The notes under the pieces were generated by a model. It searched no databases and was not told the origin of the DNA. It was given only the letters and a program-made list of their open reading frames with translations. Shown in pieces: positions 1 to 50,067 of a stretch of 50,067 bases of DNA (positions within the stretch are counted from its first letter, which is position 1; every line of letters begins with the position of its first letter). This DNA is from a virus. The stretch spans positions 1-50,067 of the IMG/VR virus record IMGVR_UViG_3300042465_003699. One strand, written 5' to 3'. A program made the position numbers and the translations under genes.

Positions 1-50
1 AAAAATAAATATACAATAAATATAAGTAAACTTGCATGTGAATATTTCAT
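1..50 (-). CDS. Partial small membrane or secreted peptide, cut by window edge
   Basis: An ATG at 48-50 sits one base downstream of the stop of the next gene, the TAG-N-ATG junction that recurs through this operon. Only 16 residues are visible before the window ends: MKYSHASLLIFIVYLF, a basic start followed by a hydrophobic run, as expected for a signal peptide or membrane helix. No function can be assigned. Confidence 0.45.
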   Translation of the reverse strand, partial: MKYSHASLLIFIVYLF

Positions 51-51
51 A

Positions 52-297
52 CTATTGCTTCTTAAATTCATTTAACAATCCTACATTTACTGATCTTAAT
101 TCATGCTCATCTGTTTGAGAAAATTTAGCAAACTCAATCATATCTTCCTCACTATACATTTTAGCTTCTTGCCATTTAGCTCCTTCTCTAAAACTTAACC
201 AAGATATATACCAATCTTCTTCAGGATAACCTTTGTCAGTTGCATACTTTTTATTAGCATATTCTGCAGCAGCATCTCCTACTGTTTCTTCTTTCAT
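52..297 (-). CDS. Hypothetical phage protein, 81 aa
   Basis: A small acidic protein. Its middle (residues ~36-55: REGAKWQEAKMYSEEDMIEF) resembles a short segment often found in hypothetical proteins of Bacteroidota phages; that likeness is from memory and gives no function. It has no signal peptide, membrane segment or cysteine motif. It lies near the downstream end of the leftward operon and is four bases from the next small gene. Confidence 0.75.
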   Translation of the reverse strand: MKEETVGDAAAEYANKKYATDKGYPEEDWYISWLSFREGAKWQEAKMYSEEDMIEFAKFSQTDEHELRSVNVGLLNEFKKQ

Positions 298-300
298 ATC

Positions 301-426
301 TTACGTTTTAATTACTTTACAATATCTACATTTTTCTCTTAAACTATTTGCGTCAAATGCAATCCAATGGTGAGTGTGATTACTATACCAGAAGTTAAAT
401 AACCAATCTGCTATTCTTTGTTTCAT
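301..426 (-). CDS. Tiny CxxC protein, 41 aa
   Basis: A short gene with ATG at 424-426 and TAA at 301-303. The protein begins MKQRIADWLFNFWYSNHTHH and ends in a C-x2-C pair (CRYC) followed by a basic tail. The histidines near the middle and the cysteine pair could form half of a zinc-binding site, but this is inference. It fills the gap between two longer genes in the same direction, which supports it as real. Confidence 0.5.
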   Translation of the reverse strand: MKQRIADWLFNFWYSNHTHHWIAFDANSLREKCRYCKVIKT

Positions 427-439
427 ATCTTAAATTTAA

Positions 440-625
440 TTATCTTGAATAATAAAATTTAGACAATGCATCCTTTGCTTCTTGCTTGGTATCATTATCA
501 CAATACACTACAATCTCTAGTCCATTTGCTTTTCCATTTACTACAAACTTTTTTCCAGGATGAGCAGATGGTTTTATACTTATTATCTCTACATAAATAG
601 AGTTTGAACCGTATCTTAACTGCAT
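440..625 (-). CDS. Hypothetical protein, 61 aa
   Basis: A small soluble, beta-rich-looking protein whose centre reads KKFVVNGKANGLEIVVYCDN, followed by a short helical, lysine-containing tail. Its start lies one base after the stop of the upstream gene (TAA-T-ATG), so it is probably translationally coupled to it. No recognisable family. Confidence 0.65.
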   Translation of the reverse strand: MQLRYGSNSIYVEIISIKPSAHPGKKFVVNGKANGLEIVVYCDNDTKQEAKDALSKFYYSR

Positions 626-626
626 A

Positions 627-1244
627 TTACTTCCGTTTTAAAATTAAACAACCATCTGCATCAAGTTTTGGAATTTCATTGTTTTTACAAGAGCAATCAT
701 CTTTTTTACTACAACCAAATTTAGGGTGATAGTTTGGACAACAATCTAGTACAGTTTTATAAACAGTACCTGAACCAACTATCTCAACATCCCATTCAGT
801 TTGTTGTAGTGATTGAAGGGTATCATTTGTATAATCAAGACCAACATAACCCTTTTGGTGTCCATATTCAATACCTAATTCAAATAATCTTTTAGCATCA
901 TCCTCACTAAACTTCTTATCACCAAGAATTTCAAGTGCTTTTTGGAAGCCCTCTTTGTAACCTTCAGTATAACCTTGTCTTAACGCCGCTGTTAGAAGTG
1001 GCAACTTATCGATTACTGTTCCTAATCTTTTATGGTGTTTGTTGTTTTCCCGAGCCAACTCATCCAAATCATAACCAAGTTCAATTGCTTGGCAGTTTGA
1101 TAGTGATAGTAGTTTGTGGGCATCTTTACCATAAACATCTATCTTTCTTTCAGAATCTGTGCTACCTATTAAGAGTGTTAAGTTAATTCTAACTTCATAC
1201 AACTCATAATAATTTTCAGATTTCTTAATTAGTTTTGCTTCCAT
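627..1244 (-). CDS. Hypothetical phage protein with Cys-rich tail, 205 aa
   Basis: The N-terminal half looks like a mixed alpha/beta domain. Residues ~90-140 are helical (GYTEGYKEGFQKALEIL and following), a pattern common in hypothetical proteins of Bacteroidota phages. Near the C-terminus (residues ~167-186) there are six cysteines in a short stretch (CCPNYHP, CSKKDDCSC), which may bind metal. It starts one base after the preceding stop and is one base from the next gene. Function unknown. Confidence 0.7.
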   Translation of the reverse strand: MEAKLIKKSENYYELYEVRINLTLLIGSTDSERKIDVYGKDAHKLLSLSNCQAIELGYDLDELARENNKHHKRLGTVIDKLPLLTAALRQGYTEGYKEGFQKALEILGDKKFSEDDAKRLFELGIEYGHQKGYVGLDYTNDTLQSLQQTEWDVEIVGSGTVYKTVLDCCPNYHPKFGCSKKDDCSCKNNEIPKLDADGCLILKRK

Positions 1245-1245
1245 G

Positions 1246-1452
1246 TTAATAATTCATTAGGTCTAACTTCTCGTATACAGCAAACGCTATACTTTCTTTA
1301 TGATGCCACATTAACTCCGTAATATCATCGTTATGCAATGTTGTTATTGTTTCGATGCGCAACGTTTCTAATTGCTGCTCATCTATATCGAATGGTGTTT
1401 CAAAATAATATTCGATTTCTAAATCAACTCCTTCTAGTTCTATTCTAACCAT
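1246..1452 (-). CDS. Hypothetical acidic protein, 68 aa
   Basis: A strongly acidic small protein beginning MVRIELEGVDLEIEYYFETP, with a two-strand beta start and a helical end. It is the first gene downstream of the long non-coding stretch 1453-1756, so it opens a sub-operon whose leader is about 300 nt if transcribed from upstream. No function assigned. Confidence 0.65.
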   Translation of the reverse strand: MVRIELEGVDLEIEYYFETPFDIDEQQLETLRIETITTLHNDDITELMWHHKESIAFAVYEKLDLMNY

Positions 1453-1756
1453 AATGTTTCTTTTTAATTGTTTATAGCTATGCTATTATACTGCATATAT
1501 CCCATGCACTACTTAACCTCTTTTTTATAGAGATTCTCCCAACCAATGACACTTCCCTCTGCTACCCTTTCTTATTATCTTCTCACCTAAGTGATGGGCT
1601 ATTTGGCTTACTTATTCTATTAACCTTTCGGTATGCAGTACCCGTTGTCAAGCATTCAGACATTGCGGGATTTTTATTTCATCGAATAAGCATTCATTGT
1701 GAGACATTGTTTTTGGTAATGATGTTCAATGGTATACAACACCTTATGTTTTGGGA
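1453..1756 (-). other. Non-coding, potentially structured leader region
   Basis: About 300 nt without a convincing ORF. On the minus strand it contains several local hairpins: a CCCG/CGGG stem with inner TGTC/GACA (about 1642-1670), an ACC-GAAA-GGT tetraloop hairpin (about 1624-1633) and a TCAC/GTGA hairpin (about 1583-1594). A partial repeat of AAGCATTCA plus GACATTG occurs at 1650-1665 and 1688-1709. It could be a structured 5' leader for the gene at 1246-1452 or a second RNA gene. I find no TAnnTTTG promoter inside it. Confidence 0.35.
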
Positions 1757-1793
1757 ATAAAAAAACCCCTGACATGAGAAGCTATCAGGGGTT
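1757..1793 (-). terminator. Intrinsic terminator, leftward
   Basis: A perfect 9-bp stem, AACCCCTGA (1764-1772) with TCAGGGGTT (1785-1793), is followed on the minus strand by a run of U (the A-run at 1757-1765). The 12-nt loop contains CTTCTCATG, complementary to 1832-1840. Confidence 0.85.
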
Positions 1794-1842
1794 GGAGTTC
1801 TACCATGAACCAACTAAAATCTTTGAATCATCTTCTCATGAT
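1757..1842 (-). ncRNA. Candidate ~85-nt small RNA
   Basis: A compact transcription unit without a usable ORF. A full Bacteroidota-type promoter lies just upstream (1848-1877) and a strong intrinsic terminator closes it. Inside are a GTTGG/CCAAC hairpin (1791-1814) and a 9-nt segment near the 5' end (1832-1840) that is perfectly complementary to the loop of the terminator hairpin (1773-1781). The RNA could fold back on its terminator, or two copies could pair. Alternative view: it is an attenuator controlling read-through into the genes below 1452. Confidence 0.5.
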
Positions 1843-1847
1843 CTGTA

Positions 1848-1877
1848 CAAATATACACATAATTTAAATACAAACAA
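1848..1877 (-). promoter_or_regulatory. Bacteroidota-type promoter for the small RNA
   Basis: On the minus strand, TTG (1877-1875), 19 nt, then TATATTTG (1855-1848). This matches the known TTG / TAnnTTTG consensus with the right spacing. Expected start of transcription is near 1842, leaving a transcript of about 85 nt before the terminator. Confidence 0.65.
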
Positions 1878-1905
1878 TAGTTTTTGTAAAAATTGTTGAT
1901 ATTGA

Positions 1906-2289
1906 TTAATTTAAAGTCATAAGACAGAATTCCCTCTGCTCTATTTCAAACTCATCAAGCTTTGACATATCTAATGGAATTGATATATGTAATCCAGAGT
2001 TACCTACGTTCATTATAAATAATCCATTGATATTTAAAATCTTATGAGACATAGGATAGGATATATCTATTGGTATCTTTGGAAGCTTACTACCTGAAGT
2101 GATAGAGTCAAGTACATCTTCCCAAAATTGATACCCCTCCTTAGATGATTCGAAATCAAATATTGACAGCATATCTACTACTATATCTACAGACTCATCT
2201 AATAGATCCTGACTATTCTTCACGTTGTTAACGATTAAGTCTACATACTTAGATGGAAGATTATCCAATAATACTGTTAATATATTCAT
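1906..2289 (-). CDS. Hypothetical protein, 127 aa
   Basis: An acidic, largely helical N-terminal half (MNILTVLLDNLPSKYVDLIV) is followed by a beta-rich C-terminal half containing ILNINGLFIMNVGNSGLHIS. It has no cysteine motif or membrane segment. It ends just upstream of the small-RNA promoter, so its transcript would run through that unit to the terminator. Function unknown. Confidence 0.65.
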   Translation of the reverse strand: MNILTVLLDNLPSKYVDLIVNNVKNSQDLLDESVDIVVDMLSIFDFESSKEGYQFWEDVLDSITSGSKLPKIPIDISYPMSHKILNINGLFIMNVGNSGLHISIPLDMSKLDEFEIEQREFCLMTLN

Positions 2290-2292
2290 AAC

Positions 2293-2403
2293 TTATTTTT
2301 TAGTTAGTACTCTATAGAAAAAATACACTACAAATACCAATACAAATATATCAATTACTATGTGTGCTAATATAAATAGTACAAATTTAAACTTACTTAC
2401 CAT
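2293..2403 (-). CDS. Single-span membrane peptide, 36 aa
   Basis: A tiny gene whose ATG (2401-2403) overlaps the end of the upstream gene by 7 nt. The product has a basic start (MVSKFKF), a continuous hydrophobic stretch of about 20 residues (VLFILAHIVIDIFVLVFVVY) and a basic end, so it is most likely a one-helix membrane peptide. The overlap and the three-base gap to the next gene support real, coupled translation. Role unknown. Confidence 0.5.
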   Translation of the reverse strand: MVSKFKFVLFILAHIVIDIFVLVFVVYFFYRVLTKK

Positions 2404-2549
2404 TTACTTAATTTAGATATGTATACTACGTTTGCTAAAGGGAACTGACTATCGAACATCTCGATAGCGTCTAGATAACTAGGTGCTGATATATTTATAC
2501 CCGTACATAATTCTTTTTTTAGCATATAACAAATATGATAATTATCCAT
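2397..2549 (-). CDS. Hypothetical small protein, 50 aa
   Basis: ATG at 2547-2549, TAA at 2397-2399. The product starts MDNYHICYMLKKELCTGINI and is soluble with mixed strand and helix. It overlaps the start of the 36-aa membrane peptide, which suggests translational coupling. No family recognised. Confidence 0.5.
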   Translation of the reverse strand: MDNYHICYMLKKELCTGINISAPSYLDAIEMFDSQFPLANVVYISKLSKW

Positions 2550-2579
2550 AATTTATTTTTTATAATTGTTAGTAATTAA

Positions 2580-2822
2580 TCACCAAGAGTCTACATTAGT
2601 GATGCAATAATCTTCTCCTACATAAGCGTTCATCCAATCTCCTGGAAGTAACGTGAATGTCTTAAGATTGTCGCTACAACTATTGCGTATAGTTACGCTG
2701 TAGTCAGCTGCATTATCAGATACAATTAATCCACAATTGCATTGACTATTTGGAGAATTTGAATCCTTCTCACATGACATAAATGCTAATGCCATTACTA
2801 AAATTACCATTACTTTTTTCAT
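2580..2822 (-). CDS. Putative lipoprotein, 80 aa
   Basis: The N-terminus is a classic lipoprotein signal peptide: MKKVMVILVMALAFMSC, with the lipobox cysteine at residue 17. After it come a short polar linker (EKDSNSPNSQ) and a small beta-rich domain with four more cysteines, so the mature part is probably a small outer-membrane or periplasmic lipoprotein held by disulfides. Phage lipoproteins often block superinfection or act in lysis; either role would fit, but the sequence alone does not decide. It lies upstream of 2397-2549 in the leftward operon. Confidence 0.7.
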   Translation of the reverse strand: MKKVMVILVMALAFMSCEKDSNSPNSQCNCGLIVSDNAADYSVTIRNSCSDNLKTFTLLPGDWMNAYVGEDYCITNVDSW

Positions 2823-2890
2823 ACTTACTTGTTTTAATTTACCCTTATATTGGGTATTGTTTATATTAAATTAACCTTTATTCTATTACT

Positions 2891-3349
2891 TTACAGATTA
2901 TATTCTTTTAGATATAATTCTATTACCCGAATTGATTTAGCTAAATCCTCGTGGAAATACCCTTTCTTTCGACAGCGTACAATACGTTTGATTATATCAA
3001 ATTCATAAGCATTTAATTTGTGTTGTTCTGCAAATAGATACAAGCTACCATTAGAATTATCGTAGTGCGCATCTGTTTCTTTAGGGATGTAACCATATTC
3101 TGATTCCGTTTCTGATTCTTTTTTAAGCCTATAGCCATCCTTTAACATCATTAAATTCTTTGCACGTTCTTTTGCTTCAGGAGACACATCTCTATCTGCA
3201 AAGTCTTTCTTTGGAATAGCAGCCTCATTTCCGTACTCATCGAACACTAGGTAGTCGTTATCGTACTCCTTGATAAGATTATACCATGTTCCACATATTA
3301 ATGAACCAAATCCATTACCTATGTACATTACTTTTTCCATTTTATTCAT
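2891..3349 (-). CDS. DUF3310-like protein, 152 aa
   Basis: The N-terminal ~50 residues look like a small beta-barrel (LVFDEYGNEAAIPKKDF). The C-terminal ~60 residues resemble the phage DUF3310 family: an HY start, then NAYEFDIIKRIVRCRKKG and an EDL motif with a helix to the end. DUF3310 proteins are common in phages and act around nucleotide or host metabolism, without a settled function. The family call is by motif memory. A second in-frame ATG three codons in (MEKVMYIG) is also possible. Confidence 0.6.
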   Translation of the reverse strand: MNKMEKVMYIGNGFGSLICGTWYNLIKEYDNDYLVFDEYGNEAAIPKKDFADRDVSPEAKERAKNLMMLKDGYRLKKESETESEYGYIPKETDAHYDNSNGSLYLFAEQHKLNAYEFDIIKRIVRCRKKGYFHEDLAKSIRVIELYLKEYNL

Positions 3350-3353
3350 GTTC

Positions 3354-3557
3354 TTAATTTTTATTAGAGAAGTCTCTACAATTATTACAATTTAGTAATC
3401 TATTTTTAAATCTTACTACTTTAGATTTTCTGTGGTGCTTCTTATAGTTGAACCCACTCTTACCTCTTGACTTATCTCTATCGAAGTCTATAGATGCACT
3501 ACTTACAATATTAAATGATGTCACCATCAATAATATTAACGATACTTTTTTTACCAT
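3354..3557 (-). CDS. Secreted basic peptide, 67 aa
   Basis: Residues 1-21 form a signal peptide (MVKKVSLILLMVTSFNIVSS, with a likely signal peptidase I site near SSA-S). The mature ~46 residues are very basic, rich in Lys, Arg and His (YKKHHRKSKVVRFKNR), and end with a C-x2-C pair (NCNNC). The composition resembles a cationic antimicrobial or surface-binding peptide. It is close to the amidoligase pair and could be a substrate for it; that is speculation. Confidence 0.6.
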   Translation of the reverse strand: MVKKVSLILLMVTSFNIVSSASIDFDRDKSRGKSGFNYKKHHRKSKVVRFKNRLLNCNNCRDFSNKN

Positions 3558-3571
3558 AATTATTTTATTAT

Positions 3572-3808
3572 TTACTCTACAATGAAAAACTTTCTTGCAT
3601 CATTAAGGGATACATCCATTATACTTGAATAGTAGAAGTCATACCATTCATTGAACCTATCTTGTATCTCTTCGGTATATACCGTTGTGTCGGAATTGAT
3701 ATCTAAGAACATCTCATCTTCACTTAAACATATATCACCTGATTCATACAATGTTCTAGTGTGAGCCAAATCACTAGCTAACTCTACTATATTAACTATT
3801 ACATCCAT
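3572..3808 (-). CDS. Hypothetical acidic protein, 78 aa
   Basis: An acidic, mostly helical protein starting MDVIVNIVELASDLAHTRTL and containing a Tyr/Trp-rich centre (RFNEWYDFYYSS). Its start overlaps the end of the upstream 40-aa gene by 17 nt, suggesting coupled translation. No family recognised. Confidence 0.65.
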   Translation of the reverse strand: MDVIVNIVELASDLAHTRTLYESGDICLSEDEMFLDINSDTTVYTEEIQDRFNEWYDFYYSSIMDVSLNDARKFFIVE

Positions 3809-3914
3809 AACTATTTAATTTTTGTTTACAACCCTCATACGAGCCCTCGTACAATACCTCTCGGCTACCTATAACCACTAATAGGTAACCGAACTCTCCT
3901 TGAATTATTTCCAT
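3792..3914 (-). CDS. Hypothetical small protein, 40 aa
   Basis: The open frame extends upstream to 4028 inside the amidotransferase gene. I place the start at the ATG at 3912-3914 because it lies 13 nt after that gene's stop and is preceded by an A/T-rich leader like its neighbours. The product runs MEIIQGEFGYLLVVIGSREV and on, with a beta-hairpin-like core and two cysteines near the C-terminus. An alternative start at 3947 would give 51 aa and overlap the amidotransferase by 20 nt. Its position directly after the enzyme pair makes it a possible accessory or substrate. Confidence 0.5.
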   Translation of the reverse strand: MEIIQGEFGYLLVVIGSREVLYEGSYEGCKQKLNSYGCNS

Positions 3915-3927
3915 GTTGATATTGATA

Positions 3928-4902
3928 TTAAGCCCCAAGACCTTCATTAAGATTCTTATTAAGTCTTTTGTATTCATGACCATAATCATCCTCATAAACT
4001 TTACGGCAGCTTGTACACATTGCAACATCTAAATCCTCATCCCAATGAGCCTCTAAGCTATCGCAAAAGTCACACGCATCATACGCATATAGATTTATGT
4101 TAGGATTCTCTCCTGTCTTAGCATATACCTCATCCTCGCACCAAGCACACATACCTTTATCTATTTCATTTATGCCATACAAAGTCATATCGCAGTTAGT
4201 ACATGAGTGTATATCTTTGTCATCTAATCCAAAGTATTTTGAATTCCACTTGCTACTATCTACCTTAGCCGCTACAGACGTAGTGCCAGGAGAAGTATAT
4301 CCTCCATACGCACCATAACTTTTGTATTTCTTGACACCTCCATAGTCAACATAGTTATTAACTTGTTTGTACGAAGAGTTAGAGAACCAACATTCCATAT
4401 TCCAATGCCCAGCTTTCTCGTTAGAGATAAAGAACTCATTGTTATCGTCAAGGAATATTAACTTATTACCTCCGATGAATACCTCAATCATCTCCATAAT
4501 AGAGTCCGAATACTGAAACCCTTGCTTAAGATTCTTAAGAACTTCCTCGTTGAACATATAAGTATCCGAGAAATCTTTACTCATAGGCATCTCGTATATC
4601 ATTCCATTGTGAACAAATCCGATAGACTCATCTACTAAGAATGGGTGGCAATTTGTCTCGTTGACTTTACCATGAGTACTGATCCTGAAGTGAAGGACAA
4701 TATTCTTTTTGCCATGCTTAGACTTGATGTCTATATAATTAGCATAAAAGTTATCAAAAGATAACATCTCCTTGAATGTAGAGAGTTTGTTGTTCTCATC
4801 AATATAGAGCATTCCTGCTCCATCACCATTGTTATCCCAACAATTCTTTAGGAGTTGCTTCTTTAAAGTTGCTGTCTTTGTATTTAAAATTGCTATACAC
4901 AT
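3928..4902 (-). CDS. Class II glutamine amidotransferase with zinc-ribbon tail
   Basis: I choose the ATG at 4900-4902, giving 324 aa, because it makes cysteine residue 2 (MCIAIL), the catalytic nucleophile of class II (Ntn-hydrolase) glutamine amidotransferases. A longer open frame exists but overlaps the amidoligase gene. Other family marks are visible: HFRISTHGKV (71-80), N84-x-HPF (86-88), HNG (98-100) and SDT (112-114). The family releases ammonia from glutamine for a partner enzyme. Residues ~234-299 hold four C-x2-C pairs (234/237, 252/255, 277/280, 296/299), probably two zinc ribbons. It lies 31 bases downstream of the amidoligase gene, the expected ammonia acceptor. Confidence 0.82.
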   Translation of the reverse strand: MCIAILNTKTATLKKQLLKNCWDNNGDGAGMLYIDENNKLSTFKEMLSFDNFYANYIDIKSKHGKKNIVLHFRISTHGKVNETNCHPFLVDESIGFVHNGMIYEMPMSKDFSDTYMFNEEVLKNLKQGFQYSDSIMEMIEVFIGGNKLIFLDDNNEFFISNEKAGHWNMECWFSNSSYKQVNNYVDYGGVKKYKSYGAYGGYTSPGTTSVAAKVDSSKWNSKYFGLDDKDIHSCTNCDMTLYGINEIDKGMCAWCEDEVYAKTGENPNINLYAYDACDFCDSLEAHWDEDLDVAMCTSCRKVYEDDYGHEYKRLNKNLNEGLGA

Positions 4903-4933
4903 AATATTATTTATTTTTAGTTTTGATATTGAA

Positions 4934-6460
4934 TTAAGCCCCCATTTCGTTAGAAGCATCAAGGTTATCATTAGGTCTATTACCTTTGATAATTCTTGGC
5001 ATAATCTTATCATTGTAAGATTCGCTGTAGCCAACAAATAAGTCTGCCTTTCTTTCAAGTTGATCCTGACTATACACTACTCTTAAGTGCTTGTATAGTT
5101 TACTTGTAGGATTAAGAAGCATCTTTAACACTTCTACCTCAGACTTACCCTTGTAGTATGCCGATGTTGTTTTATTAGCAGGCACTAACTTGATACTATC
5201 GCATAGGATACGCATCAAATCTCTTCGCCATATTAAGTTTGTAACATTCTTTACAGCAGATGGTATACGGAATTCAAGTACCTCACTCTTGATATAGATA
5301 GAAGACATCTTATCTCTGTCGAAATACTTATGTTTCTTCTTAGCTTTAGAGTAAGATGAATCAATTCGATGCTCATACATAGCATAGAATAGTGGGAAGT
5401 ATCCGCTAAGATGCTCAAATAACTCCGTAGTATTCAGGAACGAAGAGCCTATATTAATATGTCCACCACAACTACTAGATGAATTAGCATTGATAAGCTT
5501 GATTAGTCTAGCATCTTTTATATCCTTGTCCATCATTGAATCGTATAAGTCAAAGGCAGGAGAAATTAACTCATAGCCATTATCTCCATCCAAAGATCCA
5601 TCATTCTCTTTGCACCATCCTAACTCATTATGTATTGGATAGTATGGTATCTCGCAAGCATCATTGTCTTCTTTCTCAATCTCGAATCCAATGGTAAACC
5701 TAGAGCCACTAGTGTACTTTGTTACTCTATTTAAAGAATGATAATCCGCATTATCCTTATCTGTATCGGGAGTATCGCACCACTCATCAACGTCATCATT
5801 GTAGTAAAGATTATGATTTTCTGCTGTCTCACCATTGCGATAGTAGTCTCCGTTGTATTCTATTACATCACCGTGTCTATCTAGGAAGTACTCCATTCTA
5901 GGTGAACTTGATACATATCCATAGTATACATCTTCCGATGATGTATCTATATATTCTGACTCATAGGATGAGTAATGCACACTGCTTGGCTCATTGCCTG
6001 ACATGAAATACATATCCATGTGCTCTACATACATAGCGTCATCACACAAACAATAAATGTCCCCATAGTCACAATATATAAGGTCATCTCTATGAGCATA
6101 CTCAGTCTCTGAGTGTCCAATTAGTTGACAATCATCTTTATGATACTTTTCTCCATCGTAACAAAGTATCAAGCCGTCATCCTCTATTGCCTCTATCTCT
6201 TGCTCATCATCGCTAAATATTTTAGCCCATTGGTCTAGTGGATAGACCTCAATACCTTCACCTATTGGAGTACGTATTTTGTAGGTTACTTGTCCATCTA
6301 CTATCCCGTAATAGTAGCCATCCATTCCACCGAATTGGTGGTAATCTCCAGGATTGTTGCCCCATTGGCGATTAATCCAACAGATAAACATATCTGCATT
6401 CTCATTACTGCTGTCATACTTCACATAGAAGTTGTTCAAATCAATTGTTGTTCTTTTCAT
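4934..6460 (-). CDS. Amidoligase-family enzyme, 508 aa
   Basis: The C-terminal half carries the motifs of the amidoligase superfamily (glutamine-synthetase-like carboxylate-amine ligases): GFEIE (258-262), DGSLDGDNGYELISP (287-301), CGGHIN (331-336) and VLEFRIPSAVKN (394-405). Such enzymes join an amine or ammonia to a carboxylate using ATP and are known to pair with class II amidotransferases, as here. The N-terminal ~245 residues are unusual: very rich in Tyr, Asp and His, with scattered cysteines and repeated YH/DD elements, perhaps a degenerate metal-binding or substrate-recruiting region. The substrate is unknown; a peptide, a cell-wall component or a small metabolite are all possible. 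Confidence 0.82.
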   Translation of the reverse strand: MKRTTIDLNNFYVKYDSSNENADMFICWINRQWGNNPGDYHQFGGMDGYYYGIVDGQVTYKIRTPIGEGIEVYPLDQWAKIFSDDEQEIEAIEDDGLILCYDGEKYHKDDCQLIGHSETEYAHRDDLIYCDYGDIYCLCDDAMYVEHMDMYFMSGNEPSSVHYSSYESEYIDTSSEDVYYGYVSSSPRMEYFLDRHGDVIEYNGDYYRNGETAENHNLYYNDDVDEWCDTPDTDKDNADYHSLNRVTKYTSGSRFTIGFEIEKEDNDACEIPYYPIHNELGWCKENDGSLDGDNGYELISPAFDLYDSMMDKDIKDARLIKLINANSSSSCGGHINIGSSFLNTTELFEHLSGYFPLFYAMYEHRIDSSYSKAKKKHKYFDRDKMSSIYIKSEVLEFRIPSAVKNVTNLIWRRDLMRILCDSIKLVPANKTTSAYYKGKSEVEVLKMLLNPTSKLYKHLRVVYSQDQLERKADLFVGYSESYNDKIMPRIIKGNRPNDNLDASNEMGA

Positions 6461-6492
6461 GGTATATTTATTTATTTTGATATTGAATTATA

Positions 6493-6597
6493 TTATTTTA
6501 AAAGCCCACAAGCGGACAATGTTAATATTAATATTGTAAGCGATAACGTAAGTGCACACCACAATACCCATTCTTTTTGGTTTCTAATTGTTTTCAT
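6493..6597 (-). CDS. Minimal lipopeptide precursor, 34 aa
   Basis: ATG at 6595-6597, TAA at 6493-6495. The product is a signal peptide ending in a lipobox (LTLSAC, cysteine at residue 30) with only five residues left after cleavage (CGLLK). That is reminiscent of lysis lipoproteins and small outer-membrane spanins, where a very short lipid-anchored product disturbs the envelope. Its start overlaps the end of the upstream two-helix membrane protein by 14 nt. Confidence 0.5.
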   Translation of the reverse strand: MKTIRNQKEWVLWCALTLSLTILILTLSACGLLK

Positions 6598-6745
6598 TAC
6601 ATTTAAATATGGCGAATGCCGATGTAATTATACTAATTGTCAATCCCAATATAAATAGGTACTTGAATTGCCCTAAGAATAAGCCTCCAACACACAGGAA
6701 GGATGCTATTATCATTAGTGCTACTATAATTTTGTTTTCTCTCAT
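6584..6745 (-). CDS. Two-helix membrane protein, 53 aa
   Basis: ATG at 6743-6745, TAG at 6584-6586. Two hydrophobic segments are visible, about residues 6-25 (IIVALMIIASFLCVGGLFLG) and 29-47 (YLFILGLTISIITSAFAIF), with a short polar turn between them and charged ends. Size and topology fit a small holin, but no signature proves this. It overlaps the genes on both sides (4 nt upstream, 14 nt downstream). Confidence 0.55.
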   Translation of the reverse strand: MRENKIIVALMIIASFLCVGGLFLGQFKYLFILGLTISIITSAFAIFKCNENN

Positions 6746-6864
6746 TTTCTATTTTGAATCTTAAACATTTGTCCCTTATAAGCGGGTATTTTTACTACCT
6801 GATACTTATTTTGTGCCATTATAAATCTATGCACTTTTACTCCATTTAGAAGCTCTACTACCAT
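6742..6864 (-). CDS. Hypothetical basic peptide, 40 aa
   Basis: ATG at 6862-6864, and a TGA at 6742-6744 that forms an ATGA overlap with the next gene. The product begins MVVELLNGVKVHRFIMAQNK and is basic and probably beta-rich. The 4-nt overlap is the main support for it being expressed. No family recognised. Confidence 0.45.
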   Translation of the reverse strand: MVVELLNGVKVHRFIMAQNKYQVVKIPAYKGQMFKIQNRK

Positions 6865-6865
6865 T

Positions 6866-7078
6866 CTAATAATCCTCATTCTTTTCGTCTTCGAATGTAT
6901 CTTCTAAATCCTGGAGTTGTGCATCTGTATACTCAAAGAACTCATCTATCTCATCTTTAATGTATTGGAATTTCTCCATGCACACAGCCGATACAAATAT
7001 TTGATACAGATGATAATCATTCATTACCATTAATGATAACTCTCCGTCACCATAACTTTTTAGGTTTGTCTTTTCCAT
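6866..7078 (-). CDS. Hypothetical acidic protein, 70 aa
   Basis: A soluble protein with an acidic helical C-terminal half (EYTDAQLQDLEDTFEDEKNE). Its ATG shares a base with the stop of the upstream gene at 7078. No recognised domain. It sits within a cluster of small membrane and lipoprotein genes (6493-7263). Confidence 0.6.
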   Translation of the reverse strand: MEKTNLKSYGDGELSLMVMNDYHLYQIFVSAVCMEKFQYIKDEIDEFFEYTDAQLQDLEDTFEDEKNEDY

Positions 7079-7263
7079 TATATTATTTTTTTGATTTTCA
7101 ATTCAATGTGCCACATAACTAGCACGCAACCTAATCCTAAGACTCCATAAGTTAATATGAACCAACGGAACATATCTATCTCACTCTTTAGGATATTAGT
7201 AAAGTTTAATATTCCTGATATTACAAAGCATAAAATGCCTAAGTACAATAATATATTTTTCAT
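7078..7263 (-). CDS. Two-helix membrane protein, 61 aa
   Basis: Two membrane segments, roughly residues 3-22 (NILLYLGILCFVISGILNFT) and 32-51 (FRWFILTYGVLGLGCVLVMW), followed by a basic tail (KIKKII). It is the first gene after the leftward terminator at 7312-7341, so it may begin a new transcript or depend on read-through; I see no TAnnTTTG promoter in the 48 bases between. Holin-like in size, but unproven. Confidence 0.6.
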   Translation of the reverse strand: MKNILLYLGILCFVISGILNFTNILKSEIDMFRWFILTYGVLGLGCVLVMWHIELKIKKII

Positions 7264-7311
7264 AATTTTAATTTTGCTCTACTACGTTACGTTGATAGTG
7301 AGGATTTTAAC

Positions 7312-7341
7312 AAAAAAAAAGGGAAACTTTCGAATCCCTTT
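7312..7341 (-). terminator. Intrinsic terminator, leftward
   Basis: On the minus strand an AAAGGGA (7341-7335) / TCCCTTT (7324-7318) stem with a 10-nt loop is followed by a run of U (A-run at 7312-7320). It lies right after the first two leftward genes and would limit transcription to them unless read through. Confidence 0.8.
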
Positions 7342-7362
7342 TGTGCTGGTTTTTGATCTTTT

Positions 7363-7581
7363 TTACAAAGCATATTTTGTTTTGCGTTTGCTTTGCCGTT
7401 CTTGTTTCCGCTTCGCTTTAATATCAATCCAATTCATTTGATTTTCAACCTTTGCTTGAATGGATGCTATTTTATTACCTTTGCAAAATTGCTTCTGATT
7501 AGTTACAATAATTGCTTCACTAATTATATCAACTTCAGTAAAGAAAGCGTTTGCCGTTACTATTCTAGTTCTTAATTTCAT
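7363..7581 (-). CDS. Hypothetical basic protein, 72 aa
   Basis: The open frame reaches 7644, but I place the start at the ATG at 7579-7581, one base after the stop of the upstream gene, matching the spacing of other junctions here. The product begins MKLRTRIVTANAF and ends in a strongly basic tail (KAKRKQERQSKRKTK), suggesting nucleic-acid binding. It is second in the short first leftward operon, just before the terminator. Confidence 0.6.
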   Translation of the reverse strand: MKLRTRIVTANAFFTEVDIISEAIIVTNQKQFCKGNKIASIQAKVENQMNWIDIKAKRKQERQSKRKTKYAL

Positions 7582-7582
7582 A

Positions 7583-8020
7583 TTATACCAATTGTAAAGC
7601 GTTAACAACTGAAGCAATTTTTTTGCTTTCTGTATTGTTCGCAAGGTGACTTTTGCCCTCGCTAGCTTTCAATATAGAAAATAAACCCGTAGCGAATAAC
7701 TCCAATTTAGAAAGCTTAAAATCGAAACCAATTGATAAGAAAGACTCGCAATCATTCAATGAATAGTCAACACCATTGACACAAACGTACAAATTAAATT
7801 TTTTGTTAATAAAGAATTTTTGTCCGCCCAAAACAAAATTATTAACTTTCATTTGTTTTGCAAATTGAATAGATTGATTAACAGCCGTTACAATTTCACA
7901 TACGATTTTAATCGCCTCATCCGTTTCTTTGTACTCTAATTGTCTAGTGTTTGCACTAACCAACGTTTCAACTTTCTTAGTACTTTGTACTTGTTCGAAT
8001 TTTAAATTTACTACTTTCAT
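7583..8020 (-). CDS. Hypothetical early protein, 145 aa
   Basis: First gene of the leftward arm, behind the best host-type promoter in the window and a ~150-nt leader. It has no signal peptide and no cysteine cluster. It contains a central beta-rich stretch (NNFVLGGQKFFINKKFNLYV) and helical ends. As the promoter-proximal gene it is likely expressed immediately on infection, so a host-takeover or regulatory role is plausible but unsupported by motif. Confidence 0.7.
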   Translation of the reverse strand: MKVVNLKFEQVQSTKKVETLVSANTRQLEYKETDEAIKIVCEIVTAVNQSIQFAKQMKVNNFVLGGQKFFINKKFNLYVCVNGVDYSLNDCESFLSIGFDFKLSKLELFATGLFSILKASEGKSHLANNTESKKIASVVNALQLV

Positions 8021-8172
8021 TTTACTTTATTTTAGTTATTAATTAAATTACATAATTATCCCATTGAAAAACCATTTATCGAAAATCTAATTTCATTTGG
8101 CAGGATTCACCAATGGGCAGTACTATTCAGGGCGAGTTTTCGTCGCTTGTTCCTCTATGTTGCTCGTTTGCT
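8021..8172 (-). other. Long structured 5' leader of the leftward operon
   Basis: From the predicted transcription start near 8172 to the ATG at 8020 there are about 150 untranslated bases. On the minus strand they can form a CATTGG/CCAAATG hairpin with one bulge (8094-8115) and a GCGA/TCGC hairpin (8132-8146). No known riboswitch class is recognised. An A/T-rich unstructured stretch precedes the start codon. Confidence 0.4.
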
Positions 8173-8178
8173 ACACAA

Positions 8179-8208
8179 CAAAGATAAGTATACATTTCCG
8201 ATAAACAA
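8179..8208 (-). promoter_or_regulatory. Strong Bacteroidota-type promoter, leftward
   Basis: On the minus strand, TTG (8208-8206), exactly 19 nt, then TATCTTTG (8186-8179). This matches the TTG / TAnnTTTG host consensus. It would start the leftward arm. Confidence 0.8.
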
Positions 8209-8252
8209 CATAAAATTTAAATTATTTTACATATTTTTTATAATTTATAATG

Positions 8253-8264
8253 ATTCTAAATAAG
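8253..8264 (+). promoter_or_regulatory. Operator-like half site 1
   Basis: The 12-mer ATTCTAAATAAG, identical to the right half of the palindrome at 8327-8349. Its left half is degenerate, so this may be a weaker site for the same dimeric DNA-binding protein. Confidence 0.4.
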
Positions 8265-8326
8265 GTTTTTTTTTACTTTAAATTAGGATATGTGGTATTT
8301 TTTTACTATAAGCAAAGTTACCATCG

Positions 8327-8349
8327 TTATCTAGAATAATTCTAAATAA
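8327..8349. promoter_or_regulatory. Operator-like palindrome 2
   Basis: A near-perfect 23-bp palindrome: TTATCTAGAAT, centre A, ATTCTAAATAA, with only one mismatched pair. The core TAGAAT-A-ATTCTA is perfect. It shares its right half with the sites at 8253 and 8417-8437. Confidence 0.6.
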
Positions 8350-8363
8350 GCCATACGTGTGAT

Positions 8364-8398
8364 ATTCTCAATTTGGGAAACATTCTCAAAATGGGAAA
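8364..8398 (+). repeat. 18-nt direct tandem repeat, two copies
   Basis: ATTCTCAATTTGGGAAA (8364-8380) is followed with an 18-nt period by ATTCTCAAAATGGGAAA (8382-8398), two differences in 17. It lies between operator sites 2 and 3, so it may be a separate protein-binding array. Confidence 0.65.
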
Positions 8399-8416
8399 AA
8401 AGATCTGGAAATCAGC

Positions 8417-8437
8417 TATTTAGAATGAATCTAAATA
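8417..8437. promoter_or_regulatory. Operator-like palindrome 3
   Basis: A perfect 8-bp inverted repeat, TATTTAGA (8417-8424) and TCTAAATA (8430-8437), separated by five bases. It shares the TCTAAATA half with the two sites upstream, giving three related sites spaced about 80-86 bp apart. Confidence 0.6.
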
Positions 8438-8444
8438 AGATATA

Positions 8445-8455
8445 GTACAATGTAC
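8445..8455. repeat. Short palindrome GTACAATGTAC
   Basis: A perfect 11-bp palindrome with a single central base, 8 bp from operator site 3. It could be another small binding site. Confidence 0.35.
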
Positions 8456-8501
8456 CATAAGTAAAACGGGAAATGGCTTCGAGTTATGGTAGAAAGTACA
8501 A

Positions 8502-8517
8502 TAACTAAAGATAGTTA
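8502..8517. repeat. Inverted repeat TAACTA-AAGA-TAGTTA
   Basis: Six-bp arms separated by four bases. No gene or terminator is adjacent, so a protein-binding site is more likely than a terminator. Confidence 0.35.
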
Positions 8518-8647
8518 CCTATGAATTTAGTTGAATGATTTTAAACTGATCTTTCCTTTTGAAATGGGGAGGGGATATATATACATGTGTAAGTCCTTTG
8601 TAGACACAGAATAAAAAAACCATGGGAAACCAAAGAATATTTAAGGT

Positions 8648-8693
8648 GGGCATATATAGGGAATTATAATGGGCAGATATAAGGAATTATAAT
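8648..8693 (+). repeat. 23-bp tandem repeat, two copies (iteron-like)
   Basis: Two head-to-tail copies of a 23-nt unit beginning GGGCA and ending GGAATTATAAT (8648-8670, 8671-8693), differing at two positions, then a truncated third start (GGGG). The spacing of about two helical turns is typical of iterons, so replication-protein binding is a fair hypothesis given the RepL-like gene at 10788. Confidence 0.65.
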
Positions 8694-8920
8694 GGGGTAG
8701 GGGATAGTAGTACTAATTACGGGTACTTGACTACGCATACAATTTAATCACAATAACTGGCATTGTCATACGTCATAATATAACCAAGATAAACTACGTT
8801 TACATTGATTTATATATAGACTACTTTTAATTTATTTCTTCCATATAAGCAAGTGGGGAATAAACTAATAAAGGATTTTTTCTTTATGTTACTGATTACC
8901 AAATAGTTAAGTGTCACATT

Positions 8921-8955
8921 AGTGGTAACAGACTGTACCTGCAAGAGTGGTAACA
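8921..8955 (+). repeat. Direct repeat AGTGGTAACA near rightward promoter
   Basis: Identical 10-mers at 8921-8930 and 8946-8955, 25 bp apart. They end about 30 bp upstream of the TATATTTG element at 8984 where a -33 element should be, and could bind an activator or repressor. Confidence 0.5.
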
Positions 8956-8983
8956 CTTTAAATAGATTTTATGTTTTTTGTTA

Positions 8984-8991
8984 TATATTTG
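8984..8991 (+). promoter_or_regulatory. Rightward -7 element TATATTTG
   Basis: Matches TAnnTTTG, 22 bases before the ATG at 9014. No TTG lies 17-20 bases upstream; instead the AGTGGTAACA repeats occupy the nearby upstream DNA. Confidence 0.55.
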
Positions 8992-9013
8992 TACCGAACA
9001 ATAAAATTGAAAT

Positions 9014-9334
9014 ATGCATATAGTAAGTAAGAACGGGGTGAACCTAAATGTTTGCGCCTATTGTAAGACCACGTTGGATGACTACTCAAGAACGGTAGAC
9101 CATCTATATCCTAAGAGTCGTGGCGGTAAGTTAAGTAATTCAAACAAAGTCCCATCATGTGGATCTTGTAACAAAATGAAAACCAACATGAACATCGTTG
9201 AGTTCGGTAGAGCCTTAAGTGGCATTATCTTCTATGAGCAGAATAACCATCGTGAAAAGATTGCGCATTTAAAGAAGATGAAGCTGAATGTCGATTCTAT
9301 TATCTCTGATAGAAATGAAAAGAGTAAAAATTGA
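9014..9334 (+). CDS. HNH endonuclease, 106 aa
   Basis: A compact HNH nuclease. C14-x2-C17 (CAYC) and C49-x2-C52 (CGSC) form the structural zinc site; D29-H30 (TVDHLYPKSRGG) and N44 are the catalytic core. This arrangement is typical of free-standing phage HNH enzymes. The first gene of the rightward transcript, it could be a homing-type nuclease, a host-DNA nuclease or a helper in packaging. It is far from the terminase, so the packaging role seen in other phages is less certain here. Confidence 0.85.
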   Translation: MHIVSKNGVNLNVCAYCKTTLDDYSRTVDHLYPKSRGGKLSNSNKVPSCGSCNKMKTNMNIVEFGRALSGIIFYEQNNHREKIAHLKKMKLNVDSIISDRNEKSKN

Positions 9335-9509
9335 GATCCTTGAGTATTCTCATAGTGATGATTCTTGCCTTCTTGAGTATGGAACTATACTATACGTTGA
9401 TGGAAGTGAGGAGGGGATTCAGGTTAGCAATAGTATATGCGATATACTTCTTGTGCTGGATTTACTTAATATCGAAGTTGAAATAGAAAGAACTTATGAA
9501 GTATGGTAA
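9315..9509 (+). CDS. Hypothetical protein, 64 aa
   Basis: A small acidic protein overlapping the end of the HNH gene. I favour the ATG at 9315 (MKRVKIEILEYSHSDDS), a 20-nt overlap; an earlier in-frame ATG at 9288 is possible. The sequence looks like a small alpha/beta fold. Its stop overlaps the ATG of the next gene (ATGGTAA), suggesting coupled translation. Function unknown. Confidence 0.6.
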   Translation: MKRVKIEILEYSHSDDSCLLEYGTILYVDGSEEGIQVSNSICDILLVLDLLNIEVEIERTYEVW

Positions 9510-9907
9510 AGCAAAAAATATACCTAGCAGGAGGGTTTAGAACCGACTGGGCTAATGAGATAAGAAAATGCTCCGACAATTTCCAATGGATAAATCCAAA
9601 AGATAAAGAGTTTAAGAACGGAGAAAGAATTACAATGAATGTAAACGAATATGGTAAATGGGATTTGCATTTTATAAAACAATGCGATATAATATTTGTA
9701 TATGTAGATAGAAGTAATTCGAGTTGCATTGGGTTATGTTGCGAGGCTGGTTTTGCAAAAGGATTAGGAAAAACAGTAATACTTGTTTTAGAACCTAATC
9801 ATGAAACAATAAAAGATTCTTATTTATCATTTATAACTCAAGTAGCAGACATTGTTTTTGAAGATTTAGAAAGCGGAATGGATTACTTAAAATCATTTGA
9901 GATATGA
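9503..9907 (+). CDS. Nucleoside 2-deoxyribosyltransferase-like protein, 134 aa
   Basis: Begins with the YLAGGF motif of the nucleoside 2-deoxyribosyltransferase-like fold. Around residues 60-90 it has DIIFVYVDRSNSS, CCEAGFAKGLGK and a following beta strand, matching the D...E-x-G-x-A...GK pattern of the family; the glutamate is the usual nucleophile. Such enzymes swap or hydrolyse the base of (deoxy)nucleosides. It overlaps the PP-loop gene by 4 nt, so the two are probably produced together, pointing to nucleotide salvage or synthesis of a modified nucleotide. Confidence 0.75.
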   Translation: MVKQKIYLAGGFRTDWANEIRKCSDNFQWINPKDKEFKNGERITMNVNEYGKWDLHFIKQCDIIFVYVDRSNSSCIGLCCEAGFAKGLGKTVILVLEPNHETIKDSYLSFITQVADIVFEDLESGMDYLKSFEI

Positions 9908-10785
9908 ATAAAATAATTTGCTGGTGGAGTGGAGGAATAACATCTGCTGTAGCGTGTAGGATTGCTATTGATATCTATGGAGTTGAAAATTGTAAAATTA
10001 TAATGATTGACACAAAGAATGAGCATCCTGATACTTATAGATTTAAGAGTGATTGTGAGGTATGGTACAATTTACCAATAGAAACAATAACTGGCATTGG
10101 TGAGAAGTATGGAAATATATTTGATGTATGGAGGAAGCATAAATCTTTAAACACAGCTACTGGAGCTATATGTTCTACTCACTTAAAAAGATTAGTTCGT
10201 CAAAAATGGGAGAAAACAAATACATTTAAGCATCAAGTTTTTGGTTTTGAGTTTGAAAAGAAAGAGTTTAATAGGGCAAAATCTATGACCGTTAACTATT
10301 CAGATAAAGCAAAACCTATTTATCCACTACTCTTGATGGGTTATGATAAACAAGATTGTTTTAAGATTGTTGAAGACGCTGGAATCAAGATACCTGAAAG
10401 CTATATCATAGGACTTAATAATAATAATTGTCTACTAACTGGATGCGTTCAAGGTGGAGTTGGTTATTGGCAGAAACTTAGAGATATACTTCCTGAAAAA
10501 TTTAATATAATGGCAGACTTTGAGCATGAGTTAACCGATTTAAGGGGAGAACCAGTAACAATGCTAAAGGATCAAAGCAATGATGCAAAAGAAAAAATGA
10601 AAATTGATGCTAAAAGTCATTTAGTTTTTCTTAAATTTAACCCAAAATATCCAAATAATAAATGCTTAGATGATATGCCGTTACGAAAAGTAGAGCCTTT
10701 ATTTGAATGTAATGGAATGTGTGGCATAAATGATTTATCAGAACGTACACAAACAGAACTAGATTTAAATTATGAAAATGATTAA
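9904..10785 (+). CDS. PP-loop ATPase, PAPS reductase-like, 293 aa
   Basis: The N-terminal WWSGGITSA (residues 7-15) is the PP-loop that binds ATP in the PAPS reductase / ATP pyrophosphatase family. Further marks are a conserved CSTHLKR (about 91-97), NNNCLLTGCVQGGVGYW (about 174-190) and a C-terminal CNGMCG (about 269-274), typical of phage members of this family. The family activates a substrate by adenylation, often for sulfur transfer or reduction; the several cysteines might hold an Fe-S cluster or carry sulfur. It overlaps the deoxyribosyltransferase-like gene by 4 nt. Confidence 0.8.
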   Translation: MNKIICWWSGGITSAVACRIAIDIYGVENCKIIMIDTKNEHPDTYRFKSDCEVWYNLPIETITGIGEKYGNIFDVWRKHKSLNTATGAICSTHLKRLVRQKWEKTNTFKHQVFGFEFEKKEFNRAKSMTVNYSDKAKPIYPLLLMGYDKQDCFKIVEDAGIKIPESYIIGLNNNNCLLTGCVQGGVGYWQKLRDILPEKFNIMADFEHELTDLRGEPVTMLKDQSNDAKEKMKIDAKSHLVFLKFNPKYPNNKCLDDMPLRKVEPLFECNGMCGINDLSERTQTELDLNYEND

Positions 10786-10787
10786 GT

Positions 10788-11342
10788 ATGGTAGAGAATG
10801 AAAACAATATAGTCTTTGATTTGATATTATTGGAGGCTGACAGAATAATGGCCCATCGGAAGAAGAACCTTGATTTATACTACAAAGATATAAATGGAGC
10901 TATGGTTCAGCTTACCGAGGCATACGATGAAACGGCAGATGAGATAGTTCAGCAAATGCTTAAGCGTAAAAAGATGCGCTACATGATAAGCTTCGTGGAG
11001 ACTATTGACATGCAGGATAGCCTTAAGCCATCGTCACATAAATTACTTAGGTTCTTCTGTAAGAACATGGGGTATGGAAACTTACTGAAAAATTATGGGC
11101 TAAGGGATATCAGGAATGCTACGGGTATCAACATGGCATATTTAATTGGGGCAGTTAAGCAACTATGCCAAATGGATATAGTGAGGTTTACTATGGAGAA
11201 GGGTAGGAGATTGTATATGGTAAACCCTATGTACTTCTACAAAGGCTCTATGAAAAAGATATTTTATACCATCAAGGAATATGATAGAAGACCAAAGTAT
11301 AACGAAGAGCTAGAAGAAGAGTATACACCTGAAGAATATTAA
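10788..11342 (+). CDS. RepL-like winged-helix DNA-binding protein, 184 aa
   Basis: Residues ~105-165 look like a winged helix: LRDIRNATGINMAYLIGAVK as the recognition helices, then a beta wing ending RLYMVNPMYFYKG. The NP-x-x-F-x-G ending is typical of RepL-type plasmid replication proteins and related phage regulators. It may bind the repeat-bearing region at 8209-9013 as an initiator or regulator; this is inference. It starts two bases after the PP-loop gene. Confidence 0.55.
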   Translation: MVENENNIVFDLILLEADRIMAHRKKNLDLYYKDINGAMVQLTEAYDETADEIVQQMLKRKKMRYMISFVETIDMQDSLKPSSHKLLRFFCKNMGYGNLLKNYGLRDIRNATGINMAYLIGAVKQLCQMDIVRFTMEKGRRLYMVNPMYFYKGSMKKIFYTIKEYDRRPKYNEELEEEYTPEEY

Positions 11343-11343
11343 T

Positions 11344-12354
11344 ATGAGCAATAAAGAACTAAGCTACAGAGGGGATATTATAATCAATCTAATAGATGAA
11401 TTCCCTCACGCATCTACCTATGCCCTGGCAAGAATGGCAATGGAGAAGCACCCACTAGACTTTACAAACTTTGGACAAGCTAGATCCCAAGTTAGATTTA
11501 GAAGAGGAGAACATCACAGAAAACCAAAATCAGGAACATCAGCAGTAATAAGAACTAATCAAGAAAAAAAAGAAGCAATGGCAAGTTTTAATCTTCCAGA
11601 ATCGGATTATTCACCGATCTCTGAATTCGTAATTCCAACTGGGAATAATCGTGGGCTAATAATGAATGATATTCATATTCCATACCAAGACAATCAAGCC
11701 TTAGAGACCGCAATGAACTATGGTCTTCAGTTCAAACCAAACTTCGTTTATCTTAATGGCGATACGATTGATATGTATCAAGCTAGTAGATTCATAAAAG
11801 ATAGAAGACTAAGAGACATCGCAGGAGAGCTAGAGATGACACGAGAGTTCTTAAAAGAGCTGAGAGGTGCATTTGATTGTCCAGTATATTTTAAGCTCGG
11901 TAATCACGAGGAAAGATGGGAAAATTATATGCGACTTGTAGCTCCTGAGTTATTGGGTATTGGAGATTTTGAATTAAAGAACATTTTACGATTCGGAGAG
12001 CTTGGTGTTCAAGAGGTTAAAGGAAAACAGTTGACTAAGATTGGAAACTTCAGCTTACTGCATGGTCATGAGTTCGGACATTCTGTATTCTCGCCAGTAA
12101 ATGCTGCTAGAGGATTATACACTAGAGCAAAGACTTCTTGTGCGGTAGGGCATCATCATCAGACATCTGAGCATTCGGAAAAAGATTTGAATGGGGAAGT
12201 TGTAACAACATATTCAATTGGTGCTTTATGTGGATTAAGTCCTGAGTATGCGCCATTTAATAAATGGAATCATGGCTTTGCGACCATAGAGACAGATACT
12301 ACTGGTGACTATGAATTTAGAAACTTACGTATCGTTGAGGGCAAGGTTCGATAA
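11344..12354 (+). CDS. Metallophosphoesterase with N-terminal HTH-like region, 336 aa
   Basis: The calcineurin-like phosphoesterase motifs appear in order: NDIHIP (about 108-113), NGDTID (about 138-143), GNHEERW (about 189-195), HGHEFGH (about 239-245) and VGHHHQ (about 269-274). They supply the two-metal active site. The first ~60 residues look like a helix-turn-helix (STYALARMAMEKHP), suggesting DNA targeting. Phage proteins of this type are usually thought to be DNA-processing phosphoesterases or nucleases. It is one base from the RepL-like gene and precedes the packaging genes. Confidence 0.82.
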   Translation: MSNKELSYRGDIIINLIDEFPHASTYALARMAMEKHPLDFTNFGQARSQVRFRRGEHHRKPKSGTSAVIRTNQEKKEAMASFNLPESDYSPISEFVIPTGNNRGLIMNDIHIPYQDNQALETAMNYGLQFKPNFVYLNGDTIDMYQASRFIKDRRLRDIAGELEMTREFLKELRGAFDCPVYFKLGNHEERWENYMRLVAPELLGIGDFELKNILRFGELGVQEVKGKQLTKIGNFSLLHGHEFGHSVFSPVNAARGLYTRAKTSCAVGHHHQTSEHSEKDLNGEVVTTYSIGALCGLSPEYAPFNKWNHGFATIETDTTGDYEFRNLRIVEGKVR

Positions 12355-12375
12355 ATAATGTGTTTGATTTATATA

Positions 12376-12383
12376 TATCTTTG
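12376..12383 (+). promoter_or_regulatory. Rightward -7 element TATCTTTG
   Basis: Matches TAnnTTTG, 13 bases before the ATG at 12397, with no TTG at 17-20 bases upstream. It is followed by ATAAAAAA, similar to the site at 15044. Confidence 0.5.
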
Positions 12384-12396
12384 ATAAAAAAATATT

Positions 12397-12627
12397 ATGA
12401 TGAAAAAGAATATCACAGAATACAAGGGCAGCAAGTCTGAGGAGAAGTATTCATCTAAGTCAGCAATGGCTAAACACGAAAAGTCAGAAGGTAAGAAGAA
12501 AGAAAAATCCGAAGAAAAAGGATCTAGTAAATTATTCAGTAAAGAGAATAAGCTTCCTTTCATGGTTAAGATTAAGATGGCTGCAGCAATGGCTAAGGCT
12601 AAGTCTATGAAAAAGAAAAAACAGTAG
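12397..12627 (+). CDS. Small Lys-rich protein, 76 aa
   Basis: An extremely lysine- and serine-rich protein with a KEKSEEKGSSK core and a C-terminal KAKSMKKKKQ; probably disordered and nucleic-acid-binding. It starts 13 bases after a -7 element and directly precedes another basic gene and the terminase. It might be a DNA-condensing or packaging helper, but composition alone cannot show that. The second codon pair is ATGATG, so the start could be either. Confidence 0.6.
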   Translation: MMKKNITEYKGSKSEEKYSSKSAMAKHEKSEGKKKEKSEEKGSSKLFSKENKLPFMVKIKMAAAMAKAKSMKKKKQ

Positions 12628-12629
12628 TC

Positions 12630-12953
12630 ATGGCAATGTTAGGAAAAGCGGTATCTAATGCATTATCTCAGGAGAGTTCAGCTCCAGGGCCTATTAGAAA
12701 TTTCGTTAAAGAGCAAGTAAGGAAGCACAAGGTTATCCAGCGTGGTGGCGGAAAATATCAAATGCCGTTAAGGTATTCTATCCACAAAACTAAGAAAGAT
12801 GTAGTTAAAAAAGTTAAAAACTTTATTGGAGACATTAAAGAAAGAAAAAGCCAAAAGGCTAGCGGTGCTACTTTAAGAAATGCTAGTCAGAAAACCTCAC
12901 AGAACTCTTCTGCTACTTGTGGGCCTAAAGGCTGTGGCAAGATAGGAAATTAA
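12630..12953 (+). CDS. Basic hypothetical protein, 107 aa
   Basis: Basic throughout, with an N-terminal helix (MAMLGKAVSNALSQ), a central beta-like stretch (QRGGGKYQMPLRYS) and a Ser/Thr/Asn-rich end closing with two cysteines (CGPKGCGKIG). Its position two bases after the Lys-rich gene and 14 before the terminase suggests a packaging or virion role, for example a small terminase partner, but no HTH is evident. Confidence 0.6.
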   Translation: MAMLGKAVSNALSQESSAPGPIRNFVKEQVRKHKVIQRGGGKYQMPLRYSIHKTKKDVVKKVKNFIGDIKERKSQKASGATLRNASQKTSQNSSATCGPKGCGKIGN

Positions 12954-12967
12954 TTAAAAAACAACTA

Positions 12968-15034
12968 ATGGGATCTGATGAAAATCAAGACAATATTAGT
13001 TCATTGGGCATACTAACAAGTGAATGGAAGCCTTCTCATCAACAATTTGATTACCCAAAAGAGTTTGTCGATTGGGTAAATAGTATAAATAGTGGATGGC
13101 AAAATAAATTGAAGTATAAGCCCTTTGACCTTTATTGCAAACAAGCAGAATTATGGGGAGAAGATGAAAGTCTAATAACCGATTTTGACAACGAAGAAGA
13201 TCAATATGATTGGTTGACTGTAGAGATACAAAAATGTAAAGACAATACTTTATACTTCTGTAATAAGTACGGATTTATAAAGGAGGATAGATCTGAGAAT
13301 GGTACTCTTGCCTATAAGGCTTGGGATGCACAGAAAGTATTATTATTCCTGTTTGATTGTAACTACTCTATGATGATTGGTAAAGCACGTCAAATTGGTT
13401 TTACTACTACGATGTGTTTAGCAGGAATGAAGAGAGTAAATTTAAACAAATCTTACTTCATTAAGTTCGTTACCCACTCAAAAGATAAGGGTATAGAGAT
13501 ATTCCGAGATAAGGTAAAGTGGACATATACTAAGATACCAGACTTTATCGCTCAGGAAGTAAAGAACTGGACTGACCAAGTAATGTCATTTGACAAGAAA
13601 GGTGATAAAAAAGGTCGTGAAGATGGTGGGGCATCTAGATTTCAAGTCGATAGCCCTCAAGTCGATTCTATAAATGGTGGATCTCCATCAGCTGTGTTTG
13701 TGGATGAGATAGGGTTATTCGATATCTTTGGTGAGATGATGCGTGAAGGTAGACCAGCATTATTTAAATACAATCCAGACACTAAAAGAATGGAGATGCA
13801 ACAACAATTCATCGCTTGGGGAACTGGTGGTGAAATGGATAAGGGTGGATCTGTATTTGAGTCTGAATTTAAGATGTGTTTAAGTCAATGGAATGAGAAA
13901 AACTATGAATATGGCATAATCCCTCTATTCTTTAATGCTTATGCACGAAGAGGGGTTGATGATAAGCATATATTAAACGAAAGAAAGGCATATTTAGCTT
14001 TAGAAGGTACTAAAAAAGGGGAATCTGCAAAGGTTCAGTTCCATCAGCACTACCCAATAACAATTGATGATATGTTTGTGCGTAAATCACGTACTTTAGT
14101 GCCTATTCACACTTGTAATAAGAGATTAAGTGACATTTACGGCAAGGATGTGCCTATTGAGTACGGATACTTCGAACCTATACTTGATTATAGCCAACCA
14201 ACTCCAGATTTACTTACTTCACATCGAATAACTGGTGCAAAATGGATGCCTACCTCATCAAGAGAGGATGTAATGACTTCTGCATTGATAATTCATCACC
14301 CACCAAAGGGAGAGGTATGGAGAAGTAGGTATTGGCAAGGAACAGATCCAATAAACTCTGAAACTGGACACTCTATGATGTGTAGTGCTATATGGGACTC
14401 ATTGACTAACTGCGTATCATCAGTTGTATTCCATAGAGACAGAAAATTTAAACTTACATACTTACAAGTACTACTTCAGAGCCTTTATTACGACCAACAA
14501 ATGCGTGGTGGAGTAAAGGAACTAGTAGAAAATAATATTGGAGATATGCACGTTGACTTTCAGGAGATACATGGGTTCAAAGCTAAGTTTACAGCTAATA
14601 CACAGCTTCCAGAATACTTTCAAACACATGGAGGCAAGTGGTTCGGAATATCTAACAAGGCGAATACAGCCCCTAGGATAATAGCGAAGACTGAAGAGAT
14701 GCTAGATGCTTATAGTGAGAATATTGATGTGCCTTGGCTTTGGGAGCAGTTAAAAACTTTCGTAGAAAAGGATTTAAAGTCTCAGAACTCACATAGGCAG
14801 ACAAGATATCAGGCTGCGGATACTAGGTACGATTATGATGATGCTATATTTGCTATAACATTTGCATATATTAACGCATTGGCTCACGTTAGATACGAGC
14901 CTCAGAATATAAAAACAAATTCAGCAGATAGTCAAGTAATTACAAAGTATGTACAGAGTAAAGAAACTAATTTTAGAATGAAGTTAGCTAGAGTTGACAA
15001 GAATACTGGAAAGATACTAAAAATACTTAATTAG
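12968..15034 (+). CDS. Terminase large subunit, 688 aa
   Basis: The DNA-packaging motor. A Walker A-like GKARQIGFTT (about 138-147) in the common phage AR-x-x-G-x-T form and a Walker B AVFVDE (about 241-246) mark the ATPase. The nuclease domain shows the acidic sites GTDP (about 458-461) and YDDAIFA (about 622-628). Length is slightly above the usual 500-650. It follows two basic genes and leads the structural block. The absence of an obvious small subunit next to it is worth noting. Confidence 0.92.
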   Translation: MGSDENQDNISSLGILTSEWKPSHQQFDYPKEFVDWVNSINSGWQNKLKYKPFDLYCKQAELWGEDESLITDFDNEEDQYDWLTVEIQKCKDNTLYFCNKYGFIKEDRSENGTLAYKAWDAQKVLLFLFDCNYSMMIGKARQIGFTTTMCLAGMKRVNLNKSYFIKFVTHSKDKGIEIFRDKVKWTYTKIPDFIAQEVKNWTDQVMSFDKKGDKKGREDGGASRFQVDSPQVDSINGGSPSAVFVDEIGLFDIFGEMMREGRPALFKYNPDTKRMEMQQQFIAWGTGGEMDKGGSVFESEFKMCLSQWNEKNYEYGIIPLFFNAYARRGVDDKHILNERKAYLALEGTKKGESAKVQFHQHYPITIDDMFVRKSRTLVPIHTCNKRLSDIYGKDVPIEYGYFEPILDYSQPTPDLLTSHRITGAKWMPTSSREDVMTSALIIHHPPKGEVWRSRYWQGTDPINSETGHSMMCSAIWDSLTNCVSSVVFHRDRKFKLTYLQVLLQSLYYDQQMRGGVKELVENNIGDMHVDFQEIHGFKAKFTANTQLPEYFQTHGGKWFGISNKANTAPRIIAKTEEMLDAYSENIDVPWLWEQLKTFVEKDLKSQNSHRQTRYQAADTRYDYDDAIFAITFAYINALAHVRYEPQNIKTNSADSQVITKYVQSKETNFRMKLARVDKNTGKILKILN

Positions 15035-15043
15035 AATATTACA

Positions 15044-15051
15044 TATCTTTG
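15044..15051 (+). promoter_or_regulatory. Rightward -7 element TATCTTTG
   Basis: Matches TAnnTTTG, 14 bases before the ATG at 15066, within a 31-base intergenic gap. No TTG at 17-20 bases upstream. Confidence 0.55.
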
Positions 15052-15065
15052 CTAAAAAAGAAATT

Positions 15066-15509
15066 ATGCCAATAGAACAATTATCAGGATACCGTAAAGG
15101 CGGTTCTGTTTTAGAAAAGAATGAGCAGTTAATGGTAACTGACATATCAAATCTTATAGATGGGGTAAATGCTATTCCAGTAACTCCAGCTTCACTTACA
15201 TTTTCAGGTATCTTTACTCAAGCTGGGCCTTCTGCTCCTAACTATCTTGTTATTCAATCTGGAATTACTCCAGCAGGAACTAATTATGGTGTAGTTGGTC
15301 AATATGATATTATTTTTGCTACACCAGTATTGACTAGTTTAAAGACGGAAGTATCAATTAGTAATGGATTTACTGGTGGACAATTTGGATTTGTATCTAT
15401 TGAATGGGTTAGTACTACTATGGTGCGCATTCAAACTAGAAATGCATCTGGAACATTAGCAAATGGAATTCTTGATCACGCAACAGTAGTAATTAAAGTT
15501 TTAGCATAA
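15066..15509 (+). CDS. Small virion-type beta protein, 147 aa
   Basis: Starts MPIEQLSGYRKGGSV and continues as a Gly/Thr/Ser-rich beta domain (residues ~40-147) of the kind found in capsid decoration or fibre proteins. It has its own -7 element, so it may be strongly expressed. It is convergent with, and abuts without a gap, the minus-strand gene at 15510. Function as a structural protein is inferred from composition and place. Confidence 0.65.
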   Translation: MPIEQLSGYRKGGSVLEKNEQLMVTDISNLIDGVNAIPVTPASLTFSGIFTQAGPSAPNYLVIQSGITPAGTNYGVVGQYDIIFATPVLTSLKTEVSISNGFTGGQFGFVSIEWVSTTMVRIQTRNASGTLANGILDHATVVIKVLA

Positions 15510-15857
15510 TTAAAGAAAATCTTTGTAAGTAACTTTAACTTGTTCCTTATCAAATTTTAACTCTTTATGATCCCATACTTTTCCATCTTCAGAGGATATT
15601 CTTAATTCATAGGTATCCTCTGTTTGTTTAAAGAACTTTATTTCTTTCGCATTCATCTTCTTAAAGCATAATAATTTATATAGCGGAAACTCTTCGTATA
15701 TTCCTTTATTTAGATTTATCCAATATAGATGGTGTTCCACTACCTTCTTATCATACTCAAATGCTGCTGTTAAGAATGACTTAATAATAAAATGTTGAGT
15801 GCCGTTCTTCAGCACTTGTTTTAGTTTGTTACTAGAATATGCTGATGAAGTACTCAT
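15510..15857 (-). CDS. Hypothetical protein, 115 aa
   Basis: A soluble alpha/beta protein starting MSTSSAYSSNKLKQVLKNG, rich in Lys, Phe and Tyr. It is the last gene of the minus-strand island and its stop codon abuts the stop of the rightward gene. The 21 bases around its start are repeated at the junction 16046-16066. No family recognised. Confidence 0.65.
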   Translation of the reverse strand: MSTSSAYSSNKLKQVLKNGTQHFIIKSFLTAAFEYDKKVVEHHLYWINLNKGIYEEFPLYKLLCFKKMNAKEIKFFKQTEDTYELRISSEDGKVWDHKELKFDKEQVKVTYKDFL

Positions 15858-15877
15858 TACTTTATGTTTTTAGTTAG

Positions 15878-16051
15878 TTAATCTACTAGATAATCATGTG
15901 TATTAATAACCATATCTGCCTCTAATAATTCAGCATGTATAGCGTCAACTATCATAGCCGTATGTGGATGACAATTTTCAGCCATCCATTTAATTACTGG
16001 TCTTGCTACAGCTTCAAAAGATTCTGCTTTTTTTCTGTCTACTTCACTCAT
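15878..16051 (-). CDS. Hypothetical small protein, 57 aa
   Basis: ATG at 16049-16051, TAA at 15878-15880. The start overlaps the nuclease stop as TAATG, so translation is probably coupled. The product begins MSEVDRKKAESFEAVARPVI and is acidic and helical, containing a CHPH segment. It resembles short helical proteins often seen in Bacteroidota phages. Function unknown. Confidence 0.6.
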   Translation of the reverse strand: MSEVDRKKAESFEAVARPVIKWMAENCHPHTAMIVDAIHAELLEADMVINTHDYLVD

Positions 16052-16785
16052 TACTTTATGTTTTTAATTATTAAATCTATCTCCTTATCCATTTCAGCCA
16101 TCTGAAATGCTTTATAAGAACTATTTTTATCGTTTACCCAACAGATATATGATTTACCTAGTTTAAGGTTTGTATTTCTTTCTATTATTCTTTTATAGAT
16201 ACCTAACTGAAGTGAGTAGGTATTGTATTCGCACTCCTGAAGGTGATTAAGCCCGTTTGTCATCTTATTCTTGTATGGGCTGAATGTTCTTATCTCTTTA
16301 TTTGTTTTGTAGTCCCAGATTTGAATTTCTTTCTCTTTTACGTTATAGAATAATTGATCTATCATTCCACAAAGCTTTAAGTCTTTATCTCCTATAATCA
16401 TTTCTGACTTGATAGGTATTAATCTACCGATAGAATCATTATAAAACTTATCTATGTATTGTTTTAGTACTAGTGGAAGAGATTCTTCTGGAACATCATA
16501 TTCCTTACAAGCAAATTTTAGTTCAGCGTAACGATGTAAATGAGTTCCTTTAGATGCTGCCTCATTCTTTTTATCTTCCCACTCTTCGATTACTTCTTCT
16601 ACAGATCTTAGATTCTTTACAGCGTGTCTCCAAGCTATATTTTCTGTGTCAAATGGTTTTTTATAATTGTTTAGGATGGAAGTTGTAGAGATACATTTTT
16701 GATTATCTATTTTGTACTCATGCAATTCCTCATTGAAAGAAATATGATTGAACTTATCAAGCTCTATGAATAAATCAAAATTCAT
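16051..16785 (-). CDS. PD-(D/E)XK nuclease, RecB/Cas4-like, 244 aa
   Basis: The motifs of this nuclease superfamily occur in order: G80-T-H-x-H with E88, E128 (SEMIIG), D143 in GMID, D158-Y-K160 in IWDYKT, and a Q/Y motif IV (SLQLGIY, 191-197). These are the metal-binding and catalytic residues of RecB-type exonucleases. A phage enzyme of this type may process DNA ends for recombination or degrade host DNA. It lies in a minus-strand island inside the late region, with a host-type promoter upstream at 17086-17115. Confidence 0.82.
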   Translation of the reverse strand: MNFDLFIELDKFNHISFNEELHEYKIDNQKCISTTSILNNYKKPFDTENIAWRHAVKNLRSVEEVIEEWEDKKNEAASKGTHLHRYAELKFACKEYDVPEESLPLVLKQYIDKFYNDSIGRLIPIKSEMIIGDKDLKLCGMIDQLFYNVKEKEIQIWDYKTNKEIRTFSPYKNKMTNGLNHLQECEYNTYSLQLGIYKRIIERNTNLKLGKSYICWVNDKNSSYKAFQMAEMDKEIDLIIKNIK

Positions 16786-17068
16786 TAAGCGATAATTCTG
16801 ATAAAGTTTCTTCTATTAATTCTTCTACTGCTGTAGCTGCAAGCTCGTCATCTTCTGAGCAAGGTCTGAATCTATTTGCTAAAAAGAATTTGTACTCAGA
16901 TTCTTCTGGAATTTCTATTTCTGCAAATTTGTAACCGACTGTCATTCTTTGTTTGGCTAGATTCTTAGCGTCTACGACTGTATATATTTTATTCTTCTCA
17001 ATCCATTGTCCAATAAAGCCTTTTGGCTTGGCTTTATCGTTTACGCAAATAACTTTAAAATTTTCCAT
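16775..17068 (-). CDS. Hypothetical early protein, 97 aa
   Basis: A small beta-rich N-terminal part (FKVICVNDKAKPKG, then KNKIYTVVDA) is followed by an acidic helical tail (EELIEETLSELSLNEF). Short proteins with this start (a VNDK segment followed by a KNKIYTV strand) are widespread in Bacteroidota phages, without known function. It is first in the minus-strand island and overlaps the nuclease gene by 11 nt. Confidence 0.7.
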   Translation of the reverse strand: MENFKVICVNDKAKPKGFIGQWIEKNKIYTVVDAKNLAKQRMTVGYKFAEIEIPEESEYKFFLANRFRPCSEDDELAATAVEELIEETLSELSLNEF

Positions 17069-17085
17069 ATCGTTTTCTTATGTCA

Positions 17086-17115
17086 CAAAGTTAAACATGT
17101 TTTTTAGAAATCAAA
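17086..17115 (-). promoter_or_regulatory. Bacteroidota-type promoter of the minus-strand island
   Basis: On the minus strand, TTTG (17115-17112), 18 nt, then TAACTTTG (17093-17086), a full host-type promoter ending 18 bases before the ATG at 17068. Confidence 0.75.
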
Positions 17116-17134
17116 ACATTTCGATATTTTTTTT

Positions 17135-17265
17135 AAAAAAAAGAAAGAAGAAAAAAAAGAAAAAGAAAGAAAAGAAAAAAGAAAGAAGCAAAGAAAAAAG
17201 AAAAGAAAAAGATATATATATAAATATATATATCCAAAAAGAAAAAAAAGAAGAAAGAAAAAAAA
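17135..17265 (+). repeat. Homopurine low-complexity tract
   Basis: From 17135 to 17212 the plus strand contains only A and G except for one C at 17189. An alternating TATATA segment follows (17213-17233), then a second purine run (17236-17265) and the motif CCCCAAACCCC. It lies between divergent promoters. An open frame through it encodes only a poly-Lys/Glu string and is not a believable gene. Possible roles: triplex or bent DNA, transcription insulation, or a packaging-related signal. Confidence 0.7.
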
Positions 17266-17307
17266 CCCCAAACCCCAAGAAAAAAATCTACAATTGAAAA
17301 TTTTAAT

Positions 17308-17315
17308 TATATTTG
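17308..17315 (+). promoter_or_regulatory. Rightward -7 element TATATTTG
   Basis: Matches TAnnTTTG, 75 bases before the ATG at 17391. It is the only rightward element here with a long leader. Confidence 0.6.
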
Positions 17316-17390
17316 CAAAAGCTATGCACGGTGCATGGTTATTAATTTAACCAACACAGATAAAAAAATCGGTGTACAAAAAAAATTATT
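17316..17390 (+). promoter_or_regulatory. Structured 5' leader with three hairpins
   Basis: Three inverted repeats follow one another: ATGCAC-G-GTGCAT (17324-17336), GGTTA-ttaatt-TAACC (17337-17352) and ACACAGAT-A6-ATCGGTGT with one mismatch (17354-17375), then an A-rich stretch before the ATG. The array could stabilise the mRNA or control translation of the abundant protein at 17391. Confidence 0.5.
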
Positions 17391-18194
17391 ATGGCAATTA
17401 GTTACAAATTAAACAAAATTGACGCTGACCAAGTGGTTATCGTTAACACCCCATTGGCAACAGACGCTGTCTTGGCATTGGGAGAATTGACATTGTTGGA
17501 TGAGTCTGGAGCAGTAGCTCTTAAGCCACTTATCCGTGATGTTGTAGGTAAGAGAAAGACTGCTTATGCAGCTGGAACTGCTGAAGCAAACACAATCACT
17601 TTGACAACTATCGCTTTACCAAGCGCTGGTGCATCTGGAATGTACAAAATTACAATCCAACACGCAAATGTTGTTGATGGTAATGGATCTCCAGCAGTAG
17701 AAAAATCTTACATCGTTTCTACAGACACTTCAGCTACAGTTGATGAAATTGGTGCTGCATTCGTAACTAGAATCAATAATGACCTATTCTCAGGTGTTGT
17801 TGCTTCTTACAATGCTGGAACTGATGTTCTTACATTGACTTCTGCTTCTGCTAACTACGGACAAATGACAGTAACAAACGGATTTAATATCGCTGTTGTC
17901 ATCTCTGTTCCTTACGTTGCTCCTTCTGGAACTTATGCTGATGCTTCTCAGTATCTTTCTAACAACTTGTCTTTACTTTCTCTTACTGCTAACTACACTA
18001 AGTACTTGTTGAGAGTTCGTAAATTGATTCGTCACAATGCTGTTACTGGTCTTTTTGTTTATAAAATTACAAACGTATTGGTATTCGCTGATGCTACAAA
18101 CGGAGGCTATGCTGCTTACGCTGCTGCTCTTGATGCTGCTGTAGGTGGAACTACTGCTACTGCTGCTGCATACACAGGAACACCAACTATCTAA
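17391..18194 (+). CDS. Abundant virion protein, capsid decoration/head fibre candidate, 267 aa
   Basis: An Ala/Thr/Val/Ser-rich beta protein starting MAISYKLNKIDADQVVIVNT. A central repeat-like region of Thr-rich strands is followed by a helical part (YLLRVRKLIRHNA) and an Ala-rich tail. Its codon use differs from its neighbours and resembles the major capsid gene (TTG for Leu, GCT for Ala), a sign of very high expression. Together with its own -7 element, structured leader and terminator, this points to an abundant decoration, head-fibre or tail-tube-like protein. The exact role is not shown. Confidence 0.7.
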   Translation: MAISYKLNKIDADQVVIVNTPLATDAVLALGELTLLDESGAVALKPLIRDVVGKRKTAYAAGTAEANTITLTTIALPSAGASGMYKITIQHANVVDGNGSPAVEKSYIVSTDTSATVDEIGAAFVTRINNDLFSGVVASYNAGTDVLTLTSASANYGQMTVTNGFNIAVVISVPYVAPSGTYADASQYLSNNLSLLSLTANYTKYLLRVRKLIRHNAVTGLFVYKITNVLVFADATNGGYAAYAAALDAAVGGTTATAAAYTGTPTI

Positions 18195-18212
18195 TTTTAG
18201 ATTATCTTTACG

Positions 18213-18245
18213 GGGTACGGGATTAATTTCTCGTACCCTTATTTG
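18213..18245 (+). terminator. Intrinsic terminator, rightward
   Basis: A 10-bp stem with one G-U pair, GGGTACGGGA (18213-18222) and TCTCGTACCC (18229-18238), with the loop TTAATT, followed by TTATTT. It isolates the abundant virion gene from the portal operon. Confidence 0.8.
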
Positions 18246-18251
18246 ATAAAG

Positions 18252-18815
18252 ATGGAAGAAAAAAATGTTAATGTAATTCTTTTTGGAATAGAAACAGAGG
18301 GGGATTTAAGAATAGAATACCCTGAGTTATCCGAAATGAAAGAGTTTAAATTACTCAAAGTAAAAGAAGTAAGACTTTGCTGGTTATTAGGAAATAGAAC
18401 ATCTCCTATTTACAAGTTAAGCAAAAGGGATAGGTTACAAAAGGCTTTGGAGATAGTCTATGGTAGAAGTTACACTTCACATAAAGACCTTCAAAATATA
18501 ATTGCTGGAGAAATGCCAGAAGAGTTGAGGATAGCCATTACAAAAATGGAATCATTCAATCCTGAGTACAGACTTAAAGCAAAGTTAATGAGCCAATATA
18601 TGTTCGACATGCTTAACGACATGATTATTCTTGATGCTGCAACATTAGCAGCTATGGACATTGATGAAAAAAAGAAATATACTGATTTGATAGTGAAGGT
18701 TCATTCTGAATTACCCGATATGGTTTCTAGACTAGAGACTGCATACGGAGTTAAAACAGTAGAGAACAAAACGAATAAAAAAGTATTAGTTGGTATTAAT
18801 GATGTATTAAGATAG
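18252..18815 (+). CDS. Hypothetical head-region protein, 187 aa
   Basis: I use the ATG at 18252; a TTG three codons earlier extends the frame. An alpha-helical protein with a charged N-terminal beta part (VNVILFGIETEGDLRIEY) and helices rich in Met and Leu (MSQYMFDMLNDMIILD). It abuts the portal gene with one base between. A head-assembly or small-terminase role is possible from its place, but I recognise no motif. Confidence 0.65.
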   Translation: MEEKNVNVILFGIETEGDLRIEYPELSEMKEFKLLKVKEVRLCWLLGNRTSPIYKLSKRDRLQKALEIVYGRSYTSHKDLQNIIAGEMPEELRIAITKMESFNPEYRLKAKLMSQYMFDMLNDMIILDAATLAAMDIDEKKKYTDLIVKVHSELPDMVSRLETAYGVKTVENKTNKKVLVGINDVLR

Positions 18816-18816
18816 T

Positions 18817-21018
18817 ATGAGTTATATATTTAACAATAGCGCAGTAAGGCCAAACAAGCTTCAAGCTAAAAAAGATAAGAGTTACCATAGTCAATATGCA
18901 AAATTCTGTTTGTCATCAATGAGTAATGATGTCTATCGAAGATATATAAGTAAATGCTTAATGAACTGGTCTTTCTTTAAAGGACAAGATGGTCAATGGA
19001 TATTCGATGAAGATGTTGAGTCTTTCTTTCTTGATGAATCAGGAGACGTTAGAAACAGACTTAAGTGGACAAAGAATGTTATCAAGCCAATGGTTCAACA
19101 ATACGTTGGTAATGCTATTCGTTTATCTTATGACGCTAGAGCAAACTGCATATCTGATTTCGTAATAAACAAAAGAGAAGAAGACTTAAAGAAATTAAAA
19201 GGACTTCAAGGAATGGCTGAGGCTTTCCCATTCTATAAAGATATTATAAAAGGTGCTGCTCCAATAATGGACACAGAGCAAGAGACAGAAGAACTTTTCC
19301 AAAACACATTTGTGTTACAGCACGAAAAAGATGTAAATAATCTTATTGAATTTATTGCTGCTGAAATAAATATTGACGAATTAAAAGTACAAATAACTAG
19401 AAACTTAGCTCTTTGCGGTCTAGGAATCTATAAAGGGTACGAGCATAATGACAATTATGTAGCTGAATCAATCAATCCATTATTCTACTTATGGGATATG
19501 TCTGCTAGAAAACCTGATTTATCAGATGCAGAACACATGGGTGAGTGGTACTACATGGATAGTCCAAGCATATTTGAAAGATTCCAAAACCTTAGTAAAG
19601 ATGAAATGGATGCTATAGAGAACTATGGCAAAGATGGATCTAAAGGTGTTCATAAAATTATGAATGGAATATATACTCAAGCAGGAGGTAAAGTTCCAGT
19701 CTATGAAGTATATTGGAAAGATGTTGAGCGAAGAGATTATGGTTGGGTTAAAGATGAGCATGGCTATCCTTACTACACAATGATTAATCACGCTGACTCA
19801 AAGTATTCTGATAAAGATTTAATTGAGCCAGTTACTCAGAAGCATAAAGACGAAATGGGTGACAAGAAGAAACATACAATTTATGTTGACGTTCTTAGAT
19901 ACTGCATTTTAATCCCACAAGAAGAAGTTGGTATTGCTGATATAGTTTTAGAATATGGTATCATGCCATACCAAGAGAAGAATCTATATGATCCAGCGAA
20001 TGTTAAGTTTCCATACAAATGTTATACTTGGGTTTACGATAGAGGCGAGATACTTACTCCACTTGATGATGTTATTGATCCACAAAGATTCTTAAATAGA
20101 ACTTTATCAGTAGTAGAATCTCATTTATCAAACATGAGAGGTACTGGTACTGTTATATCTAAATCTGCTGTAGATGACAGAGATGGTGAGGCAGATATAA
20201 TGAGAAACATTAATGCTTCTAAACCTATTTTTGTAGATACAGATAGAGTTGGTTCTGTTCAGAACGCTATTGGTACATACGGAACAAACATTGGGGGTGG
20301 AACGCTACAATTGTTCCAAGTTATTGAATCGGTTCAGCAAAGTATCCAGGATGTAACTGGTGTTAACGAAGCAATGACTGGTACTCAGGGAGGAAGTGAT
20401 ATGCTAGTTGGAGTTGTTGAAGCTCAAATACAAAGAGGATCTCTTGTTCAAGAGCCTTTCTACTGGGCATTGACATCAATACTTAAGCAGGCATACGAAC
20501 ACATGGCTACGATAGGTAAATCTATATACTATGACAATCCAAGAAAGCTATCTATAATGGTTGGTGATGCTGGACTTAAGAGTATCACATTAACAGAAGA
20601 CCATTTATTACAAGATTATAGAATATTTATTAAGAGAGCAGAATCTGCAGAGCAAGGAATCAATAGTGGTAATCAACTATTATTTACGTTGCTACAAGCT
20701 GGAATGATAGATCAACCAATATTTATCAACTTATTTAATAGGTCAAGTCCAGAATTGATAGCTGATGCATTAAGACAAAATCAAAAACTTAAGAATCAGG
20801 CTCAATCAATGACAGATAAAGCATCTAATGAAGGTATCGCTCAAGGCATAGCATCTAACGCAGACCAGCAACAACAAATGGTTGCACAAGAACAAGCAGC
20901 TAAAGAAGAAGCTGTAGGATTTGAGCAAATGAAACATGGACAAGAGGTAGAAAAGATTGCGATAAAAGAAAATGCTAAACTACAAAGAGAGGCACTTAAA
21001 AATAACGGAATGCAATAA
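18817..21018 (+). CDS. Portal protein, 733 aa
   Basis: Size, position and sequence character fit a P22/crAss-type portal, the dodecamer at the capsid vertex through which DNA passes. Visible features: KNVIKPMVQQYVGNAIRLSY (about 86-105), a stem/wing centre, the late segment GVNEAMTGTQGG (about 515-526), long helices, and a Gln-rich coiled C-terminus (residues ~680-733). It lies directly before the scaffold and capsid genes, as portals usually do. The portal call rests on recognisable character rather than on a catalytic motif. Confidence 0.85.
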   Translation: MSYIFNNSAVRPNKLQAKKDKSYHSQYAKFCLSSMSNDVYRRYISKCLMNWSFFKGQDGQWIFDEDVESFFLDESGDVRNRLKWTKNVIKPMVQQYVGNAIRLSYDARANCISDFVINKREEDLKKLKGLQGMAEAFPFYKDIIKGAAPIMDTEQETEELFQNTFVLQHEKDVNNLIEFIAAEINIDELKVQITRNLALCGLGIYKGYEHNDNYVAESINPLFYLWDMSARKPDLSDAEHMGEWYYMDSPSIFERFQNLSKDEMDAIENYGKDGSKGVHKIMNGIYTQAGGKVPVYEVYWKDVERRDYGWVKDEHGYPYYTMINHADSKYSDKDLIEPVTQKHKDEMGDKKKHTIYVDVLRYCILIPQEEVGIADIVLEYGIMPYQEKNLYDPANVKFPYKCYTWVYDRGEILTPLDDVIDPQRFLNRTLSVVESHLSNMRGTGTVISKSAVDDRDGEADIMRNINASKPIFVDTDRVGSVQNAIGTYGTNIGGGTLQLFQVIESVQQSIQDVTGVNEAMTGTQGGSDMLVGVVEAQIQRGSLVQEPFYWALTSILKQAYEHMATIGKSIYYDNPRKLSIMVGDAGLKSITLTEDHLLQDYRIFIKRAESAEQGINSGNQLLFTLLQAGMIDQPIFINLFNRSSPELIADALRQNQKLKNQAQSMTDKASNEGIAQGIASNADQQQQMVAQEQAAKEEAVGFEQMKHGQEVEKIAIKENAKLQREALKNNGMQ

Positions 21019-21023
21019 ATTAC

Positions 21024-21031
21024 TATTTTTG
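21024..21031 (+). promoter_or_regulatory. Rightward -7 element TATTTTTG
   Basis: Matches TAnnTTTG in the 31-base gap before the scaffold gene, 18 bases from its ATG, with no TTG at 17-20 bases upstream. Confidence 0.5.
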
Positions 21032-21049
21032 ACAAATAAATAATAAATT

Positions 21050-22216
21050 ATGAGCGAGAACATTTTTGAACAAGAAATTGATCGTGCATCTGAAGCTAAT
21101 AATTACTCTGAAGAATCGTTCACGCCAGAAATGAGTGAACAGATTCGACAGATAGAAGCTTTGGCACAGATGGATGAATCTTTCGCAAACTCGGCAGAGT
21201 ACAAAGACTTGATGGCTAGTTTATCTACAAGCTCTCAAGCAAATGAAGAAGAAGAGGAAGAAGAAGAGGAAGAGGATTCCGAATCTGAAGACGAAGAAGA
21301 AGATGATGTTGAAGACATTTTTGGAATCTTATCTACTCCTAAAAAAGCTAAAGAGGTAAAGCTGAATTTCGAACCGCAAAAGGAAATGATTAATTTTATC
21401 AATTCCCATTATGGTGTGAATGACGCTTCAAAGTTCTTTGCTTCTGTAGATACGTGGAGAAATCAAGCCCAAGAAGGTGCTGATGTCAAAAGAGATTTTG
21501 AGGCATTATCATCAGATCTTCAGGCTATGCCACAAGACATTAGAATGGCGGTTCAGTTATGGGCTGCTGGTGATGATTACTCTAAAGCTTTTAGCAGTAA
21601 TGAAAGACTGGACTTTTCAGGTGATTTTAGAGATCAGGAGATTGAAAACCTTGTCCAGCATTATCTTCCAGACGAGTACGATGAGTTATATGAGGCATTT
21701 AAGGATGACAAAATAGACGAAGAAGAACTTGAGGATAGAATAAAGCTTTTAGCAAGAACAACAAAACGAATGTTTAGCGAAGACAAACAAGCAATAGAGG
21801 CTGATCGTGAGCAGTTCATTCAAAAGCAGAATTCTGAATTTCAGAATATGAAGAAGAGTGCGCTACTTTCCGTTGAGAATCTTGGTAAGGCTTACCCTGA
21901 CTTCAGTAAGTCCGAAATTAGCAAAATTCGGAGTATCTTGGTTGAGGGGAAACTAGATAATTTGTTTATGAAACAAGACGGAGCATATAATGAAGACGCT
22001 GCTGAATTAGTAGCTTATGCGATGTATGGTAAGAAGATGTTGGAAACTGTTAAGAAGTCAGCAAAAAGAAAAGGTGAGAGTGAGGCTAATCAGAAGATAG
22101 TTGATTCAAGCCCTAAAGCATTGAGAAAAAATAAATCAGCTGGTACAACCCAGGGGATGAATACTCAGGCAGTAGGTCACTTGAGTGGATTGTTTAAAGG
22201 CGATCCTTATTCGTGA
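21050..22216 (+). CDS. Head scaffolding protein, 388 aa
   Basis: Highly charged and helical, with an acidic run from about residue 65 to 92 (mainly Glu and Asp) and long coiled-coil-forming helices from about 200 to 310. The C-terminal ~40 residues are basic and Ser/Gly-rich (KALRKNKSAG), as expected for a capsid-binding end. Its position between portal and major capsid protein is the classic scaffold place. It would act inside the procapsid and leave on maturation. Confidence 0.8.
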   Translation: MSENIFEQEIDRASEANNYSEESFTPEMSEQIRQIEALAQMDESFANSAEYKDLMASLSTSSQANEEEEEEEEEEDSESEDEEEDDVEDIFGILSTPKKAKEVKLNFEPQKEMINFINSHYGVNDASKFFASVDTWRNQAQEGADVKRDFEALSSDLQAMPQDIRMAVQLWAAGDDYSKAFSSNERLDFSGDFRDQEIENLVQHYLPDEYDELYEAFKDDKIDEEELEDRIKLLARTTKRMFSEDKQAIEADREQFIQKQNSEFQNMKKSALLSVENLGKAYPDFSKSEISKIRSILVEGKLDNLFMKQDGAYNEDAAELVAYAMYGKKMLETVKKSAKRKGESEANQKIVDSSPKALRKNKSAGTTQGMNTQAVGHLSGLFKGDPYS

Positions 22217-22256
22217 TAAATTGTAAATTATAAATTGTAAATTAAACTGTAAATTA
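22217..22256 (+). repeat. 14-nt tandem repeat in the capsid gene leader
   Basis: TAAATTGTAAATTA occurs at 22217-22230 and again at 22231-22244, followed by a third partial copy (AACTGTAAATTA) that runs into the capsid ATG at 22256. The result is a fully A/T-rich, unstructured leader, favourable to translation in hosts that do not rely on Shine-Dalgarno pairing. Confidence 0.6.
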
Positions 22257-23491
22257 TGGCATTATATAATGACCTAAGTGCAAAATTCAATAACCAAAAC
22301 TTAAACGCAGTTGGTTCTGAATATGCAGAATTGTACGGACATGATGTGTCTAAAATGATTCAAAAATTAACTAATCGTGCGATTTTTGATGCTGCACCAC
22401 AACAATTCATGGATTTGAAGTTGTTGAATATGGTTGAAGCAGAGCAAATCAATTCTGATGAGTTCTTCTATCAAGAAATGGGTTACCAAAGAGAGCCATT
22501 AGTAGCTACTGCTGTTTCTGGATCTGTTTCTTTCCCAACTACTCAAACTATTTCTGTAGTTTCTGTAGAGAACATTTCAACTAACACAATTATCTCTTAT
22601 CCTAATGGACAAAAAGGTAATGTTACTTTTGTTGATACATCTTTGTTAACGATTACTGTTTCTCCATACAATGGTGATACTTTACCAGCTGTTGCAGTTG
22701 ATGATGTATTGGCTAACGTATCTACTGTTGACTACGATGGTTCTGAAGGTTTTGCTCAGTACTTCCGTGCTTCTACAATCGAACGTAACAACTACGTACA
22801 ATTGTTCAACAAAGCTATCCGTTACTCAGAAGTTGAATTGCACAAGTTGAAAAACATGGGTACTACTTCTAACTTCCTTGAAATGGAGCGTAGTGCAATG
22901 TTTAACCAACACCGAATTGACTTATCTAATGCATTTTGGACAGGACAAAAAGGTGAAGTTGTTACACAAAATGGTACTGTAGCTAAAACTACTGGTGGTG
23001 TATTTAGTTCAATGTTAGAGGCTGGTTCTCCTAACGCACTTGCTACTACAGCTACTTTGGTTGATGCATTTGAAGATATCGTTTTGTCTTCTGAGTACGG
23101 AGATTACGGACAAGCACGTATGGCGTTTATGACACCACGTATGCATCGTATGTTATCTTTGGCTTACAAAGAAGAATTGACTCGTTATGCACCAAATGAT
23201 GATATCGCATTGTTGAACTTGAAAGAGGTTAACCTTGGTTCTTCTCGTATCGTTCTTGTACCTTACAAGCGATTTGAAGATGCTGCATCTTTCCCTGCTT
23301 CTTTTGCTAACCGTATTGTTATTCTTGATATGAAAAATATTAAGCGTACACAATTATGGGGTGAGCGTTCTGGAGATACTCTTAAATTAGAGGATGGAGT
23401 TCCTAAGCGTTATGGTGATGTTTGGGTTGATTGTAACATGGGAGTTAAATTCCATAACCCACTTGCTTGCGCTTGGTTGGATGTACAATAA
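22256..23491 (+). CDS. Major capsid protein, 411 aa
   Basis: Placed after portal and scaffold, 411 aa, with biased highly-expressed codons (TTG, GCT, CGT) unlike those of its neighbours. The sequence has the mix expected of an HK97-fold capsid protein: an N-terminal helix region (LSAKFNNQNLNAVGSEYAEL), an extended beta insertion with Thr/Val-rich strands (about 80-165), a long helix (ELHKLKNMGTTSNFLEMERS) and a C-terminal domain ending near a conserved-looking NPLACAW. It is probably the most abundant protein made from this genome. Confidence 0.88.
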   Translation: MALYNDLSAKFNNQNLNAVGSEYAELYGHDVSKMIQKLTNRAIFDAAPQQFMDLKLLNMVEAEQINSDEFFYQEMGYQREPLVATAVSGSVSFPTTQTISVVSVENISTNTIISYPNGQKGNVTFVDTSLLTITVSPYNGDTLPAVAVDDVLANVSTVDYDGSEGFAQYFRASTIERNNYVQLFNKAIRYSEVELHKLKNMGTTSNFLEMERSAMFNQHRIDLSNAFWTGQKGEVVTQNGTVAKTTGGVFSSMLEAGSPNALATTATLVDAFEDIVLSSEYGDYGQARMAFMTPRMHRMLSLAYKEELTRYAPNDDIALLNLKEVNLGSSRIVLVPYKRFEDAASFPASFANRIVILDMKNIKRTQLWGERSGDTLKLEDGVPKRYGDVWVDCNMGVKFHNPLACAWLDVQ

Positions 23492-23511
23492 GAAATAATC
23501 ATTAATGAAAT

Positions 23512-23545
23512 TGAGGGAGGGGAAAATCTTCTCCCTCATATTTTA
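23512..23545 (+). terminator. Intrinsic terminator after the capsid gene
   Basis: TGAGGGAG (23512-23519) pairs with CTCCCTCA (23531-23538), 8 bp with an 11-nt loop, then TATTTT. It would reduce read-through from the heavily transcribed capsid gene. Confidence 0.75.
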
Positions 23546-23556
23546 AATAAAATATT

Positions 23557-24345
23557 ATGGCAGTAGAAAAAAAACAAAAAGATGTAGTTCTCGAAACTGA
23601 AGAAACAGTAGCTCAGGAATTGCACATTGAAGAAACAGTTGAGGAGAATGTAGTTGAGGAAAAAGAACCATTAATGCCTTTATCTTTTGTAGAAAAGTTA
23701 ATGCGTGAAATGGAAGAGAAATTAACCAATACATTCAACTTAAAATTAAATAAATTAAATCTATTATCTGCTCAAAAAGAACTAGATGATGATTTAGATT
23801 ATGTTAAAGACCTTGAAGATGATTGGTTAGATGCACCAGTAGTATTCTTTGCGTTCTCATTTAACTTCTCTATTCATGGAGATAAGAAAAGAGGAGCTGA
23901 AGATGTACCACCACATGGCGCACTTAGATTCCAACCATTGATTAGAACAAAGAAAAGAGGAGTAAAAGGAAACATTCAAGTTGTATCCGTATCTTCTGTA
24001 AAGGTTCAGTCAAGAGAAGTAGTTGATTACTTGAGAAATCATAGTCAATTTGGAATTGCGTTCTATGAAAATATGGAGTCAGCAATGAATGTTGATGCTA
24101 CATGGGCGCAGAAAATGATTGAGGCACAGCAGTCTATTGCAAGGTTATCTGATATGCAGATTATTGCTAGAGCAAAACAAGAAGGAATTTCTGTTAGTCA
24201 GAGTCCTGAGATGATGCGTAAGCAACTTGTAGAGACTATTGCTAAGAGATCAATCGCTCAACAAGAGAAGATGCTTTATGGTGGAATTAAAAATTCTATT
24301 GTAGACCAAAGAGGAAGAAGTATAGTAGAAAAAACAATAGCTTAA
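23557..24345 (+). CDS. Head-associated structural protein, 262 aa
   Basis: A charged N-terminal ~70 residues (Glu/Val-rich, helical) leads to a beta-rich middle (APVVFFAFSFNFSIHGDKKRG) and a helical C-terminus (residues ~170-262). It follows the capsid terminator and starts the connector block. A minor head or head-completion role is likely from its place; I recognise no family motif. Confidence 0.65.
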   Translation: MAVEKKQKDVVLETEETVAQELHIEETVEENVVEEKEPLMPLSFVEKLMREMEEKLTNTFNLKLNKLNLLSAQKELDDDLDYVKDLEDDWLDAPVVFFAFSFNFSIHGDKKRGAEDVPPHGALRFQPLIRTKKRGVKGNIQVVSVSSVKVQSREVVDYLRNHSQFGIAFYENMESAMNVDATWAQKMIEAQQSIARLSDMQIIARAKQEGISVSQSPEMMRKQLVETIAKRSIAQQEKMLYGGIKNSIVDQRGRSIVEKTIA

Positions 24346-24350
24346 TTATT

Positions 24351-25109
24351 ATGATTACTGCGTTAGAATTACGAAATCAATTAGCATTCGCATTAGATGC
24401 GGAAGGATCTGATCATTACTTAGACAGTTTAGATTATATCCCTGCAATAAATGCCTCTGTAAAATGGTTGACTTCTGTTATTAATTCTGCGTATGGTCAA
24501 AATAAAATAGGCGAGGAAATTTTTAGGGAATTGGCATACTCTGGGGTGTTCTTAACGAACAATAACTCCAGAGTATCCCTGAATGTTTTTCCTGAAGAAC
24601 TATGGACAATATTGTCAGTATATGTGAAGATAGACTTTCAAGTAAATACATTAGTTCCAGTGCCAGTAACTCCAGACACAAACAGAAGCTACTACTTAGA
24701 TAATCTAATTCATATTGCATCATCTAATAGCTGTAAGAGACTATCTGTTGAAGAATGGGCTACATCAAGAGAAAATCCATTTGAAAACGGATACGAAGGA
24801 ACTCAAATATGTGACTCTTTAAAAAGATATGCATATTTATCTACCATAAACTACAGAGATTCATATAACGATTCATTCTCTCAGGAGATAGAAGTAAGAC
24901 CTAGACTTATAAATGAGAAAGTAACAATATTTTGGGTTAAGAAACCAGATGAGATTCTTACAATAAATGATGTTATAAACTTTCCAAATAGTGTATTCCA
25001 ATTGCTATTTGATAAAGCATTAAATTATATCTCTTACAAACAAGGAGACCAAACAACTTTGAACTCAGTTTCAACCCAAGATATACAACAATTACTAACA
25101 TTATTATAA
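24351..25109 (+). CDS. Head-tail connector/ring protein candidate, 252 aa
   Basis: Begins MITALELRNQLAFALDAEGS, a helical start typical of podovirus connector proteins, with an aromatic-rich middle and a helical end (FDKALNYISYKQGDQTTL). It is the first of three similar-sized proteins (252, 238 and 256 aa) in a row, an arrangement seen in crAss-like phages, where stacked rings link portal and tail. The call is by size, order and character. Confidence 0.65.
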   Translation: MITALELRNQLAFALDAEGSDHYLDSLDYIPAINASVKWLTSVINSAYGQNKIGEEIFRELAYSGVFLTNNNSRVSLNVFPEELWTILSVYVKIDFQVNTLVPVPVTPDTNRSYYLDNLIHIASSNSCKRLSVEEWATSRENPFENGYEGTQICDSLKRYAYLSTINYRDSYNDSFSQEIEVRPRLINEKVTIFWVKKPDEILTINDVINFPNSVFQLLFDKALNYISYKQGDQTTLNSVSTQDIQQLLTLL

Positions 25110-25110
25110 T

Positions 25111-25827
25111 ATGACGTATAGATATGTAGTTTATGACTTACAGAAAAGCTTTAGCGCATCATTTGATGATGCTGACTTCACTTTTAATCAAATTCTATAC
25201 TGGGTATTAACTGTAGCGAATAGAATACGTGTACAGCAAAATGCAATAACTAATTCTGATTTATTTACTTCCACATTTAGTAGTGTTCCAGTATTAACAG
25301 ATGCAAATGGAAAGAAGTATATTGATTTGCCAACTCAGATAATGGATCTTCAGAATAATGGAGCTATAATCTACATAACATATAATATTGAAAGTTGTAA
25401 ATGTGATGGGCCGATGTTTGCTCAACGATGGTTTCAGGGTGTGAATCTTGGATCTGTACAGCATTTGTATCTTGATGAATACACTAAGCCCTCACTAGAT
25501 AGTCCTTACTACTATAGAATTGGACATCAAATTGATGGAGTTGGAGTTAATAGATTATACTTACTTGGAATTGAGTGCGCTGAAATACTTGATGTTGAGA
25601 TAGCTATAAAATCTAGTTTAGATCCGAAGTTGGTTTGTAACTTAGATGACCATATTTCTATTCCAGACGAGTTACTTCAAGAGTTAATGATGCAAGTTCT
25701 ACAATTAGGTAGATACGTGATGTTAGTTCCTGATGAGATTGTTAATGATGGACAAGATGGTGCTGTAATTGAAAACGCAGCAGATACAAGATATAATCAA
25801 TTACCAGAAGCATCAGCTCAAGGTTAA
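25111..25827 (+). CDS. Head-tail connector/ring protein candidate, 238 aa
   Basis: Starts MTYRYVVYDLQKSF and has an early segment FNQILYWVLTVANRIRVQQN like that of ring proteins of Bacteroidota podoviruses (from memory). The centre is beta-rich with a CKCDG element, and the end is helical with an acidic tail. One base separates it from the previous gene. It probably forms one of the rings between portal and tail. Confidence 0.65.
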   Translation: MTYRYVVYDLQKSFSASFDDADFTFNQILYWVLTVANRIRVQQNAITNSDLFTSTFSSVPVLTDANGKKYIDLPTQIMDLQNNGAIIYITYNIESCKCDGPMFAQRWFQGVNLGSVQHLYLDEYTKPSLDSPYYYRIGHQIDGVGVNRLYLLGIECAEILDVEIAIKSSLDPKLVCNLDDHISIPDELLQELMMQVLQLGRYVMLVPDEIVNDGQDGAVIENAADTRYNQLPEASAQG

Positions 25828-25842
25828 TAAATACAATAAAAA

Positions 25843-26613
25843 ATGACAGCTAACGATTTTGTATCAATAGATCACTTACTAGCAGAGATAACATCTACTG
25901 TTAATGATTCTGATTTTAAAAAAGGATTCCCAAAGGGATGGTATATATCTAGAATACAAGATGCTATTCAGGAGCTTTCATTTGATACATTTTGGCTTAA
26001 AGTTCAAGATGATTTAAATATGCCTACGAATTGTCAAATTAAAATGCCTGAAAACGTATTTAATATTCGTGAGATTTATTTATATACTGGAACTATCTGT
26101 AATCCACAAAAGAGTCAGGTAGTTTATTGGAAGAGACTTTTTAACAATACACAAGACGGAACTGGATATACTGCTAAGGTAAAAGATGACGGAAGTAACT
26201 CAAATGACATCTATCAGCCAAACCAAAGCTATAACTCAATGAATCTTCAAGGTTATCACGGGCCTAAATTTTATTACAATGTTCAGAATGGTTTAATTAT
26301 GTTGAGCAGAGAATGTACAGCATATCCATACATAAGAATCATATATAACGGAATGGGAGTATCTAATGGTGATATACCTAATGTTCCACGTTTTTTTGAA
26401 AGAGCAGTTGTTGATTATGTTGAAGAAAGATTCTATAATGCTATGAAATCTAGAGATGTACGTACATACAGACCTTTATGGACTGATGCATATACAAAGC
26501 TAACTGACTTAGTTAATGGAAGTTGGAACAAGGCAAAGAAAAGAGTAAAAGGGATGGATACCAAAGAGAAAGAATCGTTAGAGGAGTATATAAGCTCGAT
26601 GTACCATAAATAA
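25843..26613 (+). CDS. Tail-tube/adaptor ring protein candidate, 256 aa
   Basis: The early helical segment GFPKGWYISRIQDAIQELSF followed by DTFW resembles adaptor proteins of the T7 gp11-like type. A Tyr/Asn-rich beta middle and a basic helical C-terminus (SWNKAKKRVKGMD) follow. Third in the ring-protein series and directly before small genes and the muzzle-like protein, it is likely the distal ring contacting the tail hub. Confidence 0.7.
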   Translation: MTANDFVSIDHLLAEITSTVNDSDFKKGFPKGWYISRIQDAIQELSFDTFWLKVQDDLNMPTNCQIKMPENVFNIREIYLYTGTICNPQKSQVVYWKRLFNNTQDGTGYTAKVKDDGSNSNDIYQPNQSYNSMNLQGYHGPKFYYNVQNGLIMLSRECTAYPYIRIIYNGMGVSNGDIPNVPRFFERAVVDYVEERFYNAMKSRDVRTYRPLWTDAYTKLTDLVNGSWNKAKKRVKGMDTKEKESLEEYISSMYHK

Positions 26614-26618
26614 TTGTT

Positions 26619-26972
26619 ATGCCAATAGAAGATAATTTAATTACTAGAAAAAGAAAAGCTTTAGCTAGAGCTATTAGACCTACGGAAAGAAATAATGAAG
26701 ATGGAACAGTATCTACTCATAAAATGGAATCAGGAGAAGGTGAAGGTAAATATAAGTATCAAGTAAATCCAACTATATTTCCAGAAAAAGATGGATCATG
26801 GAAAGATTTAGGCGGAGATAAAGATAGAAACGCAGCATATAAAGAAGCTCAGAAGAGAGGTGAAGTATTTGGATTTAAGTCTGAAAGAAAAGCAGAAAAG
26901 TTTGCTGCTGGTTCTTGGAAGAAAGGAAAAGACAGAAGAGAAGCAATGAAAAATTATCGTTCAGAAAAATAA
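26619..26972 (+). CDS. Small basic virion-region protein, 117 aa
   Basis: Contains the segment VNPTIFPEKDGSWKDLGG followed by YKEAQKRGEVFGF and FAAGSWK, a pattern I know from hypothetical phage structural-region proteins and from the ends of some phage lytic proteins. The rest is Lys/Arg-rich. The 16 bases around its start (AATAATTGTTATGCCA) are repeated exactly at the next gene's start. Function unknown. Confidence 0.65.
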   Translation: MPIEDNLITRKRKALARAIRPTERNNEDGTVSTHKMESGEGEGKYKYQVNPTIFPEKDGSWKDLGGDKDRNAAYKEAQKRGEVFGFKSERKAEKFAAGSWKKGKDRREAMKNYRSEK

Positions 26973-26977
26973 TTGTT

Positions 26978-27250
26978 ATGCCAGAGATGTTAAGAAAGGA
27001 GATGCTGAAATGCAATTCTCCAAAATCAACTCCTAGCCATAGAACTAAATCACACGTTGTAAAGGCTTGTCAAAATGGTGTTGAAAAGATAATTCGTTTC
27101 GGACAGCAAGGAGTTAAAGGATCACCTAAAAAAGAAGGTGAATCAGCAGCTTATGCTAGTAGAAGAAAAAGATTTAAAACAAGACACGCTAAGAATATAG
27201 CTAAAGGCAAGATGAGTGCCGCATTTTGGAGTAATGTCGTAAAGTGGTAA
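26978..27250 (+). CDS. Conserved small basic protein, 90 aa
   Basis: I use the ATG at 26978 (MPEMLRKEMLKCNSPKSTPS); a longer frame overlaps the previous gene. The sequence has KIIRFGQQGVKGSP and FKTRHAKNIAKGKMSAAFW, a pattern I have seen repeatedly in small proteins encoded in Bacteroidota and marine phage genomes. Its RFG and RHA elements are strongly kept, suggesting a real fold, but no function is known to me. Confidence 0.72.
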   Translation: MPEMLRKEMLKCNSPKSTPSHRTKSHVVKACQNGVEKIIRFGQQGVKGSPKKEGESAAYASRRKRFKTRHAKNIAKGKMSAAFWSNVVKW

Positions 27251-27251
27251 T

Positions 27252-27440
27252 ATGATACATAAAGCCAATAGACCAAAGATGACTGGTGCTGGCGATTTAA
27301 TAGCTGCTATCACTAGGACAACTGGTATTGATAAAATTGCTAAATTTGTAGCTAAAGCAACTGGTAACGAAGATTGCGGATGTGCTGCGAGGCAACAGAA
27401 AGCAAATGAATTATTGCCATTTAAAAGAAGAGCAAAATGA
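27252..27440 (+). CDS. Small conserved protein with CGC motif, 62 aa
   Basis: The sequence GDLIAAITRTTGIDKIAKFV followed by a CGCAARQQ element and a short basic end is a familiar type in Bacteroidota phage structural regions. The paired cysteines may bind metal. Its ATG follows the preceding stop by one base, and its end overlaps the muzzle-like gene by 4 nt (ATGA). Role unknown, probably virion assembly. Confidence 0.65.
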   Translation: MIHKANRPKMTGAGDLIAAITRTTGIDKIAKFVAKATGNEDCGCAARQQKANELLPFKRRAK

Positions 27441-30400
27441 AACAACAGCATTCTCCTATTGATATAAAGACATACGAAAAAGGTATAAATTCAGATTCTA
27501 ACAAAGAGATGTTAGGCCCTGATGATACTGGCCTTCATGTTGACGCTCTAAATATGCGTAGTATGTCAATGGATGGTGACAATCTTGCTAAAAAGAAAAT
27601 AAAGGGAGAAGATTTATTATTTGACAATTCAGACAATAGATGTTTTCTTCTTGTACCAGGTACATTAAGTGCTGATTACGAATGTATGCTAACGCTAGAA
27701 GTTAATATGCATATCATTGAGGTTTGGGCATCTACTGAGGTAGGTGAGTTTCCATTTATGAGAATAGATGGACAAATCGTATTAATGAGTGAGTACTTTC
27801 CTATAGATATTAATTATCCATTACAATACGATAAGAATGAAGCTTGTGTAGGTGGTGAAATATACATCACAAACAATGCAACTCCTCCAATGGTATTTTC
27901 AGTAAAAGACTTAATGTCTAATTCTGGAATGTTAAATGATGGTGTCCTATGTAATCAAAAATACTTTGATGACTTTAATCTTGATGAGTATACTATACAG
28001 ACAAAAGGTATTTTATATAAGCCAGCATTTGTAGCTCAAGTAGCAGGTTCTTCTGGCTCATTTAACGTAGTAGTTGGAACGTCAGGATTGGCTGTTGGTA
28101 GTTATTCTTACTCATATAGATATGTATCAATAGATGGTGATAGAACTCCATTCTCTCCAATTACTGAATTGATTCCAGTAGTTAGAAATAATAGCAGTCA
28201 ATTTGATCCATATTTCCCTAACAGTAGAACATTTAGTGATGAGCCAAATGTATCTAGTTCAACTATTTATGGAAATCATATAAAAATAAAGTACGAAAAT
28301 GATTCTGAATTTTCTTTTATAGAATTAAGAAGAGACTCATGGTATGCTGGAGATCCATTTGGTAACCCACCAGTATCTGAGATTATTGCAAGTATACCCG
28401 TTCTTACTGGATTGAATGTAATAGATGTTCTAGATAGAGCAGAAGCATTATTTGAAGGTGCGGTAGTTTTAGATTTAGCAGAGCAGACGAGTAAATATTC
28501 TTCAATAAGAAGAGCTAAGTCAATTCGATATTTTAATGAGAGATTATACTTAATGAATATTGGGTATGAATCAAAAAATTTAAATGATGATATTACTTTT
28601 GTAGATAATACAGATTTAATATTTCCAACAATACAAAAGATTGGCAAAGAAGGACATAAGCACGTATACAATGCAGCAATGTATAAAAGTAATATGCGTG
28701 GTGAAAGAACTGGATTTGCTGTAGTATTATTTGATGATAACAATAATCCAAGCTATGCTAAACAAATAGATGGAGCTGAGAACTTTCCATTTCCAAATAG
28801 AAGAGATGAGATATCAGCATTATCATTAGGTACATCTTACTTAGGAGCTGTAAAGGCAGCAAATACAGTTGGAGATATAACATTAACAAATGAAGTTTTT
28901 GACCATTATGATTCAGAGTTTAAAACTGAAACTTCTGAAAGTCAATTAATTAGCTTTGAAGATAATCAAGAGTATGCTACTTTACATCCTACATCACAGA
29001 ATGATAATACAAGTAATTATCCATCTCTAATAAATGATGAGGTATCAGCAGCTTATGATGATTTTATTCCTTCTAAGCCACAAGCATTTGGTCTTGATTA
29101 TTACGCACAAGGAGCAGCATTCAAAGGATTATTAACTTATCCAGATTTTACAGATGGTTTTTCGGTTGTTCAAACAGAGCCAGCAAAAAGAGTATTGGCT
29201 CAAGGTCTTGGATTCTATTCTTTATTTACCGCTAATGATGGACTAGGAAATGATTCAGGTAAATTTAAAAATCATCTTCACGCTTATTTCCCTGACTTAG
29301 AGCATACGTCTCCAGATATTTATGAGGATTTCTTAAATAGTCCAACTACATATCAGATACAATGTGTATCTCCTCTTGGTTATTTCTCAGAAGTATATTC
29401 TCACATTAATAGTCCAGTAGATATTGGTGATGGAACAAGAGATGAGGGGGCTGATATAATTACATACGCTAGAGTATTAAGAGATAGAATAGGAATTCCT
29501 GGAGTTGGAACTATTAACCCAGGGTTAGGTACAGATACTGGTCTTCCAGATCCTGATGGTTTTGGATATGTAGCTTATGGTAAGTATACGAATTTCTCAC
29601 CTAGTGATACTCCCTCTTTTCCATCTAATAATGGAACAAATAATATATTCAATGTAAATACAGCTTCTATAATTGCTACTAAGACAGGCTTGCAAGAGTA
29701 TTTGGATATTGAATTGTCTCAAGATATATACAATGAAATGTATACAGCTGGAGATAGAGATGCTTATGACGATGGCGTAATGAATTGGAGAGAGCCATTA
29801 TACGTTATAAACCTTGTAAAAGATGTAAACATAAATCCAGGACTTACTACTCAGTACAAGTATACTGGTAACTATATAAAATTCAAGTCTTTAGTATTAG
29901 AGTCTAGCGGTGCTGATTATCAAACAGTTGAATTAGTTTCTGAGAGATGGGAAGATTGTATACCTAAAATAACTGGAGAACTATACAATAGTTATAACTC
30001 ATTATATAGATTTGTATATCTAGAGGATGAGAACGGAATAGAATATCGTTGGTTAAATGCTCAGTTTTTATCTGGAGCTGTTGTAACTGCTCTTTTAGTT
30101 GCTATGGATGTTAGTATTGATGGATCGACTACAGTTACTGACTCATCTGGAACATATCAAATATTTGGTATATATAAGAGTAATCAGAATTCACCTAAAC
30201 TATATGAAGGATTTACGCTTCAATTTAGTGTTGTTACTGGTTATGAGCAGTTTACAATTGTTCCACTTGGATATAAAGTATATGTAAAATATGATAATAG
30301 AATACCAGTAAGAATATTTGGTGGAGATACATATATTAATGATTCAGTATGGTCTCATCAAGATAATCAATACTCTAGTAATGGTAAAGTTGCATCTGCT

Positions 30401-31942
30401 GAGAATGAATTCTTAATGAATATACCATTTCCATTTAGAAGCTATAAATATGCAGATAACTATAGAGTTTGGATAAATTCAGATATACTTGGTGGACATA
30501 ACTACTCAACAGATAAATTTAGATTCTCAAGCGTATTCGGTAGGTCGGCATTTATAAGACAACTTATATTAATGTGGACTGCTGAGACTAGATGTAATTT
30601 ATCTTTTCAGTTTAATAATGAATCTCCAGATAAGGCAGTTTCAGATCAGACATTCCCTTTAATAAACTATATACCAAGACCTTACAAGTGGAAGACTGGT
30701 AATGAATCTGAGAGAACAACATTTGAACAAGACAATCACTTAAGACCTGATTACTTTAATGACTATGGGTATGAGTGGAATTTATGGCCTTTTGGTGGAT
30801 TTAGATTCTTGCCACAAGTAAATATAGATTACTCAAAGTCACAGACTACGGATACATATACAAGTGTACCATTAATTGGATATACAGAGCAAACAGATTT
30901 CTGTACTAGAATAGTTTGGTCACAGAAAAGACCAGTGAATGTTCAGAATTCAGATACCGTAAAGACATTCCCAGTTCCTAACTATTATGATATATCTGAT
31001 GATACGGGATGTATAAAGTTTGCTTGGAGTGCATTGTCAGAAGATAAGGGAAATAACTTGTACGCATTTACGGATAGCGGAATATGTCTTTTAGTTATAG
31101 ACAAGAGAATTATCCATGAGATAAACGCAAACGAACTAGCTACTGTTGGTTCTGATATAGGAGGTATATTAAACCAATTATGGATAGATAGAAGTATTGG
31201 AATGAGTGATGAGACATGGAGGTCATGGGCTGAATACTCAAATGCTATATTTTTTGTTAATAATACATCTGCATATTCTTTCGCTGGAAATTCATTGACT
31301 GAGATATCTAAAACTGGATTCTTTGATTTATTGAATACTAAATTTATTTCCAACTTAGGAATAGGTTATAGTTCAAAATTATGTGGTGGATTTAATGTAC
31401 TCAATAAAGAGTATATAATGAGTGTACTAAACAACCAATTAAAAGACGCTGTAAGCACACTTATATACGGAATAGACCAATCTGCTCTTCAATGCCAAAG
31501 TTCGTACTTGTACGACAAGTATTTGTACATAGGAAATAAGCTATATGGAATGAAGGATTCTGAAACTTACCAACTTGGTGTAGGGAATGAATTGAATGGA
31601 GATCCTATTGAATGTTATGTAGCTGGAGTTTCTGATAAGGAAATATATTCAGATAAAGAATTTATAAGAATAAGAGTAAACTCAAATAGTAAACCAGAGA
31701 AGATATACTTCTATGATTCATACGATGACTATAAAACGGATACATTCTCTTCGGTAGTAGATTCTGTGCTTAATCCATTAAGCATAAAAGATTACTTTGG
31801 ATACGAATGTTATATACCTAGAAAATTATTATCTCCTTATTATAGACAACAAGGAAGACTAGTTATATTCAAAATAGTTAGTACATCAGATGAGGAATTT
31901 TTAGTAACAAATACTGGGGTACAATACAAAATGTTAAAATAA
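27437..31942 (+). CDS. Muzzle/tail stabilisation-like protein, 1501 aa
   Basis: A very large beta-rich protein. The N-terminal part (DTGLHVDALNMRSMS, then GGEIYITNNATPPMVFSVKD at about 137-156) resembles stabilisation or muzzle proteins of crAss-like and related podoviruses, which close the tail and release DNA. The middle is a long series of Tyr/Asn/Ser-rich strands; the last ~300 residues include a probable beta-propeller or sandwich (TAYSFAGNSLTEIS is in the frame NTSAYSFAGNSLTEIS). It overlaps the preceding 62-aa gene by 4 nt and is followed by internal virion proteins. The assignment is by size, order and remembered sequence character. Confidence 0.72.
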   Translation: MKQQHSPIDIKTYEKGINSDSNKEMLGPDDTGLHVDALNMRSMSMDGDNLAKKKIKGEDLLFDNSDNRCFLLVPGTLSADYECMLTLEVNMHIIEVWASTEVGEFPFMRIDGQIVLMSEYFPIDINYPLQYDKNEACVGGEIYITNNATPPMVFSVKDLMSNSGMLNDGVLCNQKYFDDFNLDEYTIQTKGILYKPAFVAQVAGSSGSFNVVVGTSGLAVGSYSYSYRYVSIDGDRTPFSPITELIPVVRNNSSQFDPYFPNSRTFSDEPNVSSSTIYGNHIKIKYENDSEFSFIELRRDSWYAGDPFGNPPVSEIIASIPVLTGLNVIDVLDRAEALFEGAVVLDLAEQTSKYSSIRRAKSIRYFNERLYLMNIGYESKNLNDDITFVDNTDLIFPTIQKIGKEGHKHVYNAAMYKSNMRGERTGFAVVLFDDNNNPSYAKQIDGAENFPFPNRRDEISALSLGTSYLGAVKAANTVGDITLTNEVFDHYDSEFKTETSESQLISFEDNQEYATLHPTSQNDNTSNYPSLINDEVSAAYDDFIPSKPQAFGLDYYAQGAAFKGLLTYPDFTDGFSVVQTEPAKRVLAQGLGFYSLFTANDGLGNDSGKFKNHLHAYFPDLEHTSPDIYEDFLNSPTTYQIQCVSPLGYFSEVYSHINSPVDIGDGTRDEGADIITYARVLRDRIGIPGVGTINPGLGTDTGLPDPDGFGYVAYGKYTNFSPSDTPSFPSNNGTNNIFNVNTASIIATKTGLQEYLDIELSQDIYNEMYTAGDRDAYDDGVMNWREPLYVINLVKDVNINPGLTTQYKYTGNYIKFKSLVLESSGADYQTVELVSERWEDCIPKITGELYNSYNSLYRFVYLEDENGIEYRWLNAQFLSGAVVTALLVAMDVSIDGSTTVTDSSGTYQIFGIYKSNQNSPKLYEGFTLQFSVVTGYEQFTIVPLGYKVYVKYDNRIPVRIFGGDTYINDSVWSHQDNQYSSNGKVASAENEFLMNIPFPFRSYKYADNYRVWINSDILGGHNYSTDKFRFSSVFGRSAFIRQLILMWTAETRCNLSFQFNNESPDKAVSDQTFPLINYIPRPYKWKTGNESERTTFEQDNHLRPDYFNDYGYEWNLWPFGGFRFLPQVNIDYSKSQTTDTYTSVPLIGYTEQTDFCTRIVWSQKRPVNVQNSDTVKTFPVPNYYDISDDTGCIKFAWSALSEDKGNNLYAFTDSGICLLVIDKRIIHEINANELATVGSDIGGILNQLWIDRSIGMSDETWRSWAEYSNAIFFVNNTSAYSFAGNSLTEISKTGFFDLLNTKFISNLGIGYSSKLCGGFNVLNKEYIMSVLNNQLKDAVSTLIYGIDQSALQCQSSYLYDKYLYIGNKLYGMKDSETYQLGVGNELNGDPIECYVAGVSDKEIYSDKEFIRIRVNSNSKPEKIYFYDSYDDYKTDTFSSVVDSVLNPLSIKDYFGYECYIPRKLLSPYYRQQGRLVIFKIVSTSDEEFLVTNTGVQYKMLK

Positions 31943-31965
31943 TTATTAACTTTATAAAAAAAAAT

Positions 31966-32532
31966 ATGTCAGCAATATTAGCAGCATTAGCAGCAGCAAA
32001 AGTAGCAAAGAAGGTAATAAAGCCAGCAATGGCAGTTGGACAAATGGCATTAGGAGCTATGCAAACAAAGAAAGCAGATGCATTACTTCCTCCAGGTGAA
32101 GATCCAATGTCTAGACAAGTATTAAGTGGATTAAAAACTCAACAAGCTAAAGCACTTACTGGAACTTCAGATATGGCCTCAAGAACGGCTGTTCGTCAAA
32201 TGGCAAAAACAGCAGGGCAATCTGCTTTTAACGCAGGAGGCCCAGTGAATACTGGAATGTTAGCGTCTATTATAAATCCAGCTCTTCAAAATATAAATCA
32301 AACTTCTGCTGCATTAGCGGCTGATTACTCTAAACAGATTGGAGAACAGACATCTGAAATGGCTCAAAGAAAATCAGACTTATCCACATTCAGATCAACT
32401 AAAATGGCAGCTAAAGGAGCTACAAATACATCTGCTGGTACTGATAATTTATTAGCAAGTTTAGGCGGTGGGCCTGGAGTTAAGAAAAAGAAAAAAGAAG
32501 AAGTTGCAAAAGGCGGAAGTACAGCAGCATAA
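31966..32532 (+). CDS. Internal virion/cargo protein candidate, 188 aa
   Basis: Ala-rich with a weakly hydrophobic N-terminal helix (ILAALAAAKVAKKVIKPAMA) and a Gln/Ala/Ser-rich middle. The C-terminus has a lysine run (VKKKKKEEVAKGG). Such proteins next to the muzzle gene are typical of ejected internal proteins (compare T7 gp14), which insert into the host envelope during DNA entry. The role is inferred. Confidence 0.6.
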   Translation: MSAILAALAAAKVAKKVIKPAMAVGQMALGAMQTKKADALLPPGEDPMSRQVLSGLKTQQAKALTGTSDMASRTAVRQMAKTAGQSAFNAGGPVNTGMLASIINPALQNINQTSAALAADYSKQIGEQTSEMAQRKSDLSTFRSTKMAAKGATNTSAGTDNLLASLGGGPGVKKKKKEEVAKGGSTAA

Positions 32533-32554
32533 AAAAATTATATAAAACATTATT

Positions 32555-35026
32555 ATGCCAGCAGAAGATAGAAAACAAGCAAGATTAGCTAAGAAAGTAG
32601 CAAGAGCAGATAAACGAACTGGTATATCTCTTGAGTGGCCAGTAGAGCCAAAAATGGGCAAACCTAAAGAAGAAGTTGTTGCTGATGTGTCTCCAGTAAA
32701 AGATGAAACAGCTACTAATGTTCCTCTAGTAAAAGATACTGAGAAAGAAGCGGTTGCAACAGTAGAAACTACAAGTCCATCTATACTTTCAAATATAGTA
32801 TCTGTAAAACCTACTGATACTCAAATTGTTAATCCTGAAAAACAAATAGAAGCGTCTCCAGATGTTATATCTGCTAATGTAGCTAAGGATGAAGTAAATA
32901 AAAGTGCGGCAACTACTCCAAATGTTGGAGATGCTATACTTAAAGAAGTTATAGCTAATCCAAAATCTACAACTGAAGATATAGATAAATCTAAAATACT
33001 AAAAGAAGCAGCTGATATAGAAGAAGCTAAATTAAAAGCTGAGGAAACAGATTTAGCGAATAAAGCAATTAATGAAATAAGTAATCTAGCATCACAAGAA
33101 ACTGATAGAATAATTGGCGATGGCTCAATGGTGTCAGATGTTGTAGCTGGTGGCGGCACGGCTAATGGTAGACCAGCTTATGAGGCTACTGCTACTAAAG
33201 ATCAGGTAGAACAAGACGTAGTTAAAGACGTAAGAACTAGAATATCTGAAGTTCCTGAAGCTGTAGTTGAGAGACTTGGTGTTCAAGATTATTACCCTAA
33301 CATAAATAAAGATATAAACGTAGGTACTTATAGCGGTAAATATATAGGATCAGTTCCAATATTTGCAGCTCCTGGAGCTAGACTTCCTATGGGATTATAT
33401 GATGCTAGAAAAAGAGCATTGGTTGAAGCAGCTAAAGCTAAACAAGCTAAGATAGATGCATTAATGGAAGTTCCAGAAACATCTTATCAATATGATACTA
33501 AATTTAGAGAATTAGCTACAAATACTACTTTTGATATATTAGAAAAACATGATTTTGATCCAGACGCAGTAATGCGAGATAGAGATTCCGTAGCTAAGTT
33601 GAATAGAATACAAGCTAAAGCAAAGGAAGTTACTGGAGCTGTAGCATGGGCTAATGATATTAGAACTAAAAGTACAGATGAAGAAACATATCAACCTGAT
33701 GAAGTTATTGAATTAGCTCAAAAAGTATTATCTGGACAAATAGATAATTTTGATGATATATACGAAGGAAAATCAAATATGACTTCATTATTTAATGATG
33801 CTAAAGTATACATAAATGGTGTTCCTTGGATTACTAAACAAGCTGAATTTATGCTTGATCCAAAGAATATGTCTGAGTCTCCTATAAATTTAAAAACTGG
33901 AGGAGAATATAGTTCTCAAAAATGGATAGATGAAAGAGATGCATTCTTACAGCAAGTTCAAGATGGTAATACAGATACTGATACTTATGTTACTGGTGTA
34001 AATAAATATTTTGGTGGTAAGTATAAAGATATGGTTGATGCATGGATAGAAAGTAATAATGCATCAAAAGAACAAGGTGAAAATTTAAAGAAGATATTTG
34101 CATCAAAAATACAAGAATCTACTATTCTTTCTTATAAGACTAGTAAAAATGCTAATCAATGGCAAGCTAATTTAGCCCAGAAGAAGGCAGAGTTTGAGTA
34201 TATGAAGAAAACAAATGAAGCTTCATTATTTGGACAGTTTGATGGTCAAATGACTGATGCGATAAATCAAAATACTGGAAAATCATATCAACAAGAATTA
34301 GCTGGAATTGATCCTAATTTGAGTCCTGCTAAAAGAGCAGACAGAATAGCTCAAATAGCTAAAACTTATTTCCCTGGTACTGATGTTGGTGTAGATGCCG
34401 TAACTGGAGCTATATCATCTTATATACCTAAGTTTGATGCTAAAATGGATACTAAACCTACCATAGATAGAAATGGAAATGCTATAAGATTATTCTCAGT
34501 TCAAGTGAAGCAAGAAAATGGACAATGGGTTGACATGAAGTTATCAGCAGATAAAATATCAAAATCAAAAAAGGATATACGTTCAGCAGGAACAAAAAAG
34601 ACATTCTCATCTACAGATAAAGATAATTTTGGAGAAGTATCTCCAGGTACTATTAGTACAAAAGTAATTAGAACTGAATTGCTTCCAGCATTTATAAGTA
34701 AAGATGGAGTTACAATATACTTAAAAGCTGATGGATCTAATTTAGCTCAATATAATGCCAGTAAAAATAAGTGCACAATATCTAGAGATATAGAAAAAGC
34801 TTACGTAGTTAGACCTTCATCTGGAATTGGTGGAACTGGAGTCAATTATATAGAATCAGAATTACCAGGAGAAGTTATTGGTGAAGTATCAAACATAAGT
34901 ACCGCTGGTAGTGCAGCAAATAAAGATATTCAATGGGGGTATAAAGCTAAAGAATCTTCAGAATCATACGGTGGGGTTGGTGAATCAGAAGTTTCTAGCG
35001 GAAGTGGTGGATATGGAGCTGAGTAA
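32555..35026 (+). CDS. Internal virion protein candidate, 823 aa
   Basis: Mostly helical. The first ~230 residues are low complexity, rich in Val, Thr, Ala, Lys and Glu and probably disordered. From about residue 240 the protein is structured, with KYIGSVPIFAAPGARLPMG (about 264-282) and helices suited to a large internal virion protein; the last ~30 residues are Gly/Ser-rich. It lies between two other likely cargo proteins. No enzyme motif was seen. Confidence 0.65.
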   Translation: MPAEDRKQARLAKKVARADKRTGISLEWPVEPKMGKPKEEVVADVSPVKDETATNVPLVKDTEKEAVATVETTSPSILSNIVSVKPTDTQIVNPEKQIEASPDVISANVAKDEVNKSAATTPNVGDAILKEVIANPKSTTEDIDKSKILKEAADIEEAKLKAEETDLANKAINEISNLASQETDRIIGDGSMVSDVVAGGGTANGRPAYEATATKDQVEQDVVKDVRTRISEVPEAVVERLGVQDYYPNINKDINVGTYSGKYIGSVPIFAAPGARLPMGLYDARKRALVEAAKAKQAKIDALMEVPETSYQYDTKFRELATNTTFDILEKHDFDPDAVMRDRDSVAKLNRIQAKAKEVTGAVAWANDIRTKSTDEETYQPDEVIELAQKVLSGQIDNFDDIYEGKSNMTSLFNDAKVYINGVPWITKQAEFMLDPKNMSESPINLKTGGEYSSQKWIDERDAFLQQVQDGNTDTDTYVTGVNKYFGGKYKDMVDAWIESNNASKEQGENLKKIFASKIQESTILSYKTSKNANQWQANLAQKKAEFEYMKKTNEASLFGQFDGQMTDAINQNTGKSYQQELAGIDPNLSPAKRADRIAQIAKTYFPGTDVGVDAVTGAISSYIPKFDAKMDTKPTIDRNGNAIRLFSVQVKQENGQWVDMKLSADKISKSKKDIRSAGTKKTFSSTDKDNFGEVSPGTISTKVIRTELLPAFISKDGVTIYLKADGSNLAQYNASKNKCTISRDIEKAYVVRPSSGIGGTGVNYIESELPGEVIGEVSNISTAGSAANKDIQWGYKAKESSESYGGVGESEVSSGSGGYGAE

Positions 35027-35050
35027 TAATTATAATTAAGATACTATTCT

Positions 35051-35058
35051 TATATTTG
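35051..35058 (+). promoter_or_regulatory. Rightward -7 element TATATTTG
   Basis: Matches TAnnTTTG in the 47-base gap before the giant gene, 15 bases from its ATG, without a TTG at 17-20 bases upstream. Confidence 0.55.
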
Positions 35059-35073
35059 TAAAAAAGATATAAG

Positions 35074-38000
35074 ATGGCTACAAGCTCTAAAGACTTAATG
35101 TCTACTCAAACTGGTGGATTTGGCGAAACTATACAATCTTCTCCAGAATCAGAAGTTACAGCAGAACAATTCAATATAAAACTTCCAAAACAACAAGTTC
35201 AGGCTAGTGTACAACCAAGTGCACAGCCTGAAGCTATTGTTCCTACACAAGATATTCCTACAGCTCCAATTCAAGAAGAGGTTATTCAGCCTGAAATTCA
35301 AGCAGAACAATCAAGTGAAGACAGATTATATTCTGAGTTAAATTTAACACCAGTAAATCTGCAAGGATTCAATGAAGAAATGTTCGTTGACCAACCTAGA
35401 GAAAGTGCTATTAAGCCTCAAGGCTCATACACAGAGGATGGTTTATATATTAGTGAAGATCCAAATCCAATAGTTCAACCAGTAGAAACTAAAACTGAAG
35501 AAGTAATTAATGAAGAGCCAATGTCTCTCATTACAGAAGATGGACTATCTATCGGGAGTCCTGAGCAAGACAAGAAAGTTGAGTTAGATAAAATCAATAC
35601 AACTTATAAAGCTTCTGGTATTAAGGTAGATAGCGATGGAGTTGTACGAAAGGTAAACAAAGACGATAAAGAAAAACCTAATGGAACTTATGTATACGCT
35701 GGTCAGCCAGATGCTATGTATAAAAAAGTAGGTAAAGATAAGTGGCTTAAAGATTACGATAGTTCTGGAAATTTCCTTCCTATAGAAAAAGATGCAGCTA
35801 GAAGAATAGCATTATTAGAAAGAGATGCTAAACAAGTTGGAGATGGGAAAGATGTTAAGTCAAAAGCATCAATTAATACTGATAAAAATATATCAGAAAG
35901 ATTTGGTAATATAACTGACTTTAATGCTAATTCTGTTTTAACTGCATCTGGAAGCCCAATGGTAGCAGATAATATAGCGTTTAATACATTAATAAGAAAA
36001 AATATAGGTTCTGAAACTGAAAGATATAATCAGGATGGAACTTTAAATTTTAATTACGATGAGAAAAAAGCTGAAATACAAAAGTCTTTACCAAGAGAAG
36101 TAGCTAATCTAGTAGATTATAAAGGGAAACCTGATGGTATTTATTCACTTCCTGATAGCGATGCTAGCTTCAAAAAGTCAGGTAATAATTGGTATAAAGC
36201 AGGATCTGTAAATGGTAAATATCAACCATTAACTGAAGGAGATGTAAATCAAAGAATAGAAAAGCTAGAAAAGTATGCATATAGAACACCAAAGGTTAGC
36301 GAGATAGCTACATTAAGAACTGACGGACAGAAATTAAACATAAAAGCTTTCGGCACTGGATATGCTAACATGGTTGATGAGACTAATAGACTTTTAAATT
36401 CAGATGCATTAAATAAAGTTGATTTATACGATAAAGCATTTGAAGATGCTAATGAGTTCATTAACAAGGATGTAAATATGTTAATGGGAGATAAATTATC
36501 CCAAGAACAAAAAGATGGTATAATCCAAAAGCAACAAGAGATAAAGAAAATAATAGGAGACGGAAAATACGATGTAGCTAAAGCATCTGTAATTGCTGAA
36601 TCATTGAAAGATGCAGAAGAATTCTTTAATGCATCTAAGGCATTTAACGTAAAAGTAAATGAAGGTGTTCAGCAAGGAAAGAGTTTAGCTAGAATGTCTC
36701 TAGATAATAAAAAGAAAACATATTTAGAACACTTTGATTTAAAAGATGATTCAAATATTCAGATAAATGCAAGAGAGTTGTTTGAGATAACATCAAAAAT
36801 GTCTGACTTTGTGCTAGAGAATATTGAGAATGGGAACATGAGGGCCGACACTAAGAATGGTGGATATATATACTCTCCATCATTAAATTCAAAAGAAAGA
36901 AATTACATAGAGTCTAAATTGTCTTCAATGAATGAGGCTTATGATAAATTTAACAATGAAAGATACTCAGCTACAAACGATAGAATAATTCAGCAAAAAT
37001 CTAATAAAGAAAATACTCAATTTAATATAGAAAAATTAGAAAAATCATTAGCTGTATTTGGAGGTGATTCATCAAGACCAGAGTATCAGGATTTATATAG
37101 ACAACTATTAAAGGAAAGAAAAAAGTTAGAATACATTGATATAATTATAGAGGATGAAGAAATTTCTAAGTCTACTGTATTTTTAACTCAACCTAAAAAA
37201 TTGGTTCAGGCAGTATCTACTAATATGTCTCCAATGGCAGAAAATATATTTAATGCTATACCTTCAGATATAACTCCTAAGCAAAGATTTGATTTTTATT
37301 ATGAGCAACTACAAGCAGATAATAATAAATTAGCAAAAGATAATAATCTAGACGATGGATATTTTCAATCTGTTAATAGAAGATTTAAAGATTTATTTGA
37401 CTGGGATGGATTTTATAAATTATCAGACGTAGAGAAGACATACCTTCAAAATGTAGGTACTCTAAATCAAATGTCTACATTGTATTATAATAATGATACT
37501 GGGTTTACAAATGAGTCAACTGGATTTTTTGAGTCATTTATGAATGGTATTGCTCAAACATTAACTCCAAAAACAGCTAAGGCAGATGGATATTTTGCTA
37601 AGTCTGAGATGAATAATACAATGATTTCTGAATTGACTAATCAAGGATTTGATCCTGATGGATATGTTGATAAGGCTACAATTCAAAGAATGGAGGAAAG
37701 AGCTGCTGTTGATTTTATGAGTCGTGAGAATCTTGGTAAAATGGGCGGTTCTACAGTTGGTATTATTACTCCACTTGTGCTTACTGGAGGGGTAGGGCCT
37801 GGAATTTTAAAATTAGGAGTTGGATTAGAGAAATTATTAGTTGGAGTTCAAGGTACTAGCAAGGTATTAACTACCCTAAATAAAGCTGAAAATATATATG
37901 ATGCTACTTTATCAACTACAAAATTAGGTAGATTCTTGTTGCCAGTATCTAAAGCTGGTATTGAGCAAGGTATTAAATTTGAGATTGGTGGATCTGTAGT

Positions 38001-41000
38001 CGGATCTACAGAAGGAGAATTAAATTGGTTTAATGGATTAGCTGGTGGTATTCTATCTGAATCTCTTACTGGAATAATGGCTGGAGCACCTAAGACTGAG
38101 GCGTATAAATGGGTTAAGTCAATATTTGGCAATAAGACTAGCGATGCTATTGATATAATGAAAAGTGCTGGAAAGATTTCAGCAAGAGGGGTAGCGGAAA
38201 TAGGTGACGAAACTGGCTCTCAGTTAGCTAGTATATATAGCCAAACTGATAACTTTCAAGAAATGATGTCTGCTATTGAGGAGCAATATGGATCTATTGA
38301 TAAGGTTGAAGAATTCTTATTGTCAACATTTGTTATGGGTTCTGCATTTAGCATAGTATCGCCAACCAGTAGTAAAGAAGCATACTTCGCATTACCTGAT
38401 GATAAGAAAGCTAGATTAGATAAAATACTTGCTCAAATAGGAGCTGACGTAGCTTCTGCTGAGAGATCAGTTAGTGAATACGCAGAATATGTTAAGACTA
38501 AAGAAGGAAAGAAAGAAGCAATAGATAAATTAGAAGATAAATCCGTAGTAAATGATCAAGAAAACGAGCCAGGGGTATCAGGTGAAGTCGCAAAAGGGAA
38601 AGAACCTATCAAAACCGAACCTATCGTTGGGGCAGGCAAAGAAGAGGTTAGCCCTAGTGGAGTGGTTCAAGAAGAACCCACAGAAGTAGACACTAAGAAA
38701 GTTGATATTGAACAACGAAGACAAGACGAGATAACAGCACTTGAGGCTAAATATAAAATTGACAGATCTAAAGAGCCAGTAGTTGGTGCTTATGGAGTAG
38801 TTGAGGTTGAGTCTGAAAGTTTCAAAGCTGCAAGAGATAAAATCAATGCTAAGTATGATGCTGAATTAGCTGCTGTAAAGCCAGTAGTCGAAACTGAAGA
38901 AGCTCCAATGGCAGAAGCGGTAGCTAAAACTCCAGAAGAAAACTATGCCACAGCACAAGAAGTAAATAATAAGATAGCAGAAGAAAATCCTGATGCAAGT
39001 GTATTATTAACTCCTAAAGGAGATGATTTAAATTTAACTGCTGTTTATGTAGGAAAAGAAAATCGTGGCAAAGGCATAGGAACAAAGGTACTTGAAACAG
39101 TAAAATCAGAGGCTGATAGAACGGGTAAGAAAATAGTTTTAGATACTACAAATGAATTGGATTCTGAAACTAACTTGGAAAGGTTAGGTAATTTTTATGA
39201 GAAAAATGGCTTTAAAAAAGTTGGTGAAAATAAATTTGAATACAATCCACAAGCAGCAGTTACTGAAGAGGCAGCTCCAGAATTAGTAAGCACACCATTA
39301 ACAGAAGAAGAGGTCGCTGGTAAACAAGAAGTTGAATCATCTGTTGGACTTGTTACTATTAAGAATCCTATAAAAGTATTAAAAGGATTGTTTGGCAAGA
39401 AGAATGCTGACGGAAGTATTCGTACTGCTCATCCTGGAGTTAAAGGAACTTGGGGAGCATTGGATGAATCTATTGCTAAAAGATATAAAGGAGAAGACGA
39501 AAAAACACTTACAGAATTTTCTATTCCAGCAGGAACTACAGTTGAAACAATAGAGGTAGATTCTAAAGGTAAGCCAGTTAGTCAAGTTAGACAAGAGGAA
39601 ACTGATGCAGTTAACAACTCTACTGCTCAGGTAGTTAGGCTTGTAACTATGGATTCAGGTTCTTCTAAAAAAGAAAGTCAAATCATAATTAAAGACGAAA
39701 CTTTATCTAAATCACCAGAATCGTCAACAGAAAAAGCAGCTCCAAAAGAAAAAGCAGAATCATGGCAGGATAGGATTGATAGACCAATGACTAATGAAGA
39801 ATTAAATGCATTTAGAACTTCAATTAGAAATAAGTTTCCAGATAGTTATGCGTCTGAAATACTTGACTTAGTTGCCGAAGCTAGAAAAGGAGAAGTAAAC
39901 AATTTACCTTATGAATTAGATAATTTAGCAGATGAAATTACTATTAATGATATAGGAAATTTATTATCTGAAGATGATTTATTTGATTCTAGAGAGAAAT
40001 TAAACGCTTATTTAAGAGATAGATCTAATGCTGGTGATATGTTAAATATTACTAAAGAGTCAAAAGAAGAATCTAAAATAGAAGAAAAATTTGAATCTTT
40101 AGGCGATAGGATTCGTGCTGGTAAAATAAGTGGAACTGGAATGGCAATGTCTGCTATACCTGGATTTAAAGAAGCGTTTAATGGCTCATTAGAAATAGTA
40201 GCTACAGCAGTAGACGCAGGAGTAAGTATTGCAAAGGCTATAACTGAAGGATTTAAAAAAATTAAAGAATCTCAATGGTACAAAGATTTAGGTAAAGAAC
40301 AGAGAGCTCAAGCTTTTGAAGATTATAAAAAGGGAATGAATGAAAAGTTTCCTAAAAAGAGAGTTAGCAAAGCAGAAAGAGATGCAGCTAAAGAGTTTAA
40401 AGCAAAAGTAGACGAAGCAACTGGAACAGCTAAAGAAGAGCCTACTGTATCAATGACTAATAGTCAAGTATTAAGAGAGCAGTTAAAAAATAAAGAAGCA
40501 GGAGCTAAAGACGCAGTTAAATTCATTCAAGGGATGAAAGAGCAGATTAGAGCTTATGCTAAACAAAATCTTCCAAAAGAACTTTACTCTAAAGCTCAAT
40601 TAGATTTATTAATGAATTCAATAAGTAAAGCTAAAACAGCTAAGGCATTAGACACAGCCATTACTAGAATTGATAAAATGGTTGAGAATAAAGCTGAAGC
40701 TAAAAGAATTTTAACAGCTAAAAATATTGTAAAGAAAATAAAAAATAAAAGAGAATTCTTAACTAAGGTAAACGATAAGTGGAAAGGTAAAACTACAGTT
40801 GAATCTCAGAGAGAATTTAAGGAATTTATTAATAGTGGAGCTTTAGATGATTTAGAATTAAAGACTCAGGAAGAGTTAGATGCTATAATGGAAATTATAG
40901 ATGCTATCATAAGTACTGGTAAAGCAGATTTTAAAACTATAAAAACTAAACAAGAAGAAACTAAAAGAAAAGAAAATGCAACACTACTTAAGGGTTTAGC

Positions 41001-43521
41001 TAAAACTCCAGATGTTATCTTAAATGGAGAAGCAGAAGTTGTTGAGTTCCTAGAGAATGGTGGATCTGTTATTATAGATGGTCAATTATATAAAAAAGCT
41101 CAATTTAATAGCTTAAAGCCAACTAATCTTTCTAATGTTGAAGGTTATAAAGCACAAAATATATCATATATTAGAGAAGCGGTAAGAAGAAGAGATGCTA
41201 ATGTATTTAAACGAGTAGCTAGAGGATTAAATCCACTTAATGCTATGTCTGATATATATTCATTATTGAAAAACACTTGGGCGAAGAGTGATGCTGTAAA
41301 AAAATATGTTACTGATAATATAGAAAAACCATTAATTAAAGCTATGCACGATATATTGAATGGTCAAGCAGTTAAGATAAGAGAATATTATGCTGGATTT
41401 AATGAAATATTTGGTTCTAAAAAGAAAGGTCTAGATAGACTAGCTGAAACAATATCTAATGAAGAAAATCCAGTAACTAGTAGATTAAGTTATGAGATAA
41501 CTAATTCTCACATGGTAAATTACTATAATCTATCAAGAGTAGAAGATGGTGTTAGAAGATTAGCTTTTTCTGGTGTTAATGCAACCGATGTAGCTAAGTA
41601 TATGGATAAAAATCAAGATCTTAAGGATTATGCTGATTTCTTAATGCAGAAATACGAGGATAATAAAGTAGATTATGAACCAGTATATGAAGCGGCTACT
41701 GGCATGCCATTTCCTGAGAAGTTATACTATCCAGAATATGCATCTAATTTTGAGCAAGATTTTATTGATGTAAATTCAGTATTAAATAATGATGGATCAA
41801 TAAACGCCATGAGTGCTGTTACAAATAATGTAAAGCAAAGAACATCCTTTAAAGGCCAATATGATTTAAGTATGAATGCACATAACGTATATCTTGATTA
41901 TATAAAGAATATGGAGCATTCAAGAAATCTATTTGAAATAGCTAAAAAAACTAATCAATTATTTAGTACTACAAATGCACCACACTTAATAGCTAATATG
42001 GGCTTAGATAAGTATAATGAATTAAGAGAACACATGGCGGTTATACTTAGTAATAGTATGCCAAAAACAGGAACTACATTGTATAGCAAAGGCGTTAGTG
42101 GTTTGCTTAATTTTAGTGTATTATCTACTCTTGGATTTAAACCAGCGAGTGTTCTTAAACAGTTTACTTCATTTACTCACTATTGGACAGCTGGTATAGC
42201 TGATGGAGTTGATCCTTGGCAAATATGGGGAGCAACCATACCTACAAGTAAAGAAGAATGGAAATTTATATATTCATTAATGACTAGTGATTATATAAAT
42301 GACAGAAGAAAAGGCGGATCTATTGATGTTGAAGCAAAAAAAGTATTAGATGCAGCTGCAAAATCAAAGTCAGCTAAAGCATGGACTGCGGCTACTCAAT
42401 TAGCAATGTCTCCGATTATAGGTGGGGATTTAGCAGCTGTAATATTCGGCCCAGGTGGCGGTAGTGCTTTTGCTTTAGCTACATATAGACAAAGACTATC
42501 TGAAGGCATGAGTAAAGAAGAGGCTGCTGATTACGCTTATAGAAGGTGGGTAGAAGAAACAGAAAAGACACAACAATCAACTAGAGTAGATTTAACAAGT
42601 AATATACAAAGAGATCCATTATGGAGAATGGCTGGAACATATAGAACTGGACAAGCTTCTATGGCTAAAAAGGTTATAAATGCCGTTAAATTATTAAGCT
42701 CTGGAACTACATTGACTACTCGTGAAAAAGCGCAAGCAATAACTGATATAGTATATTTTACTACGTTAGGATCTGTAGCTTTCTCAGTAGTTGCATCTGG
42801 AGCAGTAGGAGCAATGATGTCAAGTGATGATGATGAAGATAAAAGAATTACGCATGATATATTTTGGGATCAAATAGGTTCTGATTTACAAGGTTATGGT
42901 GCTATTGGACATATAGGAGATTGGGCGTTAAATGCAATGAGAGGAGATATTTGGAAAAATAATATTCCAGTAGTTAATTTTGCTCAAAAACTTGCTCAAT
43001 TACCATCAATAATACCAGCTGCTAGCTATAGAAAGTTTGAAGATTTATCTAAAGAAGATCAACTTAAATTTGCTTCAGAGGCTGGTGCAGTAGATATATT
43101 TGGAAATGTTGGTGGTGAATACATTAATCAATTTGATCCTGAAGTTGTAGCAAAATTATTTGAAGAATATAATAATCAGATATTTTGGAATAAATTAACT
43201 GATATGGAATCTAGAGATTTTTATAAATCAATTGGAGCTAAAAATATAGATGATTTAATTAGCAATATGACTGATTATATTAAAGGAGATAAAGAATTAT
43301 TTGATGCTTTGATGAATTACGAAGATGACTACTTTAAAATATCTAAAGAAAGAAATAAAGTAGATTATCTATATAAAATATTTAATGAAGGAGAAGATTA
43401 TATCATTGATGAAGAACAAGGGTATAAAATCAATGAAGTTAAACTTCCTACTAAGCCTGCAAAAGTTATAGAAGCTTATCCAACTGGTGAAAAGCAGAAA
43501 GTTTACAAAACATATAACTAA
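35074..43521 (+). CDS. Giant internal virion protein with embedded GNAT domain, 2815 aa
   Basis: The largest gene here. In order: a disordered N-terminus (1-150, Gln/Glu/Pro-rich); two copies of a ~50-residue module with a KP-N/D-G-x-Y start and a W-containing core (201-250 and 352-401); long helices; a hydrophobic Gly-rich stretch (about 890-925); a low-complexity linker (about 1145-1290); a GNAT acetyltransferase-like domain (about 1290-1390; acetyl-CoA loop NRGKGIGTKVLE, then YEKNGFKKVG); a beta domain of unknown type (about 1423-1550); a helical part; and near the C-terminus a probable membrane helix (about 2558-2583, FTTLGSVAFSVVASGAVGAM). Size and place indicate an ejected cargo protein; the acetyltransferase may act in the host after entry. 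Confidence 0.75.
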   Translation: MATSSKDLMSTQTGGFGETIQSSPESEVTAEQFNIKLPKQQVQASVQPSAQPEAIVPTQDIPTAPIQEEVIQPEIQAEQSSEDRLYSELNLTPVNLQGFNEEMFVDQPRESAIKPQGSYTEDGLYISEDPNPIVQPVETKTEEVINEEPMSLITEDGLSIGSPEQDKKVELDKINTTYKASGIKVDSDGVVRKVNKDDKEKPNGTYVYAGQPDAMYKKVGKDKWLKDYDSSGNFLPIEKDAARRIALLERDAKQVGDGKDVKSKASINTDKNISERFGNITDFNANSVLTASGSPMVADNIAFNTLIRKNIGSETERYNQDGTLNFNYDEKKAEIQKSLPREVANLVDYKGKPDGIYSLPDSDASFKKSGNNWYKAGSVNGKYQPLTEGDVNQRIEKLEKYAYRTPKVSEIATLRTDGQKLNIKAFGTGYANMVDETNRLLNSDALNKVDLYDKAFEDANEFINKDVNMLMGDKLSQEQKDGIIQKQQEIKKIIGDGKYDVAKASVIAESLKDAEEFFNASKAFNVKVNEGVQQGKSLARMSLDNKKKTYLEHFDLKDDSNIQINARELFEITSKMSDFVLENIENGNMRADTKNGGYIYSPSLNSKERNYIESKLSSMNEAYDKFNNERYSATNDRIIQQKSNKENTQFNIEKLEKSLAVFGGDSSRPEYQDLYRQLLKERKKLEYIDIIIEDEEISKSTVFLTQPKKLVQAVSTNMSPMAENIFNAIPSDITPKQRFDFYYEQLQADNNKLAKDNNLDDGYFQSVNRRFKDLFDWDGFYKLSDVEKTYLQNVGTLNQMSTLYYNNDTGFTNESTGFFESFMNGIAQTLTPKTAKADGYFAKSEMNNTMISELTNQGFDPDGYVDKATIQRMEERAAVDFMSRENLGKMGGSTVGIITPLVLTGGVGPGILKLGVGLEKLLVGVQGTSKVLTTLNKAENIYDATLSTTKLGRFLLPVSKAGIEQGIKFEIGGSVVGSTEGELNWFNGLAGGILSESLTGIMAGAPKTEAYKWVKSIFGNKTSDAIDIMKSAGKISARGVAEIGDETGSQLASIYSQTDNFQEMMSAIEEQYGSIDKVEEFLLSTFVMGSAFSIVSPTSSKEAYFALPDDKKARLDKILAQIGADVASAERSVSEYAEYVKTKEGKKEAIDKLEDKSVVNDQENEPGVSGEVAKGKEPIKTEPIVGAGKEEVSPSGVVQEEPTEVDTKKVDIEQRRQDEITALEAKYKIDRSKEPVVGAYGVVEVESESFKAARDKINAKYDAELAAVKPVVETEEAPMAEAVAKTPEENYATAQEVNNKIAEENPDASVLLTPKGDDLNLTAVYVGKENRGKGIGTKVLETVKSEADRTGKKIVLDTTNELDSETNLERLGNFYEKNGFKKVGENKFEYNPQAAVTEEAAPELVSTPLTEEEVAGKQEVESSVGLVTIKNPIKVLKGLFGKKNADGSIRTAHPGVKGTWGALDESIAKRYKGEDEKTLTEFSIPAGTTVETIEVDSKGKPVSQVRQEETDAVNNSTAQVVRLVTMDSGSSKKESQIIIKDETLSKSPESSTEKAAPKEKAESWQDRIDRPMTNEELNAFRTSIRNKFPDSYASEILDLVAEARKGEVNNLPYELDNLADEITINDIGNLLSEDDLFDSREKLNAYLRDRSNAGDMLNITKESKEESKIEEKFESLGDRIRAGKISGTGMAMSAIPGFKEAFNGSLEIVATAVDAGVSIAKAITEGFKKIKESQWYKDLGKEQRAQAFEDYKKGMNEKFPKKRVSKAERDAAKEFKAKVDEATGTAKEEPTVSMTNSQVLREQLKNKEAGAKDAVKFIQGMKEQIRAYAKQNLPKELYSKAQLDLLMNSISKAKTAKALDTAITRIDKMVENKAEAKRILTAKNIVKKIKNKREFLTKVNDKWKGKTTVESQREFKEFINSGALDDLELKTQEELDAIMEIIDAIISTGKADFKTIKTKQEETKRKENATLLKGLAKTPDVILNGEAEVVEFLENGGSVIIDGQLYKKAQFNSLKPTNLSNVEGYKAQNISYIREAVRRRDANVFKRVARGLNPLNAMSDIYSLLKNTWAKSDAVKKYVTDNIEKPLIKAMHDILNGQAVKIREYYAGFNEIFGSKKKGLDRLAETISNEENPVTSRLSYEITNSHMVNYYNLSRVEDGVRRLAFSGVNATDVAKYMDKNQDLKDYADFLMQKYEDNKVDYEPVYEAATGMPFPEKLYYPEYASNFEQDFIDVNSVLNNDGSINAMSAVTNNVKQRTSFKGQYDLSMNAHNVYLDYIKNMEHSRNLFEIAKKTNQLFSTTNAPHLIANMGLDKYNELREHMAVILSNSMPKTGTTLYSKGVSGLLNFSVLSTLGFKPASVLKQFTSFTHYWTAGIADGVDPWQIWGATIPTSKEEWKFIYSLMTSDYINDRRKGGSIDVEAKKVLDAAAKSKSAKAWTAATQLAMSPIIGGDLAAVIFGPGGGSAFALATYRQRLSEGMSKEEAADYAYRRWVEETEKTQQSTRVDLTSNIQRDPLWRMAGTYRTGQASMAKKVINAVKLLSSGTTLTTREKAQAITDIVYFTTLGSVAFSVVASGAVGAMMSSDDDEDKRITHDIFWDQIGSDLQGYGAIGHIGDWALNAMRGDIWKNNIPVVNFAQKLAQLPSIIPAASYRKFEDLSKEDQLKFASEAGAVDIFGNVGGEYINQFDPEVVAKLFEEYNNQIFWNKLTDMESRDFYKSIGAKNIDDLISNMTDYIKGDKELFDALMNYEDDYFKISKERNKVDYLYKIFNEGEDYIIDEEQGYKINEVKLPTKPAKVIEAYPTGEKQKVYKTYN

Positions 43522-43544
43522 AAAAACTATATTGAATAAAACAT

Positions 43545-43552
43545 TAAATTTG
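43545..43552 (+). promoter_or_regulatory. Rightward -7 element TAAATTTG
   Basis: Matches TAnnTTTG, 16 bases before the ATG at 43569, in the 47-base gap between the giant gene and the tail block. Confidence 0.5.
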
Positions 43553-43568
43553 TAACAAGTATAAAAGT

Positions 43569-45092
43569 ATGACTACAGTTAAGACACATGATTTAGAAAA
43601 ATGTAATAGGTTATATCCTACTATACCAAGCGTTAATGAATCTGTATTATATCCATATAATGGGTTGATTGTACGATTTGATAACGATGATAAGAAATCA
43701 TATAAGGTAAGAAAAAACGTACAAGCGAGATTTGTTCATCCTAGTATGGCATCGTTTCCAGCTTTAGGGTATCCTAATGGTATAGATTCTGTACACACTA
43801 TTACTTCAATGAAAATGAATGGTGTAGAATCTCTTTCTGCTCCTGCTGTATTGTCTTTATCTTATTCTGACTTAGTATATACTAAATATCCAAATTATTC
43901 AGTTGGTACTGAATATTTATATACTAATAACGTAGCTAATGGAGTATATATTGAGGCTTCACCTATAGATAGCGGAAATAATTACAATAACTTCTATGAA
44001 TTTGTAGAATCTATTGTAAATATCCATGATATAAATGTTAATGTTAGTAAGTCTAATGCTTTTTGGTGGGTATCAGATGGTTTTGATAGACTAGATAATA
44101 TCTCTTTAGAGAAATATTACGATGATGACTTTGAGTTTACATTTACTGAACAATTATTTAATGGTTTTAATGATATGTTATTATCCGAAAGGGTAATAAG
44201 ATTTGTATTTAATGGTGAGACAGTAGCTGTATACATAGATGGTGTACTACAAGCTAATACATCTCCTAACCAAATTGCTCAATTTAACGATGAGTTTTCA
44301 TTCTTCTCTTATGATTATGATTACAGATTCTTAGAAGAAATAAATACTTGCCCAGTAATGCCTCCGTTCTATGCTTCATTAGCTACTGACGGATGTTCTA
44401 ACTTAGAAACTAGTTGCGATTGTAAGAAGATATTCTTTTCTGATAATTCTTTTTACGATAATGGAATGCCAGGACATAATCCTGAGTCATTTACTAGCAG
44501 AACAATTACTATTACAAGACCTGATGGAACTACATACGTACTTGCTACATCTGATATTATAGATTCTGACGTAATAATTCCTCCACACTTTAATTCAAGC
44601 AACTCATTTCAGTATGCTTTTACAGCAAATGATGTAGATGGAATTTATAAGATTCAAATATGCACATATCCTGATTGGCAATCAGATGTTCTTTATGAAT
44701 CATTTTTACAACATATAGTTAGAAGAAATGGAAAACTTTATAAAATCAATACTTCAAGTACTGGGGCTGATCCTTCGCTTACCTCTTCTGCTCCTTATTG
44801 GACTGAGTATACTTGTGACACAGATTGCGAGAAAACTAGATACTGCTCTTCGGAAAGGATTGTTGTTCTATGTATTTCGCTTCTTAAATGTTTCAAGAAG
44901 ATGGTTAAAGAAGCATTTTGCGGAGTAGACGCTTCTCCTTGTAAATCTATTGCTGAAAATAAAGACTTTGTTGACTCAATGAAGTTTAAAGTTATCTTAC
45001 AATCGCTAGAGTTTAGTACTTGTGCAAATGATTGGGATTCAGTACAAAAGAATATTGATACATTGAAAAAAATCTGTTGCTGTGGAAGGTAG
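43569..45092 (+). CDS. Tail/fibre-region structural protein with Cys-rich end, 507 aa
   Basis: A Tyr/Asn/Ser-rich beta protein in the first ~350 residues (typical of tail and fibre components). It then becomes cysteine-rich: CDCKK, a CDTDCEKTRYC cluster and a final KKICCCGR. The last ~100 residues are helical and resemble small Cys-rich modules common at this place in flavobacterial phages. It probably forms part of the tail hub or fibre attachment. It opens the distal tail block behind its own -7 element. Confidence 0.65.
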   Translation: MTTVKTHDLEKCNRLYPTIPSVNESVLYPYNGLIVRFDNDDKKSYKVRKNVQARFVHPSMASFPALGYPNGIDSVHTITSMKMNGVESLSAPAVLSLSYSDLVYTKYPNYSVGTEYLYTNNVANGVYIEASPIDSGNNYNNFYEFVESIVNIHDINVNVSKSNAFWWVSDGFDRLDNISLEKYYDDDFEFTFTEQLFNGFNDMLLSERVIRFVFNGETVAVYIDGVLQANTSPNQIAQFNDEFSFFSYDYDYRFLEEINTCPVMPPFYASLATDGCSNLETSCDCKKIFFSDNSFYDNGMPGHNPESFTSRTITITRPDGTTYVLATSDIIDSDVIIPPHFNSSNSFQYAFTANDVDGIYKIQICTYPDWQSDVLYESFLQHIVRRNGKLYKINTSSTGADPSLTSSAPYWTEYTCDTDCEKTRYCSSERIVVLCISLLKCFKKMVKEAFCGVDASPCKSIAENKDFVDSMKFKVILQSLEFSTCANDWDSVQKNIDTLKKICCCGR

Positions 45093-45393
45093 TAACTCAT
45101 ACATTATAGACGGAGTACCTGGCGATAATGTCGTAGATATTCCTATTTGTGACGAGGTATTTCCATGTAAATACGGAAATTTACTTAAGAAACAAAAAAG
45201 TATTCTAGCTAAAGAAGTAGCTGCAATAAAAAACTTTGAAATATTTGGAATTGGTTCTTGTGACGTTAGTTGGGATACCATATTTGCCAAATCTTTGATT
45301 ATAGAGGCACTAGAATGTCTTCCTTATGGATTGTATACACAAGACGAAGAAAGATGCTTGATAGGCCAATTAACTGATAATTGTAATTGTTAA
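45082..45393 (+). CDS. Small tail-region protein, 103 aa
   Basis: No ATG is available near the start; the frame opens with GTG at 45082, overlapping the end of the previous gene by 11 nt in a different frame. The product contains helical segments (LLKKQKSILAKEVAAIKN) and ends in LTDNCNC, echoing the Cys-rich ends of its neighbours. Coupled translation from a GTG is the simplest view; a programmed frameshift is an alternative. Confidence 0.6.
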   Translation: MEGSNSYIIDGVPGDNVVDIPICDEVFPCKYGNLLKKQKSILAKEVAAIKNFEIFGIGSCDVSWDTIFAKSLIIEALECLPYGLYTQDEERCLIGQLTDNCNC

Positions 45394-45396
45394 AAT

Positions 45397-46134
45397 ATGA
45401 GCTGTAGTAGTTGTGGTAATAATAATAGTTTTACAAGTTGTGGATGTTCTGATAACTGCCCAAGTAAAACTTCTGATATAACATTATTTGATGGAGTATT
45501 AAGCTCTATAAATGTTCCTGTTGGAGCTGACTTGAATGATGTTCTAGCATTATTAGAATTGTTTGTACTTAATAGTGTGAATAATTTAAGTCTTAATATT
45601 GATTTATTATCTACTAATTGCTTAGGTCTTCCTGCTGGAACTTATGGTATTCAACAAGTTATGAATGCTATAATTGATACTTTATGTGCAATAGCAAGTG
45701 ACGATAGCGTATTGTTTAAGTCAATGCCTATTCAATTATCTATTAATCAGCCAGGTGGCTTTCCATATACTGGGACTCCATTTACAATCGCAGATGGTGT
45801 AACATCACAAATAACTCCTATCACTTTAACTGTTGTTAACGCTGGTAACTATATAGTAACATCTGAATTTGTACTTGATGGTGGTACTCCATGGCCTGCT
45901 TGGGTTGGTTATGAACTTAGAGTTAACGGAGTTGTCGTTCCTTATTCAACTAGAGTAGTTAGAATTGTTGGTGGAACTCCTTCTGATAATATCGGATCAT
46001 TCTGTGTAAACGCACAAGTTAGCGGACTTAATACTGGTGATCAAATATCTTTATGGATAGCTAATCAAACATCAGTACCTAATCCTTATAGCATACTTGT
46101 TCTTGGTGGCTCAATGGAGGCTAGAAGTTTTTAA
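45397..46134 (+). CDS. Fibre protein with Cys-rich N-terminus and jelly-roll-like C-terminus, 245 aa
   Basis: The first ~25 residues contain six cysteines (MSCSSCG, then SCGCSDNCPSKT), followed by a short helix-strand part (VPVGADLNDVLALLELFV). The C-terminal ~120 residues look like a C1q/TNF-type jelly roll (VVNAGNYIVTSEFVLDGG), common at fibre tips. The N-terminal module probably docks it to the Cys-rich neighbours. It likely takes part in receptor binding or in fibre trimerisation. Confidence 0.65.
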   Translation: MSCSSCGNNNSFTSCGCSDNCPSKTSDITLFDGVLSSINVPVGADLNDVLALLELFVLNSVNNLSLNIDLLSTNCLGLPAGTYGIQQVMNAIIDTLCAIASDDSVLFKSMPIQLSINQPGGFPYTGTPFTIADGVTSQITPITLTVVNAGNYIVTSEFVLDGGTPWPAWVGYELRVNGVVVPYSTRVVRIVGGTPSDNIGSFCVNAQVSGLNTGDQISLWIANQTSVPNPYSILVLGGSMEARSF

Positions 46135-46155
46135 TAAATTGAAATAAATAAAATT

Positions 46156-46695
46156 ATGATAAGAATATACGATGGTGGAAACCAACTGACTTTAACTAGA
46201 GAATTAGGAGCTAATACAAATCCTGAATACTATTTATATAGTTCTATAAAATCAGTTTCATGGACTAAAGATGTAATTGGTAATTATTTTTTACTAATCA
46301 ATTTTATTACGGATGATAGTGACAACCCGTTAAAGGTTAAGTTACTTGATACTGGATCACCTACTAGTGCTGCTCAATATGCAAATACTGAAGATGGCGC
46401 AAAACTAGCTGTACAAGATTTACATACTTGGATTAATAATTCATTTGAATTAATAAATGCTAACACTAGAGTACCAGTATTAATCAGAGTTACTACATCA
46501 GGAACTATTGCTCCAGTTGTATATAGCATATCTGTATCTAACGTAGGTGCTGCAAATGGAACATTCTTAGGCGGTACAATTAAGCCAGGTGAAACATTAA
46601 ACTTTGATGCTGGAGCTTTAAACAACTTCTATGCAGCAGGAACTATTGCTTATAACGGCACTGGAACTGAATTAGTTATCATTTATAACGTATAA
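46156..46695 (+). CDS. Fibre/tail accessory protein, 179 aa
   Basis: An all-beta-looking protein starting MIRIYDGGNQLTLTRELGAN with a C-terminal Gly/Ala-rich beta part (GTFLGGTIKPGETLNFDAGA). It has no cysteines and no signal peptide. Placed among fibre genes, it is probably a small fibre or baseplate component; no family recognised. Confidence 0.6.
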   Translation: MIRIYDGGNQLTLTRELGANTNPEYYLYSSIKSVSWTKDVIGNYFLLINFITDDSDNPLKVKLLDTGSPTSAAQYANTEDGAKLAVQDLHTWINNSFELINANTRVPVLIRVTTSGTIAPVVYSISVSNVGAANGTFLGGTIKPGETLNFDAGALNNFYAAGTIAYNGTGTELVIIYNV

Positions 46696-46701
46696 TAAAT
46701 A

Positions 46702-47262
46702 ATGTCTACGCAGATACATATAGATAGATATGGAATTAACCCTTATGGTTATACCTATGGACTATATGCACAAACTGCGTTAGGTACTCCTATTGCTAAT
46801 ACTGATGTAGAGACTTCTTTAATAGGCACAGGGGTAGGTACATTAAGTGTTCCTGCAAATGCTTTTAAGGTTGGAGACAGCTTTACTGTTAAGATGTGCG
46901 GTCATTTATCTTGTGCAAACAATGAGACAATACACGTTAGGATTAAATCTAATGGAATTGTAATAGGTGACTTAGGAGTATTTCAAATGAAAATTACTAC
47001 TGATAAACACTTTGAGTTAGTATCAGATTTTACGATAACTAAAATTGGTGCAGCAGGAGTAGCTGAGTTATTTGTAAATGGTCAATATTCTTATAATCAA
47101 AATGCCAATACCCAACTTGACGGTGTTAATTTTGCTTTAGTATCCAATACTACATTTGATACTACTATTACTAATTCGCTCACAATAACAGCACAATGGG
47201 GATTAGCAAATATTGCTAACTCAATACAATCACAAAACTTTGTTTTAAATAAAACTTTCTAA
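46702..47262 (+). CDS. Fibre-type protein, 186 aa
   Basis: Begins MSTQIHIDRYGINPYGYTYG and continues with a predicted beta sandwich (NAFKVGDSFTVKMCGHLSCA, then VRIKSNGIVIGDLG), a type often found in phage tail fibres. The start of the next gene overlaps its stop (TAATG). Receptor binding or fibre structure is likely, from type and position. Confidence 0.65.
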   Translation: MSTQIHIDRYGINPYGYTYGLYAQTALGTPIANTDVETSLIGTGVGTLSVPANAFKVGDSFTVKMCGHLSCANNETIHVRIKSNGIVIGDLGVFQMKITTDKHFELVSDFTITKIGAAGVAELFVNGQYSYNQNANTQLDGVNFALVSNTTFDTTITNSLTITAQWGLANIANSIQSQNFVLNKTF

Positions 47263-48479
47263 TGAGTACACTAATTCAAATACAATCATCAGGTGGAGGT
47301 TCTTCTGCTTCAGGAGTCTTCGGTATATCAAATGCAGCTGGAGTTTACACATACTATGCAACTCCAGCATTGGCTTATGCTGCTGCATCAGTTGGACAGA
47401 CTATTGAGTTATTTGCAGATTATACCACAAGTGGTTCGGAGGTTTTATTACTTACAAAGAATGTAAATTGGAATGGTAACGGACATACTTGGACTAAAAC
47501 AGCAGTAAATGAAACTGCAATTTTTTCAAGTGGATATGCATCTTGTAAATTTTCTATACTTAATTTAAATTTAGTAAGACAAAATGGAACTAATCCATCT
47601 GGAGTTTTAGTTTCAAATTTATTTAATGGAGATACAAATGTTTCTGGTAGAATTATAATGACTGGTAGTTATTTTGAAAATCAAAGTACAACTGGAACTG
47701 CAATATCCTTATTTCCATCTTCATTGGAAATAGTCGGATTAATTGCAAAAGGAGTAAATATTGGTTCATTTATAGGTTCTACTAATATAGTGACCAATTG
47801 TTCATTTTATGGTGTTATTGGTACTGATATGCGAGGTATTGCAAATTCTTGCTATGCTCAAGGAACAACTGGAAATGGAATTAGTTTAGCCACATCATCG
47901 ATTTTAAATAATTGCATAGGAGTATCTGTATCTGGCTCTGGAATTTCAGGTGGCGGATATATGTATAATTCAATAGGTAGAAGCACTTCTGGATTTGGAA
48001 TTGAATCAAGTGGGGGAATTGACCTAATTGGTTGCACTGGAATTTCAGTTTCTGGACAAGGGTTATATTTATTTTTTAGCACATCAAAAAATATATCAAA
48101 TAATACTGGCATTAGTTCATCTTCTTATGGTATTAGATTTCAAGCGTCTTATTGTTTTAATGGCACTTTTATTTCTACATCAAATGCAGCAGTTTGGGAC
48201 ACTGCGTCAAGTGGAAAATTGTACAATTGTAATTTAATTACAAGTTGGAATAATGCTTCGGGTTATGGAATTTTAGGAAATGCCGGAACGTTGCCAAATT
48301 CTATTGTTAATTGTAATTATAATTTAGCAAATGCATCTGCCCCTTATATTTTTAATGGCGGAACTGCAAAAGTCATAAAAATGAGCGGAAATAGTTATGA
48401 GGGTGGCGGTGCATTTAATGTAAACATCACGCAAGCAATTACAACAACAGAAGATAATCAAGGAAATATTTACTTATAA
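47262..48479 (+). CDS. Right-handed beta-helix tail spike, 405 aa
   Basis: After a Gly/Ser-rich start there is an N-terminal segment (TYYATPALAYAAASVGQTIE) of the kind that begins many spike folds. About 300 residues of short repeated turns with Asn/Gly/Ser/Cys patterns follow (for example NNCIGVSVSGSGISGGGYMY), the hallmark of pectate-lyase-like right-handed beta helices. Such spikes bind or cut surface polysaccharide; no catalytic residues can be picked out by eye. Confidence 0.75.
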   Translation: MSTLIQIQSSGGGSSASGVFGISNAAGVYTYYATPALAYAAASVGQTIELFADYTTSGSEVLLLTKNVNWNGNGHTWTKTAVNETAIFSSGYASCKFSILNLNLVRQNGTNPSGVLVSNLFNGDTNVSGRIIMTGSYFENQSTTGTAISLFPSSLEIVGLIAKGVNIGSFIGSTNIVTNCSFYGVIGTDMRGIANSCYAQGTTGNGISLATSSILNNCIGVSVSGSGISGGGYMYNSIGRSTSGFGIESSGGIDLIGCTGISVSGQGLYLFFSTSKNISNNTGISSSSYGIRFQASYCFNGTFISTSNAAVWDTASSGKLYNCNLITSWNNASGYGILGNAGTLPNSIVNCNYNLANASAPYIFNGGTAKVIKMSGNSYEGGGAFNVNITQAITTTEDNQGNIYL

Positions 48480-48490
48480 AATAAACAAAA

Positions 48491-48787
48491 ATGGAATCAG
48501 TTACAAAAATAGACATCATCGGTTTAGAAATATATGCTTATGATGAGTTAATAAACACTAAAGAAATTTATCCTTTGACGGCTGAATACGATTTTTTTAT
48601 GAATGAATTTTCAGATACACAAGAATTGTTGTCTGTAAATATCTACAATCCTATACCAAGAATTATGAAGTTTTACGGAATTGAAAATAGTATTCCTAAA
48701 GAATTCACAGAACTTGATTATGTGGATATGACAGTAGAACAGAAAGCAGATTTTGATGCATTTGTAGAACTTATTAAATTAAAATAA
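48491..48787 (+). CDS. Hypothetical tail-region protein, 98 aa
   Basis: An acidic alpha/beta protein starting MESVTKIDIIGLEIYAYDEL, with a helical C-terminus (TVEQKADFDAFVELIKLK). It lies between the beta-helix spike and another small fibre-region gene and may be a chaperone or small fibre component. No family recognised. Confidence 0.6.
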   Translation: MESVTKIDIIGLEIYAYDELINTKEIYPLTAEYDFFMNEFSDTQELLSVNIYNPIPRIMKFYGIENSIPKEFTELDYVDMTVEQKADFDAFVELIKLK

Positions 48788-48788
48788 A

Positions 48789-49076
48789 ATGGCAGTAGTA
48801 GCAGTGATCGGAGCACCAGCAATAGCAATTAATTATACGCATGTAACAGATACAAGTGCTGACTTTTCATCTGTTGCTAACTCAACTTATTTTTATAATA
48901 AAGCTGATAAACTAGTAAGATTTAAGGATGCTGGTGGAGTAATTAGTGATGGATTTACTACTTCAATATTAAAGAACGTAAACACCACATACACAACCAA
49001 TGCTATAACGGCTGTAACAGCTGCTGAGTACATGGCACTTACGCCAGTTGCAACAACTATCTATTTCGTTGTATAA
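48789..49076 (+). CDS. Small fibre-region protein, 95 aa
   Basis: A Thr/Ala/Val-rich short protein starting MAVVAVIGAPAIAINYTHVT, probably a beta structure (ATTIYFVV end). It starts one base after the previous stop, and its stop overlaps the next ATG (TAATG). It may be an adaptor or collar for the repeat-domain fibre that follows. Confidence 0.6.
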   Translation: MAVVAVIGAPAIAINYTHVTDTSADFSSVANSTYFYNKADKLVRFKDAGGVISDGFTTSILKNVNTTYTTNAITAVTAAEYMALTPVATTIYFVV

Positions 49077-50067
49077 TGAAGATAGGACTAACTAATATAG
49101 TAAGTTGTAAGATTGGTAGCACTCAGGTAAATAGGGTGTACATTGGTAGCACCCTTATATGGAGCTACTCAGCATTTGATCCAGACGCACAGTTGTTTAT
49201 TACAAATGCAGCTATCACAGAGCCTGTACAGCAGAACGCAGTAAATAACTTGGTTATTAACTTGAAGAACTACGGTATATGGAGCAAGATGAAAGCTCTT
49301 TATCCTATGGTAGGTGGAACAGCTGCTCAACATAAGTTCAATTTAAAGAATCCTTTAGATACAGATGCAGCATTCCGCTTGGTGTTTAATGGTGGATTTA
49401 CACATTCCTCAACTGGTGCATTACCGAATGGGACAAATGCATACGCAAATACTTTTTTAAATCCATCTACCACTTTAACAAATAATAATTACCATTTATC
49501 AAACTATTCAAGAACACAAATAACATCTACTAATTCTATAGATATAGGATGCTCAGAATCAGATGGTAGAATGATTGGTTTATCTCAATATTATAATGTT
49601 TCTCATCTTAAAAAATTATTTTTAGCGGGAGATTATGGAAGTACTTTTCTTTCTGTAAATAATACAGATACTTTAGGGTTTCAGATTGGTACAAGGACAA
49701 GTAATGTTTTGGCAAAAATGTTTCAGGATGGAGTTCAAGCAGGAACTACGTATACTGGAACTAACACAAACGCATTACCAATTAGGAATATGTATATTTC
49801 TGCAAATAATTCGGGTGGCTTAGGCATTCCTAACGATTATTCACCAAGACAACTTGCATTCTCTGCAATAGGCGACGGCTTAACAGACACAGAAGCAGCT
49901 AACTACTACACAGCAGTACAGACTTTCCAAACTTCCTTGAATCGTCAAGTAGGTGTGCCAATAGTTGCGGATTCTGATGCACAAGCATTCTTGAATGCAG
50001 CAGTAATTGAAGATGTGACACAAGCAAGTGCAGTTAATACTTTGGTAACTGACCTTAAAGGCTACGG
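49076..50067 (+). CDS. Repeat-domain tail fibre, cut by window edge (330+ aa)
   Basis: Opens at ATG 49076, overlapping the previous stop, and stays open to the window end. A short N-terminal part (IGSTQVNRVYIGSTLIWSYS) precedes a domain starting at about residue 35 (DPDAQLFITNAAITEPVQQN). A second copy begins about 264 residues later (SDAQAFLNAAVIEDVTQAS, about 300). Between them is a Gly/Asn/Thr-rich beta part that looks like a lectin-type (concanavalin-like) sandwich. The tandem domain, common in flavobacterial phages, suggests a receptor-binding fibre. Confidence 0.75.
   Translation, partial: MKIGLTNIVSCKIGSTQVNRVYIGSTLIWSYSAFDPDAQLFITNAAITEPVQQNAVNNLVINLKNYGIWSKMKALYPMVGGTAAQHKFNLKNPLDTDAAFRLVFNGGFTHSSTGALPNGTNAYANTFLNPSTTLTNNNYHLSNYSRTQITSTNSIDIGCSESDGRMIGLSQYYNVSHLKKLFLAGDYGSTFLSVNNTDTLGFQIGTRTSNVLAKMFQDGVQAGTTYTGTNTNALPIRNMYISANNSGGLGIPNDYSPRQLAFSAIGDGLTDTEAANYYTAVQTFQTSLNRQVGVPIVADSDAQAFLNAAVIEDVTQASAVNTLVTDLKGY

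Follow-up and report, generated by a model that had tools for sequence, protein, structure and literature searches.

The window, by which we mean the whole stretch of DNA analysed, corresponds to an IMG/VR virus record 50,067 bases long; most long contigs of its closest relatives reach 61-65 kb, so the record is probably incomplete and the window a fragment. Two adjacent genes on its (-) strand concern us here, and they and their parts are as follows:

4934..6460 (-), predicted amidoligase gene, 508 aa (glutamine synthetase (GS)-fold COOH-NH2 ligase, Amidoligase_2-like), from motifs, profile and model
6176..6460 (-), ligase residues 1-95, of lower model confidence and absent from relatives L003 and L005
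5741..6175 (-), Tyr/Asp-rich ligase N-terminal region, residues 96-240, with many short strands, from the model and column counts
5012..5701 (-), ligase catalytic core, residues 254-483, from conserved columns in 65 relatives and a model pLDDT of about 95-98 over most of the core
4903..4933 (-), intergenic spacer, 31 bp (25-35 bp in close relatives)
3928..4902 (-), predicted class II (Ntn) glutamine amidotransferase (GATase) gene, 324 aa, with a Met-Cys start, from motifs, family and fold
4324..4902 (-), predicted glutaminase domain, GATase residues 1-193, from invariant residues and PDB fold matches
4006..4203 (-), GATase C-terminal cysteine region, residues 234-299, with four CxxC forming two putative C4 zinc sites, from conservation

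The coordinates, strand, 31-bp gap and motifs that the original prediction gave for both genes proved exact. The ligase carries G258-F-E-I-E262, D287-GSLDGDNGYELISP301 and C331-GGHIN336, and the motif set of its core (residues 254-483) reads G-F-E-I-E-K, E285/D287, E297, C-G-G-H334, R365, E396-x-R398 and R412. Residues G258, E260, E262, K263, E297, G332, G333, H334, R365, E396, R398 and R412 are each present in 65/65 relatives, and because the core is kept in this way the motifs are far beyond chance. The Amidoligase_2-type residue order (G-x-E-x-E, D-G-S...E, C-G-x-H, R, E-x-R) is present, and the second His of C-G-x-H-x-H is Asn in the window ligase, at a column that varies in the clade (N in 37 and H in 20 of 65).

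When used alone as a query the window ligase matched no Pfam, PHROG or NCBIfam model, and PF12224 (Amidoligase_2) gave no match at E<=1. Amidoligase_2 is matched weakly by 14 of the 65 ligase relatives at E<=0.1 (best 2.2e-05), and profile-profile comparison of the ligase with Amidoligase_2-type relatives, a set that includes L006 and L007, which match Amidoligase_2 directly, gave a probability of 97.9 and an E of 5e-13. The predicted structure has a mean pLDDT of 90.3; glutamine synthetases were its top matches in a PDB search, which also returned GmaS, PafA/Dop and YbdK (top E 2.1e-04, prob 0.99), and a BFVD search returned many viral amidoligases with E down to 8.7e-18, and the best viral model matches are annotated amidoligases, with Pseudomonas phage tf, crAss-like phages and Cellulophaga phage phi14:2 among their sources. 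The TM-scores of the PDB matches are low (about 0.2) because the N-terminal region and the domain layout dominate the superposition, and the family assignment therefore rests on motif order, profile and fold jointly. A ryanodine-receptor match (E 0.013) was taken as chance. By these three lines the product of 4934-6460 (-) is a predicted glutamine-synthetase-fold amidoligase.

The N-terminal region of the ligase is a run of short strands modelled with high confidence, and it is Tyr/Asp-rich as had been claimed. Its description as metal-binding-like did not hold: column counts in the relatives found no conserved Cys/His clusters (LIM/zinc-ribbon-like), so we do not call it metal-binding. Cys111 is the only largely kept cysteine there (12/16 close relatives), the others vary freely, and profile comparison gave the region no match to the Cys-rich N-termini of other ligases. 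A lone BFVD match to the ligase model named 'LIM domain containing protein' is suggestive only. In more distant ligases that are paired in this way the N-terminus is rich in CxxC. Two ideas about these regions were rejected, namely that the window N-terminus represents the Cys-rich repeats of other ligases with the cysteines lost (profiles did not match, and there is a marginal internal repeat only, E 0.02) and that a zinc region has been swapped between the partners (ligase N-terminal CxxC and GATase CxxC show no anticorrelation).

Called mechanically, the GATase open reading frame begins at an upstream TTG inside the ligase gene and is 376 aa long. The start at 4902, which was chosen in the original prediction and exposes Cys2, is judged correct because Met-Cys stands at the same column in 69/69 aligned relatives and leaves a gap of 25-35 bp in close relatives. 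The motifs M1-C2, N84-C-H86-P-F, H98-N-G100 and S112-D-T114 lie at exactly these positions, and all of the active-site positions checked (Cys2, Arg73, Thr76, His86, Asn99-Gly100 and Asp113) are invariant in 69/69 relatives. In Pfam the protein reached 6.3e-05 with GATase_4 (22.5 bits, cut-off 23), with GATase_6 also just under its cut-off; a GlmS model matched at 1.6e-07 and TIGR03442 EgtC matched weakly. The predicted structure (pLDDT 82.5) has as its best PDB folds the GlmS glutaminase (1xff, 9.7e-08) and then EgtC (4zfk, 2.5e-05). Judged from motif, family and modelled fold, the product of 3928-4902 (-) is a class II glutamine amidotransferase with a predicted intact glutaminase. Profile and structure comparison found the expected families (Amidoligase_2-like and GATase) for the two proteins, and the first of the two refuting outcomes named beforehand, a profile search giving unrelated families, did not occur.

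The four CxxC pairs at the GATase C-terminus (C234/C237, C252/C255, C277/C280 and C296/C299) fit two putative C4 zinc sites in a region over which the model is only moderately confident. C277/C280/C296/C299 are kept in 15/15 of the closest relatives and C234/C237/C252/C255 in 13/15, and many other GATase relatives have one pair. Of the extra metal-binding-like regions ascribed to the two proteins, then, that of the GATase stands, as two C4 sites conserved in the closest clade, and that of the ligase N-terminus falls; neither the ligase N-terminus nor the GATase CxxC, both earlier called less usual, is unusual for its family.

Some further features of the window may be recorded here. A TTCAATATCAAAA-like sequence lies just before the ligase and GATase starts (6475-6487 and 4921-4933, (-)) and a variant of it lies right after the GATase (3914-3926, (-)); it shows a weak window-wide enrichment (16 compared with 8 expected) and could be a recurring leader or an element for expression. 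The two genes have GGGGCTTAAT as their last letters, and an Rfam search found no RNA elements. A small lipoprotein-like gene at 2580-2822 (-) has relatives downstream of the pair in several loci, and its MSCEKD signal is like that of surface lipoproteins in Bacteroidota, which hints weakly at the host. Farther away, a PAPS-reductase-like PP-loop protein (9904-10785, (+)) is 51% identical over its length to a Croceibacter phage P2559Y protein and adjoins a nucleoside deoxyribosyltransferase-like gene (9503-9907), and a 2815-aa virion-region protein (35074-43521, (+)) has, by eye, an embedded GNAT-acetyltransferase-like stretch (NRGKGIGTKVLETV). The terminase and capsid have remote matches or none, and the portal is weakly like that of a crAss-like phage.

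The original prediction also held that the two genes should co-occur across phages, and near-universal adjacency in non-redundant viral loci bears this out. Viral contigs were scanned twice, independently, with the ligase as seed in the first scan and the GATase in the second, with counts on non-redundant loci and adjacency taken as within 250 bp. A GATase lies within that distance on the same strand in 44/50 ligase-seeded loci; among the six exceptions four run off the contig end, one has its GATase at a distance of 689 bp, and in one the ligase is split, with the second part 23 bp from the GATase. From the GATase side a ligase is adjacent in 49/51 loci, both exceptions being truncated contigs, and no untruncated locus without a partner was present among the 50 and 51 loci. 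In BLAST clustering the ligase is the only conserved neighbor of the GATase (80/83 non-redundant loci; the next family has 10). The distances of the two proteins correlate (r = 0.565, with 0/2000 permutations as high), a correlation that linkage alone would give. The two genes also stay side by side in distant types (L007, L009, the L128-L163 group with Cys-rich ligases, L006 and two Coriobacteriia contigs), and one other record, IMGVR_UViG_3300042889_000965 (L001, 29.9 kb), carries both proteins at 100% as well as the flanks. The pairing is close to obligate.

A pattern scan of 84,980 prokaryote species genomes found two distant relatives only, both in Coriobacteriia and each with the ligase overlapping the GATase start; the scan used two short patterns, which makes rarity in cellular genomes an impression only. 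In these two (L169 and L170, Adlercreutzia) the ligase has a Cys-rich repeat N-terminus and nearby genes look, on reading, like those for a Y-family DNA polymerase and an SRAP/YedK-type protein; the region is possibly an integrated element. In L003 the stretch downstream of the pair (7266-8647) holds a RadC-like JAB gene and after it another amidoligase-like protein, a shorter one of 303 aa. The JAB gene, which is next to the pair in L003-L005, was considered as a third component and rejected, as it is present in only 1/9 related contigs.

Variants of the arrangement exist. Seven non-redundant loci (L026, L046, L056, L058, L066, L067 and L070) have one GATase between two ligases. A tree built from 71 ligase cores traces six of the seven to one old duplication, with support of 100/99 for the upstream copies and again for the downstream ones, and L026 to a separate duplication (support 95/85); the ligase-GATase-ligase arrangement arose at least twice. 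The gene order ligase-GATase-ligase-GATase in L060 suggests as the route that the whole pair was duplicated in tandem and one GATase was then lost. A gamma-glutamyl cyclotransferase (GGCT) gene is associated with some pairs. In L103, a member of the window clade, it lies 31 bp upstream of the ligase in a three-gene set (2869-4939); in L146 and L148 it lies about 4 kb downstream of the pair, and it was also found in StenR_269 and UFV-P2. In L171 (MW202828.1, 3923-5140) a GATase of the pair type is fused to a GGCT domain on its C-terminal side (GGACT 7.5e-18) and the fusion, which the record names only gamma-glutamyl cyclotransferase, ends in CxxC motifs and comes immediately after a 574-aa protein with weak similarity to the ligase family. 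GGCT was absent from the window, whose record is probably incomplete, and from 12/13 related contigs in a search in which the control StenR_269 was positive. PF14395 and PF14398 had no match in the window or its relatives in a search in which the positive-control phage was also silent.

The above observations show that the two genes travel together, and the two adjacent enzymes very probably work together, one freeing ammonia from glutamine and the other building amides with ATP, but what would the reaction be? Enzymes of the GS fold use ATP together with ammonia or an amine, and synthetases partnered by a class II GATase receive their ammonia from it. The explanation that we think best, and probable though well short of certain, is a two-protein glutamine-dependent amidoligase that would act as follows: Cys2 of the GATase, exposed on removal of Met1, would hydrolyse the gamma-amide of glutamine; the ligase would bind Mg-ATP through its E-x-E / E / H / E-x-R residues, activate a substrate carboxylate as an acyl phosphate and form an amide with the ammonia freed by the GATase. 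The ammonia supply by Cys2, the acyl phosphate and the amide product are drawn from what is established about the chemistry of GS enzymes and class II GATases. The ligase N-terminal region and the GATase zinc sites would most likely dock the substrate or the partner, and the target would most likely be a glutamyl- or DAP-type carboxylate of a host cell wall peptide or of a protein. The families, the fold, the intact active-site residues and the near-obligate adjacency are the observed basis of this explanation; that the two proteins form a complex, that ammonia passes between them and that the reaction is an amidation is inferred, as is the class of substrate. Counted against it are that enzymes of the GS type can work with free ammonia and do not strictly require a dedicated glutaminase, the low TM-scores of the ligase PDB matches, and the recurrent link to GGCT, which fits the making and unmaking of gamma-glutamyl bonds at least as well as amidation.

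This last point belongs to the main rival, a pair like EgtA/EgtC in which the ligase would attach a glutamyl group (or couple the carboxylate of a glutamyl group with an amine), and the gamma-glutamyl amide would later be hydrolysed by the Ntn enzyme, which would not supply ammonia. EgtC is indeed the second fold group for the GATase (4zfk) with a weak TIGR03442 match, and GGCT recurs (the MW202828.1 fusion, 31 bp upstream in L103, near the pair in L146 and L148, and in StenR_269), but the closest sequence and fold match of the GATase is the GlmS glutaminase and not EgtC, and GGCT is missing from the window and most related contigs (12/13); we regard this reading as rather unlikely. Peptidoglycan is a specific-substrate version of the best explanation, in which stem-peptide carboxylates would be amidated or cross-ligated during infection to block superinfection or tune lysis. 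It has been put forward for phiEco32- and RIO1-type cassettes (PMC5498523; PMC10580990), and MurT/GatD, which amidates D-Glu of peptidoglycan with a different ligase and a class I GATase, is a chemical precedent (PMC3267633). However, the window and its relatives have the two genes only and not the cassette, with GGCT absent in the window and 12/13 relatives, and no cell-wall enzyme is conserved beside the pair; we regard this substrate as a tentative candidate, possible but doubtful.

Modification of DNA or a nucleotide precursor, in which the pair would amidate a carboxylated base and so evade restriction, might be suggested by the PAPS-reductase-like PP-loop and nucleoside deoxyribosyltransferase-like proteins 3-6 kb from the pair. 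However, both lie on the strand opposite to that of the pair and are not among its conserved neighbors, and no base-modification enzyme pairs with the ligase-GATase; we consider this very improbable. A bolder reading, unlikely in our estimation, is that the pair is a self-contained phage gamma-glutamyl editing machine, in which the strand-rich N-terminus would grip a polymer or protein to which glutamyl groups are added or amidated, and in some phages the GATase would serve two ligases or gain a fused cyclotransferase that undoes the bond. If true, this would amount to a conjugation-like modification that is encoded by the virus and can be reversed.

Amidoligase-GATase pairs as such are already known in phages, having been published for tf in 2012, UFV-P2 in 2014, Pseudoalteromonas phages in 2017 (PMC5498523) and OM43 phages in 2023 (PMC10580990); Iyer et al. 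2009 is the founding analysis, as cited in these later papers. They recur in phages whose hosts differ widely, the substrate guessed at in print is cell-wall peptides (PMC10580990; PMC5498523), and in the open-access literature searched no biochemical substrate is established for PF12224 proteins. Among 50,697 annotated phages no relative of the window ligase was found at E 1e-5 and the best GATase matches were 43% identical over 56%; judged by sequence, the window pair is a diverged clade without an annotated close relative. New here are the window clade, the single GATase with two flanking ligases, and the GATase-GGCT fusion beside a ligase-like gene.

How does the window pair compare with these and other known systems? 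The phage pairs (those of Iyer et al. 2009 as cited, Marvin gp105/gp106, OM43 MEP401/402 and L007) share with it the gene order, a ligase directly 5' of a Met-Cys GATase, as well as the core motifs and a homologous GATase. The window clade differs in a ligase unrecognised by Pfam alone, a Cys-poor Tyr/Asp-rich ligase N-terminus in place of CxxC repeats, and two putative C4 sites on the GATase. The 'peptidoglycan modification cassette' of phiEco32, LUZ24, tf and RIO1 likewise combines a protein of Amidoligase_2 type with a class II GATase, there within an early region, but adds a further COOH-NH2 ligase, ATP-grasp and GGCT genes, and genes may separate its ligase and GATase; in the window type only the pair is conserved and GGCT was not found in the window. 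That the pair is the conserved unit without the rest of the cassette narrows the problem, in that the two proteins should suffice to reconstitute the reaction. Concrete hypotheses come from the variants too, since both the doubling of the ligase around a single GATase and the fusion of a GATase to a cyclotransferase point to gamma-glutamyl chemistry. Glutamine synthetase, GmaS and PafA, the best solved-structure matches to the ligase model, have no sequence-level match to the window ligase, which adds the strand-rich N-terminal region and a separate glutaminase partner. The GlmS glutaminase domain and EgtC share fold and active-site residues with the window GATase. The latter, however, is a domain that stands alone, carries a cysteine region at its C-terminus and has a ligase as its partner in place of an isomerase or the ergothioneine pathway. 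MurT/GatD, with its Mur-ligase fold and class I GATase, is not homologous to the window pair but works as that pair is proposed to work, by a two-protein ATP-dependent amidation logic (PMC3267633).

Follow-up and report, generated by a model that had tools for sequence, protein, structure and literature searches.

The giant open reading frame and its surroundings

The window, i.e., the whole 50,067-nucleotide stretch of DNA from an uncultured virus analysed here, contains a giant open reading frame, P0001 (35074–43521; plus strand, as for all features below), which starts with ATG and encodes a protein of 2815 amino acids. A sequence-only reading of this DNA had treated the frame as a genuine gene, and this is borne out: it is open over 2815 codons, and in its homologue in the sister contig L002 the same frame is open over 2930 aa. 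The codon changes between P0001 and the L002 protein in the C-terminal part (137 synonymous and 154 non-synonymous) are compatible with a protein under constraint.

Upstream of P0001, we recognised genes for the terminase large subunit (12968–15034; phrog_5989, E = 1.5e-8), the portal protein (18817–21018; phrog_6547, E = 2.6e-33) and the major capsid protein (22256–23491; matched to the major capsid protein of PDB entry 9in6, E = 6.5e-5), all on the same strand. P0001 is preceded by a 1501-aa tail-like ORF and then, directly upstream, by an 823-aa protein (32555–35026) that is syntenic in relatives. Since the terminase, portal and capsid genes lie upstream, P0001 stands late in the structural block, at its end; a place among late structural genes is also a mark of polyvalent proteins. 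Neither P0001 nor the major capsid protein had relatives among 50,697 phage records. The 1501-aa ORF and the C-terminal part of P0001 had no match to solved virion proteins, and the C-terminal part found none in the PDB by profile search either.

The sequence-only reading had also placed a membrane helix near the C-terminus. The most hydrophobic stretch of that region is indeed there (residues 2559–2577; 42748–42804); however, its mean hydropathy of 1.59 falls just below the usual Kyte-Doolittle threshold of 1.6, and residues 894–912 are equally hydrophobic. A membrane helix at this place is thus borderline, and from the sequence it is possible.

Relatives with two genes in place of one

In relatives whose portals are approximately 75% identical to that of the window, the giant is encoded by two genes. 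The N-terminal part of P0001 (residues 1–1212; 35074–38709) corresponds to a separate protein, the product of the first gene, with 1313–1663 aa where complete. The C-terminal part (residues 1660–2796; 40051–43461) corresponds to another separate protein with 26–32% identity, and the second gene of L073–L076 matches P0001 over residues 1279–2796 at the same 26–32%. In the window and in its sister L002, the two are fused into a single gene.

The two giant genes are separated by a constant gap of approximately 470 bp, occupied by a 155-aa gene, in all nine relatives examined (L071–L079; e.g., L073:15700–16169 and L078:9090–9559); in L073 this gene encodes a ferritin (PF00210, E = 6.9e-16). The gap gene is absent from the two contigs with fused giants, the window and L002. 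Its C-terminal tail is nearly invariant across L071–L079. The second protein differs between relatives at its front, which carries a GNAT domain in L073 and L076, an ART-PolyVal domain above the cut-off in L074 and L079, and a ParB match below the threshold in L075. In L079, two ORFs of 626 and 1459 aa stand in place of the second giant gene (L079:3565–9892), through either a frameshift or a true split. We also observed a short block of P0001, residues 1158–1205 (38547–38688, approximately 140 bp), that keeps 83–85% DNA identity to L073 and L076 amid a strongly diverged protein.

The N-terminal part contains two copies of a module of approximately 57 residues, at residues 201–258 (35674–35847) and 352–408 (36127–36297), found by family HMM and alignment, with the pattern KPdGxYxY..YKKxg..WYKD....F.pL.kgDv..R...LE..A. 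The duplication noticed in the sequence-only reading is real: the Smith-Waterman score of the two copies is 74, compared to a maximum of 61 among shuffled sequences (0 of 1000 shuffles reach it), and the family HMM scores the first copy at 70 bits and the second at 76 bits. In L071, L072, L077 and L078, the first protein also has two copies, and the giants of L084 and L086 have one copy each; the duplicated module therefore predates the window phage. A scan of the collection with this module was dropped because its alignment was too variable.

A GNAT domain within the giant protein

An acetyltransferase module of the GNAT type occupies residues 1285–1395 (38926–39258), as delimited by Pfam, the predicted fold and DNA matches. 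PF13508 matches residues 1312–1382 (E = 4.7e-8; 33.7 bits against a curated cut-off of 27), and phrog_1249, an acetyltransferase family, matches as well (E = 8.3e-7). The acetyl-CoA loop is RGKGIG, residues 1331–1336 (39064–39081), which follows the GNAT loop pattern R/Q-x-x-G-x-G/A; the GNAT-like domain with a loop near residue 1330 had been picked out correctly from the sequence alone. In an alignment of 11 homologous modules over approximately 110 residues, the three loop glycines (G43, G45 and G47 of the alignment) are invariant, and so is the motif FY..NGF, including the tyrosine of FYEKNGF.

A structure prediction of about residues 1250–1560 had been proposed as a check. Our AF2 model of residues 1270–1561, with an input alignment of 11 rows, predicts the GNAT fold, with a pLDDT of approximately 85 for the core (residues ~1286–1394) and below 50 for the stretch behind it (residues ~1397–1555). 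A fold search with the GNAT model retrieved 62 PDB chains at Z of at least 8. The GNAT is the only enzymatic domain recognised in P0001 by Pfam and PHROG searches.

Among solved proteins, AcrVA5 is the best match both by profile (E = 7e-5 in 177,635 sequences; second match 5e-4) and by fold (6iuf; Z 11.8, rmsd 2.0 over 92 of 96 residues; next Z 9.8). AcrVA5 is 22% identical to the window GNAT, and its margin over other GNATs is modest. We consider this closeness, which comes from sequence profiles and a predicted fold, as a lead on the function of the GNAT and not as proof, both proteins being compact GNATs.

Lateral spread of the GNAT module

The GNAT module is also present, with 67–84% protein identity and inside giant ORFs, in six other viral contigs (L084–L087, L090 and L091). 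When the structural proteins of the window were compared to the fetched stretches of these contigs, the GNAT was the sole shared part for five of the six; L086 additionally shares one repeat module with the window, and an unmasked search gave one extra weak match for L085 (26% over 148 aa). DNA identity to the window GNAT is 89.1% for L084, 87.9% for L085 and 84.9% for L086 over 313–331 bp, and these matches end at the domain edges (for L084, 38926–39256, 331 bp). In bacterial genomes, a search for the module gave one weak match at 30% identity (HMM E = 0.04), which does not point to a host.

We compared four-fold degenerate sites of the GNAT with those of the portal. In the GNAT, the fraction of changed sites between the window and L084–L086 is 0.21–0.28, compared to 0.65–0.70 between the window and L073/L076, which belong to its own portal family; the portals of the window and L073/L076 differ at 0.53–0.55 of such sites. 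The portals of L084 and L086 resemble the window portal at only 24–26% over approximately 200 residues. Therefore, the history of the GNAT differs from that of the phages. By synonymous sites and portal comparisons, the GNAT is a mobile module that has spread laterally between barely related phages. It was undetected in several homologues of the same giant protein.

Replacement behind the GNAT and paired peptide handles

The L002 gene is 99.6% identical to the window over its first 4203 nt. Behind the GNAT, a 426-nt segment of the window (39277–39702; residues ~1402–1543) is then replaced in L002 by an unrelated 720-nt segment, after which the match resumes at 89.4%. The window segment had no homologue in viral contigs or phage records. 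By eye it gave the impression of an ART; this candidate was rejected, with no Pfam match, an AF2 pLDDT below 50 and no homologue found. A framed segment in L135–L138 shares 56% identity with the L002 occupant over 197 aa. Assignment of this segment to ART was also rejected, given that there was no Pfam ART match, no support from the Pfam-ART set and a mean AF2 pLDDT of 49; nevertheless, comparison with the by-eye set of ART-like slots (hhalign) gave a probability of 48 and E = 1.8e-4 over 41 columns, and the top Foldseek matches mainly have an ART fold, with E-values of 0.14 at best. We regard the segment as ART-like only tentatively.

The replacement is seen by comparing two contigs, both from metagenomes; a join made during assembly within the conserved GNAT is conceivable, and the apparent replacement would then be a chimera of two co-occurring strains. 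The step in identity from 99.6% to 89.4% at the junction would fit such a join, and the GNAT is the sort of shared stretch where assemblers cross over. On the other hand, the reading frame remains open, the L002 occupant resembles the framed segment of L135–L138, and composites of the GNAT and a handle are found with other occupants in L085 and L087. We therefore consider a chimera unlikely; moreover, the match to L135–L138 and the L085 and L087 composites indicate that exchange at the place adjacent to the GNAT occurs anyway.

Two peptides, STAKALE and AEAYHKAKANGSSPELVKAVEDLL, flank the 720-nt segment of L002, and counterparts of these handles recur in L085, L086, L087 and L090. In L002, L085 and L087, the GNAT directly precedes the first handle (within approximately 12 residues), each time with a different occupant behind it. 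No handle was found in P0001 itself. When IMG/VR was scanned with the second handle, 83 stretches matched and 80 were retained, 67 of them in ORFs longer than 1500 aa (median 2524 aa). The first handle was located 16–330 aa upstream of the second in 58 of 90 members, the number of first-handle matches also being 58; as some contigs occur twice in this 90-member set, and as the model of the first handle derives from these very proteins, the pairing describes the set and is not a test on independent data.

Slots between the handles are either short (16–65 aa) or filled (at least 95 aa). For 71 members, Pfam was run on the 560 aa surrounding the second handle, and the position inside the slot was read off for some domains only: seven stretches contain ART-PolyVal, up to five contain GNAT, and PBECR3, LPD23 and cytosine methylase occur once each. 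By eye, ART-like, ParB-like, zincin-like, NlpC/P60-like and kinase-like occupants were seen, most of them below Pfam cut-offs. As firm assignments, the zincin (HEIIH/HEVGH), kinase-like and ParB-like occupants were rejected for missing these cut-offs and serve as leads only. One occupant without a Pfam match (L130:6407–7015) has the kinase-like pattern GKGDFGKAY ... DLQSGNLGYD. In L148 (6626–7012), a GNAT lies inside a framed slot; the giants of L095 and L097 contain a stretch that resembles it (39% identity over 79 aa) and likewise fits the GNAT profile.

Discussion

Very large phage proteins of this type are known. Iyer et al. described in 2017 "polyvalent proteins", including GNATs that are typically found beside ART domains, placed these GNATs in a RimI-like clade and suspected recombinational variability of the proteins (PMC5512222). 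The idea of a genome-delivered enzyme is therefore not new, as it is a theme of that work. P0001 is like the polyvalent proteins in its very large size, its place in the late structural region, its GNAT and its predicted delivery with the DNA. Relatives of the window protein carry ART-PolyVal, nucleotidyltransferase, LPD22 or LPD23 domains; among homologous or GNAT-bearing giants, ART-PolyVal is above the cut-off in L074, L079 and L090, and L090 also has the nucleotidyltransferase. The difference is that polyvalent proteins contain several disparate effector domains, whereas in P0001 the GNAT alone is recognisable; the AcrVA5-like character also sets the window protein apart from known polyvalent proteins. 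New here are a lineage for which no cultured member was found, a replacement that is seen directly, a lateral spread quantified from synonymous sites, and paired handles that flank variable segments in numerous giants.

Other known systems offer models for delivery. The GNAT profile gave distant matches in three cultured phages: the virion RNA polymerase of Stenotrophomonas phage Pokken, a 2482-aa structural protein of Tenacibaculum phage Gundel_1, and a 2514-aa protein of Vibrio phage 1.185.O that also bears LPD22. The N4-type virion RNA polymerase of Schitoviridae is, like P0001, a giant protein that ends the structural block, and it is ejected. In Pokken (gp67) the stretch that fits the GNAT profile is N-terminal to the polymerase domains, which are absent from P0001 according to Pfam and present in Pokken; the stretch (L100:9001–9249) was seen with the module HMM, and not with Pfam at E = 0.01. 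The crassvirus cargo proteins (PhicrAss001 gp45–gp50; PMC10172136), which are likewise encoded behind the portal, capsid and a long tail protein, are a model of internal storage and ejection. No solved crassvirus protein matched the window ORFs searched, and the window portal weakly resembles that of a crAss-like phage (26% over 142 aa).

We propose, with a probability of roughly 0.7, that P0001 is a virion-delivered giant scaffold of the polyvalent type that carries exchangeable effector modules. The two-protein scaffold of relatives, fused in the window, would be packed with the DNA, in the head or the tail, and ejected early, before or with the DNA; it would then present exchangeable effector domains in the cell at the start of infection, and the GNAT would acetylate a host protein. 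The ejection step draws on the gene position, on the behaviour of T4 internal proteins, crassvirus cargo and the N4 virion RNA polymerase, and on the cultured relatives; by these analogies, packaging and ejection are rather likely. Delivery with the genome is plausible from the late structural context and because cultured phages have GNATs of the same profile in their giant structural proteins. Catalysis on a host protein is probable, if less securely so, and it is doubtful that the target is a defence protein. The sequence-only interpretation of an enzyme that travels with the genome and modifies host proteins before any phage gene is expressed is thus partly supported.

By analogy, candidate targets may include a defence nuclease (from the AcrVA5 resemblance), RNA polymerase (from the Rac precedent) and a ribosomal protein (from the RimI-like clade). 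AcrVA5 acetylates the PAM-sensing lysine of Cas12a (PMC7556299, PMC10799925), and Bacteroidota phages encode AcrVA5-type acetyltransferases active on Cas12a (PMC10799925). The GNAT might thus be a virion-delivered, AcrVA5-like anti-defence enzyme whose target would be a lysine in a CRISPR effector, or in some other nuclease, acetylated ahead of the first cut. AcrVA5 tops both the profile and the fold searches, and AcrVA5, AcrVA5Bsp and the window GNAT are compact, with a similar size (~95–110 aa) and predicted fold. The loss-of-function positions of AcrVA5Bsp, G75 and T78 (PMC10799925), are spaced as G1334 and T1337 are in P0001, a correspondence that comes from the spacing and not from an alignment; furthermore, restriction enzymes are inhibited by injected T4 proteins (PMC12373910). 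However, AcrVA5 is a small free-standing protein while the window GNAT forms one domain of a 2815-aa ORF, coverage by the PDB is sparse, the profile margin is modest (7e-5 versus 5e-4) at 22% identity, and a fold gives no substrate; this specific role is speculative.

Modification of host RNA polymerase or ribosomal proteins, which would redirect expression, is likewise tentative. It has a precedent in Rac of phiKMV-like phages, as cited in PMC7824862, and it would agree with the RimI-like clade of polyvalent GNATs (PMC5512222), with RimI structures at Z 8.9–9.2 and with the TIGR01575 match (E = 0.004), although the RimI matches are weaker than those of AcrVA5 and far below the curated cut-off. 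The GNAT could also act on the phage's own proteins during assembly or ejection, or be a structural passenger with no enzymatic role, as its conservation in giants of several phage lineages would allow. The invariance of the cofactor-loop glycines and of the FYEKNGF tyrosine in 11 sequences argues against this possibility, and a module that moves between unrelated giants and is undetected in several homologues does not look like a structural necessity; we consider it improbable.

Returning to the scaffold with exchangeable modules, we suggest, as a conjecture that is more easily wrong than right, that many uncultured phages share a common format of virion giants. This format would have a slot between [DVESTAKALE] and ISEAYHKAKADGSNPELVKAVEDLL, in which recombination swaps effectors between phage lineages, in the manner of polymorphic toxins. 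The window GNAT, whose homologues in L002, L085 and L087 directly precede such a slot, would then be a circulating AcrVA5-type payload that disarms host defence by acetylation before phage gene expression. The handles are a simple search key: anything between them is a candidate virion-delivered effector.

Replacement at one site and the lateral spread of one module are now seen at the level of sequence. An anti-CRISPR protein whose synthesis follows entry is late in protecting the genome that infects first, whereas an acetyltransferase carried in the virion would be active from time zero; such action can be tested with the GNAT module and the cultured relatives (Gundel_1, Vibrio phage 1.185.O and Pokken). 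The GNAT seems to belong to a set of interchangeable tools with which phages, by injecting them, may disarm a host.
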